The notes under the pieces are model-generated. The model had not been told where the DNA came from. It searched no databases and was given only the letters and a program-made list of their open reading frames with translations. Shown here piece by piece: positions 1 through 64,000 of a stretch of 64,000 nt of DNA. A program made the position numbers and the translations under genes. Each line of letters begins with the position of its first letter. Position 1 is the stretch's first letter. The stretch comes from Neoakkermansia glycaniphila (GTDB lineage Bacteria; Verrucomicrobiota; Verrucomicrobiia; Verrucomicrobiales; Akkermansiaceae), in the NCBI RefSeq assembly GCF_001683795.1, contig NZ_LIGX01000001.1, forward strand, positions 62,001 to 126,000, given 5' to 3'.

Positions 1-1497
1 CACCTTGTCGTCAACCTGGTGCGTAGCGGCCCAGTCCGCGTACCGTTTCTTCAAATCGTCCACCACATCCTTGTGCCCGGCAGCCACATCCCGGAGCTCC
101 GCCCGGTCGTCGACGGCATACAATTCCCACGCCTTTTTCTGCTTCGCATAGACGAGCTTGTACTCCGGCGTCATCACCATCCTGTTGCCCTCGTGTTCGC
201 AAAAAATAGTCCTTTTCGCCCCCGGTTTCTTCCATGGCTCCGCCATGCCGTCCATGGGCTTTTCCGGCTGTACTCCGGCCCATCGCAAAATGGAGGGGGC
301 AATATCCATAAAGTGCATCGGCGCATGATACAGCGCACCTTGCTCCATGCCCGGCATGCGGATGATGCACGGCACGGCCACGCCTCCTTCATAGGTCTGG
401 ATCTTGTAACCCTTATACGGCGTATTGGACACGCTTGCCCATGCCTTGCCATAACCACTCGTTTTGCGCGGATGGCCGGGATACGGCTCGTAATTCCGCC
501 CGGGCATCTCCTTCGTCGCCCCGTTGTCGGAAAGGAACATGACGACGGTATTATTCCACTGCTTCTGCCGCTTCAATGCGTCGATCAAGCGGCCCACACC
601 CTTGTCCATCTCCACGATCTGCGCGGCATACAGCGCCATATTCACATCGTCTTCCTTCGAACAAACGGCAGGCAGAGTGCGCTCCGCAGGAATGGCCGCA
701 TCCTTGCGGACAAGCCCCAGCTTCTTCTGCCTGGCAAGCCTCTTGTTCTGCACAGCGGCGAACCCCTGCCGGGCGTAGGAACCGATATACTTGTCCACCG
801 TCGCCTTGGGAGCTTCGAGCGGAGTATGCGGAGCCGTATAGGCCACATACAGGAAAAACGGCTTGTCCGGCGTCTTGGCGGCATCCTTCAGGTACTCGAT
901 GGCCTTTCCGGTAATATCGTCCGTCATGAAGAAATCCTTGGGCAAATCTCCGGCTTCCAGCATGCGGCCGTCTTCCGCCATCTTGCGGCCGGGATCGAGC
1001 GTATAATAGCCGTTCGCCCCGCTCAGCAGCCCGCGGTAACGATCGAATCCGCGCTGCCACGGATACCAGCCGTCTCCTGTGCCCACATGCCACTTGCCGG
1101 ACATATAGGTGCGGTAACCCGCCTTGTTGCGCAAGAGTTCGGGGAGAGTGGGAATGGACGGGTCCAGATGCCCGCGGTAGCCGGGTCGTCCGAGATCCTT
1201 GTCCAGATGGCCCACGCCAACGCTCTGCGGGTACATGCCCGTCAACAACGAAGCCCGGGAAGGAGAACAGCGCGGCACGGTATAGCAGCGCGTCGCCAGC
1301 ATGCCTTGCTTCGCCAGAGAATCGATATGCGGCGTCGCAATCTCCGACCCGTAGCACCCGAGATCGGACCAGCCCATATCGTCCGCCAGAATCACGACGA
1401 TATTCGGCCGTTTCGGCGAGATTTCCGTCGCGGCAAACGCCATGCTGCACACCGACAACAGAAAACAGAACAGGTAACGCACCATGGCCGTCATCAT
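1..1497 (-). CDS. Secreted Cys-type sulfatase (3' end beyond window)
   Basis: This is a sulfatase of the formylglycine type, likely removing sulfate esters from host glycans such as mucin. A signal peptide (residues about 1-22, ending in AFA) is followed by the metal-binding start of the fold (NIVVILADDMGWSDLG). The C-x-P-S-R signature CSPSR lies at residues 77-81, so Cys77 is the expected formylglycine precursor. KWHVG further in is a usual active-site block. I read 499 codons from the ATG at 1497. The frame is still open at base 1, so the C-terminus is missing. A second ATG follows directly (1494) and a third in-frame ATG lies at 1485; the signal peptide fits all three. The gene is divergent from the ABC transporter operon. 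The exact substrate (6-O-sulfo GlcNAc, Gal or other) cannot be told from this reading. Confidence 0.93.
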   Translation of the reverse strand, partial: MMTAMVRYLFCFLLSVCSMAFAATEISPKRPNIVVILADDMGWSDLGCYGSEIATPHIDSLAKQGMLATRCYTVPRCSPSRASLLTGMYPQSVGVGHLDKDLGRPGYRGHLDPSIPTLPELLRNKAGYRTYMSGKWHVGTGDGWYPWQRGFDRYRGLLSGANGYYTLDPGRKMAEDGRMLEAGDLPKDFFMTDDITGKAIEYLKDAAKTPDKPFFLYVAYTAPHTPLEAPKATVDKYIGSYARQGFAAVQNKRLARQKKLGLVRKDAAIPAERTLPAVCSKEDDVNMALYAAQIVEMDKGVGRLIDALKRQKQWNNTVVMFLSDNGATKEMPGRNYEPYPGHPRKTSGYGKAWASVSNTPYKGYKIQTYEGGVAVPCIIRMPGMEQGALYHAPMHFMDIAPSILRWAGVQPEKPMDGMAEPWKKPGAKRTIFCEHEGNRMVMTPEYKLVYAKQKKAWELYAVDDRAELRDVAAGHKDVVDDLKKRYADWAATHQVDDKV

Positions 1498-1664
1498 GCA
1501 TGGTTTGTCAGAAAATGGCAAGTCCAAAGCCGGGAACAGCCTGATTTTCCGGCCTTTGCTCCCTGCATTCCAACACCTCTCCGCCACCCCGAGGCATGCA
1601 AAAGCGGCTTGACTTTCACCATCGGCTGGCGGATACTGCGGAACAGCCCGCATGGCCCTTTGTT

Positions 1665-2684
1665 ATGCTCAAGACCGTTTTCCCCCTGCTCAGCATCGTT
1701 TCATGCTTCCTTTGCCAAGGCAAGGAAGTACTCATTCCGATCGGCACCTATGAAGGATCCATCGTGCCGGAACAAATGCGCCCGTTCACCCTGCCCGAAA
1801 AGGGAACCGTCACCAACCTGATCGATCCCGAAGGCCGCATTGCGAAGGGAACCGTCTTCGCCAAGCTCAACGACGAACAATTGAAGCAGGAAAAGGAGGA
1901 CATGGAAACGCGCATTCGGACCAACAAAATGACCAAGCGCGACGACATCCGCAACATGCAGAAGCAAAAGCGCGACATCGAATTCTACTTCTCCCTGCCC
2001 GAAGAAGAACGCAAAATGGCACCGAAACCGACCGGAGCCGACAACAAGGACGTCATCAAGGATACCGATGAACGCATCGCGCTGGCGGAGAAAAACCTCG
2101 AAACCTCCGAACGCCTCGAACGGGAAACCTACGACAAGAAGCTCGACAAGTATGTGATGAAGATGCCCTTCGACGGCCGCCTGCAATACAGCTTCCCCCT
2201 GCCGAAGGATCTCGACGCGCCCATGGAAATGGAAATGATGCCTACCCAGCCCCAGTTCGCCACCGCTTACGACGACTCCTCCTTCTACATCACCTGCCCC
2301 ATCACCAATGCGGAAATCACCCAGCTCGACGGCAAAAAAATCTGCGCCCGGATCACCCTCTCCGAAGGCAAACTGATGAAGGGCGAGTTCGACCGCAAGC
2401 AGGTATCCTCAGCAGGCGGTTCGGCCAGCAACACCTCCATCCTGTACTTCTTCAAGCTCTCCCCCGAGGACAACGAACGGGCCTACGACATGATCGCCTC
2501 CCGCCCGCGCGTCACCCTCTATTACAAGAGCGACGGCAACGACACGGTCGTCTCCCGGCTGGAACTCGCCAGAAGACCGGAAGCCGCCACCGCCTACAGC
2601 TGGGAAAATCTCGTCGAACGGGTCTATCCCGACTACAACATCGTCCTCATCGCCGAAAAGAGCATCATTCTCCGCCCCAAATGA
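1665..2684 (+). CDS. Periplasmic adaptor-like protein of an ABC export system
   Basis: This is a 339-residue exported protein with an adaptor (HlyD/MacA-like) outline: signal peptide, short beta region, charged coiled-coil hairpin (about residues 65-165, rich in K/E/D), then a beta-rich C-terminal part. The signal ends in IVSC, so it may be a lipoprotein. I chose the ATG at 1665 because it begins the signal sequence; the open frame extends upstream to 1596 with no signal-like sequence. Its stop overlaps the ATPase start as ATGA, so the two are translationally coupled. Family assignment rests on layout and context with an ATPase and an FtsX-type permease; sequence similarity to MacA is weak by eye. 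Confidence 0.75.
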   Translation: MLKTVFPLLSIVSCFLCQGKEVLIPIGTYEGSIVPEQMRPFTLPEKGTVTNLIDPEGRIAKGTVFAKLNDEQLKQEKEDMETRIRTNKMTKRDDIRNMQKQKRDIEFYFSLPEEERKMAPKPTGADNKDVIKDTDERIALAEKNLETSERLERETYDKKLDKYVMKMPFDGRLQYSFPLPKDLDAPMEMEMMPTQPQFATAYDDSSFYITCPITNAEITQLDGKKICARITLSEGKLMKGEFDRKQVSSAGGSASNTSILYFFKLSPEDNERAYDMIASRPRVTLYYKSDGNDTVVSRLELARRPEAATAYSWENLVERVYPDYNIVLIAEKSIILRPK

Positions 2685-3313
2685 ATCTCGTCTGCGATCA
2701 CATCACATTCGGGTATTCGCGCAAAGCTCCCGTCATCAAGGACTTCTCCTTCACCTTCCCTCCCGGTATCACCATCCTCAAGGGATACTCCGGCAGCGGC
2801 AAAACGACGCTGCTCAAAATCCTCGCCGGGTACCTCAAAATCAACAAGGGCAACATCATCACGCCCAGCGGCGATAAAGTCACGAGCCGAGCCTACCGCC
2901 GCAAGCACGCCTCCTACATGTTCCAGGGCATCAACCTGCTGCCCCTCGTCAGCGTGGAACGCAACCTGCGGCTCTGCGCCGAAATGGCCATGCTCCCACG
3001 CAAGGACTGGCAACCCCGCTGCAACCACCTGCTCGAAGCCCTCGGCCTCGCCGACCTCCGCAAACGCCGCGCGGACAAACTCTCCGGCGGCCAGTCCCAG
3101 CGCGCGGCCCTCGCCCGCACGCTCATGAAAAACTCCGAAATCGTACTGCTCGACGAACCGACCTCCGGCCTGGACGACGGCAATACGGACATCATCAAAA
3201 ACCTGATCCGGAACGACATGGCCGACAAAATCTGGATCATCAGCACGCACGACGTGCGCCTCTTCGACACCGCCGATGAAATCATTGATTTTGACATGCC
3301 TGTATCTCGCTAA
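2681..3313 (+). CDS. ABC transporter ATP-binding protein (LolD/MacB-type)
   Basis: The protein is a 210-residue cytoplasmic ATPase that powers the adjacent permease. Walker A GYSGSGKTT lies at residues 35-43, a Q-loop glutamine near 82, the ABC signature LSGGQ at 134-138, Walker B IVLLDEP at 154-160, and a switch histidine in STHD near the end. Size and motifs match the LolD/MacB/FtsE group that drives mechanotransmission rather than classical substrate import. The upstream gene overlaps by 4 bases, and the downstream permease gene starts 38 bases before this stop, which indicates tight coupling. Confidence 0.93.
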   Translation: MNLVCDHITFGYSRKAPVIKDFSFTFPPGITILKGYSGSGKTTLLKILAGYLKINKGNIITPSGDKVTSRAYRRKHASYMFQGINLLPLVSVERNLRLCAEMAMLPRKDWQPRCNHLLEALGLADLRKRRADKLSGGQSQRAALARTLMKNSEIVLLDEPTSGLDDGNTDIIKNLIRNDMADKIWIISTHDVRLFDTADEIIDFDMPVSR

Positions 3314-4430
3314 GGATACGTTCCATCGGTGGATAACCCGACTCTCGAGCCCGCTGGCTCGCCTCCTCGTCGTCTTCTTCCTCTCCCTGTGTTCCTTGTG
3401 TTTCATGGCGAACTACGTCCTCACCGCCAAAAACGTATCGAGCCAGATACGCCAGCAGGGAGGCGACTTCGCGAGCATCATGGAAATCACTCCGCAAAAC
3501 GCCACTTCAAGCCTGACGGACGACCCTCAGTTCTACGAAGAAACATTCGGATGCAAGGCCGTCATCCTGCACAGCGTCGGATCGGCCAACATCGGCACGG
3601 ACAACTACCCCATCTACACCTACTCCAACACGCAACTTGCCGAATTCTACCCCATCAACGAAGGGCAGCCCGTACTCCTCTACCCCAAAACACAGAACGC
3701 CACGCTGCGAGACGGGCCGGAACGCCTCACCATCAGCGGCAATGGAGGAAGCATCGTGCGCGACGTCCGCATTCTCGGCATCCCGGAGGACAGCCTCGTC
3801 TGCGCCCAATTGAGCGGCAACTCCCGGGGATTCATCCTCGTCGCCCCCGAACTGGCCGCCACATTCAATGCCCGCAGCAACCTCACGAGCGTTCTCCTCA
3901 AGCTCGATGAAATGAGCTATGCAGCCCTCAAGCGCGTGGAAGACTACTTCAAAACCCTGGGCAGGCTGGACAACAAACGCCTCAACGTCACCACCATCTC
4001 CAAACTGCTGAAAGACATGGAGCTCATCATGAGCAACCAGGCGGAATGCCGCGCCGGCTTCTCCATCGGCATCGCCGTCATCGTCGGCATCCTGCTCACG
4101 GCGCTGGCCTCCATGGAATACCGGCAGAACGAATACATCTACACGCTCATGAAGAGCTTCGGCATCCATCCCATCCTGCTCGTCGGCTCCTTCATCATCG
4201 AAAACCTCTTTCTGGTCGCCATCGCCTTCGTCGCGGCAGTCTTCGCTTTCATGGAAGCACAGAAGATCGTCCTGCGCGAATTCTTCAGACTGGGCAACAA
4301 AACTCTCACCCTCCCGGAAATCATGCCGGACGTGCAGCTGCTTGCCTGCGCACTGATCGCCTGCGTCCTCATCTCCTCGATCCCCATCGTCTTTGCCGCC
4401 CGACGTGAAATCGGCCGCGTGCTGAAATAA
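3276..4430 (+). CDS. ABC transporter permease (FtsX/MacB-like)
   Basis: This membrane protein of 384 residues has the FtsX-family layout. One transmembrane helix near residues 28-48 is followed by a large extracytoplasmic domain (about 50-255) and then three helices (about 263-282, 300-328 and 352-375). It would form the membrane part of a MacB/LolCE-like machine with the two preceding genes, moving or extracting a lipid, peptide or lipoprotein. The start lies inside the ATPase gene (38-base overlap). Downstream are two stem-loops before the convergent thioredoxin-fold gene. Confidence 0.88.
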   Translation: MKSLILTCLYLAKDTFHRWITRLSSPLARLLVVFFLSLCSLCFMANYVLTAKNVSSQIRQQGGDFASIMEITPQNATSSLTDDPQFYEETFGCKAVILHSVGSANIGTDNYPIYTYSNTQLAEFYPINEGQPVLLYPKTQNATLRDGPERLTISGNGGSIVRDVRILGIPEDSLVCAQLSGNSRGFILVAPELAATFNARSNLTSVLLKLDEMSYAALKRVEDYFKTLGRLDNKRLNVTTISKLLKDMELIMSNQAECRAGFSIGIAVIVGILLTALASMEYRQNEYIYTLMKSFGIHPILLVGSFIIENLFLVAIAFVAAVFAFMEAQKIVLREFFRLGNKTLTLPEIMPDVQLLACALIACVLISSIPIVFAARREIGRVLK

Positions 4431-4454
4431 AATTCCTCCGCCTGAGAGCACAAA

Positions 4455-4498
4455 AACGGCCGCCCTTGATAGCGGCCCTTCTGTGAACCGGGCGGTTC
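4455..4498. terminator. Two stem-loops between convergent genes
   Basis: GGCCGC (4458-4463) pairs with GCGGCC (4472-4477), and a second short hairpin GAACCG/CGGTTC spans 4485-4498. They sit between the ends of the ABC operon (+) and the thioredoxin-fold gene (-). The run of A before the first stem gives a T run on the minus strand. Confidence 0.55.
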
Positions 4499-4515
4499 AA
4501 CGATCATGCAACGCC

Positions 4516-5445
4516 CTACTCGACGTACAGCTTCATGCGGGTCAGCTGTTCCTTCAGCTTCGGAGCCATCTCCGAAGAAGGAGCCGCATCGTAGGCGGCC
4601 TTGAGAATCTCGTAGGCCTTGCGCATATCCTTCTTGCGCACGGCGTAGCGGTGCATCTGGTAACGGGCCAGCAGCTTCTGGCGCATCTCGGGCAGGAGAT
4701 CCGTGCTGGCGAGCATCTCATCCACCATCACATCCGCTTCATCGAACTTCTGGTCCGACACGAGATCGCGCAACGTGTCGAGCCTCTCGCTCTGATCCCG
4801 GTGCCGCACCAGCTTATCCAGCTTTTTGGCGAAACCCAGCATATCATCCGGATCCATCTTGACGATTTCCTGCATCACCGGCTCATAGCAAAGCTGCAAA
4901 TTCTCCGGAATAAGCTCCACGCCATGCGCCAGCAAAGTCGCACGGGCCATGCCGCTGGAATGCCGGGCATCCTGCATCAGGGCATCGAACTTCTCCTTCA
5001 CCCTGAATGTGAGCTTCAGCTGGCCGATCCACTCGTTCGCATCCAGCAGCTCCTCGCCGCCAACCACCTGGGCATAAGGCAGGCCGTTGGCATCCAAAAG
5101 CACCAGACTGGGGTATGACCCTACCTGAAAGCGGTTCTTCAGCTCCGTATTATACTTGCAACGCTCGGGCGATATCGGGCGGAACCCCGGAAACCTTATC
5201 TCAACGCAGACGAAACGTTTTGACGCGTATTCGGCAAACGCCGGGGTATGCAGCACTTCCTCACGCACGGCTCGGCTGGTGGCATCCCAATCCGGGCCCA
5301 GAAAACTGGCCAACACGGATTTATGCTCCACCTTCGCCTTCTGCACAGCCTGTTCGATATTCTCCAACCACACAAGATCTGTACGAGGCTCATCCACGAC
5401 ACTGATCGTGCAACAGAGAACAATGGATGCGGCGGAACTCAACAT
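4516..5445 (-). CDS. Secreted thioredoxin-fold protein lacking the CxxC motif
   Basis: This is a 309-residue exported protein. A short signal (SSAASIVLCCTIS) precedes a thioredoxin-like domain of the type common in Verrucomicrobia (about residues 22-145; WLENIEQAVQKAK, SVLASFLGPDWD, cis-Pro context YPSLVLLD). At the place where active relatives carry W-C-x-x-C this protein reads GPDWDATSRA, so the redox cysteines are gone. Cysteine 96 in the ERCKYN segment is elsewhere in the fold. The C-terminal half is alpha-helical and TPR-like. A structural or chaperone role is more likely than disulfide exchange. It is convergent with the ABC operon. Confidence 0.75.
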   Translation of the reverse strand: MLSSAASIVLCCTISVVDEPRTDLVWLENIEQAVQKAKVEHKSVLASFLGPDWDATSRAVREEVLHTPAFAEYASKRFVCVEIRFPGFRPISPERCKYNTELKNRFQVGSYPSLVLLDANGLPYAQVVGGEELLDANEWIGQLKLTFRVKEKFDALMQDARHSSGMARATLLAHGVELIPENLQLCYEPVMQEIVKMDPDDMLGFAKKLDKLVRHRDQSERLDTLRDLVSDQKFDEADVMVDEMLASTDLLPEMRQKLLARYQMHRYAVRKKDMRKAYEILKAAYDAAPSSEMAPKLKEQLTRMKLYVE

Positions 5446-5562
5446 AAAACTTGCTTGCTATTGGTTAGAGTCAAAAAAAACACATTGCGTTCAATCTATC
5501 TGCCATGAAACTGCAACTCTTCCGTCATTCTCCCCTGCCTGGTCCCGGAGCATCTTCGCCGC

Positions 5563-6075
5563 TCACGGCCTGACGCTTACCGACGACTTCTTTTCATCGT
5601 CCGGAGCATTCTGGGAAAACCATGATCCCGAACGCTTTCCGGCCGCCTCCGCCGCACCGCCCTCCTCCACGGCTCCATATTTCCCCTCCACGATGGCTTT
5701 CCGGTAGGAATTGATATTCCGCACCCAGCGACCCGTACTTCTCCGGCAATAACGGCGGCCGATCGACTCGACCGAGGTCAACCCGGAAGCACGGTATTTT
5801 TCCAGCAGCACGGCCACGGCCTCCACGCCCTGCTCGGGCGTCTCGAACTTCTGCAACCCGCCGCGCTTCCTCATCAGGCCGCCGAAATTGTTCTTCTGGC
5901 GCGCGGCCTTCGACTTTCCGTTGCCCGACTCGAAGCGAATGATCGCCTCCATCAGCACGGGGTCGATACCGTGTTCCACAGCCGATTTCCGGATGGCTGG
6001 GCGCAGGTCGCTGATCGTATCGGCGAACAGCGGCAGGCACAGCAATGTCACGCAAAAAGCGGCAATAAAATTCAT
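5563..6075 (-). CDS. Exported lysozyme-like (transglycosylase/glucosaminidase-type) protein
   Basis: A signal peptide (MNFIAAFCVTLLCLPLFA) precedes a small lysozyme-fold domain. DPVLMEAIIRFESG places a catalytic-type Glu in the E-S context of soluble lytic transglycosylases, followed by KNNFGGLM and a repeat-like EQGVEAVAVLLEKY helix. A polar, Ala-rich tail ends the 170-residue protein. It probably cleaves peptidoglycan glycan strands. The start at 6075 was preferred to 6093 because it begins the signal peptide. The exact family (SLT or glucosaminidase) is uncertain. Confidence 0.7.
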   Translation of the reverse strand: MNFIAAFCVTLLCLPLFADTISDLRPAIRKSAVEHGIDPVLMEAIIRFESGNGKSKAARQKNNFGGLMRKRGGLQKFETPEQGVEAVAVLLEKYRASGLTSVESIGRRYCRRSTGRWVRNINSYRKAIVEGKYGAVEEGGAAEAAGKRSGSWFSQNAPDDEKKSSVSVRP

Positions 6076-6163
6076 CCGAATACCATACCACAAAAAAACG
6101 GCTACTCAAGCCGAAAGCTCCTCCCCCGGCTCCACCCGCCTCCGGCACGTCGCCGAACCCTCG

Positions 6164-6191
6164 AAAAAAGGGCGCATCCGAAGATGCGCCC
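6164..6191 (-). terminator. Terminator of the terC-mrp operon
   Basis: A perfect 9-bp stem GGGCGCATC/GATGCGCCC (6170-6178 and 6183-6191) with a 4-base loop is followed on the minus strand by six T residues. It sits 25 bases after the mrp stop. Confidence 0.9.
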
Positions 6192-6215
6192 TGTCAAAAA
6201 AATCCGGTACTTCGT

Positions 6216-7286
6216 TTATTGCACCGTCTTCGCGCAGGCTTCGGCCACTTCGCGGAAAGCGGCGGACACGGGATTCGCGGCAGGATCTTCCAGCGCGACC
6301 GGATGGCCTTCATCACCGCAGGTGCGCGTATCCACATCAAGGGGAATCTGCCCCAGCAGCGGCACTCCCAGCTTATCCGCTTCCTTCCTGCCGCCGCCTT
6401 CGCCGAAGATGAAATACTTCTTGCCATCGGACGGACACAGGAAATAGCTCATATTCTCGACCACGCCGAGAATGGGCGTTTCCACCTTCTTGAACAGGCC
6501 GATCGCCTTGCGGGCATCGATCAGCGCCACTTCCTGCGGAGTCGTCACGATCACGGCGCCGGCCAGCTCCACCGTCTGCACGATAGTGAGCTGAATATCG
6601 CCCGTACCCGGAGGAAGATCGAGAATCAGGAAATCGAGGCCGCCCCACTCCACATTGCGGAGGAACTGCTGCACATAGCGGGTCGCCAGCGGGCCTCGCA
6701 CGGCCACGGGGGAATCCTCTTCGATCATCAGGCCAAGGGAAAGAAGCTTGATGCCATGAGCCTCGATCGGAAGGAACTCATCATTATCGTTTGCGCCGGG
6801 ACGCTCCTTGGTGCCGAACATCAGGGCCATGGAGGGGCCGTAGATATCGAGGTCAAGCAGGCCGACCCTGTAACCGAGCTTCGACAGCGCGACGGCGAGA
6901 TTGGCAGACACCGTGGACTTGCCCACGCCGCCCTTGCCGGAGGCCACGGCGATCACATGCTTCACGCCGGGCACGGCCGCCTTCCAGCTCGCCGGGTCGT
7001 CATTGGTCGCCTGCTTCACTTCCGGAGCCTTGTGCTCGATGCGGATATCCGCATGCTTCACACCGGGCAAGTGCTTCATCACACCCTGCACGCCTTCGTA
7101 GATGTAGCGCGGAATATCCGCATTCTTGCTCTCGATCACGAGATCGACCGTCACTTCATTATCGGGAGTCACGGCAATATTCTTGACCAGTCCGAAGGCC
7201 ACGATATCCCTGCTGAAGCCGGGATATTTGACAGTCGTCAACGCGGCGCGGATCAGTTCCGGTGTCAATGGGGGCTGCTCGCTCAT
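6216..7286 (-). CDS. mrp: Mrp/ApbC-family P-loop ATPase (Fe-S cluster carrier)
   Basis: This 356-residue protein combines an N-terminal MIP18-like domain (about 1-90) with a Mrp/NBP35 ATPase domain. The deviant Walker A SGKGGVGKST lies near residues 115-124, LLDLDIYGPS follows, and DLPPGTGD is the family switch region. It normally carries and transfers [4Fe-4S] clusters as a dimer. In the place of the cluster-binding CxxC the sequence reads SYFLCPSDGKKYFIFG, so only the first cysteine is kept. The start is 9 bases after the terC stop, so the two genes form an operon closed by a strong terminator. Confidence 0.93.
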   Translation of the reverse strand: MSEQPPLTPELIRAALTTVKYPGFSRDIVAFGLVKNIAVTPDNEVTVDLVIESKNADIPRYIYEGVQGVMKHLPGVKHADIRIEHKAPEVKQATNDDPASWKAAVPGVKHVIAVASGKGGVGKSTVSANLAVALSKLGYRVGLLDLDIYGPSMALMFGTKERPGANDNDEFLPIEAHGIKLLSLGLMIEEDSPVAVRGPLATRYVQQFLRNVEWGGLDFLILDLPPGTGDIQLTIVQTVELAGAVIVTTPQEVALIDARKAIGLFKKVETPILGVVENMSYFLCPSDGKKYFIFGEGGGRKEADKLGVPLLGQIPLDVDTRTCGDEGHPVALEDPAANPVSAAFREVAEACAKTVQ

Positions 7287-7295
7287 AAATCGTCC

Positions 7296-8150
7296 TTATT
7301 TGGTTTTTTTGAAAAATCTCCAAGGCATGATAACGGATTCGACCGCAATTGTCACGCCGGAACAAACGGCCCGGAAAACGTGAACGACCGGATGCAGGGC
7401 GCGGTATAGTGCGGGAGACTGCTCATACCACAGGCTCGACACGACGATAGCCATGATACAGGCGAACTTGAGCGGAATGCCGAGATGCCATTCGATGCCG
7501 AACTGCGCCAGAGACATCTCCGTAATCAACGCCATGCCGACGAAGCCGACCAGCAGGAAAGCCGTATACTTCAGGATCGGATGCTTCTCCAAAATGCCGA
7601 TGCACCAGCCCGCCACGACGCGAAGCGCGATAATGCCGATGAACACGCCAAGGCAGACAACCCAGATATGCAATTCCGCAGGAATGCGCTTCTCGCCGTT
7701 CACCATGGCGACCGCCGCCACCACGTTATCGATTGAAAGGGAAAGATCCATCAGCTCAATACTGCAAATCGTGGCAATGAAGCTCTTGCCCGCGAGCTTC
7801 GCCACCTGCCCGCTCTCATCGTGCGATTCCTCCTTCGGATGCAGCATCAGGTGCTCGCAGGCCAGATAGATCAGATACGCAGCCCCGAACCACTTCACCC
7901 ACATATTGTGCATGAGCCATGCCGCAGTCGCCAGAGCGATACCGCGGAACAGATAGGCGCCGATGATCCCCCAGCGAAGCGCCGGCTTCTGCTGGTGCTT
8001 GGGCAGGTGCGCCGCCATGGCGGCAATCCCCAGCGCATTATCCACGGACAAAAGTCCTTCAATCAAAATCAGGCCGAGAATCAGGAGGCCCGCTGCCGTA
8101 TAAAACCCGTCTGGCAGGTTTTCGAACGTCGTCAATATATCCGCAATCAT
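7296..8150 (-). CDS. TerC-family integral membrane protein
   Basis: This polytopic membrane protein has the TerC family core: LILGLILIEGLLSVDNALGI near the N-terminus and LMDLSLSIDNVVAA in the second half, each with the conserved acidic residue within a membrane helix. About seven helices are visible. Members of the family are linked to metal (manganese) export and to cofactor loading of exported proteins. I chose the ATG at 8150 because the longer open frame (8189) adds a weak, Pro-rich leader before the first helix. It is followed after 9 bases by mrp. Confidence 0.9.
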   Translation of the reverse strand: MIADILTTFENLPDGFYTAAGLLILGLILIEGLLSVDNALGIAAMAAHLPKHQQKPALRWGIIGAYLFRGIALATAAWLMHNMWVKWFGAAYLIYLACEHLMLHPKEESHDESGQVAKLAGKSFIATICSIELMDLSLSIDNVVAAVAMVNGEKRIPAELHIWVVCLGVFIGIIALRVVAGWCIGILEKHPILKYTAFLLVGFVGMALITEMSLAQFGIEWHLGIPLKFACIMAIVVSSLWYEQSPALYRALHPVVHVFRAVCSGVTIAVESVIMPWRFFKKTK

Positions 8151-8234
8151 TGCTGGCGCGAGAATAACAGGACACGGGAATACTGGCAAGCTCCTCTGCC
8201 GTCATCTTTTGCAGGCGGAGGAGCTGCATTTGTT

Positions 8235-10478
8235 TTACGGCTTGACCGTGACCGCCGAAGCCGGAGTCATCTCCAGCTTGCAGCTGTCGATCGTCCATGC
8301 GGGGCGGTTCACCTTATTGCCTTCGATCAGCACATCCGCGCAGCGGCGGAGGATGAAAGGCTTCGTGTTCCAGCTGCGGTACTTATCGTCGTACGTCACC
8401 TTATTGTCCCGGAAAACGAGATCCTTCGTCGAAATGGCGAATACCAGCGGCACGTTCTGCGTCACGAACTCATTGCCCTCGATCAGCACATTGTGGTGGT
8501 AGTATTCCTTCTGATTCGCCAAATCCTTCACTTCTGGATAAATGGCAATAATGCCTTCCGTGAACTGGTAGCGCGACGTCAGATTATGCAGGAACCTGTT
8601 ATTCCGGATCACCACATCCATGCAGCGGCCGCTCTCGTACCAGCCTTGCGCATCCCCGGCCAAAAGAATGGCGGAACCGGAAGAATGGTCGAACAGATTA
8701 TTCTCCACGACCACCTTCTTCGGCGTGGTGAACAGGGAACCCCGGGCGCGATTGTTGCGGATGGTATTGCCATTGAAAACCACGGAAGGATAATAATCCG
8801 CATTCTCCACGGCATCTCCGGCCTTCACTCCGGCAGGCAGATCTCCTTCCAGCGTAACCAGCAATTCGTTCGTATTGAGCTTGCGAACGGATTTCACCTT
8901 CGCCGTGCTGCCGTTCTCCAACGTGCGCCCCGAGATGAAACAGAGATTTTCACCCGGCAGGAACACCTCGAACCCGACGGCCTGATAATGCATATAGCGG
9001 CATTTGATCGTATTAGGGGAAACGATTTCCTTAATCGACAAACAAGTCGAATGCACATTGATCGCATCGTCCATCATCCCTTCGTACAGGGCTCCCTCCA
9101 CCTTGATCAAGCCTTTCGTATTGGAAAAATGCGTCGCATCCGCACTGGCCGTGTACACCCGCTCCGAACCGGGGCGAATCACGCAACCGCCACCGTGGAT
9201 GGTCACATTCTCGCACCGCTGCGCCAGCAGAGCCATCCCCTGCGAGCAGTGGAAGGGCACATCGTTCAGCACGGTATCGCTCGCACGGTAAATCACCATC
9301 GCGGGGTGAGGGCGTCCCCAGTTGCGGAGCACCAGCGTATCGCCCGGCTTCAACCCGCGGGCCTGCGTATCCCACTCCATCCGCACATTGCCGTTCTCCA
9401 GCTGTTCGCAGCGGCCATTCCATGAAATATCGCTCGTATCGGGGGCGATATGCAGCGTATCCTTCTGGAATGCCATGGCCGTCTGAATGCCCGACCTGCT
9501 GCCGTCGTCGTAAATGGCTTCAAACCTCCCGTTCTTCACTTCGTATGGAAACAGCTTCCTGTCCAGAGAAAGCTCCGTACTGCCGCCCTCGTTCTTCACG
9601 ATGCGGCCTTCCGAATAGAAGGGCCGCGCATAGTCGATTCCGATGCCTTCCACCTTCACGCCGCTGCTGTCCATCACCAGAAAAGGCATCATCCGGCCAT
9701 GAAACACGAACACGGAACCGTTCCCCTTCAACGTCACATTCTGCAGATCCACCATCGGCACGCCGACGGGGTGAATCTCCGGCTGGTCGTGGTTCGACAC
9801 ATGGAAACTCATCTCCAGCGCCTCCTCACGGTCGAAATGGTATTCGCCCTTCGGCAGCTCGATCACCACCGGCCTTGAACCGCCCGCCTTGCGAGCGGCG
9901 GAGATGGCCGCGCGCAAAGCCTTGCCCGCGCCCTTCCCTTCGCCGGGTTTGATGCCGAAATCGGCCGCAGAAATGCGCACCGGGGCATCGCCGGCTGCAC
10001 GCTGACCTTCCTTCCATGCAAGATCGACCCAGTCGGCGTGGTCGTTATCGCTGTTCTCTACCCAGTGAGCCATCAGGTACAGCTTGCGGGCTCCTGCAGG
10101 CAAAGCCACCTTGAACGCCTCGGCAGGCATGCCCTTCTTCATCACGGCGGACTGCCACAACACGGACGAACCGTCCATCACACGGAACTGAACAGAACCG
10201 CCTTTCGCCTCGTCGTCGATGCCGCAGGCGCCTTCCAGCACGGCGGCTGCCGCAGGCACATCCACCGGGATCATACTGATGGCATGCGTGCCGATACCGG
10301 AGGCGTACACCTTGCCGCCGATGGTCAGCGGCTTGCCTTCGACGGAAACATCACGGCGAGCCTCCCCCCACGTCTGGCGGGTCATCACGAGATCCTGATC
10401 CGAAACAACGGGCGGCAGCGCAGCGCCGGCTGCCGTACCGGCACAGGCGCACATACTCAAAAACCATGTACGAAGCAT
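8235..10478 (-). CDS. GH110-type exo-alpha-1,3-galactosidase with N-terminal NPCBM domain
   Basis: This secreted glycoside hydrolase of 747 residues likely removes terminal alpha-1,3-linked galactose (blood group B or linear alpha-Gal epitopes) from mucin glycans. After a signal peptide (1-19) comes an NPCBM carbohydrate-binding domain (about 24-157; ASGIGTHA and VSVEGKPLTIGG are typical). A right-handed parallel beta-helix follows, with many N-rich turns. The acidic pair in GMMDDAINVH (Asp470-Asp471) matches the GH110 catalytic region. The ATG at 10478 was chosen because it starts the signal peptide; the frame is open to 10544, next to the upstream terminator. The upstream genes encode a sodium/sugar symporter and galactokinase, which fits release, uptake and phosphorylation of galactose. 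Confidence 0.9.
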   Translation of the reverse strand: MLRTWFLSMCACAGTAAGAALPPVVSDQDLVMTRQTWGEARRDVSVEGKPLTIGGKVYASGIGTHAISMIPVDVPAAAAVLEGACGIDDEAKGGSVQFRVMDGSSVLWQSAVMKKGMPAEAFKVALPAGARKLYLMAHWVENSDNDHADWVDLAWKEGQRAAGDAPVRISAADFGIKPGEGKGAGKALRAAISAARKAGGSRPVVIELPKGEYHFDREEALEMSFHVSNHDQPEIHPVGVPMVDLQNVTLKGNGSVFVFHGRMMPFLVMDSSGVKVEGIGIDYARPFYSEGRIVKNEGGSTELSLDRKLFPYEVKNGRFEAIYDDGSRSGIQTAMAFQKDTLHIAPDTSDISWNGRCEQLENGNVRMEWDTQARGLKPGDTLVLRNWGRPHPAMVIYRASDTVLNDVPFHCSQGMALLAQRCENVTIHGGGCVIRPGSERVYTASADATHFSNTKGLIKVEGALYEGMMDDAINVHSTCLSIKEIVSPNTIKCRYMHYQAVGFEVFLPGENLCFISGRTLENGSTAKVKSVRKLNTNELLVTLEGDLPAGVKAGDAVENADYYPSVVFNGNTIRNNRARGSLFTTPKKVVVENNLFDHSSGSAILLAGDAQGWYESGRCMDVVIRNNRFLHNLTSRYQFTEGIIAIYPEVKDLANQKEYYHHNVLIEGNEFVTQNVPLVFAISTKDLVFRDNKVTYDDKYRSWNTKPFILRRCADVLIEGNKVNRPAWTIDSCKLEMTPASAVTVKP

Positions 10479-10549
10479 TCCATGAATACGCGTGCATGCC
10501 CTCCATTCTTTCACCTTTCCGATCATGCCTCTGCGCCCTTTCATGCAAA

Positions 10550-10580
10550 AACCCCGCAGAGACTTGCTCCACGGGGTTTT
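10550..10580 (-). terminator. Terminator after the sodium/sugar symporter gene
   Basis: AAAACCCCG (10550-10558) pairs with CGGGGTTTT (10572-10580) across a 13-base loop, 26 bases after the symporter stop. It separates the galK-symporter transcript from the GH110 gene. Confidence 0.8.
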
Positions 10581-10605
10581 CCAAAGATCGGATAAATCCG
10601 GTTCT

Positions 10606-12918
10606 TTACCAGAACTTCCAGTAAAGAAGAAGCGTACAGATAATCACGAATACGCCGAAGACCTTGGCCTTCGAAGACGATTCGAGGCTGACTTCGTTCT
10701 TGGCAGGCAGCACGATGGCTTCGCCGCCACGGGCTGCATTCACGATGGTGAAGATGAGGCCGACCACCACGATCACGCCGAAGCAGACCGCCATGCGGTT
10801 CAGGAACGCCATATCGGGATAGGCCAGAGCCAGGGAACCGTACAGCACGGCATTGATCACGATACCCATCCAGCCGAAGCAGCGCGGGCACTTCGGCACA
10901 AAGAAGCCGAAGAGGAACACGCACAGCGCACCGGGGCTCAGGTAGCCCTGGAACTCCTGAATGTAGTTGAAGATGCCGTTGAACGACGGACTGCCGAGGA
11001 ACGGAGCGATCATGAAGGCGATCAGGGCGCAGATGAGCACGCCGAACTTGCCGAAACGCACCAGAGAACGGGACGAGGCATCCTTGCGGAGCTTGTTGTA
11101 AATATCCATCGTGAGGATGGTCGATGCCGAGTTCAGCATCGAAGCCAGCGAGGACACCACCGCACCGAACAGGGCGGCCAGCACGAACCACGTCCAGCCC
11201 GTACCGGGCAGAAGCTTCTTGAGCAGCGTCGGGAAGGAAGCATCGTAGTCGAAGCCGACCAGCTTATCCGTCACGGCGTAGGTTTTGTCGTCCTTCTTGG
11301 CTTTCTTCACGAACTCTTCATTGATCTTGACGATCGGCTTGATGAGCTGGGAACGCTGTGCCATGGTCGTCGACTCGTCGGCCACGTCGGCCTGCAGGGC
11401 GGAAATGGCCGTATCCAGTTCCTTGACGACATCGGGAGACGCCTTCATCAACTCGGCGTTCTTCTTCACGAAAGCACAACCCTCCGTGGAATTCTCCATG
11501 AGATAGCTGTCCGTCACATGAATCACGGTCACGGCCCTTTTCTCGCTATTCTCGAGCTTCTTCATTTCGACGGCGTTCTTCACCACGGCTTCCGCACGGA
11601 GATCGTCACGGTACAGATTGTAGGCGAGAATGCCGGGAATCACCACCACGAACGGAATGATCAGCTTCAGGAAAGCGGCGAACACGATGCCGAGCTGGCC
11701 TTCGGCAAGGGATTTGGAAGCCAGCGTGCGCTGCATGATGTACTGGTTCAGGCCCCAGTAGAAGAAGTTCGGGATCCAGAGGCCGATGCAAAGAGCCGTC
11801 CAGGGAATATCCGGATCGTTTTCGGGACGGGCCATGTGAAGCTTGCCGCCGGCGCTGTTCACCCCATCGACCACATCGCCCGCATTGAGCTGCATCAGGC
11901 GGCTCCACGCATCGGCATCCTTGAGGGAATCGACGGTCGCACCGGAATTGGCGGAAGCGGAATGGATCAAGTGAGCCGGATCGGCGGAACCGAGAGCCTG
12001 CATGGCGAGGTAGGCCACCACACCGCCGCCCACGATGAGGCCCGCGCCCCAGATGAGGTCGGTCCAGGCACAGGCCTTCAGGCCGCCCACGAACACATAG
12101 ATGGTGCCGCAGAGGGCGATGATGATACAGCCGATCAGGATCGGCCACGGGAACGCGATGCCAGCAAGGCCGAGCTCAAACGAACCCATGTCGCTGCTGA
12201 AGAAGAAGACGGAAATCACCTTCGCGCCGGAGTAGATCACACCTGCCGTCGGCACGCCGACGAGAATGACGAGAGTCGCCAGAGCCATGATGGCGCGGGC
12301 TCCCGTATTGTAGCGGTATTCGAGGAATTCCGGAATGGTGTACACACCGCCGCGCAAAAGCTTGGGCAGGAAGAAGAAGGCAACGACGACGAGCGTGATG
12401 GCCGCAAGCCATTCATAGGAGGCGATGGCCATGCCGAGCCAGTCGGCGGCCTTGCCCGACATGCCGACGAACTGCTCCGTCGAGATATTGGCGGCGATCA
12501 GGGAGAAGCCGACGAGCCACCAGGACAGGCCACGGCCTGCAAGGAAGTAGTCGGACGCGCCCTTGTCCGTGTCTTCGCTGTCTTTTTCATCACGGCTTTT
12601 CCAGATGCCGAGGAAAATGACGCCGATGACGACGACGCAGAACACGATGGCTTCCCACACGGAAATCATGGGTTGCTTGTTGGCTTCGACGGCAGGAACC
12701 GGAGCAGCCTTGGCTTCAGCGGTTGCCGCCTGTTCCACAACGGCCGCAGCAGGTGCGGGCTGTGCGGCAGCCGGAGCGGCGGCAGGTGCCGCAGGCGCAG
12801 TTTCGGCCGCTACTGCCTGCACCGGAGCCGGATCGACCGGAGCGGGTGCAGCTTCCTGAGCCCATGCGCCCATCCCGACGAGGGAGAGGAGGCCCAATGC
12901 GAGTTTGATCTTGTTCAT
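10606..12918 (-). CDS. Sodium:solute symporter (SSS family, galactose/glucose type) with unusual N-terminus
   Basis: This 770-residue SSS-family transporter is likely the sodium-coupled importer for galactose made outside the cell. The core begins near residue 85 (ISVWEAIVFCVVVIGVIFLGIW) and contains the family signatures DYFLAGRGLSWW and ANISTEQFVG. Two additions are unusual. A cleavable-looking signal peptide (ALGLLSLVGMGAWA) is followed by about 60 residues rich in Ala and Pro before the first core helix. A hydrophilic insert of about 135 residues (about 431-566) lies between core helices. It follows galK by 27 bases and the two form one operon. Confidence 0.9.
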   Translation of the reverse strand: MNKIKLALGLLSLVGMGAWAQEAAPAPVDPAPVQAVAAETAPAAPAAAPAAAQPAPAAAVVEQAATAEAKAAPVPAVEANKQPMISVWEAIVFCVVVIGVIFLGIWKSRDEKDSEDTDKGASDYFLAGRGLSWWLVGFSLIAANISTEQFVGMSGKAADWLGMAIASYEWLAAITLVVVAFFFLPKLLRGGVYTIPEFLEYRYNTGARAIMALATLVILVGVPTAGVIYSGAKVISVFFFSSDMGSFELGLAGIAFPWPILIGCIIIALCGTIYVFVGGLKACAWTDLIWGAGLIVGGGVVAYLAMQALGSADPAHLIHSASANSGATVDSLKDADAWSRLMQLNAGDVVDGVNSAGGKLHMARPENDPDIPWTALCIGLWIPNFFYWGLNQYIMQRTLASKSLAEGQLGIVFAAFLKLIIPFVVVIPGILAYNLYRDDLRAEAVVKNAVEMKKLENSEKRAVTVIHVTDSYLMENSTEGCAFVKKNAELMKASPDVVKELDTAISALQADVADESTTMAQRSQLIKPIVKINEEFVKKAKKDDKTYAVTDKLVGFDYDASFPTLLKKLLPGTGWTWFVLAALFGAVVSSLASMLNSASTILTMDIYNKLRKDASSRSLVRFGKFGVLICALIAFMIAPFLGSPSFNGIFNYIQEFQGYLSPGALCVFLFGFFVPKCPRCFGWMGIVINAVLYGSLALAYPDMAFLNRMAVCFGVIVVVGLIFTIVNAARGGEAIVLPAKNEVSLESSSKAKVFGVFVIICTLLLYWKFW

Positions 12919-12945
12919 ATGATCACAGGTATAAGTAAAAAAGTT

Positions 12946-14124
12946 TTATTTTCTGGAGAGAACCCGGGCACCGTCGCCTGCGCGGGTCACGAGATAAATC
13001 GTCTCGATTCCGGTGGCGGCACGGTAGGCATCCAGCAGTTCCTGGCCGACCTTGTCCACATCCTTCGTCTTCACGAGAGCCACGATGCAGCCGCCGAAGC
13101 CGCCGCCCGTCATGCGTGCGCCGTAGATGGAAGAGGCGGAGGGAATACTGTCGCACAGGGAGACGAGCGTGTCCACCTCGGGGCAGGAAACTTCATAATC
13201 GTCGCGCAGGGAGGCATGGCTTCCGCGCATGGCGACGCCGGCGGCATCCCAGTTGCGCGTGGCGATCGCTCCGGCAAAAGCCTGCACGCGGTTGTTTTCA
13301 CCTACCACGTGGCGGGCGCGGCGGTAGCGCACATCGCCGAGTTCGGCCTTGGCTGCTTCCACCATCTGCAGGTCGGCTTCGCGCAGGGAAGGCACGTTGA
13401 GAATACGGGCGGCTTCTTCGCACTGCTTGCGGCGCTGCCCGTAGGCTCCGTCCGCGAGAGAGTGCTTCACCGCGCTGTCGAGCACGAGCACGGAAACTTC
13501 AGGATCGTCCATCGGAATGAGCTTGTATTCCAGATCGGCGCAGTCGAGCATCAGGGCATGGCCCTTCTTGCCATGGGCGGAGACGAACTGATCCATGATC
13601 CCGCAGGGCACGTTGACGAATTCGTGTTCGACGGCCTGGCCGATCAAAGCCTTGTCCTTCGAGGAAATATCGGCGTCGAACTGGGCGGCGAGAGCCGTAC
13701 AGACGGCCACTTCCAAGGCGGCGCTGGAGGAAAGGCCGCCGCCGCGCGGCACATTGCTGTCGATCAGCATATCGACGGGGCCTACTTCGATGCCGCGGCG
13801 TCCGAGCAGAGCGACCACGCCGCGCACATAGTTGGACCAGAAGGGTTCACCCTTTTCGGAAGCTTCTTCCACGGGGATTTCATAAATGGTATCGCCCAGA
13901 GAGCCGCACCAGCGGTGCTTGCCCGTAGGAGACGGGGCGACGGCAACGACGCAATTGTTTTCAAGAGCCATCGGAAGGACAAACCCGTTATTGTAATCCG
14001 TATGCTCCCCGATGAGGTTCACGCGTCCGGGAGAGGCGGCCACCACTGTCGGCTTATGACCAAAGTATTGTTCAAAATAGGGACTGATTGTCCCCACGTT
14101 GATTTCGCGTTGCTCTAAATCCAT
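12946..14124 (-). CDS. galK: Galactokinase
   Basis: The enzyme phosphorylates galactose at C1 with ATP, the first step of the Leloir pathway. The galactokinase signature GRVNLIGEHTDYNNG (about 33-47) is intact, the GHMP ATP loop GGGLSSSAAL is at 128-137, and the C-terminal GARMTGGGFGGC motif is present. At 392 residues it is of normal length. The open frame runs upstream to 14310, but the family N-terminus begins near the ATG at 14124. A possible promoter (TTGAGT, 18-base spacer, TATAGG) lies just upstream. It is first in an operon with the sodium/sugar symporter. Confidence 0.97.
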   Translation of the reverse strand: MDLEQREINVGTISPYFEQYFGHKPTVVAASPGRVNLIGEHTDYNNGFVLPMALENNCVVAVAPSPTGKHRWCGSLGDTIYEIPVEEASEKGEPFWSNYVRGVVALLGRRGIEVGPVDMLIDSNVPRGGGLSSSAALEVAVCTALAAQFDADISSKDKALIGQAVEHEFVNVPCGIMDQFVSAHGKKGHALMLDCADLEYKLIPMDDPEVSVLVLDSAVKHSLADGAYGQRRKQCEEAARILNVPSLREADLQMVEAAKAELGDVRYRRARHVVGENNRVQAFAGAIATRNWDAAGVAMRGSHASLRDDYEVSCPEVDTLVSLCDSIPSASSIYGARMTGGGFGGCIVALVKTKDVDKVGQELLDAYRAATGIETIYLVTRAGDGARVLSRK

Positions 14125-14133
14125 AGCGGAGTA

Positions 14134-14163
14134 CCTATAACACAAATGAACCCGGCGACTCAA
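14134..14163 (-). promoter_or_regulatory. Possible galK promoter
   Basis: On the minus strand TTGAGT (14163-14158) and TATAGG (14139-14134) are separated by 18 bases. The predicted start of transcription would leave only a few bases before the galK ATG at 14124, so this is tentative. Confidence 0.35.
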
Positions 14164-14240
14164 TCCCAAAGTACGCACCTTGAATAAAATGTTGAGGCTT
14201 CCGCATGATCGGCGGGAAATCAACACCCGGAAAAACCAAC

Positions 14241-14270
14241 AAAAAAAATCCGCAGGGCGAACCCTGCGGA
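14241..14270 (-). terminator. Terminator of the FKBP isomerase gene
   Basis: TCCGCAGGG (14249-14257) pairs with CCCTGCGGA (14262-14270) around a 4-base loop, and eight A residues at 14241-14248 give the T run on the minus strand. Confidence 0.92.
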
Positions 14271-14296
14271 CTGACAAAACGGGAAGGCTGAGAAGC

Positions 14297-15148
14297 TTAC
14301 TTCGCTGCACCCTGCTGCTGGGCTTCGAGAAGCTGCTGCAGCATTTCAGGCGTGAGCTGACCGCCGCCGGCCGGAGGCGTGGCGGGGGAGTTGCCGGGAA
14401 TGATTTCCAGCAATTCGATGTCGAAGATCAGCGTAGAATTCGGCCCGATGATACCGGGACCGGCTTCCTTGTAGGCCAGTTCGGAGGGGATGAACACCTT
14501 CCACTTCGCACCGACAGGCATCGCCTTGAGCGCATCGGTAAAGCCGGGGATCAATTGCAGCTTGAATTCGACGGGCTTTTCCGACTTGTCGAACACGGTG
14601 CCGTCGATCAGGCGGCCTTCGTACATGAGCTTGAAGGTAGGATCGTCCCCATCTTTCTCAACATTGTATTTGACGTCGCCGCCGGGCTTCACCACGATGT
14701 ACTGAACACCGGAAGGAAGGGTCTTCACACCGGGCTTCTTGGCATTTTCCTCCATGAACTTCTTGCCGGCTTCGAGATTGGCCTCGGCCTTGGCTTCATA
14801 GCGTTCGTCCATGCGCTGGCGGAAAATGTCGAGAGCGGGCTCGACTTCCTTCATCTTGTCGTCCACCTTGTTGTTCAGGCCATCCTTGATGCCCTGAAGA
14901 AGGGAGTTCGCGTCCACATCGTCCAGATTGAACGTCGGGATTTCCGCAAGCTGCTGCCCCATGCGGTGGCCGAGGAAATAGCCCACGCGCTGCTTGACAG
15001 TTTCATCGTCCAGCTTGGGGGCTTCCGCTTTCTGTTCCTTATCGGGAGCCGGAGCTGCGGCAGGGGCTGCGGGAGCATCCTGGGCCATGCCATTGAGGGA
15101 GACGGCTGCCAAGGCAGTCGCGCACATCATCTTGCGAATTGTTTTCAT
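14297..15148 (-). CDS. Exported FKBP-type peptidyl-prolyl isomerase (Mip/FkpA-like)
   Basis: This 283-residue periplasmic protein has a signal peptide (cleavage after GMAQ), an Ala/Pro-rich linker, an N-terminal helical dimerisation domain (about 45-140; VGYFLGHRMGQQL) and an FKBP domain (about 155-265). In the FKBP part KLMYEGRLIDGTVFDKS, PGFTDALKAMPVGAKWKVFIPSELAY and IFDIELLEI are the usual blocks. It would assist folding of exported proteins. After the catalytic domain a Pro/Gly/Gln-rich tail follows. Confidence 0.93.
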   Translation of the reverse strand: MKTIRKMMCATALAAVSLNGMAQDAPAAPAAAPAPDKEQKAEAPKLDDETVKQRVGYFLGHRMGQQLAEIPTFNLDDVDANSLLQGIKDGLNNKVDDKMKEVEPALDIFRQRMDERYEAKAEANLEAGKKFMEENAKKPGVKTLPSGVQYIVVKPGGDVKYNVEKDGDDPTFKLMYEGRLIDGTVFDKSEKPVEFKLQLIPGFTDALKAMPVGAKWKVFIPSELAYKEAGPGIIGPNSTLIFDIELLEIIPGNSPATPPAGGGQLTPEMLQQLLEAQQQGAAK

Positions 15149-15259
15149 GTGATATCAGGAATGAATTCTTGAAGGTTGTAGGTGAGACATTGAATCACGT
15201 CCCACGTTCAAATAAAAGAAGAAAATACGCAATATCCGGCACAGGCCGCACAACGACGC

Positions 15260-15287
15260 AAAAAAGGCCGCAGCTTGTGCTGCGGCC
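15260..15287 (-). terminator. Terminator of the RRM protein gene
   Basis: GGCCGCAGC (15266-15274) pairs with GCTGCGGCC (15279-15287), with six A residues before it giving a minus-strand T run. Confidence 0.92.
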
Positions 15288-15311
15288 CGGTAAAAAACGA
15301 GAGGAACGGAA

Positions 15312-15908
15312 TCAAACGTCGTCCGGATCGAACCCGGCCGGCTCCTGGCGATCGGCGGGCTGCCTGTCGTCCTGGCGTTCCTGCCTTTCGTTGGCGGCGC
15401 TCACCATGAGCTCGCGGCCCATGAAGGGCTGGCCATGAAGAACTTCCACGCAGCGGGCAGCATCGCCCATCTGGTACATTTCCACAAAGCCGTAGCCCTT
15501 GGACTTGTGCGTGCGGGGGTTGTAGATGATTTCCACGCTCTTGACATCGCCGATACCCTTGAACAGTTCTTCGATATCGACTTCCGAAGCTTCGTAGGAG
15601 AGATTGCCGATGTACAGGCGGGGGCTGGAAGTCGGAGCCTTGGAGAAGGAGGCGCGGCGTTCCTTCTGCGGGGGCCTTGATTCGCCGGCGACCCGCGTAT
15701 TGGTGCGGGGAGCGCTGCGCTTCACGGGCGGGGCCGGCTTGTAGAGGCCGATCGCCTTCAGCAGCTTCTGCCAGAAAGTCAGTTTGACGGGAGGCTGTTC
15801 CGGGCGAGGCATGCGGTGGCTTCCTTCGCCACGGCGGTAGTTGCTCTTGTTGTAGGAGCGACGGCGGGAACCCTGCCCTTGTCTTCCATGTGTTTGGTGT
15901 TGCGACAT
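15312..15908 (-). CDS. RNA-binding protein with one RRM domain
   Basis: A basic, Arg/Gln-rich N-terminal half (about residues 1-95) precedes a single RNA-recognition motif. RNP2 reads LYIGNL and RNP1 reads KGYGFVEM; the spacing is that of bacterial Rbp-type RRM proteins. The C-terminus is again charged and probably disordered. The ATG at 15908 was chosen over 15944 because bacterial RRM proteins do not carry the longer leader and the sequence MSQHQTHGRQ fits the basic tail. It likely binds and remodels single-stranded RNA; the target is unknown. Confidence 0.85.
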   Translation of the reverse strand: MSQHQTHGRQGQGSRRRSYNKSNYRRGEGSHRMPRPEQPPVKLTFWQKLLKAIGLYKPAPPVKRSAPRTNTRVAGESRPPQKERRASFSKAPTSSPRLYIGNLSYEASEVDIEELFKGIGDVKSVEIIYNPRTHKSKGYGFVEMYQMGDAARCVEVLHGQPFMGRELMVSAANERQERQDDRQPADRQEPAGFDPDDV

Positions 15909-16148
15909 GTTATCGTTGGAATATGGTGTTTTGGTCGGTTGCACTGGCCGGGATGCTCATGCAAGGATACCCGGCATTTGGGGCTTCAGATACCGCTGCA
16001 TACGCGGCACGGCGCGGAAAGGGAGAGACGCATGACAATACCTAACATACGCTTATTCCCGCGGAAGCTTGCTCATGCTACCCCATCGCGTCAGGATGGC
16101 AAGCACGCTTCGAGTCATCCGGCCGGAAAAAAATCGACACCCCGCATC

Positions 16149-16706
16149 TTACCAATCGACGGCGATTTTGACGATATTTCCGTTCCTGTCGTCGTAGAGG
16201 ACATAACCGTTCTCAACCCCGAAACGGTGCACGGCCATCGTCACCTTCACATCGTAGCAGCAATAGTAGGCAATATCGATCAGCTTCGACACTTCCTTCG
16301 TCTGCTCGTACTCGGCCCACCATTTGAGGGCATCCGTACCTTCCGCCGTCTTCGTCAGGCCGAGGCTGGCCGTCGCGACGGAATCGAGCTTGAGGCGATG
16401 GCCGATTTTTTCCGACAAATCGGTGCAAAGGTCGAGGTTGCGCGTCATCTCGCCGATATTCCACAAGGTATGGGGCTGCACGACGCCGTAGTCGAAGCCG
16501 ACGTGGTTGTACCCGACGACGAGATCCGCCCCGCGGAGCTGGTCGATCAGCGCACCGGTTTCCTCTTCGGTATAAATCCTGTATTCGTCGAGTTTCGTCG
16601 AATAGGTGACGGAGACGGAAATACCCATCTTGGCCGTCTGGTGCCAGCCGCCCACCTGGGCAGCCGAACGGCGCGTTTCCAAGTCGAAATAGACGATATC
16701 TTGCAT
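16149..16706 (-). CDS. RNase H-fold (DEDD exonuclease-like) protein
   Basis: The 185-residue protein has the acidic pattern of DEDD nucleases. IVYFDLETRR gives D and E of motif I, VVGYNHVGFDYG resembles motif II, and YYCCYDVKVT supplies the last Asp. It therefore looks like a 3'-5' exonuclease/ribonuclease H-like domain of the type found in stand-alone bacterial proteins. It starts 5 bases after trmL and ends the transferase-trmL operon. Whether it acts on RNA or DNA cannot be told. Confidence 0.7.
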   Translation of the reverse strand: MQDIVYFDLETRRSAAQVGGWHQTAKMGISVSVTYSTKLDEYRIYTEEETGALIDQLRGADLVVGYNHVGFDYGVVQPHTLWNIGEMTRNLDLCTDLSEKIGHRLKLDSVATASLGLTKTAEGTDALKWWAEYEQTKEVSKLIDIAYYCCYDVKVTMAVHRFGVENGYVLYDDRNGNIVKIAVDW

Positions 16707-16711
16707 GGCGT

Positions 16712-17173
16712 TTATCGAGGTAGGGACAAGCGGCGCATCCCTTCGTAAAGGACGACGGCCACGGCGGTGGAAAGATTCAGGCTGCGGGCATGCTCCCCGC
16801 TCATGGGGATGCGCAGGGCGGTCTCAGGATGTCCGTATATCCAGCTCTCGGGCAGGCCGCGGGACTCGGGGCCGAACACGAAGTAATCTCCATCCCTGAT
16901 CGGCGCATCCCAGTGCGCCACGCTGGCCTTGGTGGAGAGGTACCAGAAACGGGCGTCCGGATCGGCCGCGGCACAAAGCTCATCCAGCGAATCCCACAGG
17001 TGAAGATCCACATACTGCCAGTAATCCAGCCCCGTGCGGCGGATATGCTTCTCGTCCAGGCTGAAACCCAGCGGCTTGATGAGATGCAGAGCCGAGTTTG
17101 TCGCGACGGCGAGCCTTCCGGCTGCTCCTGCGTTGTGGGGGATTTCTGGCTGAAAGAGGACGATGTGGTACAC
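16712..17173 (-). CDS. trmL: tRNA (cytidine(34)-2'-O)-methyltransferase
   Basis: This 153-residue SPOUT methyltransferase modifies the wobble ribose of tRNA-Leu species using S-adenosylmethionine. Diagnostic blocks are PEIPHNAGAAGRL, LIKPLGFSLDEKHIRRTGLDYW, FGPESRGLP and the C-terminal RSLNLSTAVAVVLYE knot. Length and motifs match TrmL rather than TrmH. It begins 15 bases after the upstream transferase gene. Confidence 0.95.
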   Translation of the reverse strand: MYHIVLFQPEIPHNAGAAGRLAVATNSALHLIKPLGFSLDEKHIRRTGLDYWQYVDLHLWDSLDELCAAADPDARFWYLSTKASVAHWDAPIRDGDYFVFGPESRGLPESWIYGHPETALRIPMSGEHARSLNLSTAVAVVLYEGMRRLSLPR

Positions 17174-17188
17174 GCTTGCTTTTCTGTT

Positions 17189-18595
17189 CTATTCGGCGCC
17201 CCTGCGGAAAAGGACTGCAGGTATCGTACGCAAGAGCAGCCGGATGTCGAGCCAGAAACTCCATGTATCGACATATTTCAGATCCTTGGCGATCAGCTGG
17301 TCGAAATCCGTCGTGGACGAACGCCCTTCGATCTGCCAGTAGCAGGTCAGGCCGGGCTTCACGCTCATGCGGCGGCGGTCCTTGATGTTCGGCAGGGCCG
17401 CCGTTTCGTACACGGGCAGCGGGCGGGGGCCGACGAGGCTCATATCGCCCGTCAACACATTGAACAGCTGGGGAAGTTCATCGATGGATGTTTTACGGAT
17501 GAAGCTGCCGAAGCGGAAAATGCGGGGATCGTTCTTCAGCTTGAAGATGGGGCCCGACATATCGTTGCCATATTCGCGCTTTACTTCCTCCAGCCGCTGT
17601 TCCGCATCCACGTACATCGACCGGAATTTCCACATATTGAACGGCTTGCCATACAAGCCGGAGCGTTTCTGCTTGTAGAAGACGGGGCCCTTCGGATCGG
17701 ACACCTTGATGCCGATGATCGCAATCAGCCACAAGGGGCTGCTCACCAGCAGCAGGCAGAGCGCCCCCACCTTGTCCAGCACGTTCTTGAAGAACATCTG
17801 CCACGACAACACGGGCGCATTGCGGAAAATGAGGAAACCCTTGTTCCCCACGGTTTCATAACGGGGCATCTTTTCCGTGGCGGAGAGATTATCGACGCAC
17901 AGGCAAACATCGATCCCCTGCAGATCGCACAGTTCACAGGCCTCCCTCGTGAGCATCGCCTCGGCCAGCTTGCCGAACACGACCACCTGCTCCACGCTGT
18001 GCACGACGATCAGCTGCTCGAACTCGTCGAGCGTCATCATGTCGGGATCGTAAACACCCACCACGTTGAACGACTTTCTCCAGTCGTCCGGCAACGATTC
18101 CCACATCGCCATCTGCTTGGAATGCTTGCCCATCAGTACAACGCTCGTCAACTGCTCCGCATCGGCATGCTCGCGGGTCATATACCGGTAGCAGAGATAG
18201 TACCGCACGAACAAAACGATCGGCACCAGCGCACAACCGACCCACAACAGGCGCTTCACATTGAGGTCGATGGACTGCAGCCACAGCAGGTACAGAGACA
18301 GCAGCACGCCCACACAAACCATGAACTTGCACAATTGCTGGACGGCGCGGGCCGGCCGCTGCAAATTGCGTTTCCGGTAAAATCCGTACCGCTCCAGGAT
18401 CAAAGGCACAGCCACCACCACCGTCCACACCTTCCACGGAGCCCAGTCGAACGCATCCGGATAAAACACCCCTTCCCAATGGAACAATGGCGCAAGCAGC
18501 ACGACAAGATGGCATGAAACCCAAATGGAAAGAGCCACAAGCCCCATATCGAGCACCTTGAAAAAGCGGATGTAAAACGAGCTGTCTTTTGTCAT
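17189..18595 (-). CDS. Polyprenyl-phosphate sugar-phosphate transferase (WcaJ/WbaP-type)
   Basis: This inner-membrane enzyme starts a lipid-linked glycan by moving a sugar-1-phosphate from a nucleotide sugar onto undecaprenyl phosphate. Four N-terminal helices and a CoA-binding-like domain precede the catalytic region, which carries WKFRSMYVDAE, RKTSIDELPQLFNV and GDMSLVGPRPLP. The start at 18595 is preferred to 18667, because a good promoter (TTGACA, 16 bases, TAATCT) lies at 18625-18652 and the longer frame would begin inside it. It is first gene in an operon with trmL and the DEDD-fold gene and is likely the entry step of capsule or exopolysaccharide synthesis. Confidence 0.93.
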   Translation of the reverse strand: MTKDSSFYIRFFKVLDMGLVALSIWVSCHLVVLLAPLFHWEGVFYPDAFDWAPWKVWTVVVAVPLILERYGFYRKRNLQRPARAVQQLCKFMVCVGVLLSLYLLWLQSIDLNVKRLLWVGCALVPIVLFVRYYLCYRYMTREHADAEQLTSVVLMGKHSKQMAMWESLPDDWRKSFNVVGVYDPDMMTLDEFEQLIVVHSVEQVVVFGKLAEAMLTREACELCDLQGIDVCLCVDNLSATEKMPRYETVGNKGFLIFRNAPVLSWQMFFKNVLDKVGALCLLLVSSPLWLIAIIGIKVSDPKGPVFYKQKRSGLYGKPFNMWKFRSMYVDAEQRLEEVKREYGNDMSGPIFKLKNDPRIFRFGSFIRKTSIDELPQLFNVLTGDMSLVGPRPLPVYETAALPNIKDRRRMSVKPGLTCYWQIEGRSSTTDFDQLIAKDLKYVDTWSFWLDIRLLLRTIPAVLFRRGAE

Positions 18596-18624
18596 GAAAA
18601 ATATAGAGAGAGAAACCTGCGAAA

Positions 18625-18652
18625 AGATTAGCATTGTTGCAACAAATGTCAA
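18625..18652 (-). promoter_or_regulatory. Sigma70-type promoter of the sugar-phosphate transferase operon
   Basis: On the minus strand a full TTGACA (18652-18647) and TAATCT (18630-18625) are 16 bases apart. The expected transcript starts about 20 bases before the ATG at 18595, which decides the start codon. Confidence 0.7.
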
Positions 18653-18761
18653 GACTTGCCTGCACACGCGTATAACAGAATACGGAACTCAACATGAGGA
18701 CCATAGAAAAATAACCGGACAAACTCCTGTTTTCCGGAGCCGCCGAGCGGCGCAGCTGCGG

Positions 18762-19781
18762 TCAGGCAAGCCCCAGCACCCGCCTGATGGCAGCGCGTTT
18801 CAGGCCGAATTCGCGCCATTCGTGCGTCACGGACGACGCTTCCACAATCCCCCCGCCAGCCGTCAGCGACAGGCGGTTCCCCCTCCACTCCACGCCGCGG
18901 ATGGCGACCAGCATGATTACCTCCCCATCCATGCCGAGGCCGAACGGGGCCCCGAAAGACGCCGGGCAGCGCAGCCTCTCCCGCCACTGCTTCAGCAGGC
19001 CGAGAGTCTCCGGCGTGCAGGGCTGGCACCCCAGTGCGGGAGTGGGGTGCAACAGATTCAGCCAGAAACCGGGCGACAGGTCTTCATCGGCATCCAGAGC
19101 CAAGGGAGTCAGAAAATGCACCAGAGAACCCAGCTCCATGATCCCCCTAGGCGCACGCACCAGATTGCCGTGCGGCGAGAGACGGGAGAGGAGCGCCCGA
19201 ACGACGATCTCATGCTCGTGAATTTCCTTGGCATCGTCGCGGAACACCTCGATATCCTCCGGCCGGGCGGTTCCCGCCAGAGCCATCGTCTCCAGCCGCC
19301 TGCCCCTCTGGCGGAACAGAATCTCGGGAGTCGCGCCGCAGATACCGCGATCGCCCTCCCAAAAGGCATAGGGATACAGGTAATCCGGCGCAGAAGCCGC
19401 AGCAAGCACGATTTCCTTTGGAGAATGCCCTTCGCCGATCACTCCCTTTTCCGCCACGGCAGGCACCGTCTTCACCAGTCGTCCGGATTTCAACTCGCGG
19501 GCAATTTCTTCAAAGACCTGCACGAATGCCGCAGGGGACGGAGCCTCCCATTGCACGGGCAACGGCTCCTTCCGGAGACAAGACTCGGACAGGACGACAA
19601 CCTCCGAAGGAATCTTCCAGGGCTTTGCCGCCGAGAGGAAAAAATCGTTCACATAAAAGGCCGTCCTGCCTTCCGGCCAGTCGGCGCACTCCTCGAACGG
19701 CCCCACACCGATCACAAGCCCCTTCTCCGGGTGGCGGAACATCGCGCCTGCCGGGCATTGGATGATCTCTTCCGCCTTCAT
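18762..19781 (-). CDS. Chorismate-binding enzyme, isochorismate synthase-like
   Basis: The 339-residue protein carries the chorismate-binding fold. It shows FWEGDRGICGATPEILF, the ETMALAGTARP block, DAKEIHEHEIVVRALL, LHPTPALG and the end motif GGGIVEASSV. The pattern fits isochorismate synthase (MenF/EntC type), which makes isochorismate for menaquinone; anthranilate or aminodeoxychorismate synthase are less likely because no glutamine amidotransferase partner is near. It is the last gene of a run that includes the AsmA-like and IF-1-like genes, 3 bases after the IF-1-like stop. Confidence 0.85.
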   Translation of the reverse strand: MKAEEIIQCPAGAMFRHPEKGLVIGVGPFEECADWPEGRTAFYVNDFFLSAAKPWKIPSEVVVLSESCLRKEPLPVQWEAPSPAAFVQVFEEIARELKSGRLVKTVPAVAEKGVIGEGHSPKEIVLAAASAPDYLYPYAFWEGDRGICGATPEILFRQRGRRLETMALAGTARPEDIEVFRDDAKEIHEHEIVVRALLSRLSPHGNLVRAPRGIMELGSLVHFLTPLALDADEDLSPGFWLNLLHPTPALGCQPCTPETLGLLKQWRERLRCPASFGAPFGLGMDGEVIMLVAIRGVEWRGNRLSLTAGGGIVEASSVTHEWREFGLKRAAIRRVLGLA

Positions 19782-19784
19782 CGC

Positions 19785-20033
19785 CTACTTCGTCCGAGGT
19801 TCATCCTCCAGCAGGGCGTCCACGCGGGCGCGATCCATATCGGCCGGGCACAAGGTCAGGCGCACCCGGTCGCCGGGTTTCAGCAGATCGCGCAGAGGGG
19901 CCTGTTTTTTCTCCACGAAAGCCACGCACTCCTTGCCGTTGGGCAAGCTGGCATGAAACGCCGTTTCGGCGAAACGGTCGATCACAATGCCCGTGCATTC
20001 GATGAAATTCGACGGATGAATGATTCTTTTCAT
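19785..20033 (-). CDS. IF-1-like S1-fold protein
   Basis: This 82-residue protein reads like translation initiation factor IF-1. It has a start of the fold at FIECTGIVIDRF, a middle FHASLPNGKECVAFVEKK and the loop LLKPGDRVRLTLCPADMDRARV, which match the ENG and GD-V-V-LSPYD-RGRI blocks of IF-1. It lacks several basic residues typical of canonical IF-1 and has an acidic tail. It is more likely a divergent paralogue than the main infA, and it sits between an asmA-like gene and menF. Confidence 0.75.
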   Translation of the reverse strand: MKRIIHPSNFIECTGIVIDRFAETAFHASLPNGKECVAFVEKKQAPLRDLLKPGDRVRLTLCPADMDRARVDALLEDEPRTK

Positions 20034-20048
20034 AACTGGGACTTTCGT

Positions 20049-21611
20049 TCAAAGAGGAAGCTTTTTCAGCGCATCGCTTGCGGTATCAAGAGCCTTTCCG
20101 GCGCCGTCCACAGCCTTATTGAGCAAGCCGCCGGGCTGGTCTTCATCCTTCTTGCCGTCTTCCTCCTCTTCACCGGCTTCCTTATCGCCGCCCGAGGGCG
20201 AGACGAGATTCTTCAGAGTACCGGCAGCCGTATTCGCCACTCCGGCAGCAGCATTCGTCGCGGCGCCGAGAGTCGCCGAACCGAGAGCGGAAAAAGCCCT
20301 CACCACGAGATCGTCTTCCGGAGCGTCTATCGTACCCGAAAGGTTCATATTGGCCCAGAGCATACCCCCGTCAGGCTCGTGACGCACATTGAACACGGCC
20401 TCCTTGAGCATCGGCACCATCTCGACGTAACGGGCCGGAATGCCGATCTGGAGCGTGCCGCTCAAGCGCCTGTCCTGCCCGATGATGGCATAGCCCTTCA
20501 CATGAATCATCCCCTTGCTGACGACGTTGATATTCCGAATCATCCACGCATTGCGGATATTCTTCTCTGGATCGTTGTACGGGAAGGAAAAAGTCGCCCC
20601 GGCCTCGTCCAGCGAAAGGCTCCGGTAACGCTCGTCCCAGAGCGTCGAAAGGCGTTCAAGCACGGGCAGAGCCGTCAACCGGCCGCCAACCAGATTCACC
20701 TTGCCCGAAACGTGGCGGATGCCCGAAGCATCGCCGTCCATCCGCACATTCCCGAGGAGGGAGCCAGTCAGCTTCTTCTTCCAGTCCGGATTGAGCAGAC
20801 GCTCCACATTGGCATTGTTTACGCGCAGCAACAGGCTCCAAAGATTGTCGGTGCGATCCCACGAAGCACGCTCCAGCACGATATTGCCGGGATTCGTCCG
20901 GAAAATACCGTCGCGCAGCTCCAGATTGCCGTTCGTGTAGGAAGCGGTCATGGATTCCAGCTCGGACTCGCGCACCCATTCCAGAGGAAGCTTCAACGTG
21001 CCGCCCTGAATGGAAGCCGAAAAGGAATCCAGCTTGAGGCCCGGCTTGACAGTCACCCTGGCATTCTGCAGGGAATAGGAGCTGGGGCCGTCCACCGCGT
21101 CCACATCCAGCTGGCGGATGATAACCCGGTCAACCCGCGTCTTATTCGGGGCGAAGGAATCGAAGAAACCTTTCTCGACAGCCTCGTAGGCAGGCAGCTC
21201 GACATCGCGGCGGGAGAGATCGAGCCGCACATCCAGCGACCTGATGTTCAGCATCGGGATATGGCACAGACGGTCCCACAGGGCGGAGCGGTTGAGGCTC
21301 ACCTCGATATCACGCGCATCGGCCATATTCAGCGCGCCGCGCATTTCCACCTGCGCCTTCGGCATGCCGATCTTGCCGCCTGCCCAGTCGAGATTGCCCA
21401 GCGCCACGTGGTCGGCGCGCAATTCGCGCATGAAGCGGTCTTCCAGAGAAGAGCGGAAGGAAGAGCCGGAAAGATAGGAAGTCAGCCACAGGTAGCCGCC
21501 CCCGACGGCCAGCAGGCAAACCAGCACCAGCGCGGCCGCGATGATCGTCAGCCTGCGTTTCCAGTTCACGCCCGTCTTGGGTCCCTTGCTCTTTCGTCTG
21601 CGCCGTGCCAT
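20049..21611 (-). CDS. AsmA-like envelope protein
   Basis: The protein has a basic N-terminus (ARRRRKSKG), one signal-anchor helix (about residues 25-46) and a long beta-rich extracytoplasmic region with repeats such as LNIRSLDVRLDLS, SFSASIQGG and GSLLGNVRMDGDASGIRHVSGKVNL, typical of AsmA/YhdP-like bridge proteins. The C-terminal 70 residues are low complexity with a run of acidic residues. Such proteins help phospholipid movement or outer-membrane assembly. The ATG at 21611 gives a clean basic N-region; the frame extends only 7 codons further upstream. It is 48 bases downstream of the DivIC-like gene. Confidence 0.7.
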   Translation of the reverse strand: MARRRRKSKGPKTGVNWKRRLTIIAAALVLVCLLAVGGGYLWLTSYLSGSSFRSSLEDRFMRELRADHVALGNLDWAGGKIGMPKAQVEMRGALNMADARDIEVSLNRSALWDRLCHIPMLNIRSLDVRLDLSRRDVELPAYEAVEKGFFDSFAPNKTRVDRVIIRQLDVDAVDGPSSYSLQNARVTVKPGLKLDSFSASIQGGTLKLPLEWVRESELESMTASYTNGNLELRDGIFRTNPGNIVLERASWDRTDNLWSLLLRVNNANVERLLNPDWKKKLTGSLLGNVRMDGDASGIRHVSGKVNLVGGRLTALPVLERLSTLWDERYRSLSLDEAGATFSFPYNDPEKNIRNAWMIRNINVVSKGMIHVKGYAIIGQDRRLSGTLQIGIPARYVEMVPMLKEAVFNVRHEPDGGMLWANMNLSGTIDAPEDDLVVRAFSALGSATLGAATNAAAGVANTAAGTLKNLVSPSGGDKEAGEEEEDGKKDEDQPGGLLNKAVDGAGKALDTASDALKKLPL

Positions 21612-21659
21612 AGTGTCGTCACAGCCTAGCATGCGCCCCAGCCGTTTTCAAGCATGGAA

Positions 21660-22031
21660 TTAGCGCTTTTGAGGCAATGCTTCCGGCTGGCGCAGAATCG
21701 TTTCTCCGGGTTTTGCCAGATTGGCCCGGTCGCGCGCCACATTTTCAAAATACTCAGGATCAGCCATCCACCGGAACTCGTTGCGGGCCTTCTCGTGGTC
21801 GGCCTTGGCATCCTCCAGCTTACCCTGCATCGCAGCCTTGTCCTGCTCCAGCCGCCGCAGATCCCGCAACGGGCGGAAGACGATCAGCGTCAGCAGGAAA
21901 AACAGAATCACCAGCAGAATGATCCCCATCACCGGAAGAAGGCTTTTCAGGCCGTCGGCGCGTGCCGCGCGGCGCATCTCCACCTCTTCCAGCGTGGGGC
22001 GTTGCCGGTGTCTGTGAAACAGTCGAAACAT
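21660..22031 (-). CDS. FtsB/DivIC-like septum formation initiator protein
   Basis: A basic cytoplasmic start, one membrane helix (about residues 31-52), a coiled coil (about 57-88) and the family's closing block YFENVARDRANLAKPGET identify a small divisome protein. FtsB/DivIC links FtsQ and FtsL in the septal complex. It lies 26 bases downstream of enolase, the same neighbour as ftsB has in many bacteria, which supports the call. Confidence 0.88.
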   Translation of the reverse strand: MFRLFHRHRQRPTLEEVEMRRAARADGLKSLLPVMGIILLVILFFLLTLIVFRPLRDLRRLEQDKAAMQGKLEDAKADHEKARNEFRWMADPEYFENVARDRANLAKPGETILRQPEALPQKR

Positions 22032-22057
22032 AACTTGCTGCTCGACCGCATTATAGA

Positions 22058-23404
<1,347 letters not shown>

Positions 23405-23503
23405 CTAACTCTCATTCCCCTGACTTCTCTCCCTGAAAAGCAACGGGCGGAGCCGCCCCTTCGGAACAGGCCCCGCCCGGAAACAGGCAACTGTTTGACC
23501 GCA

Positions 23504-25444
23504 TCAGGCCATGCGATTGTGCGCATCGGCTTCCACAGCCTTCCACAGCGAATCCTCCGCGGCCTGCACGGCCTTGCGGGATTCCTGCACATCGGCACCC
23601 GGCGCACCGTGGCCGAACAGGTAATACTTGATCTTCGGCTCTGTACCGGAAGGGCGCACGGCAAAGCTGCGGCCGTCTTCCAGATCGACAAAAAGCATCT
23701 TCTCCGCCGGAATGGGATCGCCTTCGGCATCCACCATATCGCCCTTCGAGAAATCGCGAATCGCCTTCACCGCAGAACCGTCCACCTCCACGGGAGGATG
23801 ATCGGCGTAGGACTGCGCCAGAGCGGCAATCTTCGCCGCACCGTCCGCACCCTCCATCACGATGGACTTGCCGCCTTCGAGATGCACACCGTACTTCCCG
23901 AACAAATCGTCCAGCAGAGCCGTCAAATTCGTACCGTGGTTCGAGGCATAGGCCGCCAGCTCGGCCACCAGCAGCGCGGCGGCATTCGCATCCTTGTCGC
24001 GCACGAAATCCTGAGCCAGATAACCGTAGCTCTCCTCACCGCCGAACACGAAGAAACGGCTGAACTTGAGGCGCAGGGCGCGAGTCTCGTCCTCGCTCAT
24101 GCGGCGGTAGCCGCGGCGAAGATCCTCGGGAATCGCGGCTTCGTACTTGCCGAGCTTCGCGGCAATGTACTTGAAACCCGTCAGCACATTCACCACGGGA
24201 ATACCGTAGCTCTCGCCGATCGCATCCTGCAGGGGAGTCGTCACAAACGTCTTCACCATCACCGTGTGATCGAGATTGTCCGGAGAAATCATGCCCAGCT
24301 CAAGCATCGTCATGCAGCGGTACCAGGCCAGCAGAGAGCCGATCTGATTACCCGTCATCAGCTTCATCTCGCCCGAAGCATCGCGCACGGCAATACCCAT
24401 GCGGTCCGCATCAGGATCGGTCGCAATCACGATCTCCGCACCGATGCGGTCGGCCTGCTCAATCCCCATCGCAAGGGCTGAAGCATTCTCGGGATTCGGA
24501 GAAGCCACCGTCGGAAAACGCCCGTCCAGCACATCCTGCTCGGCTACCGTCGTCACCTTGCAGCCCAGCTCGCGCAGCAAAGGCACGATACAGCGGCCGC
24601 CCGTGCCGTGAAGATTCGTATAAACCACATTCGCGCCGCCCTGCTCGAACTCGCCGGGACGAAGAATAATCGTCTTCAGGCGATCCATGAACACGCGGTC
24701 GAACTCCGGGCCAAGCACGCGCACGGAACCGCGCTCCGCCTCGGGAAGAGGCTCGTAGGAATCGGAAGACAGAGCATTCACCTCCTGAATCACCCCCATG
24801 TCATGCGGAGCGATCAACTGCGAACCGTCGCGGAAATACGCCTTGAAACCGTTATCGTGCGCCGGATTGTGGCTCGCCGTCAGCACCACCCCGGTATCTG
24901 CGCCCAGCTCGCGGATGGCGAAGGACACCTCCGGAGTCGAACACGGGCCGTCGAACAACGCCACATCGCAACCCAGATCGCAGGCGATGCGGGCGCAGAA
25001 CTCCGCAAAATCGCGGGAGAAATGGCGAGTATCGTGCCCGATCACGATCAGGGGCTTGCGATTGCCGCCTTCCGCCGCCACGAAACGGCTCATATAAATA
25101 ATCAGGCCGCGCATCGCGCGCCCCACATTGAAATAATTCATCGACGCCGTACCGACGCAGGGGAACTCCGGCCTGCCGTTCGGGCCGCCATGCCCCTGCT
25201 CCGCCTTCGTCACCGCCTTGCCGATCGTCCGGCCCCGCAACCCTCCGGTCCCGAAAGCCAGAGTCTTGTAAAAACGGTCGTTCAATTCCTGCCACTCCCC
25301 GGCCTCGGCCAGCTCCCGGATGGACACCGGAACCACGGGATCCTTCGAACCCGCCAGCAAAAGATTGATATTCTCAAGAGACGAGGCCAGCAGCCTGCCA
25401 TCGGCCACCGCCTTTTCAAGCAACGGATGCAATATGCTTTCCAT
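23504..25444 (-). CDS. Phosphoglucomutase/phosphomannomutase
   Basis: The 646-residue protein belongs to the alpha-D-phosphohexomutase family and interconverts hexose 1- and 6-phosphates. The phosphoserine loop TASHNP is at 189-194 (Ser191), the metal loop reads DPDADRMG, the sugar loop includes GGEESYG, and the phosphate-binding loop near the end is RPSGTEPKIKYY. Its length and the GTGGLRGRTIGKAV start fit the PGM2-like branch. I used the ATG at 25444, four codons into the open frame. In this region it could link galactose products (glucose 1-phosphate) to glycolysis. Confidence 0.94.
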   Translation of the reverse strand: MESILHPLLEKAVADGRLLASSLENINLLLAGSKDPVVPVSIRELAEAGEWQELNDRFYKTLAFGTGGLRGRTIGKAVTKAEQGHGGPNGRPEFPCVGTASMNYFNVGRAMRGLIIYMSRFVAAEGGNRKPLIVIGHDTRHFSRDFAEFCARIACDLGCDVALFDGPCSTPEVSFAIRELGADTGVVLTASHNPAHDNGFKAYFRDGSQLIAPHDMGVIQEVNALSSDSYEPLPEAERGSVRVLGPEFDRVFMDRLKTIILRPGEFEQGGANVVYTNLHGTGGRCIVPLLRELGCKVTTVAEQDVLDGRFPTVASPNPENASALAMGIEQADRIGAEIVIATDPDADRMGIAVRDASGEMKLMTGNQIGSLLAWYRCMTMLELGMISPDNLDHTVMVKTFVTTPLQDAIGESYGIPVVNVLTGFKYIAAKLGKYEAAIPEDLRRGYRRMSEDETRALRLKFSRFFVFGGEESYGYLAQDFVRDKDANAAALLVAELAAYASNHGTNLTALLDDLFGKYGVHLEGGKSIVMEGADGAAKIAALAQSYADHPPVEVDGSAVKAIRDFSKGDMVDAEGDPIPAEKMLFVDLEDGRSFAVRPSGTEPKIKYYLFGHGAPGADVQESRKAVQAAEDSLWKAVEADAHNRMA

Positions 25445-25666
25445 GGAGCGAATCATACAGATTCACTCACTCAACACAAGAACAAGCTGCGGCAGCGACG
25501 GCGAAAGCCGCCGCCCGGGATATCAACGGCGAACCTCCCGCCATCCCTTGCAAACGGCGACTCCCGCATCCGCGATGTCAAACGACAGTCACACTTCGAT
25601 TGCGTTTTCGCTTGACCTTTGGCGCGTATCGGTATTTGATCCCTCCACGCGAAATTTTCCGACGCC

Positions 25667-26005
25667 ATGCTCGTTCAACAACTCAAATCGAAAATTCACC
25701 GCGCCATGATCACCCGTGGCGATGTCGAATACGAAGGCAGTATCGAGATTCCGCAGGATCTGATGGAAGCCGCCAACCTGTGGCCGGGAGAAAAGGTGCT
25801 CGTCGCCTCCGTCACCTCCGGCAACCGCCTTGAAACCTATGCACTTGTCGGCCCTCCCGGCACGGGCAACATCATCATGAACGGCGGCGCCGCCCACCTC
25901 ATCAAAACAGGTGAACGCGTCGTCATTATGAGCTTCGCGATGGACGACAAACCCATCATCCCGACGAAAATCGTTTGCAACGAACTCAACGAAATCATTT
26001 CCTAG
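25667..26005 (+). CDS. panD: Aspartate 1-decarboxylase
   Basis: This pyruvoyl enzyme makes beta-alanine from aspartate for pantothenate and coenzyme A. The 112-residue proenzyme contains the self-cleavage site in VEYEGSIEIP, where cleavage before Ser25 gives the pyruvoyl group. The remaining family blocks are LETYALVGPPGTG and NGGAAHLIKTGERVVIMSF. The gene is divergent from the phosphohexomutase gene and 39 bases upstream of secG. Confidence 0.96.
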   Translation: MLVQQLKSKIHRAMITRGDVEYEGSIEIPQDLMEAANLWPGEKVLVASVTSGNRLETYALVGPPGTGNIIMNGGAAHLIKTGERVVIMSFAMDDKPIIPTKIVCNELNEIIS

Positions 26006-26044
26006 GCTTTACAAAATCTTTTTTTTCAGTTAATCTGTCCTGCC

Positions 26045-26566
26045 ATGCTTGTTATCGCCGATCTTCTCAATATCAGCATCTACATTTCGTTTGCCGTGCT
26101 GTTCGTCGTCAGCGCCCTGCTGCTGCTTGTCGTCCTCATGCAGAGGCCCAAGCAGGAAGGCCTTGGCGCAGCATTCGGCGCAGCCATGACCGACCAGGCC
26201 TTCGGCGCACGTACCACGGATGTCCTCAAGAAAGCCACCGTCCTCTTCGGCACGCTGTTCTTCATCGTCTGCCTCGCCCTCGGCATCATGCTGAGCAAAG
26301 CCTTCAAGAAAGAACAATCCTCCCTGAGCAATCGGGCGACCGCCACCAAAAAGGCCGAACCGGCCAAGCCTGCCACGGAAAACATCGGCGCCCTCCTCAA
26401 TCAGCAGCCTGCCGCTGCCGATGCCGCCAAACCGGAAGAAACGCCCGCACCGGCTCCCGCCGAAACACCTGCACAGCCGGCAGCCCAGCCCGCAGCTCCG
26501 GCTCAGCCTGCTGCACCCGCAGCCGAAGGAGACAAAGCTCCGGCCACTCAACCGGCAGTAGCCTGA
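26045..26566 (+). CDS. secG: Preprotein translocase subunit SecG
   Basis: Two membrane helices (about residues 10-34 and 62-83) flank a short cytoplasmic loop with LMQRPKQEGLGAAFGA, the SecG signature. The protein aids the SecYE channel during export. An Ala/Pro/Glu-rich tail of about 80 residues extends beyond the usual SecG length. A terminator follows. Confidence 0.93.
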   Translation: MLVIADLLNISIYISFAVLFVVSALLLLVVLMQRPKQEGLGAAFGAAMTDQAFGARTTDVLKKATVLFGTLFFIVCLALGIMLSKAFKKEQSSLSNRATATKKAEPAKPATENIGALLNQQPAAADAAKPEETPAPAPAETPAQPAAQPAAPAQPAAPAAEGDKAPATQPAVA

Positions 26567-26593
26567 CATCCGAGACATTCCGCTTTTTTCTCA

Positions 26594-26618
26594 GGACGGG
26601 TTTACCCCGTCCTTTTTT
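26594..26618 (+). terminator. Terminator after secG
   Basis: GGACGGG (26594-26600) pairs with CCCGTCC (26606-26612), followed directly by six T residues on the plus strand. Confidence 0.9.
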
Positions 26619-26633
26619 CTTGATACAACAGCC

Positions 26634-27071
26634 ATGAAAACACCATCCATCCTGATTTCCGACGACCGGAGCAAACTCCAGTTCGACGTCATCTGCCGCT
26701 TCCTGAACGACCACTCCTACTGGGCCAAAACGCGTTCCCACGCCATGATCGAAGAAAGCTTCGACGGCTCCCGCTGGGTCTTCGGCATGTACGACGAGGA
26801 AAACGGAGTCCAGGTAGGAGGAGCGCGAGTCGTCAGCGACGGCTGCACCTTCGGCTACGTAACCGATGTCTTCATCGTGCCGGAATTCCAGGGCAAAGGG
26901 CTCGGTTCCCGCCTGCTGGCCGCCGTCATGGAAAATCCCGAAGTTGCCCGCGTCGGACGCATGGCCCTGCTCACAGAAACTCCGGAATTCTATGCGCCGT
27001 TCGGCTTCTCAGTCCACGGTGCCGGCGACCCCATGGAATTCATGCAGCGCAAACTGCCGGACTTCCTCTAA
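26634..27071 (+). CDS. GNAT-family N-acetyltransferase
   Basis: This 145-residue protein has the GNAT acetyl-CoA fold: YVTDVFIVPEFQGKGLGSRLL gives beta4 and the acyl-CoA loop (Q/RxxGxG), and ALLTETPEFYAPFGF is the C-terminal part. The substrate is unknown. It starts 15 bases after the secG terminator and ends at a hairpin shared with cysK. Confidence 0.88.
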   Translation: MKTPSILISDDRSKLQFDVICRFLNDHSYWAKTRSHAMIEESFDGSRWVFGMYDEENGVQVGGARVVSDGCTFGYVTDVFIVPEFQGKGLGSRLLAAVMENPEVARVGRMALLTETPEFYAPFGFSVHGAGDPMEFMQRKLPDFL

Positions 27072-27128
27072 ACCGAACCCTGACCACTTCTGCGGATACT
27101 TCGGTGCCCTCCTGCCTCCGACGCTAAA

Positions 27129-27161
27129 ATCCCCCTGCCCGGACATGCCGGACAAGGGGAT
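27129..27161. terminator. Hairpin between convergent GNAT and cysK genes
   Basis: ATCCCC (27129-27134) pairs with GGGGAT (27156-27161) with a second short stem CGG/CCG inside. The A run before it gives a short T run on the minus strand for cysK. Confidence 0.6.
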
Positions 27162-27184
27162 CCGCACAGAGCCAGCCTGCAAAC

Positions 27185-28183
27185 TCAAAGATTCACAGGG
27201 CTGACAGACAGGTGTCTCATCTCTTCCGCAGCTTCCGCAGCCAGCGGGGTGGACAAATAGCGCTCCGTAGCCGAAGCGGCAATCGCCACGATCTTCTTCC
27301 CGGCATATTCGGGCTGCCGGGCCAGCTCCAGAGCCGCCCACACATTGGCTCCCGTCGAAATGCCGGCCGGAATACCTTCGCGGGCCGCCAGGGCGCGAGC
27401 AGTACGCAGAGCGTCTTCATTCGTCACTTGCACGATCTCATCGATCAGAGAACGGTTCAGATTCTTCGGAATGAACCCCGCTCCGATCCCCTGAATGCCG
27501 TGCGGTCCAGGCGCGCCACCGGAAATGACCGCGCTGGCGGCAGGCTCCACGGCCACACCGCGCACACTCGGCTTGCGCTCCTTCAAATACTCCACTGTGC
27601 CGGAGAAGGTACCCCCCGTGCCGACGCCGGCAATGAACACATCGACCTCGCCGGAAGTATCGTCCCACACTTCCGGGCCGGTGGTGAAATAGTGGGCTTC
27701 GGGGTTGGCAGGATTATCGAACTGGCCGGGGCCGTAGGCATGATCGCCATACTGCTTCAACAACTCTTCCGCCTTGGCGATAGCGCCCTTCATCCCGAGG
27801 GAGCCCGGCGTAATCACGATCTCGGCCCCCAGCATGCGGAGAAGCGTCCGGCGCTCCAGAGACATGGTCTCGGGCATCACGAGAATGCATCGGTAACCGC
27901 GGGCAGCGGCGATGGAAGCGAGGGCAATACCCGTATTGCCGGAAGTCGGTTCAATAATGATGCCTCCGGGCTTCAAGGCTCCGCTCCTCTCGGCGGCGTC
28001 GATCATGGCGCGGCCGATACGGTCCTTCACACTGAAAAGGGGATTGCGGAATTCGCACTTGAGCCAGATCTCCGCATTCAGGCCTTCGGCCAGGCGGTTG
28101 AGACGAACGAGAGGAGTGCGGCCGATCGTCTCCACGACGGAGGAATAGGCCTTCTTGTCTGCTGATGTTTCTGGTGTACTCAT
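27185..28183 (-). CDS. cysK: Cysteine synthase A
   Basis: This PLP enzyme makes cysteine from O-acetylserine and sulfide. [12 protein letters not shown] carries the PLP lysine, [12 protein letters not shown] is the substrate loop, and [10 protein letters not shown] binds the phosphate. At 332 residues it is of normal length. The open frame continues upstream to 28357, but the family begins at the ATG at 28183. The 139-base gap after metY contains a GC-rich stem-loop (GGGCGT 28202-28207 with ACGCCC 28220-28225) that could act as an attenuator. The two genes form a sulfur assimilation pair. Confidence 0.95.
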
Positions 28184-28322
28184 GGTTTTCTTATTGGCTG
28201 AGGGCGTGCGGCGCTGCCGACGCCCGGGTTGAGGCCGCGCGGGCAGCCGGGCCGGAAGGGCTACCCTGCCTTGCAGGTATAGACGCCTCCCGACGCAGCC
28301 GCGTTCACGGCTTCCTTGTTTT

Positions 28323-29594
28323 TTACAGAACTTCGTCCAGAGCCGCGATAATATCATCGACGTGTTCCAGACCGATGGACAGGCGCAGCAGATCAGGCGT
28401 AATGCCGCCTTTGAGCAGGGCCTCTTCGGAAAGCTGCGAATGAGTCGTACTTGCCGGATGGGCGATCAGGCTCTTCGCATCGCCCACATTCACGAGGTGC
28501 GAGAACAGCTGGATATTGTCGATCACGCGCACGGCCTCTTCATAACCGCCCTTGTGGCCGAACACCACCATACCGCCGAACCCGTTCTTCAGGTACCTGG
28601 CTGCAAGCGGGTAGGAAGGATCGTCCTCCAGCCCCGGATAGCGCACCCATGCCACCTTCGGATGATTCTTCAGGAAACGGGCCACCTTCAAGGCATTCTC
28701 GCTGTGGCGCTGCGTGCGAAGCGGCAACGTTTCGACTCCTTGGATGAAATTCCAGGCGGAATCGGGAGAAAGAGTCGCACCCAGATTGCGCAGAAGCACC
28801 GTCCTCATGCGGAGAATATAGGCAAGCTGCTGCAAACTGCCGAGATCATGTCCGAAACGCAGCCCGTGGTAGCCGCCGTCCGGCTCGTTGTACAGGGCGA
28901 ACTTCGGATCCGTCCAGTCGAACTTGCCAGCATCGATCACGATGCCGCCGATGCCCGTACCATGCCCGCCGATCCACTTCGTCAGTGAATGAATCACCAC
29001 ATCCGCACCATGATCGATCGGGCGGAAAAGCGTGGGCGGCGTAAACGTCGAATCCACGACGAGGGGCAAATGATGCTTGCGGGCAATCTCGGAATAACGG
29101 TCGATATCCGCCACATCAAGGGAAGGATTCCCGATCACCTCAATATAAATGGCACGCGTCTTCTCATTGATGGCGGCCTCCACGGCGGCAAAATCGTTCA
29201 CCGGCGTAAAGCGGGCCGTAATCCCGTAATTCGGCAAAATGGCGTCGAACATCGTGTAGGTGCCCCCGTACAGATTGTTTGCCGTCACGAACTCGTCTCC
29301 GCCCTTCAGAATATTCAACAACGCATACTGGATGGCGGACGTACCGGAAGCCAGCGACAGGGCGCCGACTCCGCCTTCCAGTGCGGCAATGCGCTGCTCC
29401 AGCACATCGTTCGTCGGATTCATCAGACGGGCGTAAATATTGCCCAGCTCGCGCAGGGCGAACAGGTCGGCGCCATGCTTGGCGCTCTTGAACAGGAAGG
29501 ATGAAGTGCGGTAAACGGGCACAGCGCGGGAAAGGGTATCGCTTTCGACGGGCTGTCCGGCATGAATGGCTAATGTTTCAGGCTTGTAACTCAT
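28323..29594 (-). CDS. O-acetylhomoserine sulfhydrylase (MetY-type)
   Basis: The 423-residue enzyme belongs to the Cys/Met metabolism PLP family and most resembles O-acetylhomoserine aminocarboxypropyltransferase. Supporting blocks are [66 protein letters not shown] (PLP lysine in SLTKW) and [10 protein letters not shown]. It would make homocysteine from sulfide. With cysK downstream the pair handles direct sulfhydrylation. Confidence 0.92.
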
Positions 29595-29975
29595 AATGGA
29601 TCTATTTATTTCTATGTTAATTGTGAATGAATGAAAAAGGAAAGAACGGAAAAATCACCTGCCGGTTACGGCGCGGCAAGAAGATGCGGAGACATGATAC
29701 TGGACCGCACAAAAGGAAGACACGGATGCCATGCGGGAATCAACAAAAAAAGCCTCCTCGAAATGAAGAAATATCCTGTCAAGGATCGGAAGCGGAAAAA
29801 ACCGAAAAGTTGAATGAAGGATGAACTTGGTGCGCCGGGATTCTGCCGTTTTTTAGACTGATTCGCAAGAATAATTTGCGTACAGACTATTTTTTTCATG
29901 CCGAGGCAACGAACGAACATCCATTTATATTAATAATCAATATCCTACAAGAAAACAAAGTATGACACTCCCTTG
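29595..29975. other. Intergenic region between metY and the amidase gene
   Basis: This 381-base stretch upstream of metY is AT-rich. I see short open frames without a ribosome-binding site or family similarity and no riboswitch I can name. A TTGACA on the minus strand near 29780 lacks a convincing -10. The metY promoter is presumably within it. Confidence 0.4.
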
Positions 29976-30692
29976 TCAGCCTGCCTTGTTTTCCGCCCTT
30001 TTCTGCTGCTGCGACCCGAATTTAAGGCAACGGTCATAGTAATCGACTCGCGAAATGAAGCCGGCCCAGGTCGCCCCCAGGCACCCGTCATCCAGAAGAG
30101 GGGCGGGGCATTTCTTCCCCGTCCAGAAAATATGGCCGACCACGCATTTCAACGGAATCCGGTACTCGTACATCAGCAAAGCCGCCAGCTTGGCCGTTCG
30201 CTCGAACGTCGCCGGCATATCGTTCCCCTCGTTCTCGCACATCTCAATGCCGATGGAATACAGATTGCCCGGCTTGTAACCGTATTCCGCATGATGCCCC
30301 ATTTCGTTGAGAGGCAAATGCTGGCGCACCTCCCCGCAATCCACGGTAAAATGCCAGCTCAAATACCCCACCGCACCGCCCGTAATGCGCCCCATCTTCA
30401 GCACGGAGGCATGCCGCGCCGCATTGGCGGAGGCATTCATATTCCGCGTCGCATGGATCGTGATATAGTGCGGCACCAGCTCACGCGGCTTGCAACGGCC
30501 GAACTCCCCTTTCGGAATCAAATCCTCACAGATATTGATCTCCTCGCGCAACTGCTGCGGAGTCAGACAACGCAGCGGAGCAGGATCCGGCGTAAAAATA
30601 ACCAGCGGCGGTTCCGGTAGACGATCGACCGCATCGTCGCATCCCAGCAGCAGGCAGCAGCAGAGAAAAACCACAAGGTAGAGAAAGGGCAT
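29976..30692 (-). CDS. Lipoprotein N-acetylmuramoyl-L-alanine amidase (T7 lysozyme-like)
   Basis: A lipobox (LLLGC, Cys18) marks a membrane-anchored protein. The catalytic domain is Amidase_2/T7 lysozyme type: HYITIHATRN gives zinc ligand His80, and GHIFWTGKKC gives His187, Lys193 and Cys195, with the same spacing as His122, Lys128 and Cys130 of T7 lysozyme. It cuts the bond between muramic acid and the stem peptide. The gene stands alone between metY and the pseudopilin gene and is probably used in wall remodelling. Confidence 0.9.
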   Translation of the reverse strand: MPFLYLVVFLCCCLLLGCDDAVDRLPEPPLVIFTPDPAPLRCLTPQQLREEINICEDLIPKGEFGRCKPRELVPHYITIHATRNMNASANAARHASVLKMGRITGGAVGYLSWHFTVDCGEVRQHLPLNEMGHHAEYGYKPGNLYSIGIEMCENEGNDMPATFERTAKLAALLMYEYRIPLKCVVGHIFWTGKKCPAPLLDDGCLGATWAGFISRVDYYDRCLKFGSQQQKRAENKAG

Positions 30693-30767
30693 GGCGTATC
30701 CTTCTACACGGACATCGGAATGTCAAGGCGCTTTTCGCCCATTCCGAAGCTCCCGCTGCCATAAACA

Positions 30768-30800
30768 ACAAGGCGCCCTGCACGATGCAGAACGCCTTGT
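30768..30800 (-). terminator. Terminator of the pseudopilin gene
   Basis: ACAAGGCG (30768-30775) pairs with CGCCTTGT (30793-30800), with an inner CTGC/GCAG stem, shortly after the pseudopilin stop. The T run on the minus strand is weak. Confidence 0.6.
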
Positions 30801-30831
30801 GAAAAGTTCGGTTCAGTATCTACCCGCCTCT

Positions 30832-31599
30832 TTAGAGATTGGGAGGCATGACAATGTATTTGCTGCCATTGTCACGGCCTTTCTTGTCCTCACCGAAGAG
30901 ACTCTTCTTGGGAGTACCATAATCGGTATTATCTTCTTCTTCAACAAGTTCCTTCTGTCCACCCGAATTGGAAATCGTATAGTACAGGAGATTGCCGCGG
31001 AAGCTGTTCATATCGTAACGGGTATCGGCAGCCTTCGTCGGAGCCTTGCTGGCCACCGAAGAAAGGAGAATCGGAGTAGCGTCGTTGCCCGTCACGGGCG
31101 TACGCACGTCCGCATTGTCGGGGTCGGTGCGCATCACGTAACCGAAGCCACATTCGCCTTTGGAAAGAGCTTTGCCACCGCCTACCTTTTTATCGGCTTC
31201 CTTGATCTTGCGGCCATCGGCAATAGCGATTTTTGCATAGAAATTGCCTTCAAAGGAAGGACCAACATTGTTCAGGAAAAAGAGCTGGCGAAGATAATCG
31301 TTCGAATAGTTGCCTTTGATTGGGCCGTACTGGGTTGCTGTCTCGCCATTCTGCTCCTCGATATCCAGCGCCGTACTATCGCACGGGAAGGAACCGTATG
31401 AATTATTGAAATCCATCAGGGTGGAATACACGTTCCTCATGTTCGAAACACCGGCAGTGCGATCGCCATCGTTCAACTTATCGAGAATCGGACCCCAGGA
31501 TACGGCGGCCAGAGACGCAATAATAGCAACGACGACCATCAGCTCGATCAGCGTGAATGCCGCTGCGCGACGGACTTTATGTGCAAATTTGAGTTTCAT
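30832..31599 (-). CDS. Type II secretion/type IV pilin-like pseudopilin
   Basis: The N-terminus carries the prepilin signature RRAAAFTLIELMVVVAIIASLAA. Cleavage would occur before Phe; the residue before it is Ala rather than the usual Gly. The single hydrophobic helix is followed by a mature domain of about 220 residues with GPILDKL and a C-terminal Gly/Asn-rich part. It is of the GspG/H-like kind frequent in Verrucomicrobia. No other secretion genes are beside it. Confidence 0.85.
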   Translation of the reverse strand: MKLKFAHKVRRAAAFTLIELMVVVAIIASLAAVSWGPILDKLNDGDRTAGVSNMRNVYSTLMDFNNSYGSFPCDSTALDIEEQNGETATQYGPIKGNYSNDYLRQLFFLNNVGPSFEGNFYAKIAIADGRKIKEADKKVGGGKALSKGECGFGYVMRTDPDNADVRTPVTGNDATPILLSSVASKAPTKAADTRYDMNSFRGNLLYYTISNSGGQKELVEEEDNTDYGTPKKSLFGEDKKGRDNGSKYIVMPPNL

Positions 31600-31706
31600 G
31601 GTTGAATCTGTGATTGACGGTTATTTATAGCATTTACAAGTATAGTTGGCAAGCGGTAAATTCATTTTTCCCGACCATGCCGATCGCCCCTGCCCGCACT
31701 TCCCTT

Positions 31707-32486
31707 TTAGCGGGCAAACAAAGCCTGCAGAGCCGATAAATCCTCGGCCGCCGGGCGGTCTGCAGCAGCAATCGCCTCGCGCTGCAAAGCGTTCAACTCC
31801 CGGATGCCCTTGCCAGCAAGAGCAAGCATGGCTGCCATCTCATCGGCCGTGAACACCGCTTCTTCCCCGGAACCTTGCACTTCGACGAACTGGCCGCCTT
31901 CCGTCATCACCACATTCATATCCACATCTGCATCGCGGTCTTCCACATAGCAGAGATCCAGAAGAGGCGTACCTTCCAGCATGCCGACGGAAATAGCGGC
32001 AACGAGCTGCTTCATGGGCATTTCAGCCAATTTCCCTTCCGCTACAAGCTTGTTCAGCGCCATCGCGAGAGCAACCGACGCTCCGGAAATGGAAGCCGTC
32101 CTTGTACCGCCGTCAGCCTGCAGCACGTCGCAATCGATCCAGACCGTGCGCTGGCCGATCTTCGAAAGATCGACGGCGGCGCGCAAGGAGCGCCCGATCA
32201 GTCGCTGGATTTCCGAAGAACGCCCGTCCAGTTTACCGGAAGTAATATCGCGGCGCTTACGATCCAGCGTGGAATAGGGCAACATGGAATACTCGGCAGA
32301 CAGCCAGCCGCCCTCAACCTTCTGCACCTTCATCCAGCGGGGCACATCCTCCTCGATTGTCACCGCACAAATCACGCGTGTATTCCCGAACGATGCCAAT
32401 ACGGAGGCCGTCGCATTCGGGGCGATATGCGGAATAAAGGAGATGGGACGCAATTCGTCCGCCTGTCTGTGATCGTGACGGTTCAT
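31707..32486 (-). CDS. rph: Ribonuclease PH
   Basis: This phosphorolytic 3'-5' exoribonuclease trims tRNA 3' ends. Family blocks are RPISFIPHIAPNATASVLASFGNTRVICAV, VEGGWLSAEYSMLPYST, GRSSEIQRLIGRSLRA, TVWIDCDVLQADGGTRTASISGA and the Asp-rich YVEDRDADVDMNVVMT. The ATG at 32486 gives MNRHDHRQADELRP, the normal family N-terminus; the frame extends eight codons upstream. Confidence 0.96.
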   Translation of the reverse strand: MNRHDHRQADELRPISFIPHIAPNATASVLASFGNTRVICAVTIEEDVPRWMKVQKVEGGWLSAEYSMLPYSTLDRKRRDITSGKLDGRSSEIQRLIGRSLRAAVDLSKIGQRTVWIDCDVLQADGGTRTASISGASVALAMALNKLVAEGKLAEMPMKQLVAAISVGMLEGTPLLDLCYVEDRDADVDMNVVMTEGGQFVEVQGSGEEAVFTADEMAAMLALAGKGIRELNALQREAIAAADRPAAEDLSALQALFAR

Positions 32487-32594
32487 GCCGTTAGAATGCC
32501 CTGTTTCCACGAATTTGACAAGGCAAAAGGCAACGGGTTGTCAAGGAAATCTTCACATTGAACAAACCGAACACCGGTTACATGCCGTTCTCGG

Positions 32595-32797
32595 AAAAAA
32601 AGCTGCGCCACCTCTACCCAGAGGTGGCGCAGCTCTCTCTCTATGTAACTTCCATTTACCTGTGGAAGAGGGGGATGCCTTGCTCCTTCGCGGCACGACA
32701 GGAATTGCAAGCGCATGAAGCAGATGTTGCCCCGGCGAAGTAAAAACGTCAACAGAACAACAATTGAACCATTGGGATATTTTGCCCATCCGGAACA
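32595..32797 (-). ncRNA. Putative structured small RNA, copy A
   Basis: Read on the minus strand, a possible promoter (ATGTCA, 17 bases, TATTCT) at 32832-32804 is followed by an imperfect GC stem, a hairpin TTCCA/TGGAA around 32650-32667, a purine-pyrimidine run, and a 14-bp stem (AGCTGCGCCACCTC with its complement, 32601-32634). The last stem is followed by seven T residues, a textbook terminator. The central 45 bases are almost identical to copy B, while the terminal stem differs in sequence but keeps its pairing. Direction is inferred from the terminator; expression is not proven. Confidence 0.5.
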
Positions 32798-32803
32798 AAA
32801 CCT

Positions 32804-32832
32804 AGAATACGGATTATCAATCCGCATGACAT
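32804..32832 (-). promoter_or_regulatory. Weaker promoter with palindromic spacer in front of RNA copy A
   Basis: ATGTCA (32832-32827), 17 bases, TATTCT (32809-32804) on the minus strand. The spacer contains CGGATT-N3-AATCCG, the same palindrome type as in copy B. Confidence 0.45.
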
Positions 32833-32976
32833 ACCCATTTCACATTCGTCAGACATTCAGCGTCTTGATGCACTTATGAATAGATATACCGTGAAGGCAT
32901 CATGCACACAGATCAACCATGTAGCAACAGGAAGCATAAAAAATGAAGAAGTTGTATATTTCAGGATTTTATTATT

Positions 32977-33005
32977 GACAAACGGATTGATAATCCGTTA
33001 ATTTT
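32977..33005 (+). promoter_or_regulatory. Third palindrome with an upstream TTGACA on the plus strand
   Basis: TTGACA is followed by the palindrome ACGGATT-GAT-AATCCGT and then TTAATT with a 17-base spacer. The -10 match is poor, so this may be only an operator-like site. A further copy, ACGGATTT-AAAATCCG, is near 33455. Confidence 0.35.
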
Positions 33006-33109
33006 CATTAATCAGCACATCATAAATAATTATTTCACATCCTTTTTTCCTCTCTTTTTCAGCCCTTTTCTCCGCCACAAAAAATACCATCATCCGTTCT
33101 TCCTCTCCA

Positions 33110-33267
33110 ACAAGAAGTGCCACCCCCTTACGGAGGTGGCACTACTCTCTCTATGTAACTTCCATTTACCTGATGGAAGAGGGGGATGCCTTGCTGCCTT
33201 CTCGACAGGACAGGATACGCAAGCACAATAAATTCCACTTGTTGGCGTTCAGCTTTCAGATTTGGAA
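33110..33267 (-). ncRNA. Putative structured small RNA, copy B
   Basis: This is a second version of the element. On the minus strand a strong promoter (TTGACG, 17 bases, TAGAAT; 33302-33274) is followed by GTTCC at nearly the same distance as in copy A. Next come the conserved GGCATCCCCCTCTTCCA block with its hairpin (CTTCCAT/ATGGAAG) and a final stem AGTGCCACC/GGTGGCACT (33116-33143). The closing stem has no long T run. Base changes relative to copy A keep both stems, which argues for a functional RNA. Confidence 0.5.
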
Positions 33268-33273
33268 CGGCAT

Positions 33274-33302
33274 TATTCTACGGTTTTTAAATCCGTACGT
33301 CA
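33274..33302 (-). promoter_or_regulatory. Promoter with palindromic spacer in front of RNA copy B
   Basis: TTGACG (33302-33297) and TAGAAT (33279-33274) are separated by exactly 17 bases. The spacer is the inverted repeat TACGG-N-CCGTA, so a dimeric regulator could sit between the two promoter boxes. Confidence 0.6.
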
Positions 33303-33595
33303 ACCCTCAAATGAACATCTATCATTTATTAGTTACTATAAGCGCGTTACGTGGAATGAAAAAATATTATTGCACAGCGAAAACGGCTTTTGTGTACATG
33401 TACAAAAATACAATCATTTTAGTATTAATTAAATAAACATAAATGAAAATAAACGGATTTAAAATCCGCTTCTTATACTATACCGATTGCTGTTTCTCCT
33501 TATTTCAAAATTACCATTTTTTCGCATCTTTTCCCAGATTTTTTACAATTAATTTTCATATAAACAATTTTGCATCATTTTGTCATATTAATTGC

Positions 33596-33628
33596 AAAAA
33601 AAGAGCCCCGGATCATTCCGGGGCTCTT
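33596..33628 (-). terminator. Terminator of hpf
   Basis: A 12-bp stem AAGAGCCCCGGA/TCCGGGGCTCTT (33601-33612 and 33617-33628) with loop TCAT is followed by a T run on the minus strand. Confidence 0.93.
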
Positions 33629-33651
33629 TTCAAATACCGTACAATCGATGA

Positions 33652-34233
33652 TTACAAGGATGCACCGAGCTCAATAATGGAGTAATCTCCATTCGGCAAA
33701 CGGTACACGATCTGCAAAACATCGCGGCGGGCATTGCGGTACAGCACGAAAGGCTTGTCCGACATTTCCAGTGCCATAATGGCATCTTCCTTGTACATGG
33801 TGACAAGTTCGTAGCCTTCGCGGTGTATGGTGATCGGCTTCGGATCTTCCGTTGCACCTTCTTCGTAATCAAGCACATCTTCCCCATACACCTGAGCTTC
33901 CAGATGGCGGATGGATTCTGCGCGATGCGGGCGGAACCTCTTCATCAGACGCGTCTTGTGCTTACGCATGCGGCGCATGATCTTGGTTACCGTTTCGTCA
34001 ATGGCCGCATAGAGATCGACACCGACGGTGGAAGCTTCAATCGTGATATGATCGGAGCAGAAAAGGATGATTTCACAAATTTGTCGGTCTTTCTGCACGT
34101 CCACAATCACTCGTGCTTCAATGATCTTGGGGTAGTCGATATGGATTGCCTCAATTTTTTTGACCGCGAATTCGCGGATCGCCTCGGTCACTTCTACATG
34201 ACGCCCCGTTACCGTAATATCTGCTTTTTGCAT
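33652..34233 (-). CDS. hpf: Ribosome hibernation-promoting factor, long form
   Basis: This 193-residue protein has the N-terminal ribosome-binding domain (ITVTGRHVEVTEAIREFAVKK, then ARVIVDVQK) and the C-terminal dimerisation domain (PITIHREGYELVTMYKEDAIMALEMSDKPFVLYRN), so it is the long type that pairs 70S ribosomes into 100S dimers. A promoter is seen upstream (34292-34321) and a ribosome-binding site AGAGGT just before the ATG. Confidence 0.95.
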   Translation of the reverse strand: MQKADITVTGRHVEVTEAIREFAVKKIEAIHIDYPKIIEARVIVDVQKDRQICEIILFCSDHITIEASTVGVDLYAAIDETVTKIMRRMRKHKTRLMKRFRPHRAESIRHLEAQVYGEDVLDYEEGATEDPKPITIHREGYELVTMYKEDAIMALEMSDKPFVLYRNARRDVLQIVYRLPNGDYSIIELGASL

Positions 34234-34291
34234 GGTACTTACCTCTTTCTATTTTTGGGTTATTGCGAATTCATGTTTTTTCGCACTGTTA

Positions 34292-34321
34292 ATAATACAC
34301 CTGAAACCTCTGTATTGTCGA
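34292..34321 (-). promoter_or_regulatory. Promoter of hpf
   Basis: TCGACA (34321-34316), an 18-base spacer and TATTAT (34297-34292) on the minus strand, about 55 bases before the hpf ATG. Confidence 0.6.
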
Positions 34322-34508
34322 GCTTTCTTGAAAAAAAGACACAAAAAGATAGCCTTTCGGAAAAGAATCCATCCAAACAACGCAAACTTTCACCCTACCG
34401 CACCCCCATGAGCCCAGGCAGGTGGTCACGCCATTCTGGAGCCGCACGACACACAAGTACATTCACTGCGTGGTTCTATTACCATTTCTGCTACACGCAA
34501 GCATGCAA

Positions 34509-34541
34509 AACGGCTGCCTTCCCCATGGAAAGGCAGCCGTT
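34509..34541 (-). terminator. Terminator of the LamG/PEP-CTERM gene
   Basis: AACGGCTGCCTT (34509-34520) pairs with AAGGCAGCCGTT (34530-34541), 19 bases after the stop. A short T run follows on the minus strand. Confidence 0.85.
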
Positions 34542-34559
34542 CCGAATCCGTTTGTCCTC

Positions 34560-35014
34560 TTACGCCATGCGGCGGCGGCGCAGCATCAGGCCAGCCAGGG
34601 ACAACAGGCCCAGAGTTGCCGTTGCAGGCTCGGGAACAGCGGCATTTTCCGCCTTGATGGCATCGGATACACGTCCCTTAGCCAAATAGCCTACCTGATC
34701 CTTCGTCAAAGCTCCGGAGAACAACGCCACCTCATCGTACATGGCTGTCGGCTTGCTACCCGAATCTCCGTTTCCAAGGGTGAACTGCGTCACATCCGCA
34801 TTGGCAATCGGTGTGCCGGTCCATTGTCCGGCCTGTTCGCCGTTCAGGAACAGAGTGGCTACTCCGTTCTGGTAGGTCAAGGCCATGTGGTTCCATACGT
34901 TCTGCGTAATCGGCGCCGTCGATTCCCCTCCATTGCCGATCAGGCCATTGCCGTACACGTTGTATTTATTGTTGCCGCCGGATTGCACATACAGATAATT
35001 GGTGTAACGCGCCA
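34560..35014 (-). pseudogene. 3' part of a LamG/PEP-CTERM surface protein, cut by the prophage
   Basis: About 151 codons remain. They encode the second half of a LamG/concanavalin-like domain (NYLYVQSGGNNKYNVYG, WNHMALTYQNGVATLFLNGEQAG, YDEVALFSGALTKDQVGYL), a linker, and a PEP-CTERM sorting tail (VPEPATATLGLLSLAGL, then RRRRMA) for exosortase processing. The homologous reading begins abruptly at 35014, where phage DNA starts with TG. Upstream codons of the same open frame are only a shadow of phage genes. The 5' part should lie at the other prophage end, outside the window. Confidence 0.85.
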
Positions 35015-35060
35015 TGAGGGTTTGGATGCGTTTGACATGTAGTTTGGATGTCGAGGCATT
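35015..35060. other. Prophage end with repeated transposase-site-like motifs
   Basis: The end begins TGAGG and holds GTTTGGATG twice, 22 bases apart, the layout of end-type binding sites in Mu-like elements. A target duplication cannot be checked because the other end is not in the window. Confidence 0.6.
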
Positions 35061-35067
35061 CATGGAT

Positions 35068-35100
35068 GAAAAAGGCACGTCCCGTGCATGGGGCGTGCCT
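35068..35100 (-). terminator. Terminator of the phage late operon
   Basis: AGGCACG (35073-35079) pairs with CGTGCCT (35094-35100), with inner CCC/GGG pairs and loop GTGCAT. Five T residues follow on the minus strand. It lies between the last tail gene and the prophage end. Confidence 0.85.
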
Positions 35101-35136
35101 GTGTTGTGCATGGGGGATGCACGGGGGATGCACGGG

Positions 35137-36102
35137 TTATCCGGTGTAGTCGACGGAGGTGTGGAGGGCGTAGGTCCAGGTGAGGGGGTCGAGGCTGGCG
35201 GTGGTGGTGATGGTGTGGCGCGGGTCGATGGCTTGCCAGCGGAGGATGACGGTGTCGTAGGTGGCGACGGCCGATGGGGCGAAGGCGGGGAGGATGATGT
35301 GTTCGCCGCTGTAGTGCTGGGTGGAGGCGATGCCGTCGATGTCCGCAATGTGGATGGCGGTTGATGGGAGGGTTGGGTCGAGGTCGGGGATGCCGATGTG
35401 TTCGCCTCCGAGGGGGCGCCATGGTTGGGTGCCGTCTGCATCCCAGGGGCCATCCATGAGTTCGCAGACTTTGCCGAAGCCTTCGACGGCGTGCTGGAGG
35501 ACGAGGAAGAGGCGGCCGCAGGTGATGCAGGCCCAGAGGCAGTAGGTGACGCCGTTTTGCCCGGTGTAGCCGTCCGGGTTGTACCAGGGGAGGGCCCATG
35601 TGTCGGCCATGATCCAGGGGAGGTCGCCGCGCCATTGTCCGTTGTGGCGGAGGTAGGCGTCGCGTTCGTAGAGGTCGCCGGGGACGAGGGTGCAGCCGCG
35701 GTAGGTGCCGGGGCTGACGTCCGAGGCGGTGGGGCCATCCAGTTCGGCACGGAGGATGCCGGGTTCTTCTTCCATGAGGTCGGGGATGGTGTGGTCGGGT
35801 GGCGGAGGCGGTTCCGGGAAGGCGATGTCGGTGATGCGGAGGTGGAGTTTGCCGCGCCAGTAGGCTCCGTGGAGGTAGCGGGAGGGTGCGGGGGTGTAGG
35901 TGCCGTTGCTGTTGTTGTGGTAGAGGGGGCATTCATCCATGACGATCCAGGCTTCGGGGTCGTCGATCTGGTCGATGCTGCCCCATGACGGAGGGAGGAG
36001 GATGCCGCCGAGGTGGTGCTGGGTGGCGGTGATGCCGTCGATGTCCGCGATGTGGATGGCGCGGTGTTGTTCGGTTTCGAGGAGGTCGGGGATGTCGCTC
36101 AT
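35137..36102 (-). CDS. Phage tail protein with internal duplication
   Basis: This last gene of the late operon encodes 321 residues. The block AIHIADIDGI-x-TQHH appears near the N-terminus (about residues 14-38) and again near 245-270 as AIHIADIDGIASTQHYSG. The copies are also close at DNA level, about 680 bases apart. The middle part (CLWACITCGRLFLVLQHAVEGFGKV) is a single compact region. The start overlaps the stop of the tail-tip gene as ATGA. Position suggests a tail-tip or receptor-binding part; no family was recognised. Confidence 0.7.
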   Translation of the reverse strand: MSDIPDLLETEQHRAIHIADIDGITATQHHLGGILLPPSWGSIDQIDDPEAWIVMDECPLYHNNSNGTYTPAPSRYLHGAYWRGKLHLRITDIAFPEPPPPPDHTIPDLMEEEPGILRAELDGPTASDVSPGTYRGCTLVPGDLYERDAYLRHNGQWRGDLPWIMADTWALPWYNPDGYTGQNGVTYCLWACITCGRLFLVLQHAVEGFGKVCELMDGPWDADGTQPWRPLGGEHIGIPDLDPTLPSTAIHIADIDGIASTQHYSGEHIILPAFAPSAVATYDTVILRWQAIDPRHTITTTASLDPLTWTYALHTSVDYTG

Positions 36103-38507
36103 TTCGGTTTCTTTTTGAGGGTCCACATCCAGCCGAGTGTGTTGTTTTTTTCGAGGACGTGGTAGTAGCCGTATTTCTGGCCGTCCGGGAGGAGGACGGG
36201 TTCGAGTTTCTGGGGCCGCGCACTGTCCGGCAGGGGGAGTTCTCCGCCATTCATCCACCATTGGCCGTTTTCGACGTAGACTTCGAAGGGTTTACGCCGT
36301 TCTCCGCCGCTGCTGCCGGTGTTGAGGGGCTGGAAGATGGGGGCGACGGGGTTGTCTTCTTTTTCGGTTTTGTCTGCGCCACCGCTTCCGCCGCTGTTTC
36401 CGGAAGAGGGTTGCTGGGCGGGGTCGAGGGCGGTGTCGCTGACGAGGGTTTGGTCTCGGAGGTCGGCGACGCGGTTGCGGTTGGTGTATTCATCGAAGTT
36501 GTAGGCGGCCCGAGTGCCGAGGGTGAGGGTGCAGTGTCCGGTTTTGAGGTCCCAGGAGACGTGTTGGACGGTGGTGTCCATGGTGTCCCACGGGGCGTAT
36601 CCGGAGCCGGTGATGCGGATGCGGTGGCCGGGGAGTTGCCAGGGGGTGGGCCAGAGGATGGGGCCGAGGCTGCCGTCGTACTGGAGGGCTCGCGTTTTGT
36701 CCCAGTAGTTGCGGATGAGGTCGGCCGGGATGTCGCTTTCGATTTCTTGCACTTTGTCGTGCGGGGTGAAGAAGATGCTTTCGTTTTCGCGGGCGGCGAG
36801 TTTGAGGGTGTAGATGCCGGGGGCGTAGGTGTGGGCGATTTGCTGTTGGGGTGCCCATTGCCGGGAGGCGGGGTGGACGGTGGCTGTGCCCTGGTTGATG
36901 CGGCCGGGGTCCATGGTGTAGGTGACGTGGCCGTCTCCCCAGAGGATGAAGCCGAGGGCGTCGAACCATTCGGTGGAGAGGGTGAGGAGGCCGCCTTCCG
37001 GTAGGTGGACGATGTAGTAGCGGTATTCGTATTTGCCGTGTTCTTTTTCTTCTTCCGGCGTCGAGTTTTGTTCCCATGCTTCGGGATCGGCGGCAGGGTC
37101 CCCGGAGGCGTCGCCGTAGTCGCCGCCGATGTAGCGTTTGTTGCCGGAGAGGTTGATGGCGATGACCCGGTAGGCGAGGGAGCGGGTGATGACTTTGCCG
37201 GCGCCGTCGGTGCCGTCGCCGCTGAAGAATTCGCGTACGCTGGCTTTGCGGGGGGCATCCGGGGTGCAGCAGACGCGTTGTTCGATGTTGGCGTAGCACC
37301 AGCGGATGCTGGGGAATTTGCGGGTGATGCTGCCGAGGATGAGTTCGTATTTCTGGCCGTCGATTTTGTAGTTGGCGGGCAGTATCCATGTTTCGACGCC
37401 GGTTTCGGGGTTTTCTTCGTGGAATTCGTCGGGCTGGCCTTCGTAGGTGATGTTGCACCATGTGGAGAATTTGACGTGGTCTTTGACCTGGGCGAGGAAG
37501 GGGAAGTGGTGTTTCCAGTATTTGTAGGCGGCCGTGTTTTTCGTCCATTCGTTTTCTTTGCCGTTGGGGTTGGCTTTCGGGAAGGGGATGCCTTTGAGTT
37601 CCATGACTTGGCGGGCGGCGGCGGCGGTGGCTGCATCCACGGGGCCGGAGGTTTCGGCCTTGCCGGGTTTGGAGAGTTCTTCGGCTTCTTCCTCTTCGCT
37701 CTTCTCCACAGTCTTTGTCCGAGTCACAGAGGGCAATGTGTAGACGAAGGCGTCCGGGACGTTGAGGTCGCCGCCTTCGGGGATGATTTTGACGATGGTT
37801 CCATCCGGGGCTTTGAGCGCAACCACCGGCGGCACAAGGTCGTGGCGGGGGGTGAGGTCGATGCCGCCCATGGCGCAGGTGCCGTAGGGGATGTCGATGA
37901 CGGGGAGGTCGAGGCTGTCTGCGATGACGAGGCGGGGGTGCGTGCCGCCGTAGTCCATCCAGGAGACGAGGCCGGGGCACCAGCGGGACATGGCTTCAAT
38001 CATCTGAGCGCAGGTGTTGGATCCGTTGGTGCCGATGGCTCCCGTGGTGCCTTTGGCGAGGATGTCGATGGTGGCGGGCATGTTCCGTGCGGGGCCTGCG
38101 GTGGCCTGGTCGAGGGCGGTGGCGAGGTCGGCACAGGCGCGGGCGGTGGTGGCGGTTTGGCCGATCTGGAGGTGGCGGCCATCCGACCGGGAGGGGTCGG
38201 CAGGCGGAGGCTGGTAGATGGAGCGGCCGAGGAGGTCGTAGGGGTCGGTCATTTCGACGGCGTAGTGGATGCTGCCGGCGGAGATTTTCGGCTGGGCTTT
38301 TTTGACGTATCCCAAAAAGACGAGGTCAGTACCCCGGTAGAGGCGTACCCAGTGGCCGTATTGCCATGGGACGGGGATGTCGGCGAGGTTATCCATCGCC
38401 CAGGCCATGCTGCAGGTTCCGGCGGCGAGGCTGGCGTAGGTGATGGTGCATTCGGTGAGTTTGTCCGGGCCAATGGCGGCGAGGTCGTAGCGGTGTTCGG
38501 TGGTCAT
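36099..38507 (-). CDS. Putative phage tail-tip/hub protein
   Basis: An 802-residue protein directly after the tape measure gene. The N-terminal 270 residues (CTITYASLAAGTCSMAWAM, GYVKKAQPKISAG, EMTDPYDLLGRSIY, RHDLVPPVVALKAPDG) have the beta-rich pattern of hub or baseplate proteins of the gp27/gp44 type. A charged K/E segment near residue 270-290 separates it from a long second half that ends in Pro/Gly-rich sequence. It is coupled by ATGA overlaps on both sides. The hub call is inferred mainly from position and general pattern. Confidence 0.6.
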   Translation of the reverse strand: MTTEHRYDLAAIGPDKLTECTITYASLAAGTCSMAWAMDNLADIPVPWQYGHWVRLYRGTDLVFLGYVKKAQPKISAGSIHYAVEMTDPYDLLGRSIYQPPPADPSRSDGRHLQIGQTATTARACADLATALDQATAGPARNMPATIDILAKGTTGAIGTNGSNTCAQMIEAMSRWCPGLVSWMDYGGTHPRLVIADSLDLPVIDIPYGTCAMGGIDLTPRHDLVPPVVALKAPDGTIVKIIPEGGDLNVPDAFVYTLPSVTRTKTVEKSEEEEAEELSKPGKAETSGPVDAATAAAARQVMELKGIPFPKANPNGKENEWTKNTAAYKYWKHHFPFLAQVKDHVKFSTWCNITYEGQPDEFHEENPETGVETWILPANYKIDGQKYELILGSITRKFPSIRWCYANIEQRVCCTPDAPRKASVREFFSGDGTDGAGKVITRSLAYRVIAINLSGNKRYIGGDYGDASGDPAADPEAWEQNSTPEEEKEHGKYEYRYYIVHLPEGGLLTLSTEWFDALGFILWGDGHVTYTMDPGRINQGTATVHPASRQWAPQQQIAHTYAPGIYTLKLAARENESIFFTPHDKVQEIESDIPADLIRNYWDKTRALQYDGSLGPILWPTPWQLPGHRIRITGSGYAPWDTMDTTVQHVSWDLKTGHCTLTLGTRAAYNFDEYTNRNRVADLRDQTLVSDTALDPAQQPSSGNSGGSGGADKTEKEDNPVAPIFQPLNTGSSGGERRKPFEVYVENGQWWMNGGELPLPDSARPQKLEPVLLPDGQKYGYYHVLEKNNTLGWMWTLKKKPK

Positions 38508-40654
38508 TTGGCGGTATAGGCTTGATTGTTTTTCGCGCGGATGCTTTCCATTTGGGCCCGAGCGGATGAAACTTGAAACCGGGTGTCCTGCAGGATGGAG
38601 GAAGCTTCACCATAAGAAGAGACGACAGTTTTCAGGAAGCCTCCAATCTGCTGGGCGGCGGCATCATGCGATTGCAGGAGGCGTTCGGCATTGTCAGCCA
38701 TGCGCTGGGCTTCCTGCGTGTCGAGGTAGCCGTCTGACAGGTCGTTGAGTGAGTCAGCTACCGCACGTTCGGCTTCCGATCCGGCCTCCACCTGTTGCTG
38801 CAGTCCCTTCAGGTGGGAGCTGTAGACTTCAGCCATGGCCTGGGAGCCGGATTCGTCGGCGAGGAGGTTGCGTTTCAGGATGGGGAGGGTTTCGATTTGG
38901 GCGATTTTCTGGTCGATTTCCGTGATTTTCGCTTCGTTGTCTTTTGCCCGCAGCTGGTAGCCGGCCATGCTGTTCATGTGTTCCAGGATTTTGGAGAGGG
39001 TGTCGTATTGCGTTTTGTCGAAGGTGCCGTTGTTGAGGAGCAGTTCGAGTTTCGAGCCCATTTCGGCGAGGGTTGCCTGCTGGCCGGACAAGTCTCCGGA
39101 GGAGGCGAGCCGCTGGAAGTCCGCCATGAGTTTCTGTGCATCTTTGCCGCTGTTGCCCAGTTTGGCGGCGTCGGCGGCGATTTCGTTCATGGCTTCGGCC
39201 TGTTTGGAGATTTCTTCCGCATCGATCCGTGCGGCATCCGCCAGGCCTTGCGTCGCCTCCTTGAGGATGTTGCGTTCCGAGGTGAGGGTGCCGACTGCTT
39301 CCTTGATGGCGAAATCATCAGCTGCCTTGGCTGCTACAGTTTGGTCGACTACCTGTCGGTTCCCTATGACCGCATCGGTTTCTGCCTGTTGTTTTTTCTT
39401 AATGGCATCAACTGTTTTGTTTTTTTCCTGAATCCGCCCCATCAGTTGATTGGCATTTGCGTATGCCTGCGTCTTCTTGCCTTGAATGTCTTCTTTAGCT
39501 TTGATATACGATTCGTAATTTCCACCGCGGCCTTCCGCCTTGTACCATGCGTCCGATCTTTTGATGGCATCTTCAAATTTTTTGGCCTCGGCCCGGCCCA
39601 GTTCCGCTTCACGCCTTACCTGATAGCGGTCCATGACTCCGATGGAGCCTTCTGCCAATGCCTTTTCTCTGGTTAGAGCATAGGCTTCATTTTTCTTCTG
39701 GTTTATTTCATGTTGTTTTCTCTGTTCAGGGGTGAGTGCTCCGGCTTTGCCTTGATCCAAACGTTCGGATTCCTGATTCAAGTCTTTGATCGTTTCAGCA
39801 GTTTTTTTCGATTGTTCCCGCAGATTGTCCAATTCTGTATTGGCCTCTGCCAACTCCGACGCGTGTTTCGCCTGTAGTTCTTCATCTTCCAGTTTTCGCG
39901 TTTCCTGTAGATGTTCAAAGGCCGTGATTTCACCTCGGTCACGTCTGTTATCCAGTTCGTATTTTTTTGCTTGCATGCCCAAGCCTTTGATTTCGGCTTC
40001 GACGGCAGCACGCGCTCTCGTGATTTCCAACTGTTTCTGCAATTCAGCCGTTTGGGATTGATATGAGTTCATCAACGAATCCCACCGTTCTTGTCGTTCC
40101 TGTTGTTCGTTCAGTAGTCTGTTTTTTTCAATCAGATCATTCAATTCTTTTTGAAGGTCTTTAGCTTTGTCAATGGAAGCTTCCAAATCTTTGTTTTTCT
40201 GTGCGATTGCTTCACGCTGGCTTTTGGTAAAAAAATCATACATTCCGCGCAGGAGAGAATAAGCTAAGCCCAACTGTCCCAATTTGCCCAGCAGCCCTCG
40301 AGCTAACCCCATGACTGTATTGAATCCAGATGCCATACGTCCAACAGCACCTGTTGAGGTCTGTATGATATTGGGAGCTTTTCCGAAACCCGAGACGATG
40401 TCGGTTGCAGCAGTTTTTCCTTTCCTTCCTGCATCGGTGATTGTATCTCCCAGTGTTTTGGCCTCCTTGGCTGCGTCTCCTGCCGCTTTGCCGGCAGCCT
40501 CCAGCTCATCGGCAAAATTCATGTCGGTGATGGTTTCATTGCCGATGCCGGCGGCGGCGGCCTGTGTTTGTCGGAGGGCGGCCTGTGCCTGGTTGGTGCC
40601 GGTGGGGTCGTAGGCGGAGGCGATGGTGATTTTGATGTTCGGGTCGGTGGACAT
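38504..40654 (-). CDS. Phage tail tape measure protein
   Basis: This 716-residue, highly helical protein has long coiled-coil regions rich in K, E, Q and A (about 110-420 and 480-700) and a Gly-rich hydrophobic segment near residue 80-115 (MASGFNTVMGLARGLLGKLG). It carries no enzymatic motif that I can see. Placement between tail tube and tail-tip genes and the composition identify the ruler that sets tail length. The predicted tail is short to medium for a siphovirus. Confidence 0.85.
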   Translation of the reverse strand: MSTDPNIKITIASAYDPTGTNQAQAALRQTQAAAAGIGNETITDMNFADELEAAGKAAGDAAKEAKTLGDTITDAGRKGKTAATDIVSGFGKAPNIIQTSTGAVGRMASGFNTVMGLARGLLGKLGQLGLAYSLLRGMYDFFTKSQREAIAQKNKDLEASIDKAKDLQKELNDLIEKNRLLNEQQERQERWDSLMNSYQSQTAELQKQLEITRARAAVEAEIKGLGMQAKKYELDNRRDRGEITAFEHLQETRKLEDEELQAKHASELAEANTELDNLREQSKKTAETIKDLNQESERLDQGKAGALTPEQRKQHEINQKKNEAYALTREKALAEGSIGVMDRYQVRREAELGRAEAKKFEDAIKRSDAWYKAEGRGGNYESYIKAKEDIQGKKTQAYANANQLMGRIQEKNKTVDAIKKKQQAETDAVIGNRQVVDQTVAAKAADDFAIKEAVGTLTSERNILKEATQGLADAARIDAEEISKQAEAMNEIAADAAKLGNSGKDAQKLMADFQRLASSGDLSGQQATLAEMGSKLELLLNNGTFDKTQYDTLSKILEHMNSMAGYQLRAKDNEAKITEIDQKIAQIETLPILKRNLLADESGSQAMAEVYSSHLKGLQQQVEAGSEAERAVADSLNDLSDGYLDTQEAQRMADNAERLLQSHDAAAQQIGGFLKTVVSSYGEASSILQDTRFQVSSARAQMESIRAKNNQAYTAK

Positions 40655-40666
40655 GGCGGGGGACGA

Positions 40667-41152
40667 TTATATGATGGTGCGGTGCGTGAGGAGGAAGGCG
40701 TATTCGACGGCGATCCAGGCGCCGCAGGTTTGGCCGTAGCGGCGGCGGATGCCGGCGTATTGGTCGGAGGAGATGGGGAGGGCACGGCAGCGCTGGACGG
40801 TGGCCTGCCAGCGTTCGGAGGAGATGGGGATGCCTTCGTGCCAGCCGTAGCGGTAGAGGGCGTGGCCGGTTTGGCTGGTGTTGAGGAGGTGTTCGCGGTC
40901 GTGGGCGTATAGTTCGGCCTGGGCCCGGGTGGGGTAGGAGCGCAGGACGGTGAAGCCGAAGGTTTTGGTGGCGTTGCCGCGGCCCTGGTGGTGCTGCCAG
41001 GGGGAGGCGATGATGTCGTCTGTCTGGATGGAGGTTTGCCAGTCGTTGGTTTCGGGGCCGGGCATGATGTCTCCAAGGCTGCAGCAGGGGATGGTTGTTT
41101 CCTGGCCGCCGAGGAGGGTGACGAAGTCGAAGGTGAAGAGGGCGGTTTGCAT
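40667..41152 (-). CDS. Phage protein of unknown function before the tape measure gene
   Basis: A 161-residue protein with a C-terminus rich in aromatic residues (CGAWIAVEYAFLLTHRTII). It occupies the place where many siphophages have a tail assembly chaperone, but I see no frameshift site and no chaperone similarity. Its RSYPTRAQAELYAHDREHL segment is helical. It starts 12 bases after the fibre-like gene. Confidence 0.6.
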   Translation of the reverse strand: MQTALFTFDFVTLLGGQETTIPCCSLGDIMPGPETNDWQTSIQTDDIIASPWQHHQGRGNATKTFGFTVLRSYPTRAQAELYAHDREHLLNTSQTGHALYRYGWHEGIPISSERWQATVQRCRALPISSDQYAGIRRRYGQTCGAWIAVEYAFLLTHRTII

Positions 41153-41164
41153 GGCAGAGCGGGG

Positions 41165-42328
41165 TCAGGGGGTGCGGAGGCGGTTGAGGCGGTCTGCACA
41201 GGCGGCGGCGAGAGGGTCGACATCCATCCATGCGCGCTGGAGGGTGTAGGTGCCGTTCGCTTGCGGGGCGATGAATTCGCTCAATTGGTTGATGAAGCCG
41301 AAGGCGAGTGTGGAGTCTTCCGTGTAGATGTCGCAGGCGTCGTCGGTGTCGTAGGTGTAGGTGTAGCCGTCCTGATCCAGCTGGGCCCGTACCAGTGAGG
41401 AGACTGTGCCGGGGGAGTAGACGTCCGGGAATTTGGTCCAGCGGAGCCGCCAGTAGTTGCGGCGGACGGTGGAGGCAGTAGTTCCGCCGCCGTTGGAGAT
41501 GTGTTCGCGCAGGGCTGTGTAGAGGGAGACGGTTTGCAGGGCGTAGCTGCTGCCGGGGGAGGTGGATTTGTAGCTGTCGAGTGTCGCGAGGAGAGGTTGC
41601 TGCAGGGTGGGTGTGTCGGTGTAGACGATGAGGTTGCACCCGGATGCGGCGAGCCAGTCGTATTCATAGCCGCAGGAGGTGCAGGCGGAGTCGAGGTCGT
41701 CGCGGTAGTAGGGGCCTGAGGGCGGGTTGGTCCAGAGGATTTTGACGGCGTAGCTGGGGCCGGTGGCGGCGGCGTTCCATTTGGTACGGTCGGCAGCAGA
41801 GACGTGGGTGGCACCGCTGTTGGCGTGTGCGTTGTAGGTGGCCCAGGGGACGAGGCCGGAGATGGAGGGCGAGTCGCCTTTGAGGCTGGCCAGCCATTGG
41901 TCGCGGGTGCCTTTGTAGCCCTGGGCGACGGCGATTTCGTAGGCGTCTTTGCCATTGGTGCCGTTGCGCCCGGTGCCGATTTCGACGTGGATGGCCATGG
42001 TGGTGCCGAGGTCAAGGTCGAAGAAGACGGAGGTGGAGGTTTCGGGAGGCGGCAGGAGTGAGGGCTGGACTTCGAGGAGGCCGCGGACGGCAGGTACGCC
42101 TGCGATGCGGATTTCGTAGGTGTGGAGGCCTGCGGGGAGGCCGGGGTAGCTGAGGTTTTCGGTGTCCGGCGGCATGGTGATGATGCCGCCGCCCGCGGTG
42201 GAGTCGAGCTGGACGGCTCCGGTGAGCATGCCCGGGGATTGCACGATGGTGTCGCCATCCCGGAACTGGAAGTAGAAGACGCCGCGGATGCCTGCTGTGG
42301 TTTTGAGGTGTTTTTCGGTTGCGATCAT
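41165..42328 (-). CDS. Phage fibre-like protein with collagen-type segment
   Basis: The N-terminal domain (residues about 1-105; ATEKHLKTTAGIRGVFYFQF) matches in pattern the start of the 676-residue protein at 44966-46996, so both are likely attached to the same virion site. Residues near 120-160 show Gly-rich collagen-like spacing (GTGRNGTNGKDA) and a typical fibre connector (GATHVSAADRTKWNAAA). The variable C-terminal part would bind a receptor. The start at 42328 (ATG) is chosen because the frame upstream enters a strong intergenic hairpin. Confidence 0.7.
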   Translation of the reverse strand: MIATEKHLKTTAGIRGVFYFQFRDGDTIVQSPGMLTGAVQLDSTAGGGIITMPPDTENLSYPGLPAGLHTYEIRIAGVPAVRGLLEVQPSLLPPPETSTSVFFDLDLGTTMAIHVEIGTGRNGTNGKDAYEIAVAQGYKGTRDQWLASLKGDSPSISGLVPWATYNAHANSGATHVSAADRTKWNAAATGPSYAVKILWTNPPSGPYYRDDLDSACTSCGYEYDWLAASGCNLIVYTDTPTLQQPLLATLDSYKSTSPGSSYALQTVSLYTALREHISNGGGTTASTVRRNYWRLRWTKFPDVYSPGTVSSLVRAQLDQDGYTYTYDTDDACDIYTEDSTLAFGFINQLSEFIAPQANGTYTLQRAWMDVDPLAAACADRLNRLRTP

Positions 42329-42344
42329 GGCGATGGAGATGGTT

Positions 42345-42381
42345 CGCACCGGGCATGTACGGTGGAGGCATGCCCGGTGCG
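42345..42381. repeat. Intergenic hairpin in the late operon (GTGCATG family)
   Basis: CGCACCGGGCATG (42345-42357) pairs perfectly with CATGCCCGGTGCG (42369-42381) around an 11-base loop. No T run follows. The loop contains TACGGTGGAGG, similar to the hairpins at 48868 and 57760. Confidence 0.75.
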
Positions 42382-42386
42382 CGGGG

Positions 42387-43001
42387 TTAGGCGGAGGCGG
42401 CGATGGCCTGGACGTTGGCGAAGGTGATGGTGGCCATTTCGACGCCGGGATCGACGAGGAATTCGAATTCGGGTTTGATGAAGTCGGAGGTGAAGGAGGG
42501 GGCCGTTTTGAGTTTGAGGCGGCCGTAGCCGTAGAGTTCCTGCACTTTGTCGGTGCCGTCCTGCGAGCGTTTGATGACGATGCGCAGCCAGCCTTCGATG
42601 CAGTTGCTGCCGGCGTTGGCCAGGGGCATTTCTTCTCCGTCCTTGATGGGGGAGCCGAGGCCGAAGGCGAGCTGCAAAGCCTCCGGAGAGGTTTGGGATG
42701 TCGTGAAGGTGAAGCTGAAGGATTGGAGCATGGATTCCTTGTGTTTCATCCAGGCGCCGTTTTGCTGGCATTCTTCAATTTCGATCATTTTTTCTTCCGC
42801 TGCTGGCTGGAAGTTGGAGCCGCGGCCGATGTCGTGCCAGGCTTCGGGGGCGGTGGCGTAGTCGGGGCGGCTGGTGGCGGATACTTTTGCGCCGTCTACG
42901 GTGAGGGAGGCGGGGCAGAAGGAGATGGAGGAGGGGCCTAGGACGTCGTGCGAGACGACGCGGGCCGTGATTTTCGGGGTGATGACGGGAGGTGTAGACA
43001 T
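42387..43001 (-). CDS. Phage major tail tube protein
   Basis: The 204-residue protein is beta-rich with a central hydrophilic loop (EEKMIEIEECQQNGAWMKHKES) and ends with FEFLVDPGVEMATITFANV, a pattern of siphovirus tail tube proteins. Its place before the fibre-like and tape measure genes agrees. No sheath gene is next to it, which indicates a non-contractile tail. Confidence 0.7.
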   Translation of the reverse strand: MSTPPVITPKITARVVSHDVLGPSSISFCPASLTVDGAKVSATSRPDYATAPEAWHDIGRGSNFQPAAEEKMIEIEECQQNGAWMKHKESMLQSFSFTFTTSQTSPEALQLAFGLGSPIKDGEEMPLANAGSNCIEGWLRIVIKRSQDGTDKVQELYGYGRLKLKTAPSFTSDFIKPEFEFLVDPGVEMATITFANVQAIAASA

Positions 43002-43030
43002 GTTTTTAGTGAGTAGGTATGAGTGAATAA

Positions 43031-43237
43031 TTATCCGAGGATGCGGAGTTTGCCTGCCTGTTCCAGGGCGGCGGCCTTGGCGGAGGGTATGTCCACGATG
43101 GTGCCGCGGGCATGGTACATGCGGCCGATCAGCAGGGAGCGAGCGGTGATGGTGCAGCGCAAGGTTGTTGCTTCAACGGCGGGTTCCGCAGGCGTTTCGG
43201 CTTGGGGTTTGTCTGTGTTTTTTGGTGTTGTAGCCAT
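43031..43237 (-). CDS. Small phage protein of the tail region
   Basis: A 68-residue product with a Pro/Glu/Thr-rich start and a compact end (LLIGRMYHARGTIVDIPSAKAAALEQAGKLRILG). The second part resembles small phage proteins with a short beta hairpin followed by a helix, found near tail tube genes. The start at 43237 fits the sequence MATTPKN; the longer open frame is a shadow of the neighbour. Confidence 0.6.
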   Translation of the reverse strand: MATTPKNTDKPQAETPAEPAVEATTLRCTITARSLLIGRMYHARGTIVDIPSAKAAALEQAGKLRILG

Positions 43238-43254
43238 GTGTTTGTGTGGTTGGT

Positions 43255-43767
43255 TTAATCGAATGCGATGGTCGGGTGGATGATGCGGGCGGTGATGCTG
43301 ATGCCCCGGGTTTGCAGGAGGCGTTTGTCGCCCAGGACGACGGCGAGGTCGCCGTCTCCGGTGACGACCGGCGATCCGTAGGGGCGGTTGCTGATGTCCC
43401 ATGATTGGATGATGGAGATGACGGTGGCGGCAAGGCGGTCGGTGGCTTCGTCGGCCGTGATGCCGGTTGCGTCCATGCCGAGGCCTCTCCAGACGCCGCA
43501 GGAGATGACGTATTCACAGTCCAGGTAGGCCGCCCGGACGGTGGTGTCCCTGGTGGGGTTGGCCAGGTCCTGCGGGACGACGGCGACGAGTCCGGAGTAT
43601 TGCCGCACGATGGCGTCCAGTGCTTTGATCTGATCGGGGGAGGTCATGAGGTGTTCGTACACGTACGGCCGGATCGGTTCGTACATGCGGAGGCGGTCGA
43701 TGAGGGCCTTCCCGAATTCCCATCGGGGGGATGTCGGCAGCTGGGAGATGTCCGGAGCGGTGGGCAT
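43255..43767 (-). CDS. Putative tail terminator/neck protein
   Basis: This 170-residue protein lies between the head-completion genes and the tail tube. It contains ALIDRLRMYEPIRPYVYEHL and, in the second half, a beta-strand pattern (VVTGDGDLAVVLGDKRLLQTRGISITARI) as in gp37/tail-terminator-like proteins of Mu-like phages. The assignment is by position and general pattern. Confidence 0.5.
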   Translation of the reverse strand: MPTAPDISQLPTSPRWEFGKALIDRLRMYEPIRPYVYEHLMTSPDQIKALDAIVRQYSGLVAVVPQDLANPTRDTTVRAAYLDCEYVISCGVWRGLGMDATGITADEATDRLAATVISIIQSWDISNRPYGSPVVTGDGDLAVVLGDKRLLQTRGISITARIIHPTIAFD

Positions 43768-43773
43768 GGCGGG

Positions 43774-43908
43774 TCAGAGGTTGTAGGCGGCGGTGATGCC
43801 GGCGGCGATGATCCAGCCGAGCCAGCCCAGGATGCGTTGCCAGTGCGGGCGGCGGGTGTCTTTGGCGATTTCTTCGAGCGTTGTTTCTGCTTTGTCCGTG
43901 ATGTTCAT
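43774..43908 (-). CDS. 44-residue single-helix membrane protein of the phage
   Basis: The product has a short hydrophilic start (MNITDKAETTLEEIAKDTRR) and one membrane helix (RILGWLGWIIAAGITAAYNL). Its ATG overlaps the stop of the 210-residue gene (ATGA), and it ends 6 bases before the next gene, so it is probably translated. It is far from the lysis module; function unknown. Confidence 0.6.
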   Translation of the reverse strand: MNITDKAETTLEEIAKDTRRPHWQRILGWLGWIIAAGITAAYNL

Positions 43909-44537
43909 GGTTGGATGGTGTTTCTGTGGTTGATGGCGCGGGTGTAGGAGACGACGGCCGATCGCGCCGCGTCGGTCATCTCTGCGTCGGTGGGCATGAC
44001 CTGCGGTTTCGGCTTGATGGTGGCCGATCGCAGGAGGCATGCCAGGGGGACGATTTTGTGTTTCAGCCCGTCTTTGCCTTTCCGTTTGCGCTCATGGACC
44101 CAGTACATGACGGGAGCTTTGCCGGTTTGCGAGGGCAGGACGACGATTTCGTCGTCGGGGATGCCGAGTTCATCCAGGCTTTTGCGGCGAAGGGGAGAGT
44201 CGGAGAAAGGTACCAGGAGGGATTGGATCGGACGACCCGTGACGCGGGAGGTGCGGCCGCTGGGGAGGACGGTTCCGCCCAGCCACTGCAGGCGCACGCC
44301 TTTCTGCCCGATGGAGATGGTGGCGGTGCAGCCTTCCACTGCCGGCTGGCCAATGGATTTGATGGCGCCATGCCACCAGTACCGAGATTTCGTGGCCTCT
44401 TTCATCCCCATGAAATGATCGACGACCTGCTGCCGGACACCCAGGGCAGCGGAGCGGCTGATTTCGGCGAGGTCGGCCTGCCCCAACCCTGTGGTGGGGA
44501 CGATGACGGTTTGCAGTTTGGCGGATATTTTGATCAT
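43905..44537 (-). CDS. Putative phage head-tail joining (virion morphogenesis) protein
   Basis: A 210-residue basic protein: LGVRQQVVDHFMGMKEATKSRYWW in the N-terminal third and a beta-rich middle (CTATISIGQKGVRLQWLGGTV). The size and the helix-then-beta layout are like phage virion morphogenesis (gpG/HK97 gp10-type) proteins that sit between connector and tail genes. It overlaps the 44-residue gene by 4 bases. Confidence 0.5.
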   Translation of the reverse strand: MIKISAKLQTVIVPTTGLGQADLAEISRSAALGVRQQVVDHFMGMKEATKSRYWWHGAIKSIGQPAVEGCTATISIGQKGVRLQWLGGTVLPSGRTSRVTGRPIQSLLVPFSDSPLRRKSLDELGIPDDEIVVLPSQTGKAPVMYWVHERKRKGKDGLKHKIVPLACLLRSATIKPKPQVMPTDAEMTDAARSAVVSYTRAINHRNTIQP

Positions 44538-44546
44538 GGCGGTAAA

Positions 44547-44969
44547 TCAAGCATCCGCGACCCAGTACGAGGCAGCGGTAAGAATATCGAAGAAGTGGAG
44601 CATGTAGGGATCGGGATAGGTCTGAGTGATGGGTGGAGCGGTGGCGCCGTCATCCCAGCGGCGGTCAATGGTTAGGGTGAGGTGAGGGATGACGATGGGC
44701 GCGGCATTGAGGCCATCCTCTGCTGCCGGTGGTTCGGCGGTTTCTCCCCGCCGGGCGATGATGAGAGTGGCGGCCCAGCCTCCGGGGTCGAGGGTGGAGA
44801 TGGTGTCGACCGCTCCATGCCAGATGGTGAGGAGGTCGGGCGGCAGGTCACGGGCTATGATGTCGCGTGGCAGGAGTGTGCGGCCATCCGGCAATGTAAT
44901 GCCTGCGGCGGTGAGGGTGGAGGAGTCCCAGTCGGCTGGGCAACAGGTGATTTGAAGCTGAGGGATCAT
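44547..44969 (-). CDS. Phage protein of unknown function
   Basis: The 140-residue product starts at an ATG overlapping the stop of the large fibre-like gene. The middle is DIIARDLPPDLLTIWHGAVDTISTLD and the end DPYMLHFFDILTAASYWVADA. The acidic composition and the position among connector genes suggest a structural or chaperone role. I recognise no family. Confidence 0.55.
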   Translation of the reverse strand: MIPQLQITCCPADWDSSTLTAAGITLPDGRTLLPRDIIARDLPPDLLTIWHGAVDTISTLDPGGWAATLIIARRGETAEPPAAEDGLNAAPIVIPHLTLTIDRRWDDGATAPPITQTYPDPYMLHFFDILTAASYWVADA

Positions 44970-46996
44970 GTGCTTTGGTGGATTTGGAGTTCGTAGATGG
45001 TGCCCGTGAACGAGGCGGAGTAGAGCCAGACGCTGGCGATGCGCTCCGCGCCCGTGGTGTTGGCGGCGAGGTGCAAGGCTCCGCCCGAGTGGGTGAGCCA
45101 TGTGGCCGCGGTGTCGATGTCCACCACGACGCCGTCAGGCAGCAGGGTGTCGTCGCCCGCCTTGGGGCGGTAGACGGATGCGGAGAGGCCGATGTCCTGC
45201 GCGGCGGCGGTAACGTAGACATGCCGCCCGATGTTGGCGGCGACAATGACGGTTTCTGAGCCTGCGGGCGTGTAGTCGAGGCTGGCGGTGACGTACCGCC
45301 AGTCCACCCAGGATTTGTCGGCTGCTTCGAGGAGGGCCTGTTCTTCGGGCCAGCGTTTGTAGGTCGTCCAGTTGCGGAGAGGGATGGTGTGGGCATGTAT
45401 CGTGATGGCGGGCGGTACGTCCTGCTTGTCCTGGTTGGCGCGGTCGCTCAGGTAGGTGCGGCTGACCCACAACGTGCCGCGCGACATGATGCTCGAGTAT
45501 TGGCCCACGTCCGACGTGACGGCCGGGTTGGTCGCCTGGCTGTAGCTGCATTCGACAGCATACAGGTTGCCGGCATGGCAGCCGATGTAGACGGGGGCGT
45601 GCCACTCGGTACCGCGGCTGATGATCTGCAGGCTGTGCAGATCATCCAGCCGTCCGGGGTAGATGAGCCGCCACGACGTAGGGACGGAGCCGAGGACGCT
45701 GTAGGCATGGCGTATCATCATGCAGCGGACGGCATGGCGCGGTGTGTCCACGATCCGCAGTTCGTTACCGCTGGCCCAGTCCCACGGATAGGTGCCCGCA
45801 TGCGGGGTGTAGGTGGAAGCTGGCCTCGTTTCGATGCCGCAGGCGATGCGGCTTTTGGCCTCGTCCATGCAGTTGCGGCGGCGCGTAAGGTACGCGACGT
45901 CGACGCGGGCCATGCAGGTGAGGCGGTGATGATAGGTCGACTGGTCGGGTACGGTGTAGCTCTCCATCAGGCAGTCGTTGCCCGTCCATGCGGCGCTTGT
46001 CCAGCGGCCGATGTAGGGGATTGCCCTCTCCGTGCAGTACGTCGAGGCCCAGAGCCATGCACTCATGTGGGTGCCAACGGAAGAGGCGGCAGCAGTCGGC
46101 TGGATGATGATACCGCCGTTGGCGACGACCGGCGCGTTGAAGGTGTTGACTCCGCTCCAGATGTTGGGCTGTGATTTGCGGGCGAGGTCGGCCTGCGTGG
46201 TGGCGATGTAGGTGTCGATGGAGGATTTGCCGGAGGCCGTGGCGTCAGAGATGGTGCCGGTGCCTGCTGTGATGCTTTGGCCGATGGCGTTGATGCCGTC
46301 GTTCGTGGCTTGGGCGATTACGGTGGCTTCCGCGCTGGAGATGGATTCGAGGGCGGCTTCACCGCTGGCGGCGATGATGTCGGCGGTGTCTGCGGCAGCC
46401 TGTCCGGCGGTTTGGTTGATTTCCTTTTTGGCGGCGGCTGTTTCGACGGCTGCGTGTGCCGTGATGTGCTGTTTGGCCGTGCCGGTGGCGGTGGCGATTT
46501 CCTGCCGGGCTGCGGGGAGGAGGTTGGAGGCCGTTTCGAGGAGGCTGTCGGCGGTGGCGATGCTGCCTTCGATGGCTTCCCAGGTGGCGGCGGTGATGAC
46601 GGGGACGATTTGGACGGTGACGGTGATGGCTGTGAGGTCCGAGGAGATGGAGGCTTCGATGTGTTCCCCGCCCTGGTCGGCAGGCGGCATCGATGCGACG
46701 CGGTCCGCCACGCGGATGCTGCCGCACAGGAGGGCGTGTTCGACTCCCGTCGCGGTGTGTTTGGCGTAGAGGTCGTAGGCGTAGTTGCTGGCTACCAGCG
46801 GAGGGATGGAGAGGCGGACGCTGGATGGATCCATCGGGGCGGCGCCGAAGGGGTGGATGCGATCGCCCAGCCGCGCTGCTCCGTAGATGGCGTAGTCGGC
46901 AGCAGTGGCCGGGGTGCCGTCCTGGTTGGCGAGGCGGAGGATCATGTGCCGGGTGACTCCGGCGACGGTTTCGATGTAGTGCTTGGTTGCGGCCAT
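44966..46996 (-). CDS. Large phage fibre-like protein
   Basis: At 676 residues this is one of the largest phage products. The first 105 residues (ATKHYIETVAGVTRHMILRLANQDG) resemble the N-terminus of the second fibre-like protein. A long Ala/Thr/Ile-rich stretch (about 125-275) with heptad character should form a trimeric stalk, and the C-terminal 350 residues are rich in Trp, Tyr, Thr and Ser, as in receptor-binding heads. Its place between the connector genes rather than at the end of the tail genes is unusual. Confidence 0.65.
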   Translation of the reverse strand: MAATKHYIETVAGVTRHMILRLANQDGTPATAADYAIYGAARLGDRIHPFGAAPMDPSSVRLSIPPLVASNYAYDLYAKHTATGVEHALLCGSIRVADRVASMPPADQGGEHIEASISSDLTAITVTVQIVPVITAATWEAIEGSIATADSLLETASNLLPAARQEIATATGTAKQHITAHAAVETAAAKKEINQTAGQAAADTADIIAASGEAALESISSAEATVIAQATNDGINAIGQSITAGTGTISDATASGKSSIDTYIATTQADLARKSQPNIWSGVNTFNAPVVANGGIIIQPTAAASSVGTHMSAWLWASTYCTERAIPYIGRWTSAAWTGNDCLMESYTVPDQSTYHHRLTCMARVDVAYLTRRRNCMDEAKSRIACGIETRPASTYTPHAGTYPWDWASGNELRIVDTPRHAVRCMMIRHAYSVLGSVPTSWRLIYPGRLDDLHSLQIISRGTEWHAPVYIGCHAGNLYAVECSYSQATNPAVTSDVGQYSSIMSRGTLWVSRTYLSDRANQDKQDVPPAITIHAHTIPLRNWTTYKRWPEEQALLEAADKSWVDWRYVTASLDYTPAGSETVIVAANIGRHVYVTAAAQDIGLSASVYRPKAGDDTLLPDGVVVDIDTAATWLTHSGGALHLAANTTGAERIASVWLYSASFTGTIYELQIHQST

Positions 46997-47018
46997 GGCG
47001 TCGGATGAGCGTGATTAG

Positions 47019-47810
47019 TTAATTGTTGCCTGTGAACGTGAGTGTATCCCCGTCCCACATGGCGAGGCCGTCCATCAGGGCGGTGGCCTGGTCGCGCAGG
47101 TCGGGCGGCAGGTCCGGGAGTGTTGCTTCCAGGGAGAGGGGTTCTGGCGGTGTGTTGCGGGCGGTGTCGAGGGAGTTGTAGGCGGCGGCGTCCATCAGGC
47201 CGAGGGCTGCCGCTTCTTCCCACGCCACGGGGATGCGGTCCATGCCGCTGTTGTAGTCGTAGGGGGCGTAGTCGCTGCCCCAGCGGGAGAGGGCGGCCCA
47301 GATGGGCGAGGTGGTGAGTGCGACCATTTCGGTGGCGCTGGCTCCGGCGCCGCCTACTGCGCCGTAGGCGATGCGCCAGCGCAAGGGCCAGTCGCGCGGC
47401 TGGGTGCGTTCGCCCATGCGGACGAGGCGGTATGCCGGGAAGGCGAGCGATCCGCGGTAGGCTTCGGCCTGGGCGCGGCTGGCTGCCTGCGTGGTCTGGG
47501 TTTCGAGGATGAGGTTTTTCCGCGCCGTGCCGGAGAGGTCTCGGATGGTTCCTTCGTCGCCCGGTTCGGGAGTGTAGCCGATCGCATCGAGCATGTCGGT
47601 GATCGCATGGCGGGCTTCGGTTTTGGAGGCTCCGCCTGTGAGGATGGCCGCTGCCTGCTGCCGGATTTTCAGGAGGGTGGCCAGGTCGTCCACCAGAGCG
47701 CCGAAGATGGAGCGGACGGTGAGTTCCGGAGACATGCGCGCCCACTGCTCCGACGTCATGCGGACAGGGAGCGGTGTTTTGGCGTTGAGGATGTCGGCAG
47801 CGGATGGCAT
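47019..47810 (-). CDS. Putative phage head morphogenesis/minor structural protein
   Basis: This 263-residue protein has a helical N-terminus (SPELTVRSIFGALVDDLATLLKIRQQAAAIL) and a block with many aromatic and Arg residues (TQPRDWPLRWRIAYGAVGGAG) followed by SPIWAALSRWGSDYAPYDYNSGM and EEAAALGLMDA. The layout resembles minor head proteins of Mu-like phages that follow the portal, though here the gene lies after the capsid genes. The call is tentative. Confidence 0.5.
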   Translation of the reverse strand: MPSAADILNAKTPLPVRMTSEQWARMSPELTVRSIFGALVDDLATLLKIRQQAAAILTGGASKTEARHAITDMLDAIGYTPEPGDEGTIRDLSGTARKNLILETQTTQAASRAQAEAYRGSLAFPAYRLVRMGERTQPRDWPLRWRIAYGAVGGAGASATEMVALTTSPIWAALSRWGSDYAPYDYNSGMDRIPVAWEEAAALGLMDAAAYNSLDTARNTPPEPLSLEATLPDLPPDLRDQATALMDGLAMWDGDTLTFTGNN

Positions 47811-47828
47811 GGTGGGTGGAGGCTGGGT

Positions 47829-47952
47829 TACACAGATGGCGCAGATCGATGCACAGATTTTTCCGGGTTCGAATCCGGCTGATCGCCGGATTGATGGAGC
47901 TGTAATATTTTGATATAAAATAAATCAGTGTTCATCTGCGGTATCTGTGGCT
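47829..47952. repeat. CACAGAT hairpin element, copy 1
   Basis: A 124-base element fills the gap between two late genes. Its left arm (CACAGATGGCGCAGAT, then CACAGATTT) pairs with its right arm (AAATCAGTG, CATCTGCGG, ATCTGTGG), giving a long imperfect hairpin with an inner GAATCCGG/CCGGATTG stem. It matches the element at 57584-57708 in length and in roughly 70 percent of bases. Confidence 0.8.
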
Positions 47953-47973
47953 TCTGCGTTCGTGGCCGCCGGA

Positions 47974-48414
47974 TCAAGGTATGGGGTAGAGTCCGGGGCC
48001 GTCGTTGCCGTAGGCGGGGTCGGGGGCGATGATCGCCGGGGTGCTGGCGGGCTGGATGGGGAGTTTGCCCGTGGCATCGAGGACAAGCTGCTTCTGCGTG
48101 CGTACTTCGGCGATGCGGGCGGCGGCTTCGGCGGCGGCCTGTTTGCGTTCGTCGGTGATGGCCAGCGCGTACCGTTTGAGGAGGCGCCATGCGATCATGT
48201 CCAGCGCGGCCGGACGCAGGCTGCGGGGGATGAGGGCGCCATCAGGCAGGATGTTGGCCAGGTTCTGCGCGACGGCATCGCGTACGATGGCCGTGACGTC
48301 GTCGATGGCGTCCTGGACGGCGGCGGATGCTTCCGGCCTGGTGAGGGCGGTGAGTTCTTCACCGACGAAGACGGCGGACAAGTCGTCCGGCCTGATGGCG
48401 ACCCAGTAGTTCAT
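47974..48414 (-). CDS. gp36-like (DUF1320-type) phage head-tail connector protein
   Basis: The 146-residue product has helices with MIAWRLLKRYALAITDERKQAAAEAAARI and ends with Pro-rich residues. The pattern is that of Mu gp36-like proteins that contact the connector. The start at 48414 overlaps the preceding stop as ATGA. The long frame upstream is only a shadow. Confidence 0.55.
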   Translation of the reverse strand: MNYWVAIRPDDLSAVFVGEELTALTRPEASAAVQDAIDDVTAIVRDAVAQNLANILPDGALIPRSLRPAALDMIAWRLLKRYALAITDERKQAAAEAAARIAEVRTQKQLVLDATGKLPIQPASTPAIIAPDPAYGNDGPGLYPIP

Positions 48415-48839
48415 GATTCCTGTTCGGAGGGTTGTTCGTGTTGCAGGAGGGCGTCGGCGACGGCGTCCACGCGGCCCATCATCCATTCCAGGTGTTTGTC
48501 GTCGGTGATGACGCTGCCCCATGTGGGTGACTGGATCAGGGCGCAGGCGATGCGGACTCGGATTTCCGTGCGTGACGGTTCGACGGATACGGGTTGCAGG
48601 GAGCAGCACCCGTCAAGGATCAACCTTTCGGCATTGTCTTCGCCTTCCGCTTGATTTGGTTTGGTGCCTGTGGGCTGTTCGTCAGGCTTGTCTTGGCCTG
48701 TTTTGGCGGCAGCCGATTCATTTGTTTCCTGATCGGGGATGTCGGTTTGTTGCTGGCGTTCAGCGACCGCATTTTCGTCCATTTCCGGATTGTTGGGTGC
48801 GGCGGGTGCAGGTTCCTGCTTGGTATTTTTTGTAGCCAT
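48411..48839 (-). CDS. Acidic phage protein after the capsid gene
   Basis: The N-terminal 80 residues are low complexity (E, Q, P, T, D), and the second half is folded-looking (AERLILDGCCSLQPVSVEPSRTEIRVRIACALI, HLEWMMGRVDAVADALL). The 142-residue protein starts MATKNTKQ, close to the start of the small protein at 43031-43237. A minor head role is possible; no family recognised. Confidence 0.6.
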   Translation of the reverse strand: MATKNTKQEPAPAAPNNPEMDENAVAERQQQTDIPDQETNESAAAKTGQDKPDEQPTGTKPNQAEGEDNAERLILDGCCSLQPVSVEPSRTEIRVRIACALIQSPTWGSVITDDKHLEWMMGRVDAVADALLQHEQPSEQES

Positions 48840-48867
48840 GTGTGTGTTCTGGTTTTGTGTTGCGGCG

Positions 48868-48899
48868 CCATGCACGGTGCAGGCATGCGCCGTGCATGG
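48868..48899. repeat. Intergenic hairpin after the capsid gene (GTGCATG family)
   Basis: CCATGCACGG (48868-48877) pairs with CCGTGCATGG (48890-48899); GCATGC lies in the loop. An alternative pairing of CGGCGC with GCGCCG is possible, so the element could switch between two folds. Confidence 0.7.
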
Positions 48900-48907
48900 G
48901 GGATGGT

Positions 48908-49846
48908 TCAGCTGACGGTGATGCGGTTGTTCAGGCCGATGGCGGGGAAGACGAATTGGCGGGACATGCCGATTTCGTACCACCAGGTGTGTTCCGCATC
49001 GGAGCGGTACTTGATGGGGACTTCAACCGGTCCGGAGTCTCCTCCGTACAGGATAGCCATGCCGCAGAGGTCGTCATACTGGCTCTGATCGTCGATGAAG
49101 GTGAGCATGACGTCGGAACCCAGCATGTTGGCTCCCGTCGTTTGGACGTTCGGTCCCGGTGCGGCCGTGCCTACCGGGACGGTGACTCGGTGTATCTTCG
49201 TGCCGGTGGCGGCATCGAGGCCCAGCAGTTCGTACAGGCGTTCGGGGGTGAGCGTTTGCGTGGAGTTGTACTGGATTCTGGGCAGGATGCTCGGGTTTTC
49301 GGACAGGATGTCCCATGCCTGGTGCGAGAATATGATGCGGTTGGGTTCCACGCCGTGGTTGTTGCGGTAGTCGCTGATCAGGTCTTTCAGTTCCGTCAGC
49401 GGTTTCGAGGAGGCATTGGACCAATTGCCGATGCCCGAGAGAGCCGGCACATTGTCGCGCAGGGCCTGGAGGCCCTGGGCCGTTTGCGAGGTGCGCCAGG
49501 TGCCCAGCAGGGTGCCCAGTTTGGCATTGGCGATCTGGTCGGCCGTTTTGCCGGGGTTGCGCTTGAGTTCCTTGTCATCCACCCCGATGCGGATGCTGTG
49601 GTCTTGCAGCATGAAGGGGAGGTCGACGCTGCCGGTGTTGATGGTTTTGGCGACTTCGTGGAGGCCGCGTTCCGTTTCGACAGGACGCCAGACGTAGCCC
49701 TGCGGCCAGCTTTTGTAGGTGCCCATGCCTCCGATGTTGCCCGCCCAGCGGGCAGCCAGGAATTCGAGGACGTTGAAGACCGGGATTTTGAAGTAGTTGA
49801 CGGCGCGGTCGTAGAGGGGATAGCAAAATTCTGTGGTGGTACTCAT
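48908..49846 (-). CDS. Phage major capsid protein
   Basis: The 312-residue product begins MSTTTEFCYPLYDRAVNYFK and shows features of capsid proteins of Mu-like siphophages: PFMLQDHSIRIGVDDKELKRNPGK, GTWRTSQTAQGLQALRDN, VEPNRIIFSHQAWDILSENP and a C-terminal beta region (GMAILYGGDSGPVEVPIKYR). A good ribosome-binding site (CCCTCCC complement) precedes the ATG at 49846. It is placed after the protease/scaffold and decoration genes as expected. Confidence 0.82.
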   Translation of the reverse strand: MSTTTEFCYPLYDRAVNYFKIPVFNVLEFLAARWAGNIGGMGTYKSWPQGYVWRPVETERGLHEVAKTINTGSVDLPFMLQDHSIRIGVDDKELKRNPGKTADQIANAKLGTLLGTWRTSQTAQGLQALRDNVPALSGIGNWSNASSKPLTELKDLISDYRNNHGVEPNRIIFSHQAWDILSENPSILPRIQYNSTQTLTPERLYELLGLDAATGTKIHRVTVPVGTAAPGPNVQTTGANMLGSDVMLTFIDDQSQYDDLCGMAILYGGDSGPVEVPIKYRSDAEHTWWYEIGMSRQFVFPAIGLNNRITVS

Positions 49847-49860
49847 GATGATGGGAGGGA

Positions 49861-50292
49861 TTAGGGTTTGGTGGAGGGCGGCAGCATGATGGCGCTGACG
49901 AGTTGCCCGGCCGTTTGGGCCGTGACGTTCTGCATGGCCATGGCGACGATGATTTCGCCCGATGCTCCGGTGGCGGCGGATACGGTGCTGTCGCTGTTGA
50001 GCTTGAGTTTCGTGATGCCCTTGGAGATGACGCCGGGATTGGCGCCGAGCTGGACGTCGACCACTCCGCCGAAGGTGTACGGGATCAGGGTGGCTCCCGT
50101 GGTGTTGCCGCATATCTGGGCTAGCTGGCTGTCGGGTTCCGAGATGATGCCGAATATGTCGGAGGAGGATGTCGCCAGGGCGATTTCGCCCGAAGCGGTG
50201 AATTTGCCGAACTTGCCTTCGTGGAGGTGGCCCGTGGGGCGCAGCTCGGCGGTGTAATTGGCGCGGAAGCGCGGGATGTCTTGTACGATCAT
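49861..50292 (-). CDS. Phage capsid decoration-like protein
   Basis: A 143-residue beta-rich protein (EIALATSSSDIFGIISEPD, ATLIPYTFGGVVDVQLGANPGVI, GEIIVAMAMQNVTA). Such DUF2190-like proteins sit between the scaffold/protease and the capsid gene and stabilise the shell. It ends 14 bases before the capsid ATG. Confidence 0.7.
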   Translation of the reverse strand: MIVQDIPRFRANYTAELRPTGHLHEGKFGKFTASGEIALATSSSDIFGIISEPDSQLAQICGNTTGATLIPYTFGGVVDVQLGANPGVISKGITKLKLNSDSTVSAATGASGEIIVAMAMQNVTAQTAGQLVSAIMLPPSTKP

Positions 50293-50313
50293 GTGGTTGT
50301 GTGCGGTTGTGGG

Positions 50314-51564
50314 TTAGCGCCTTGCATCCGAGTAGGAGTTGACGGCGGAGTTGTAGGCTGCATTGTATTCGGCCGGGCTGAGAGGGCGGCCGAGGCGGGC
50401 GGATTCTTCCTTGACGTGTTTCCGGCAGTAGTCGACGAGGGCCATGTCCTGGGTCGGTACCTGCATGTCTGCGCCGTTGATGCGCATGGTGACGGTGCGG
50501 TTCGGCGTGTGCCCTTTGAGAGGCGCTGCCGGTTTGGCCGCATTGCGCCGCACTCCGAACAGGCCGGGATAGCGGGCGGAGTTGGTGGCGGCTCCGCCTG
50601 TGCCGGCTGCCTTGTTGGCTTCGGCCAGGGCGGAGGTGAGTTCTTCGTTGCTGCGCTGGAGGTCGGATACGGCCGAGACGAGGGAGGCCGGATTGGCCGT
50701 TGCATCGAGGCCGAGCATTTCGGCGATTTGTGCGACGGCGTCGTCCAGAGTCAGTTCTTCGTCGCCGTCCGCATTGGTTTCGGGGTCGGTTTCGTCCGGA
50801 TCGGTTTCGGAGTTGGTCGCGGTATCGGGATCATCCGGGTCGGCATCCGAGTTGGCAGCCTTTTCCTGGTCTTTCTCGGGTTCGCAGGTGCCGGAGTTGC
50901 GGCGCTGGCCCGTGATCGGTTGCGTGCCGCGATTGCGTGTTGCTTTGGGTTTCATGTGTTTTGTTTGGTTGTGGTGTTTGGTTTGGGTAGAGGTGAGGCT
51001 GTTGGTGATGGGGACTTGTCCCTTGTGTCGGTTGGTGTTGGTGATGGTGCAGGCATACAGGGCGGTAGGTGTGACGCCGCCTTCGATTTTCCGGAAGTCC
51101 GCAAATTCGTATTCCGTCGAGAAGAAGCAGTATTCGCCGGAGTTGACGAGGGCGTGCCCTGAATCCGTCCATTCGATCCACGCCCACAGGCGGCCGTCCG
51201 GTACGCATAATGCCTTGATCCATCCTCTGGCGCCCGTGTCCGGCACGTCCACCCACGACAGATGGTCGCGCGTGACGAGGATGCCTTTGCCTTCGTTGTC
51301 GTACCGTTCGAAGTTGTCGACGATGCGGAGGAGGTCTTCTTCCGTGGACAGTTCGCGGGCGAATCCGTTTTTTTCCGCGAATGCCTGCAGCTCTTCATCC
51401 GACCAGCTCTCGGGGATGTCGTAGCCGAGACTTCGACCGACTTTCTCCATTTCGACGGTGGCGTGGTTGTAGGTGGGTTCGATGCAGTACCAGGCGGATC
51501 GCGGCACTTCCCCTACGGGAAACGGTGCATGCGGGGACTGGTCGAAGGGGGGGATTTGTGACAT
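50314..51564 (-). CDS. Mu-like phage prohead protease with C-terminal scaffold
   Basis: The N-terminal half matches Mu protease I: GWIKALCVPDGRLWAWIEWTDSG, EYCFFSTEYEF and the CTITNTNRHKG block. The C-terminal half is acidic and helical (DPDDPDTATNSETDPDETD, LDDAVAQIAEMLGLDA, SAVSDLQRSNEELTSAL), typical of the scaffold. The protein would cleave itself and the scaffold in prohead maturation. Length is 416 residues, normal for the family. It follows the portal gene by 123 bases. Confidence 0.85.
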   Translation of the reverse strand: MSQIPPFDQSPHAPFPVGEVPRSAWYCIEPTYNHATVEMEKVGRSLGYDIPESWSDEELQAFAEKNGFARELSTEEDLLRIVDNFERYDNEGKGILVTRDHLSWVDVPDTGARGWIKALCVPDGRLWAWIEWTDSGHALVNSGEYCFFSTEYEFADFRKIEGGVTPTALYACTITNTNRHKGQVPITNSLTSTQTKHHNQTKHMKPKATRNRGTQPITGQRRNSGTCEPEKDQEKAANSDADPDDPDTATNSETDPDETDPETNADGDEELTLDDAVAQIAEMLGLDATANPASLVSAVSDLQRSNEELTSALAEANKAAGTGGAATNSARYPGLFGVRRNAAKPAAPLKGHTPNRTVTMRINGADMQVPTQDMALVDYCRKHVKEESARLGRPLSPAEYNAAYNSAVNSYSDARR

Positions 51565-51687
51565 GGCGTGTTGACTTTGTGTGGCGTTGTGCTATGGTGT
51601 GCTTGGAAATCTGCTCTGGCGGCCCTGCAAGTTAAGGAGCGGACGACCGATCGGCGGGAGGCGCCCCCGCGTCCGGTCCTCTTTGGT

Positions 51688-53961
51688 TCAGTCCCGTTTG
51701 TATTTGAGGGTTCCTTTTCTCGTTTTTTCCATGCTGGACAGTCTGCGGTTGTGGAAGTAGGTGCGTACGTTGCCCGTTTTGCCGACGACGAAGCCCGCCA
51801 GGACGTAATGGCCGGAGGCATCCTTGTAGGAGCGCAGGTACGTGCGTTGCCCGTCGCGCGGGTTTTCCCATATTTCGTGAGGGCTTTTGACGGCGCGGAC
51901 GGCTTCGGAGAGGTGGCGCAGGCGGCGGGCCTGTTCGGTGGATGTTTTCCCGGCCGCTTCCCAGTGGTCGAGGACGTCGCGCGTGAAGTGCACGTTCTGG
52001 CCGTCGATACTCCGGGCGCTGAATCCGCGCGTCAGGCCGCGTTTGGCACGGCCCGGGTGGCTGGCAGTCGAGGCGGGATCGGGCGAGATGTCTTTCAGCC
52101 TGCCCAGGCCGAGTTGTTCGGCCGTTCCCGTTTTGCCGACGGCGGCATGGCCGAATCCGGTTTTGAGGTCTTTGCGGCCGCGTCCTCTTTTGTCCCACCC
52201 CTTTTTGGCGCCTTCGCTGGTGCCGTAATTTTCGGCGACGGGTTCGTCTTCCGGGGAGGTTTGCGCGTTTTGTGCCGCATGGTTGTCACCATCCTGTTCG
52301 GATGTGCCCCGTGCCGCGCCGTGCATCGGGCGTGCATGGGGGGATGCTGCGTCGGAGGCATCATCGGGCGCATAGGGCGCGATCGCTTCCTGCAGGGCCT
52401 TTCGAAGGCTTTCCGCCTTGGCCTCGATGCGGGCCGGGTCGAGCGGCATGGAGGCGAGGCGTGTGAGGATGGCACGCTGTTCGGCGGTGATGCCGTCTTC
52501 CGGCTGCACCTGTGCGGCAGGGCGAGCAGACAGGTTGTGCATGCGTACGGCCGTGGCGGCGTCATACACTCTGCGGGCCTGCGGCCACAGCATGGTGGGG
52601 GCAAAGCGACGGTGCATGCTGTTGAGCATGCCGGCAGCCTGCTGCTCCGGCGTGAGAGGCACGGGAGCCAGAGGCATGCCCATTCGTTCTTCCAGGCTTT
52701 GTTGGGTCGGCACGAATCCTGCGGACTTGGCGGCGTAGATGGCTCGGGCGTCCATGTTGGCGCTGGTGACGTCCAGCCCCGTGAGTTCTGCGACTTGGTC
52801 GTCGGTGAGGCGGTAGCCTGCGGAGGCGAGCATGGCGATGGACTGGACGATTTCGGAGGTGCCCTTGTCTTCCAGCGGGGCGAGCGTGAATTCGACCAGA
52901 TGCGGCTGGCCGGGGTGCCACTGGTTCAATGCCGGAGCGAAGAGATGCCGTTGCAGGAGGGCGGCGATGTCTTCCCCTTCGGCGGCGGCGATGGCATCGA
53001 AGGCGTCCTGGTGGGCGTTGCCGGTGGAGGTCGTCGTTCCTTCTCCCGGCGCCGTGAGCATGGTCATGAGGCCGCCCGTGCAGCGTAGGACGATTTCCTG
53101 CGAGGCCATGTCGATGTACCGCGTGAAAGAGTCGGGGCCGAGGGAGCCGGGCTGGACTGTTTCCACCTTGCTGCCGGGCGGCAGGACTCCGGCACTGTTG
53201 GAGAGGCACTGGCGTCCGAATTCGATGAAGGCTTTTTTCTGTTCTTCCGAGATTCCGTCGGGCATGATGATGTACATGGGCGGCGTGCCGTATCGGCCAT
53301 TGTATACCGCCAGCTGGCATTTGCCGTTCTTGCGGTCGAATACCAGCAGCATGGCCACCTGGTCGATGGGCCGGGGGCAGATGCGGGTGATGATGCTGTC
53401 CATGGAGACGGGAAGATCCTTTCCGATCGTGGCGCCGTAGGTGGCTTCCGGATTCCAGCGCCAGGGTCCCTTGTACCCGTCCCGGCACCAGTTCCAGTTG
53501 TCTGTGAGGTTCAGGCGGAGGGAGGTGTCGGTTTCAAGCAACTGGAGGTGGCGGTAATGCCGGAAGGATGCCTGCGCCAGTCCGGCGATGCCTTCTTCCA
53601 TGTTGTCGATCGCGTTGCAGAAGTCGGTCAGCGTGCGTGCCTGGGCGTCGGCGAGGCAGGCTTCGGCATCGGTCAGGCCGTCTTTGGGCCGAATGTCCCA
53701 GCGCAGTTTCTTCAGGGCGGCAAGCCGCCGGTCCACGCAGACGGAAAGGTAGGTGTCCGCCTGTTCGATGTTGTGCCATATCCACTGAATGTTGGACCAG
53801 GCTCCGCGCATGGCTTCGTTGACGGCATCCCGCATGATCGGGAGCGTCAGGTAGTCCAGAGGGTGGGTGCGTTCCAGCCATTGGTCCCGGGAGACGGACA
53901 TCTCCTGGAGGTCGAGGCTGGAAAAGTGCAGCGGGCGGGAATCCGGTACGGGTGTGCTCAT
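51688..53961 (-). CDS. Mu gp29-like portal protein fused to a PBECR-type nuclease domain
   Basis: The first 480 residues form a DUF935/gp29-like portal (DAVNEAMRGAWSNIQWIWHNI, VDRRLAALKKLRWDIRPKDG, LPVSMDSIITRICPRPIDQV, RYIDMASQEIVLRCTGG). A Gly/Ser/Asp-rich linker follows. Residues about 658-757 (FTRDVLDHW, SPHEIWEN, RTYLRSYKD, VVGKTGNVRTYFHNRR) match the phage Barnase-EndoU-ColicinE5/D-RelE-like (PBECR) domain known from portal and MuF fusions. The ring of portal subunits would carry 12 such domains into or onto the cell. The linker carries a GTGCATG repeat (52313-52346). No nearby antitoxin is obvious. Confidence 0.85.
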   Translation of the reverse strand: MSTPVPDSRPLHFSSLDLQEMSVSRDQWLERTHPLDYLTLPIMRDAVNEAMRGAWSNIQWIWHNIEQADTYLSVCVDRRLAALKKLRWDIRPKDGLTDAEACLADAQARTLTDFCNAIDNMEEGIAGLAQASFRHYRHLQLLETDTSLRLNLTDNWNWCRDGYKGPWRWNPEATYGATIGKDLPVSMDSIITRICPRPIDQVAMLLVFDRKNGKCQLAVYNGRYGTPPMYIIMPDGISEEQKKAFIEFGRQCLSNSAGVLPPGSKVETVQPGSLGPDSFTRYIDMASQEIVLRCTGGLMTMLTAPGEGTTTSTGNAHQDAFDAIAAAEGEDIAALLQRHLFAPALNQWHPGQPHLVEFTLAPLEDKGTSEIVQSIAMLASAGYRLTDDQVAELTGLDVTSANMDARAIYAAKSAGFVPTQQSLEERMGMPLAPVPLTPEQQAAGMLNSMHRRFAPTMLWPQARRVYDAATAVRMHNLSARPAAQVQPEDGITAEQRAILTRLASMPLDPARIEAKAESLRKALQEAIAPYAPDDASDAASPHARPMHGAARGTSEQDGDNHAAQNAQTSPEDEPVAENYGTSEGAKKGWDKRGRGRKDLKTGFGHAAVGKTGTAEQLGLGRLKDISPDPASTASHPGRAKRGLTRGFSARSIDGQNVHFTRDVLDHWEAAGKTSTEQARRLRHLSEAVRAVKSPHEIWENPRDGQRTYLRSYKDASGHYVLAGFVVGKTGNVRTYFHNRRLSSMEKTRKGTLKYKRD

Positions 53962-53964
53962 GGC

Positions 53965-55578
53965 TTAAAACGGGCGGTTGAGTAATGCGGCGTTGTTGGG
54001 GAGGGAGGCATCCCACGGGTTCAGCATGTCCGGCCGGGCAAGTTCGATCGGTTCCGGCAGCATGTCGCAGGAGGGGCGGATGTGGCCCCAGTAGGCGAGT
54101 TTGGTGGAGTCGAAGGTGTCGGCGTGGTAGCCTTCCTTGGAGATTTCGGCTTCGAAGCGGGCGCCGTTGCGGATGACGAGGCGATGGTCTTCCGCGACCC
54201 ATTGGCCGGGAGGCAAGGCGATCGTGCCGTCTTCCAGAGCAGCGCAGTAGGCGGTGCCGAGGGCCGTTTTGGCATCCGAGTCCATGCCCTGGTAGCGGAC
54301 TTTGTCGCCGCCTGCGATGCCGCGGACGTTGAGGTGGTGGCGCATGTCCCGTGCCAGCAGGTTGGAGTAGAATTTTTCATTGGACGAGTCGACCCACAGG
54401 CCGCTGATGTTGGCCCGCCCCAGCTGGTGCAGCACATGGCGTATGGCCGCCTGCATGGTGTAGTAGTCTCCCGTTTTCCAGCGGACGATGAGGCGGGCAT
54501 GGCAGATGCCGTCCGTTTTCTGCAGGACGGTGAGGGCCGAGGGGTTGGACTTTTTGTTGGTGGTGCTGGCGACGTCCTGCCCCATGGTGCAGGGGTCGGC
54601 GGTCAGGGTGTCCGCCCATGCCGTGCCGATCAGGGAGGCGATGTTGTTGGCGGTGACGTCCTGTCCGGCCAGGTCGATGGCGGTGCATGTGCCGCTTCCT
54701 TTTTCCTGGGCACGGTCGAGCCATGCGCGTTTGACGGCGGATTCGCCACTGGGCAGGAAGGACAACAGATAGTTGCGATCCGCCGATTGTTTGTCCAGGG
54801 AATGCGCCCGGTAGGTGTCATAGTCCACGGCTTCCCCGGTTTGCGGATCGTAGAGGGGTACTCCTGCCAGAGCGGCATCGTATGCGTCCACCCGGTGCAC
54901 GGGGTAGCCCGTTTCCGTCTTGTAGAAATTGCCTTCCGGGTTCGGTGTGAACTTGCGTGTTCCCGGATTCAACACGTCGTACATGTAGTGTTTTTCCTCT
55001 TTAGATGGAGTGGTAAACATCCACATCATGAATTCGGGGTTGCTGGCGATGATGGGTTCGACGGCATCCAGTACTTCGAGGCAATGGGGCCAAAAGCCGA
55101 CTTCGTCACCGAATACGTCTCCGGTCCAGCTTCGTGCCGTTGCCGGATTTGGCGGTAATATCAATGTTCGGCTATAGCGGGTGCGGCTGTGATAGATGCG
55201 TATTTGGGCCGAATTCTTTTGCATGATTTCTGCCAGATCGGATACATCCAGCAGTTGGTGTGTTTTCCTGTCCACCACGTTTCCTCCCAGCCTCACGTTC
55301 AGGGTGTTTTCTGCATCGTGTATTTTCTGCAGGGCGTCATGCCAGATGGTTGCTTCCTTCTCCAGCAATTCTTTTCCTACATTCAGAGATGCCGAGATGA
55401 AGAAGCAGGAGCGGCCTGCTTTGGATAACATCCGGTCGAGAGCCTTGGCTGCAATCGTATAGGATTTCCCGCCTTGGCGTCTCCACAAAAAGAAGGCAAT
55501 GCGCATCCGCAACGCGAACGCTACTTGCTGGTAAGCCTTGAACTGGATCAGGGGTTTGACGGAAGGGGCGGGTTTCAT
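53965..55578 (-). CDS. Mu gp28-like terminase large subunit
   Basis: This 537-residue packaging motor has Walker A WRRQGGKSYT near residues 32-41, the acidic Walker B region ARSWTGDVFGDEVGFW (Asp-Glu), and a C-terminal nuclease domain with Asp in WVDSSNEKF. It packages phage DNA by the headful mode into proheads. It overlaps the gp27-like gene by 4 bases and precedes the portal gene by 3. Confidence 0.93.
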   Translation of the reverse strand: MKPAPSVKPLIQFKAYQQVAFALRMRIAFFLWRRQGGKSYTIAAKALDRMLSKAGRSCFFISASLNVGKELLEKEATIWHDALQKIHDAENTLNVRLGGNVVDRKTHQLLDVSDLAEIMQKNSAQIRIYHSRTRYSRTLILPPNPATARSWTGDVFGDEVGFWPHCLEVLDAVEPIIASNPEFMMWMFTTPSKEEKHYMYDVLNPGTRKFTPNPEGNFYKTETGYPVHRVDAYDAALAGVPLYDPQTGEAVDYDTYRAHSLDKQSADRNYLLSFLPSGESAVKRAWLDRAQEKGSGTCTAIDLAGQDVTANNIASLIGTAWADTLTADPCTMGQDVASTTNKKSNPSALTVLQKTDGICHARLIVRWKTGDYYTMQAAIRHVLHQLGRANISGLWVDSSNEKFYSNLLARDMRHHLNVRGIAGGDKVRYQGMDSDAKTALGTAYCAALEDGTIALPPGQWVAEDHRLVIRNGARFEAEISKEGYHADTFDSTKLAYWGHIRPSCDMLPEPIELARPDMLNPWDASLPNNAALLNRPF

Positions 55579-56135
55579 GCTTCGGTGAAGGTGGGGGTGT
55601 AGGGCTTCGTTTCGCCGAAGAGGATCGGGCGGAGCATGGCGATTTTTTCCTCATGCGTGGCGGCGCCGTGCAGGATTTCCTGCACTTCCGGCGACATGGC
55701 TTTGGCCAGGACGGCTTCGGCGGCACGGATTTCAGCCAGTTCGACCTGTCGGCGCATGAGTCCGACGCGTTCCGAGTCGTTGACGAGTTTGACCAGCTGC
55801 ACCAGTGCCTTGGGATCGGTCGACGAGTCCAGGGCGAATTCGAAGGCCCGCTGTTTGACGCGGCACCGCATGGCTTCCGTCATGCCTTCGGTCGGGGCGG
55901 AGTTGATGGTGCGGGCGATGGCTGCCAGGGTGGCCAGGTCGTCCTGCCCCTGCGTGCGGTTGATGTATTGGTGGACGCTGTTCAGGGATAACCGGATGCC
56001 CTGTTCCGCGAGGTAGTCGCGTATGGCTCTGCCCGATGCGTTCGAGACGACCATGGCATCCACTTCCGCCCGGATGTCGGGAGGGAGGGAGCCGATGACG
56101 CTGTCCGATCGCAGTTTTTTTGGGGTGGCGGCCAT
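55575..56135 (-). CDS. gp27-like (DUF3486) terminase small subunit
   Basis: A 186-residue protein. It begins KLRSDSVIGSLPPDIRAEVDAMVVSNASGRAIRDYLAEQGI, with a helix-turn-helix for DNA binding, as in Mu gp27 relatives. The second half is a long helical part. It lies just upstream of gp28-like terminase, as in Mu. Confidence 0.85.
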   Translation of the reverse strand: MAATPKKLRSDSVIGSLPPDIRAEVDAMVVSNASGRAIRDYLAEQGIRLSLNSVHQYINRTQGQDDLATLAAIARTINSAPTEGMTEAMRCRVKQRAFEFALDSSTDPKALVQLVKLVNDSERVGLMRRQVELAEIRAAEAVLAKAMSPEVQEILHGAATHEEKIAMLRPILFGETKPYTPTFTEA

Positions 56136-56202
56136 GATTCAGATAAGAGGTATCAGGTAAGAGGTAATAATTTTTAACTATTCACTCTTCATTTTTCACT
56201 GT

Positions 56203-56466
56203 TCATATTTCCTGGGCGGCGACGCGTCCGGCGTCGGTGAGCGCCCATTTGTACCCGGCAAGTTCGTTCGGCGTGCCGGTGATGTAGCCGCGTACTTTCA
56301 GGGCGGCGACGGCTTCGTTGTAGGTTGCGTCCGGGATGCGCGTCGGCAGGGCGATGTCGACATGGGCGCGGAGGGTGGTGTCCGGCAGCAGGAGGGGTGC
56401 GGAGATGACGCGCAGGGTGCGCATGATGGCCAGTTTGACTTCGGCGAGTGTCTGTTCTTCGTTCAT
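56203..56466 (-). CDS. Small winged-helix-like phage protein
   Basis: The 87-residue protein has helices (LAEVKLAIMRTLRVI, YNEAVAALKVRGYI) and a closing GTPNELAGYKWALTDAGRVAAQEI that reads like a winged-helix unit. In Mu-like phages a comparable small gene precedes gp27. Its ATG overlaps the 21-residue gene (ATGA). Confidence 0.6.
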   Translation of the reverse strand: MNEEQTLAEVKLAIMRTLRVISAPLLLPDTTLRAHVDIALPTRIPDATYNEAVAALKVRGYITGTPNELAGYKWALTDAGRVAAQEI

Positions 56467-56528
56467 GATGCAGCGGGGTGTTTGCGGCCGTAGGCGGCCA
56501 GGATGATGATGAGGAGGAGCGGGATCAT
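56463..56528 (-). CDS. 21-residue single-helix membrane peptide of the lysis module
   Basis: Very short frame MIPLLLIIILAAYGRKHPAAS. The first 12 residues form a hydrophobic helix and the end is basic. It is locked in by ATGA overlaps at both ends, with the 137-residue gene and with the winged-helix gene, which argues for translation coupling. It could assist the holin. Confidence 0.5.
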   Translation of the reverse strand: MIPLLLIIILAAYGRKHPAAS

Positions 56529-56938
56529 TTTTTCGAGGCGGAGGCGATTTGCTGGAGGAGCTGGTGGAGTCCTTTCATTTCGCCGCGCATTTCCGCGACG
56601 GTTTCGGCGATGGGGTTGAGCCTGTCGAAGATTTGCCGGGTGACGGATTCGTGTTTTTCTTCCAGGCGGGTGACGCGGCCTTCCAGTTTCGCGTGTTCGT
56701 CGCGCGTGATGTATTCCGGGTGCTTGACGATGGGAAGCGGGGTGGGCGAGATGAGGGTGTCCGTTTTGAGGCGGGCGCGTTCTTCTTCGGCTCCTTTTTC
56801 CCGCGCGGTTTTGTTGACTTTCCATCCGGCAGCCCCCGCCGCGCCGAGGATGGCGACGATGAGGGCGGCGACGGTGGCGACGGAGATGTAGCCGTCGGGG
56901 GCCGCTTCGGCGAGGAGTAGTGGGAGAGAGGCGATCAT
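56525..56938 (-). CDS. Holin-like membrane protein with coiled coil
   Basis: The 137-residue product has an N-terminal hydrophobic part (MIASLPLLLAEAA), a membrane helix (VATVAALIVAILGAAGAAGW) and a long coiled coil (about 70-130; EGRVTRLEEKHESVTRQIFDRL). Position directly after the endolysin gene suggests holin or spanin-like function. Confidence 0.65.
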   Translation of the reverse strand: MIASLPLLLAEAAPDGYISVATVAALIVAILGAAGAAGWKVNKTAREKGAEEERARLKTDTLISPTPLPIVKHPEYITRDEHAKLEGRVTRLEEKHESVTRQIFDRLNPIAETVAEMRGEMKGLHQLLQQIASASKK

Positions 56939-56942
56939 GGCG

Positions 56943-57557
56943 TCAGGCGGCGATGGCTTTGACGGCTCCGGCGATGCCCTGGGCGATGGCGGCGCAGAGG
57001 GCGTCCGCGCGGTCCTGCAGGAGGCGGCATTCGCCCGGGTTGCTGCCGCCGAAGCAGGGTTCGATCATGATGGCGGCCATGCGGGTTTTCTGGAAGTAGC
57101 TGACGGCGCGGGAGCTGTCGGCACGTACGCCGGATGAGGCGATGATGGCTTCCGTGCGTTTGTCCGGGCAGACGTAGATGATGCCGCGGTCGCGCGTGCC
57201 GAGGCATTCGCAGATGGCGCGCTGCAGGTGCCGGGCGGCGGTTTCGCCGCGTGCGCTGTTGTACCAGCAGAGGGTTTCCGTGCCGTTGGATGCGGGTTCG
57301 AATGAGTTGAAATGGAGATCAACGGCGAGGATGGCATCCGTGGCGTTGCAGGCTGCGGCGGCGTGGCCGGGCGTCGTTCCGCCGCCGTTGACAAGGCGGT
57401 TGACGATGACGGCGGAGATGCCGTATTGCTGCTCCAGGATGCGTTTGATTTTCGGGGCGTGCTCCAGCCAGTACTGGTATTCCGACTGGCTGCCGTCCGC
57501 CATGACGGCTCCGCCGTCGCGGGGGCTGTGGCCGATGGATAAGGCGACTGTGTTCAT
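56943..57557 (-). CDS. Phage endolysin, N-acetylmuramoyl-L-alanine amidase (Amidase_3)
   Basis: This 204-residue enzyme has the AmiC-type fold without signal peptide. Ligand candidates are His10 (SIGHSPRDGG), Glu26 (QSEYQYW) and His82 (VDLHFNS), and the catalytic Glu lies in AAIMIEPCFGGSN. It would cut the peptide side chain from the glycan during lysis. It heads the late run with holin-like, small membrane and terminase genes downstream. Confidence 0.9.
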   Translation of the reverse strand: MNTVALSIGHSPRDGGAVMADGSQSEYQYWLEHAPKIKRILEQQYGISAVIVNRLVNGGGTTPGHAAAACNATDAILAVDLHFNSFEPASNGTETLCWYNSARGETAARHLQRAICECLGTRDRGIIYVCPDKRTEAIIASSGVRADSSRAVSYFQKTRMAAIMIEPCFGGSNPGECRLLQDRADALCAAIAQGIAGAVKAIAA

Positions 57558-57583
57558 GATCGTGTGTGGTGGATGAGGGTTTT

Positions 57584-57708
57584 AGCCACAGATGGGCGCA
57601 GATGGTTCACAGATTTCCGGGCACCCGAATCCGGCCGACTGCCGGTTTGATAAAGCAAAAGTATTGATCGACAAAATAAATCAGTGCCAATCCGTGGAAT
57701 CTGTGGCT
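57584..57708. repeat. CACAGAT hairpin element, copy 2
   Basis: AGCCACAGAT (57584-57593) pairs with ATCTGTGGCT (57699-57708); within it GAATCCGG/CCGG and AAATCAGTG matches continue the hairpin. It is 125 bases long, very near copy 1 in length and arrangement. Confidence 0.85.
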
Positions 57709-57758
57709 GAGTGTTTCATGGGATGTGTTTGTTTCCGGCGTGTTCGTGGCGGGGTGCC

Positions 57759-57784
57759 CGCCCTGCACGGTGGCAGGACGGGAC
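57759..57784. repeat. Intergenic hairpin (GTGCATG family)
   Basis: CCCGCCCTGC pairs with GCAGGACGGG apart from one mismatch, with the family core CACGGTG in the loop. Confidence 0.55.
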
Positions 57785-57964
57785 TTGGCAGCACGATGAT
57801 GGCGGCAAGGGCAGCCCGTGGCCGGGTATTCGGGTGTTCCGAGCAGGCCCATGCAGCGACGATACCTCACCCATTGAGCGACGGTGTGGGCGATCGTGCG
57901 GATCATGGACGGCCTGGACATGCACACAGCTTGCCACAGGTTTTTCAATCGACATGCTGCCGAT

Positions 57965-58018
57965 GCACAAAACGCACAAAACGCACAAAATACACGTTTT
58001 GCACAAAACGCACAAAAA
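57965..58018. repeat. Array of six 9-base repeats (GCACAAAAC)
   Basis: Units read GCACAAAAC, GCACAAAAC, GCACAAAAT, ACACGTTTT, GCACAAAAC, GCACAAAAA. The fourth is degenerate. The even 9-base period and position between two operons suggest binding sites for a phage regulator. Confidence 0.75.
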
Positions 58019-58040
58019 AACCGCACCATCGCGGTGCGGT
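58014..58040 (-). terminator. Terminator of the phage immunity operon
   Basis: ACCGCACC (58020-58027) pairs with GGTGCGGT (58033-58040), with seven A residues before it giving a T run on the minus strand. It ends the operon 37 bases after the excisionase-like stop. Confidence 0.93.
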
Positions 58041-58076
58041 CGGTTTTCAGCCTGTGGACAGAGAGGATGGCGCGGA

Positions 58077-58331
58077 TCAGATGTCCAGCAGCAGCTGGCT
58101 TACGGCGCGGCGTTCTTCCATGTCTTGCCGGGCCTTTTCAATCAATTGTTTGTCCAGATGTTCCACCTGCCTGCGGCTCAGGATGTATTTCCGGCCGCGG
58201 GGGCGCCTCCACCCCATCAGTACGCCGTCGCCGATCATGGACAATACCGTGTGGCGAGACTTGTAGCCCAGTATCTCCATGGCATCGTACACGCCGATAC
58301 GGTCTTCTACAGGGGGCAAGGTGTCGCTCAT
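58077..58331 (-). CDS. MerR/excisionase-like helix-turn-helix protein
   Basis: The 84-residue protein reads GVYDAMEILGYKSRHTVLSMIGDGVLMGWRRPRGRKYILSRRQVEHL, a winged helix of the HTH_17/excisionase type with the usual Arg-rich wing. It is last in the immunity operon, directly before a terminator and the iteron array, so it could regulate late genes. The ATG at 58331 gives the compact domain; the frame is open to 58379. Confidence 0.75.
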   Translation of the reverse strand: MSDTLPPVEDRIGVYDAMEILGYKSRHTVLSMIGDGVLMGWRRPRGRKYILSRRQVEHLDKQLIEKARQDMEERRAVSQLLLDI

Positions 58332-58419
58332 GCACTCATGATACCATACGTCACAAGCAAATTGTGCCATACGATACACAGTGAGGCGTTTGCATCATTA
58401 TCCCACGTTGTTTCGTAGG

Positions 58420-58695
58420 CTAGTTTTGCGGCTGGCATAACTTGCAGGGCACCGCTTCTGCGGGAGGATTGGCCGTGTAGTAACCATGGCCGATGCCGTA
58501 CCATTTGCAGCCGTCCACATGGATGCGTCCGGCAGCTTTCCACTTCGTGTTGACCCAGTAGCGCACGGCGGATTTCTTTTGCTCCGGCACCCGATCGGGC
58601 TTCGTCGCGAGATTGTACGCATCATGCGCCAGCCAGCCGATGGCTACGCAGCATAGATAGGCCACGATTTGCCATGTCCATAAGGAGGGTGTCAT
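58420..58695 (-). CDS. Small membrane-anchored phage protein with cysteine pairs
   Basis: A 91-residue protein: one hydrophobic helix (LWTWQIVAYLCCVAIGWLAHDAY) and a C-terminal part with KWYGIGHGYYT and CKLC. The ATG overlaps the lipoprotein stop (ATGA). Function unknown; perhaps exported tail in the periplasm. Confidence 0.65.
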   Translation of the reverse strand: MTPSLWTWQIVAYLCCVAIGWLAHDAYNLATKPDRVPEQKKSAVRYWVNTKWKAAGRIHVDGCKWYGIGHGYYTANPPAEAVPCKLCQPQN

Positions 58696-59228
58696 TTATT
58701 AATTTGATATTCCAAGTCTTCAAGATTCCTTTTCGATTCTTCCATCGCGTTTTTCATCGCTTCCTGATATGCCTCCTTGGTGATTTTTTGTTCTTCGTAT
58801 TCCTGATACAGTTTATTGTGCAGAGTCAGATATGATTTGGAACGTTCTTCGCTAATTCTATTTTTGAATCGATAAGCCCAAGTATGAGCTATTTCATCCC
58901 TCGCCTCTTTACCTTGGACTATTGCGAGTAATCCGTCTAATTTAAAATTTCTGATTTCTTCTTCAGTTTGGGCTGATCGTGCAGATGTTTCTTTGAATGC
59001 CTTCGCGGTGGCTATTTCACCTGCCTTGATTCTGTTTTTTTCGTTCTCTGCTGCTTGCCTTTCAGCTTGCCGTTGCCGCTGCTCTTCCTTCAAGCGTTCC
59101 TGATGTATTTCCCGTTCAAGCCGCGCTATCTGTTTTGCATTTTCTTCCAGCTGTTTATTGTACGGATTGTCTTCTTTACCACACGAAACGAGAAAACAGG
59201 AAATTAAACTGAAAGTTATAATTTTCAT
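58692..59228 (-). CDS. Phage-encoded lipoprotein with coiled coil (moron)
   Basis: The start at 59228 gives a lipoprotein signal (MKIITFSLISCFLVSC, lipobox LVSC, Cys16 or nearby). A K/E/R/Q-rich coiled coil follows (about 25-85), then a helical C-terminal domain (TWAYRFKNRISEERSKSYLTLHNKLYQEYEEQ). The gene is AT-rich compared with the structural genes. A surface lipoprotein encoded beside the repressor and probably expressed in the lysogen suggests superinfection exclusion or host-surface change. The longer frame starts at 59279. Confidence 0.65.
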   Translation of the reverse strand: MKIITFSLISCFLVSCGKEDNPYNKQLEENAKQIARLEREIHQERLKEEQRQRQAERQAAENEKNRIKAGEIATAKAFKETSARSAQTEEEIRNFKLDGLLAIVQGKEARDEIAHTWAYRFKNRISEERSKSYLTLHNKLYQEYEEQKITKEAYQEAMKNAMEESKRNLEDLEYQINK

Positions 59229-59281
59229 TCTCGCGATATGAATAGAGCTATACTTTTGATTTTTCATGATTCGATGCAAGA

Positions 59282-59923
59282 TTATTTTTTAGGATGTGTT
59301 TTATAAATATATATTTTATAAACATCTTGCATACGATCGATTTTTTTATCAGATGGCATGATAGCATCTTGGAAGATATGCAAAAAATCATTTTTGGATG
59401 ATGCAACAAATTCACTTTCTTCATCTGTTAAGGTTCGACAAAAAACGTTACTACTACCCAATGTCCACTCATCTGCATCAAGGTGTAATTTTTGATATAA
59501 CCATCCAACTGCCTTTTTTCTCCAAATCTGTGAAGTGATTCGTTTGCAAATTTTATGCAAATTATAATTTCTGCCCAAGTCTTCTCTGATTCCTCTCTGT
59601 CCGAATCCAGGGAACACAATATCTTCGTCAAACATTTCCATATATGATGCAAATAAATCTCTTACGAATTGTAATCTCATAATTCCCTGAAATGCCATAT
59701 CTGGACAGAACCGAGGAATGGATCCATCGTAAAAAACATGATCCCAAAATTGATGCATCGCACTATCCATTTTGTCTGATGAGATGAGCGATTTCATATT
59801 TGCAGTTTCTATTTCTTCATCATGCTTCAAGTGCATGCAATATATTATCGCTTCCACAAATCCGATCCATGTAAGATATAAACTTTTCGTATCAATATGC
59901 GATTCGTCATTTATCTGATTCAT
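59282..59923 (-). CDS. Unknown AT-rich gene in the phage immunity operon
   Basis: A 213-residue, mainly helical soluble protein (LYLTWIGFVEAIIYCMHLKHDEE, MRLQFVRDLFASYMEMFDEDIVFPGFG, CKRITSQIWRKKAVGWLYQKL). I recognise no family. It starts 19 bases after the repressor stop, and its base composition is clearly more AT-rich than the late genes, as for a recently gained cargo gene. It may be an exclusion or defence protein. Confidence 0.6.
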   Translation of the reverse strand: MNQINDESHIDTKSLYLTWIGFVEAIIYCMHLKHDEEIETANMKSLISSDKMDSAMHQFWDHVFYDGSIPRFCPDMAFQGIMRLQFVRDLFASYMEMFDEDIVFPGFGQRGIREDLGRNYNLHKICKRITSQIWRKKAVGWLYQKLHLDADEWTLGSSNVFCRTLTDEESEFVASSKNDFLHIFQDAIMPSDKKIDRMQDVYKIYIYKTHPKK

Positions 59924-59942
59924 ATATTTTCTTTTTGTTTAG

Positions 59943-60260
59943 TTATGATTCATCAATAAACGCCAAATCGGAAATCAAACGTTTTTTTAAGGCTTCCATT
60001 TTTCTTTGTAGTTTATTGTTTTCCATTTGAGAGATATCAGATTCTCCCATTTTTTCGGATACGCCCCATAACCAATCCATAGATACACCGAGTGCGGCAG
60101 ATAGACGAGCCAATTCATCGGCTCCAGGACTTCTTCGCCCCGATAAATAAGAAGATATGGTCGCTTGATTTACATTGCAAAGTTCTCCTAATGTTTTCTG
60201 TGTTAACTTCAAACGAATAGACATCACTTGTAAGCGAGAAATAAAAATGTCATTTGGCAT
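59943..60260 (-). CDS. XRE-family phage repressor
   Basis: The 105-residue protein has a classic HTH (residues about 10-66; LTQKTLGELCNVNQATISSYLSGRRSPGADELARLSAALGVSMDWLW) and a short C-terminal helix with basic end (RKMEALKKRLI). It is the likely lysogeny repressor acting on the palindrome at 60281-60292. It starts the leftward immunity operon. Confidence 0.85.
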   Translation of the reverse strand: MPNDIFISRLQVMSIRLKLTQKTLGELCNVNQATISSYLSGRRSPGADELARLSAALGVSMDWLWGVSEKMGESDISQMENNKLQRKMEALKKRLISDLAFIDES

Positions 60261-60269
60261 ATTTTATTA

Positions 60270-60298
60270 TTGATTTTTTCTGTCGTTCGACATATTAG
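60270..60298 (+). promoter_or_regulatory. Early promoter with operator in its spacer
   Basis: TTGATT (60270-60275), 17 bases, TATTAG (60293-60298). The spacer contains the palindrome TGTCGTTCGACA (60281-60292), a likely repressor or Ner site. Confidence 0.6.
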
Positions 60299-60310
60299 TA
60301 ATGACATGCG

Positions 60311-60327
60311 AAGCAACATAGTTGCTT
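60311..60327. promoter_or_regulatory. Second palindrome in the divergent control region
   Basis: AAGCAAC-ATA-GTTGCTT is a perfect inverted repeat just downstream of the early promoter, in the expected leader of the Ner-like gene. Confidence 0.55.
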
Positions 60328-60346
60328 TTACAAAAGGCAAGTTATC

Positions 60347-60562
60347 ATGAATACCGACACAAATCAATCACATTGCTATGATATGCGATGGCTCTACAGC
60401 CGCGGGTGGACTGCAGCTCAGGCCGCCGCTGCTACGGGATACCATAAATCGACGATCTGCAGGGTGCTCGCCGGGCGCAACCGAAGCCAGGTTGTGCTGC
60501 GGAAGCTGCTGTCTTTGCCTTTTCGCAAGAAGCTGGTGATTCGCCGAAAATCCAAAGCCTGA
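60347..60562 (+). CDS. Ner-like small HTH protein
   Basis: First gene of the rightward early operon; 71 residues. YSRGWTAAQAAAATGYHKSTICRVLAGRNRSQVVLRKLL forms an HTH, and the end is very basic (RKKLVIRRKSKA). The position across from the repressor resembles ner/cro. It would down-tune early transcription. Confidence 0.75.
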   Translation: MNTDTNQSHCYDMRWLYSRGWTAAQAAAATGYHKSTICRVLAGRNRSQVVLRKLLSLPFRKKLVIRRKSKA

Positions 60563-60570
60563 CTGACGCC

Positions 60571-60975
60571 ATGATAGCCCTTGGAACCATGAGATACGTG
60601 CCTGCGATGCCGCCCTCCAGCGGTATGGCTCCCGATGAGATGACGCTGTTCCTCGACCGGATGCGGGCCTCCGAACACCGCCGCCGCTACCGCCGGACAG
60701 GGATGACCTTTCGCGAGTGGTCGCGCCGGGATGAAGCCATGGCCGTGGTCAGGCTGCAGCCGGTGCATGCGCCGGTGCTGTGCCATATCGGAACGCTGCC
60801 GATCGACGATTGCTGGCTGTGGAGGGTTTCCGCCCCGCGCCGCCGAAGCCGCTTCCTGCAGGCAGCCGAGCGCATCGTGCTTCGCCTGCCGGTGATCGTG
60901 CTGCTGCCGCTCGCCTGGGGTGTGCTGTTCGGTATTCTGCTGCTGATCGGACAGGCCTTTCGCCTGATTTTTTAA
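60571..60975 (+). CDS. Phage membrane protein of unknown function
   Basis: The product (134 residues) has an Arg-rich, soluble part (DEMTLFLDRMRASEHRRRYRRTGMTFREW) and at the end a membrane helix (LPVIVLLPLAWGVLFGILLLIGQAF). No family recognised. It lies between the Ner-like gene and the sigma-4-like gene. Confidence 0.65.
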   Translation: MIALGTMRYVPAMPPSSGMAPDEMTLFLDRMRASEHRRRYRRTGMTFREWSRRDEAMAVVRLQPVHAPVLCHIGTLPIDDCWLWRVSAPRRRSRFLQAAERIVLRLPVIVLLPLAWGVLFGILLLIGQAFRLIF

Positions 60976-60976
60976 C

Positions 60977-61255
60977 GTGGCACTTTTACCTTTCAAGATG
61001 GACCTGACGCCGACGGAACAAGCCCTGATGCTGGCTTTGCTGGATCTGGACGATTTCCGGGATGCCTGGGGAGTGTCCGACCGCCCGTCCCGGGAGGAGC
61101 TGGGCAGGGTGATGGGGATTTCCGCCGAGGCGGTGCGCCAGATCGAAGGGAAAGCCCTGCACAAGATGCGTCTCGCCCTGGTGCGCGACCCCCAATTGCT
61201 CCAGGAGCTGCAGCAGGTGATTGACCAGCTACGCCGGGCCGAGAGGCAGGGGTAG
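60977..61255 (+). CDS. Sigma-70 region 4-like DNA-binding protein
   Basis: The 92-residue protein contains only a region-4-like domain. The HTH at residues about 38-67 (SREELGRVMGISAEAVRQIEGKALHKMRLAL) closely follows the primary sigma factor pattern for -35 recognition. No region 2 or 3 is present. It could act as co-activator, as an anti-sigma competitor, or direct the polymerase to late promoters (a Mor/C substitute). The start is the GTG at 60977, or the ATG at 60998. Confidence 0.75.
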   Translation: MALLPFKMDLTPTEQALMLALLDLDDFRDAWGVSDRPSREELGRVMGISAEAVRQIEGKALHKMRLALVRDPQLLQELQQVIDQLRRAERQG

Positions 61256-61290
61256 AGCCACAGATTCCGCAGATGCGACACAGATTTTTT
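61256..61290 (+). repeat. Half copy of the CACAGAT element
   Basis: AGCCACAGATTCCGCAGATG and CACAGATTTTTT match the left arm of the two full elements; no right arm is found downstream. Confidence 0.6.
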
Positions 61291-61293
61291 TTG

Positions 61294-62019
61294 ATGGATT
61301 TCAAGAAGACAATACCCGATACCGAGATGAAGACCGAGAGATATGAATTGATGATCGTGCCGGATGCCGCACCCGTGACCGTGTTTTTGCCGGATGCGCG
61401 CATCGATTACGCCAACCACCTGCACGGGCAGGTGCAGCAGATGGCCGTGCGCACCTGGCAGATGGCTGTGGTGCTCGGGCATACGCTGCGTACCATCAAA
61501 GACCAATGCAAGCATGGAGAGTGGGGGAAACTTTTCAAAAACAGCCGCAGTAAATCAAATGCGAAATTGATTTCGCATTTCAATTTCGGAGAAAAACAGG
61601 CCGGGAATTACATGGCCGTGTACGATGCGGCTGTGGAGGCGGCGAAGCGGATCAGCGAGGAGCGTGCAGCGGCGGTGATGCAGATGCTGGCCACGCGACC
61701 CGGGCAGGATTTTTACCTGGCCTTGGGCGAGATTTCACAGGCCAGCACGATCAAGGAGTTTCTGGCCGAGGTGGTGGACGATTCCGAATCCCGCGGAGCG
61801 AAGCACAGCAAGGCGAACATGCGGGATGCGATGGAGGAGGCGATGGAGCGCCAGGTGGCCGGGGAGCGGGAGGCTCAGGAGGATGCGGCGAAGCTGCTGG
61901 CCGCAGCGGAGGCGTACCGGGATTGCCGGGCGGGGCTGTGCACGCGGGAGTTCAACGGCCTGTTCGCATCGCAGATGCGGAACATCCTGCGCGGGCTTGA
62001 AACGGAAGGGAGGGCATGA
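61294..62019 (+). CDS. DUF3102-like phage protein
   Basis: The block VVLGHTLRTIKDQCKHGEWGKLFKN and the following LISHFNFGEKQAGNYMAVYDA resemble DUF3102 proteins of plasmids and phages. A helical, acidic region follows. Possible starts are 61273, 61294 or 61327; I chose the second because the first lies in the repeat. The stop overlaps the transposase ATG. It may aid transposition or partition. Confidence 0.6.
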   Translation: MDFKKTIPDTEMKTERYELMIVPDAAPVTVFLPDARIDYANHLHGQVQQMAVRTWQMAVVLGHTLRTIKDQCKHGEWGKLFKNSRSKSNAKLISHFNFGEKQAGNYMAVYDAAVEAAKRISEERAAAVMQMLATRPGQDFYLALGEISQASTIKEFLAEVVDDSESRGAKHSKANMRDAMEEAMERQVAGEREAQEDAAKLLAAAEAYRDCRAGLCTREFNGLFASQMRNILRGLETEGRA

Positions 62020-64000
62020 CGATGACGGAAGCGGAACTCGAAGGGCTCGCCTTGCCTCTGGACCAGCTGCAGAAGGCGCGGCTGCTGCTGGCTGCCTGCC
62101 GCACGCTGGATGAAACGCCTGCGGGATGCCGCACGCAGGCTTATGAAGATGCGGCCCGCCGCCTGGCACTGATGCTGCGTGTGTCGTACTCGGCGAAGTC
62201 GATGCAGCGCGTCTTCAACGAGTGGCTGAAATCCGGCCGGGATGCGCTGGCGGCGGTGGACAAGCGGTACCGGGCGGGCGCGATCAAGGCGACTCGCTCC
62301 CGCAACGGCCTGTTCCGCACTTATGTGAAAGAGCTCTTCTATAAGTACCAGCGCAACGGCAAGGCGGCGCATGCCGAGCTGGTGCGCAGGCTGCAATCCG
62401 GCATGCCCATACCCGGTTACGAGGACTGGCGGCGGATGGATGCCAACGGGCTGGTGAGCATCCCGCCCGGTTGGAGCTACCGGCAGATCGCCCGGCTCTT
62501 CCCGACGAAGGAGGAGGCGGTACTGGCCAAACACGGCATGCGGGCCGGAGCGCGGTACCTGCCGCAGGTATTCCGGACGCGTGCAGGCTCCTACCCCTGC
62601 GCCTTCGTGGCTTTTGATGATGTGCATTTGGATGTGAAGACGATCGCCCGCGTGAACGGCACGGACCAGATCGGCCGCCCCCTCCAGCTGGGATGCAACG
62701 ATGTCTTCACGGGCCGCCGCCTCTGCTGGGGTACGAAGTTCTCCTTCGAACGGGAAGACGGCACACGCGCCGGGCTGAACGGCGACGAAATGCTCTACAT
62801 CCTCTGCGACTACCTGGTGAACGTGGGCTACAGCCCGCGAGGCACCGTGTTGCTGGTGGAAAACCAGACGGCCTCCATCTCCCGCGAAATCGAGGAACAG
62901 CTGCTCTTGCTGACGGGCGGATGCGTGCGGGTGAAGCGGGGCGGGATGCACGGCAGCGTGCAGGCGATGCTGCACGAGTTCGGCGGCAAATCCTGCGGCA
63001 ACCCCCGAAACAAGGCCTATCTCGAAAGCTACCACAATCCCCAGCACAACAGATTGTCGTTCCTTCCCGGCGCAACGGGCCACGACCGCACGGAACCGGA
63101 ATGGCTGTGGGGCATGGAACGCGAGCAGCGGAAAATCTCCAAGGCGAAAGACAGGCTCCCTGCCGAAAAGGCGGCGATGCTGGAAGACATCCTGCTGCCG
63201 TTCCATGAAGTGTGCTCCATGCTGCCCTCCATCGTGGCCGATCTGAACGGACGCACCGACCACGATCTGGAAGGATGGGCGGATTGCGGATTCTTCCGGC
63301 AGGAATACAGCTTCGACCCATCCGGCGGCCAATGGGGCGACCTGTCGCAACTGGACGCCGATCAGAAAAACTTCCTGCTGCAGCTGGAAGCCCGGAGCAA
63401 GGGCCACATCCGCATGCGCCGCATGAGCCCGCAGGAAGCATGGGACTCCAGCATGCGGAACCCCGTCAACACCCTGGTGAAACTCTCCATCGTGCAGGCG
63501 GCGGAACTGCTGGGCATCCGCATGGCCCGCGACATCCGGGCGAACGGCAGCTATTTTTACATACAGGACCGGAAGCTTGCCCCCGGAAAACTGATTTACG
63601 ACCGCGAACTGGTCACGCCGGACGGCTACCTGAAAGACTTCGGCCCGCGCATCGGCTACAAAGGCATCATCAACCCCTTCGATCTCGGCAAAATGTACGT
63701 CCTCGACGAGCGGGATGTCGTGCTGGGCTACGCGCCGCTGGTGCAGCGCGGCAGGCTGGGAGACGACGAAGCCCTGCGCTCCCAGCTCGGGCGCGCCAAA
63801 AGCCAGACGGCCTCCCGCCTGCAGGACATGCGCGTGACCCGCATGAACGAAGAAGCGGCCATCGTCGCACGCCGGGAACACAATGCCTCCATCATCCAGG
63901 GCACCTGCCGCACGCCGCAGGAACGGCTGGAAGACGGCGAAGCACGCCGTGCGGAACGCCGGATCGCCGCCCGGCAAAAAGGGCTGCCCCGCATGGACGA
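62016..64000 (+). CDS. Mu-type DDE transposase (3' end beyond window)
   Basis: Over 660 codons are visible. An N-terminal helical DNA-binding region (about 1-185) is followed by an rve-like catalytic core. The first Asp lies in AFVAFDDVHLDV (about 199-200, counting from the ATG at 62022), the second position reads VLLVENQTAS (Glu280 rather than Asp), and the third is Glu335 in KAYLESYHNPQHN. The spacings (about 80 and 55) resemble MuA. A beta-barrel-like C-terminal region (GKLIYDRELVTPDGYL) and a charged tail follow. The ATG at 62016 overlaps the preceding stop; the one at 62022 has better spacing to GGGAGG. Confidence 0.88.
   Translation, partial: MTMTEAELEGLALPLDQLQKARLLLAACRTLDETPAGCRTQAYEDAARRLALMLRVSYSAKSMQRVFNEWLKSGRDALAAVDKRYRAGAIKATRSRNGLFRTYVKELFYKYQRNGKAAHAELVRRLQSGMPIPGYEDWRRMDANGLVSIPPGWSYRQIARLFPTKEEAVLAKHGMRAGARYLPQVFRTRAGSYPCAFVAFDDVHLDVKTIARVNGTDQIGRPLQLGCNDVFTGRRLCWGTKFSFEREDGTRAGLNGDEMLYILCDYLVNVGYSPRGTVLLVENQTASISREIEEQLLLLTGGCVRVKRGGMHGSVQAMLHEFGGKSCGNPRNKAYLESYHNPQHNRLSFLPGATGHDRTEPEWLWGMEREQRKISKAKDRLPAEKAAMLEDILLPFHEVCSMLPSIVADLNGRTDHDLEGWADCGFFRQEYSFDPSGGQWGDLSQLDADQKNFLLQLEARSKGHIRMRRMSPQEAWDSSMRNPVNTLVKLSIVQAAELLGIRMARDIRANGSYFYIQDRKLAPGKLIYDRELVTPDGYLKDFGPRIGYKGIINPFDLGKMYVLDERDVVLGYAPLVQRGRLGDDEALRSQLGRAKSQTASRLQDMRVTRMNEEAAIVARREHNASIIQGTCRTPQERLEDGEARRAERRIAARQKGLPRMD

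Follow-up and report, generated by a model that had tools for sequence, protein, structure and literature searches.

The intergenic region between rph and hpf in Neoakkermansia glycaniphila appears, on balance, to contain a tandem pair of phase-variable small RNA genes with an inverton in front of each, a reading of its sequence that we regard as moderately probable. The more specific proposal, that the two genes form a paralogous pair of trans-acting small RNAs varied independently by two promoter inversions, with four states and a joint target set, is advanced tentatively and with slightly less than even weight. The region belongs to a window of 64,000 nt, the whole stretch of DNA analyzed here (GCF_001683795.1, NZ_LIGX01000001.1, positions 62,001-126,000 of the forward strand), to which all coordinates below refer. 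The gap separating rph (RNase PH) from hpf (ribosome hibernation factor), both identified with Pfam, is AT-rich and about 1.1 kb long, and its minus strand carries two copies, A and B, of one element. Elsewhere in the window, an 802-aa open frame without a Pfam match at E≤0.001 (36099-38507, minus strand) adjoins a predicted PEP-CTERM/laminin-G-like protein at 34560-35936. Contigs C1 (1-127123) and C18 (38202-165324) of the source genome share 127 kb identically; this duplicate takes in the whole window, its ends perhaps excepted, and as assembly redundancy it inflates genome-wide counts. Both window invertons have the same orientation in C18 as in C1, and C18 was rejected as evidence for inversion because it is identical to C1 over the entire 127 kb.

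Copy A is predicted to yield a noncoding transcript of approximately 203 nt (32595-32797, minus strand), placed by its -10 box (32809-32804) and its terminator, and copy B one of approximately 161 nt (33108-33268, minus strand), placed in the same way by the -10 box at 33275-33280 and a terminator hairpin. The nearly identical central bases described in an earlier note on this DNA were recovered as a core, AGCAAGGCATCCCCCTCTTCCACAGGTAAATGGAAGTTACATAGAGAGAGA in copy A (32634-32684, minus strand), which aligns with positions 33144-33195 (minus strand) of copy B; 50 of 52 columns are identical (96%), including exact blocks of 28 and 22 nt. Identity falls to 70% in the 30 nt located 5′ of the core and to about 33% in the 5′ part of the copies, and the invertible segments of the two invertons align no better than shuffled sequences, so that the core stands far above background. 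A recent duplication of the whole RNA-plus-inverton unit was ruled out on the same shuffle-level alignment. Since the invertible segments no longer align and the core is nearly unchanged, the core RNA appears to be the part under selection. It consists of CAUCCCCCUC, a C-rich stretch that is largely single-stranded in predicted folds, followed by a CUUCCA/UGGAAG hairpin and then by a AGAGAGAG run leading into the terminator.

The terminator of copy A (32595-32633, minus strand), detected as an inverted repeat and by folding, matches the earlier description, with a 14-bp stem and a 4-nt loop (32602-32633) followed by seven T residues (32601-32595), and its fold is strong (z -6.1). That of copy B (33116-33143, minus strand) has a 12-bp stem and the tail TCTTGTT, a poorer and broken T-tract compared with the T7 of copy A. 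The covariation claimed for this final stem has a factual basis in three double changes after which both arms still pair, but it involves two sequences only and is not significant, since 56 of 500 shuffles do as well; the CTTCCA/TGGAAG stem shows no change between A and B.

The palindromes described earlier are indeed there, at 32809, 32982, 33280, and 33453. All four contain CGGATT..AATCCG (three exactly, one with one mismatch), and they pair up in inverted orientation as 32809/32982 and 33280/33453, 173 bp apart in each case. Inverton 1 comprises a left recombination site ACGGATTATCAATCCGC (32809-32825), a predicted invertible segment of 156 bp (32826-32981), and a right site ACGGATTGATAATCCGT (32982-32998); inverton 2 comprises a left site ACGGTTTTTAAATCCGT (33280-33296), a predicted invertible segment of the same length (33297-33452), and a right site ACGGATTTAAAATCCGC (33453-33469). 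Thus, the two palindromes that had been taken as additional copies to the right are present, not as extras but as the partner sites of inverted-repeat pairs. The central trinucleotide is matched as a reverse complement within each pair and differs between pairs, the two centres being GAT and TAA when read towards the RNA. By sequence, these palindromes are the known Akkermansia inverton recombination site, a repeat credited to Jiang et al. (2019) in two later papers (PMC13343947, PMC11892184). In A. muciniphila, both orientations of the cps1 inverton were detected by restriction digest and qPCR, tracking capsule production (PMC13343947), and an independent survey grouped together 39 invertons, including 32 from A. 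muciniphila, with a repeat close to the published Akkermansia motif (PMC11892184).

The positions of the promoter elements relative to these sites suggest opposite states for the two copies. The earlier proposal of -35 and -10 boxes 17 bases apart holds for copy B, where TTGACG (33303-33298, minus strand), at the end of the invertible segment and pointing at the RNA, is followed after 17 bp by the fixed -10 box TAGAAT (33275-33280, minus strand; 5/6 for each hexamer). For copy A as assembled the match is poorer, ATGTCA-17-TATTCT (4/6 and 4/6). In copy A, the -10 box that stays fixed is TATTCT (32804-32809, minus strand), 17 bp from the -35 position, and the perfect TTGACA of inverton 1 (32975-32980, plus strand) points outward, away from copy A, towards a poor outer hexamer, TTAATT. 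When inverton 1 is flipped in silico, copy A gains TTGACA-17-TATTCT, its -10 box remaining at 4/6, while flipping inverton 2 costs copy B its TTGACG-17-TAGAAT and leaves it with AAAATA. In the assembly, the B promoter is thus predicted to be ON and the A promoter OFF. Copy B combines a good promoter with a weak T-tract, and copy A a strong terminator with a promoter that is good only after the flip.

The same arrangement recurs throughout the genome. Allowing up to one mismatch, the palindrome RCGGATTNNNAATCCGY occurs 60 times, some of these sites being doubled by the C18/C1 127-kb repeat, compared to 0 for a reversed control. When the two sites of a pair were required to have the same central trinucleotide as reverse complement, at least 21 pairs were found among the sites listed, 131-269 bp apart from site start to site start, and the centres differ between most of them. 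A TTGAC-type hexamer (≥5/6) lies directly inside exactly one end in 20 of the 21 pairs examined, the remaining pair having TTGTCG. In this geometry, the recombination site is itself the promoter spacer, with the -35 box just inside one end of the segment and the -10 box outside, so that a flip would exchange a good -35 box for a poor one. Another Akkermansia genome (G059) has the same one-ended TTGAC arrangement in 15 of 18 pairs, and the combined patterns TTGAC-NN-CGGATTNNNAATCCG and TTGAC-NNN-CGGATTNNNAATCCG are recurrent across the genus, with 0 control matches. Together, the published motif, the inverted pairing, the matching centres, and the 21 pairs examined suggest that control in the window would be exerted via DNA inversion. 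Inspection of the open reading frame list by eye placed a protein start within approximately 100 bp of one or both flanks in 18 of the 19 non-window pairs, the nearby proteins usually having a signal-peptide-like N-terminus (also judged by eye); the window pairs differ from these 18 in leading to copies A and B.

About a dozen Akkermansia genomes, as well as genome G027, contain the TTGAC-coupled site at high frequency and most of the smaller genomes of the genus have next to none, so the inverton system seems to be patchily distributed. In G027 (loci L234 and L250-L278), the inverton cassette is a dispersed repeat with 40 TTGAC-coupled sites, nearly all identical (TTGACAGCGGATTCAAAATCCG), each with a partner GCGGATTTTGAATCCGC about 174 bp away; the interior is conserved, the flanks are unrelated, and the cassette resembles an inverton amplified in the manner of a MITE. 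At another locus of the source genome (C14:4862-5059), long, secreted-looking proteins start nearby on both sides of an inverton, and a flip there may replace one surface protein by the other.

The proposed mechanism builds on features directly visible in the sequence, namely paired sites whose centres match, the positions of the -35 and -10 boxes, the conserved core and the hairpins, and the fact that the two copies have no open reading frame in common. From these, we infer the inversion of the segments in this species, the production of the RNAs, and their mode of action. Acting on the 17-bp sites, a recombinase, probably a tyrosine enzyme, would invert the 156-bp segment, of which just one end has a -35 box (TTGAC); the RNA and its -10 box lie outside and would stay in place. 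One orientation would bring the -35 and -10 boxes together, allowing the RNA to be made, and the other would deprive the promoter of its good -35 box. The RNAs of A and B would end at their terminators. The source genome encodes six tyrosine recombinases scoring over the Pfam cut-off, and a Pfam search detected no serine recombinase in it; the odd length of the site would also suit the odd overlap of a tyrosine enzyme better than the 2-bp overlap of a serine enzyme. Site-specific recombinases generally need matching overlap sequences. Given this need and the different centres of invertons 1 and 2, the two switches should be independent of each other, and their separate flipping would produce four states. 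Once made, the RNAs would probably act in trans, CAUCCCCCUC base-pairing with G-rich, Shine-Dalgarno-like sites.

Searches for homologues and targets of the RNA were largely negative. Consistent with the earlier statement that no named RNA family with this structure was known, Rfam gave no match to copies A and B, whether at the gathering score or with E≤1. The earlier proposal was to be checked by whether related genomes conserve the stems, which was not borne out: DNA (59 genomes), 21-mer, and covariance-model searches found no homologue of the RNA in 75 other Akkermansia genomes. The 21-mer search, allowing up to three mismatches, gave scattered matches across the genus, and covariance-model matches in two genomes (G028 and G089) were rejected, as they look terminator-driven and their loci are without inverton sites. 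In collections of genome and viral contigs, some scans of which omitted near relatives of the source genome, an exact 19-mer had no match; an 18-mer had 15 matches in the genome contigs, in unrelated taxa and near chance level. No match to the RNA was found in the phages and plasmids scanned, and no other copy of the core was found in the source genome. The C-rich stretch could, by its sequence, pair with Shine-Dalgarno-like sites; when GGAAGAGGGGGATG was used in a target search, the inspected matches were mostly within open frames and none was convincing at a start.

A regulated pair of small RNAs, as originally suggested, is still the best reading of A and B, given the predicted promoters and terminators, the core, and the absence of a common frame; what does not survive is the implied protein bound to an operator-like palindrome. 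Operators for a dimeric repressor with a Fur-like regulon, as with the PrrF-type tandem small RNAs, would account for perfect palindromes serving as promoter spacers in many promoters genome-wide. Such operators have no need of a same-centre partner 131-269 bp away, however. The sites are arranged in inverted pairs whose variable centres match, one end of the pair mostly lacks a promoter, and the motif is already linked to demonstrated inversion. The operator reading was dropped on the strength of the genome-wide matched-centre pairs and the published inverton motif, and we consider it the least probable of all. Scarcely more credit is due to the idea that the copies encode short peptides. The frames of copy A are open through the core and those of copy B run to 20 and 36 codons, but A and B differ by indels (1, 1, and 2 nt) that disrupt every common frame, the copy A frames run on across the terminator, and none of the start codons inspected has a clear ribosome site. 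With no frame in common, both copies are noncoding by this sequence criterion.

A more serious, though still unlikely, alternative is that the copies are remnants: the invertons would once have driven surface-protein genes that have since been deleted, leaving behind a promoter, a leader or 3′ UTR, and a terminator, whose transcripts may be made yet have no function of their own. Such an origin would agree with the protein starts to which 18 of the 19 other pairs lead and with the failure to find the RNA in other species searched. It would also agree with the gene order in G027, the only genome among the 29 relatives' loci fetched around hpf in which rph lies within the flank; there, rph and hpf are divergent neighbours with no inverton between them. 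Against it stand a core that has remained 96% identical while its surroundings diverged to background, two terminator stems that pair despite changes on both sides, and the lack of any further core copy elsewhere in the genome. Less likely than such a remnant, and improbable overall, is a role as conditional leaders, in which the hairpins would attenuate transcription, and read-through out of A, or out of B via A, would phase-vary rph. Both copies are located upstream of rph on the same strand, and the C-rich core could, from a reading of the sequence, pair with part of the 3′ arm of the terminator. However, the copy A terminator is very strong, no gene lies between copy B and the next unit, phase variation would be unlikely to target a housekeeping exoribonuclease, and on visual reading rph may have its own promoter, located between 32595 and 32486.

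Surface genes of gut bacteria are known to be under inverton control. The predicted RNA genes share with the Akkermansia invertons the genus, the repeat itself, 17-bp repeats about 173 bp apart, and an AT-rich segment carrying a promoter element; they differ in that the output is a predicted noncoding RNA rather than a capsule or surface-protein gene, and inversion is here predicted from sequence. Pseudomonas PrrF1 and PrrF2 are tandem paralogous small RNAs under the Fur repressor. Like them, A and B are predicted to be neighbouring RNAs with a near-identical core and a candidate promoter and terminator each, whereas two independent inversions are proposed in place of Fur control, and no sequence relation is claimed. 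In Helicobacter pylori, which relies on variable simple repeats, the small RNA NikS phase-varies. NikS and RepG, the latter acting on a G-rich target that is a phase-variable repeat, likewise connect small RNAs with phase variation, but through simple repeats rather than promoter inversion, and again no sequence relation is claimed. The literature consulted on invertible promoters and small RNAs, a scope that took in a minority of subscription papers, contained no small RNA switched in this manner. The palindromes belong to a known kind of element, and the predicted noncoding output looks new.

If the proposal is correct, a noncoding output would allow one flip to alter many targets together, instead of single surface genes, and one clone would split into four regulatory states. 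Small RNA regulation would then be inherited but could also be reversed, in a genus of importance to the gut. The positional rule proposed here, with the -35 box in the segment, the recombination site as spacer, and the -10 box outside, would further allow ON and OFF states to be read from many Akkermansia assemblies.
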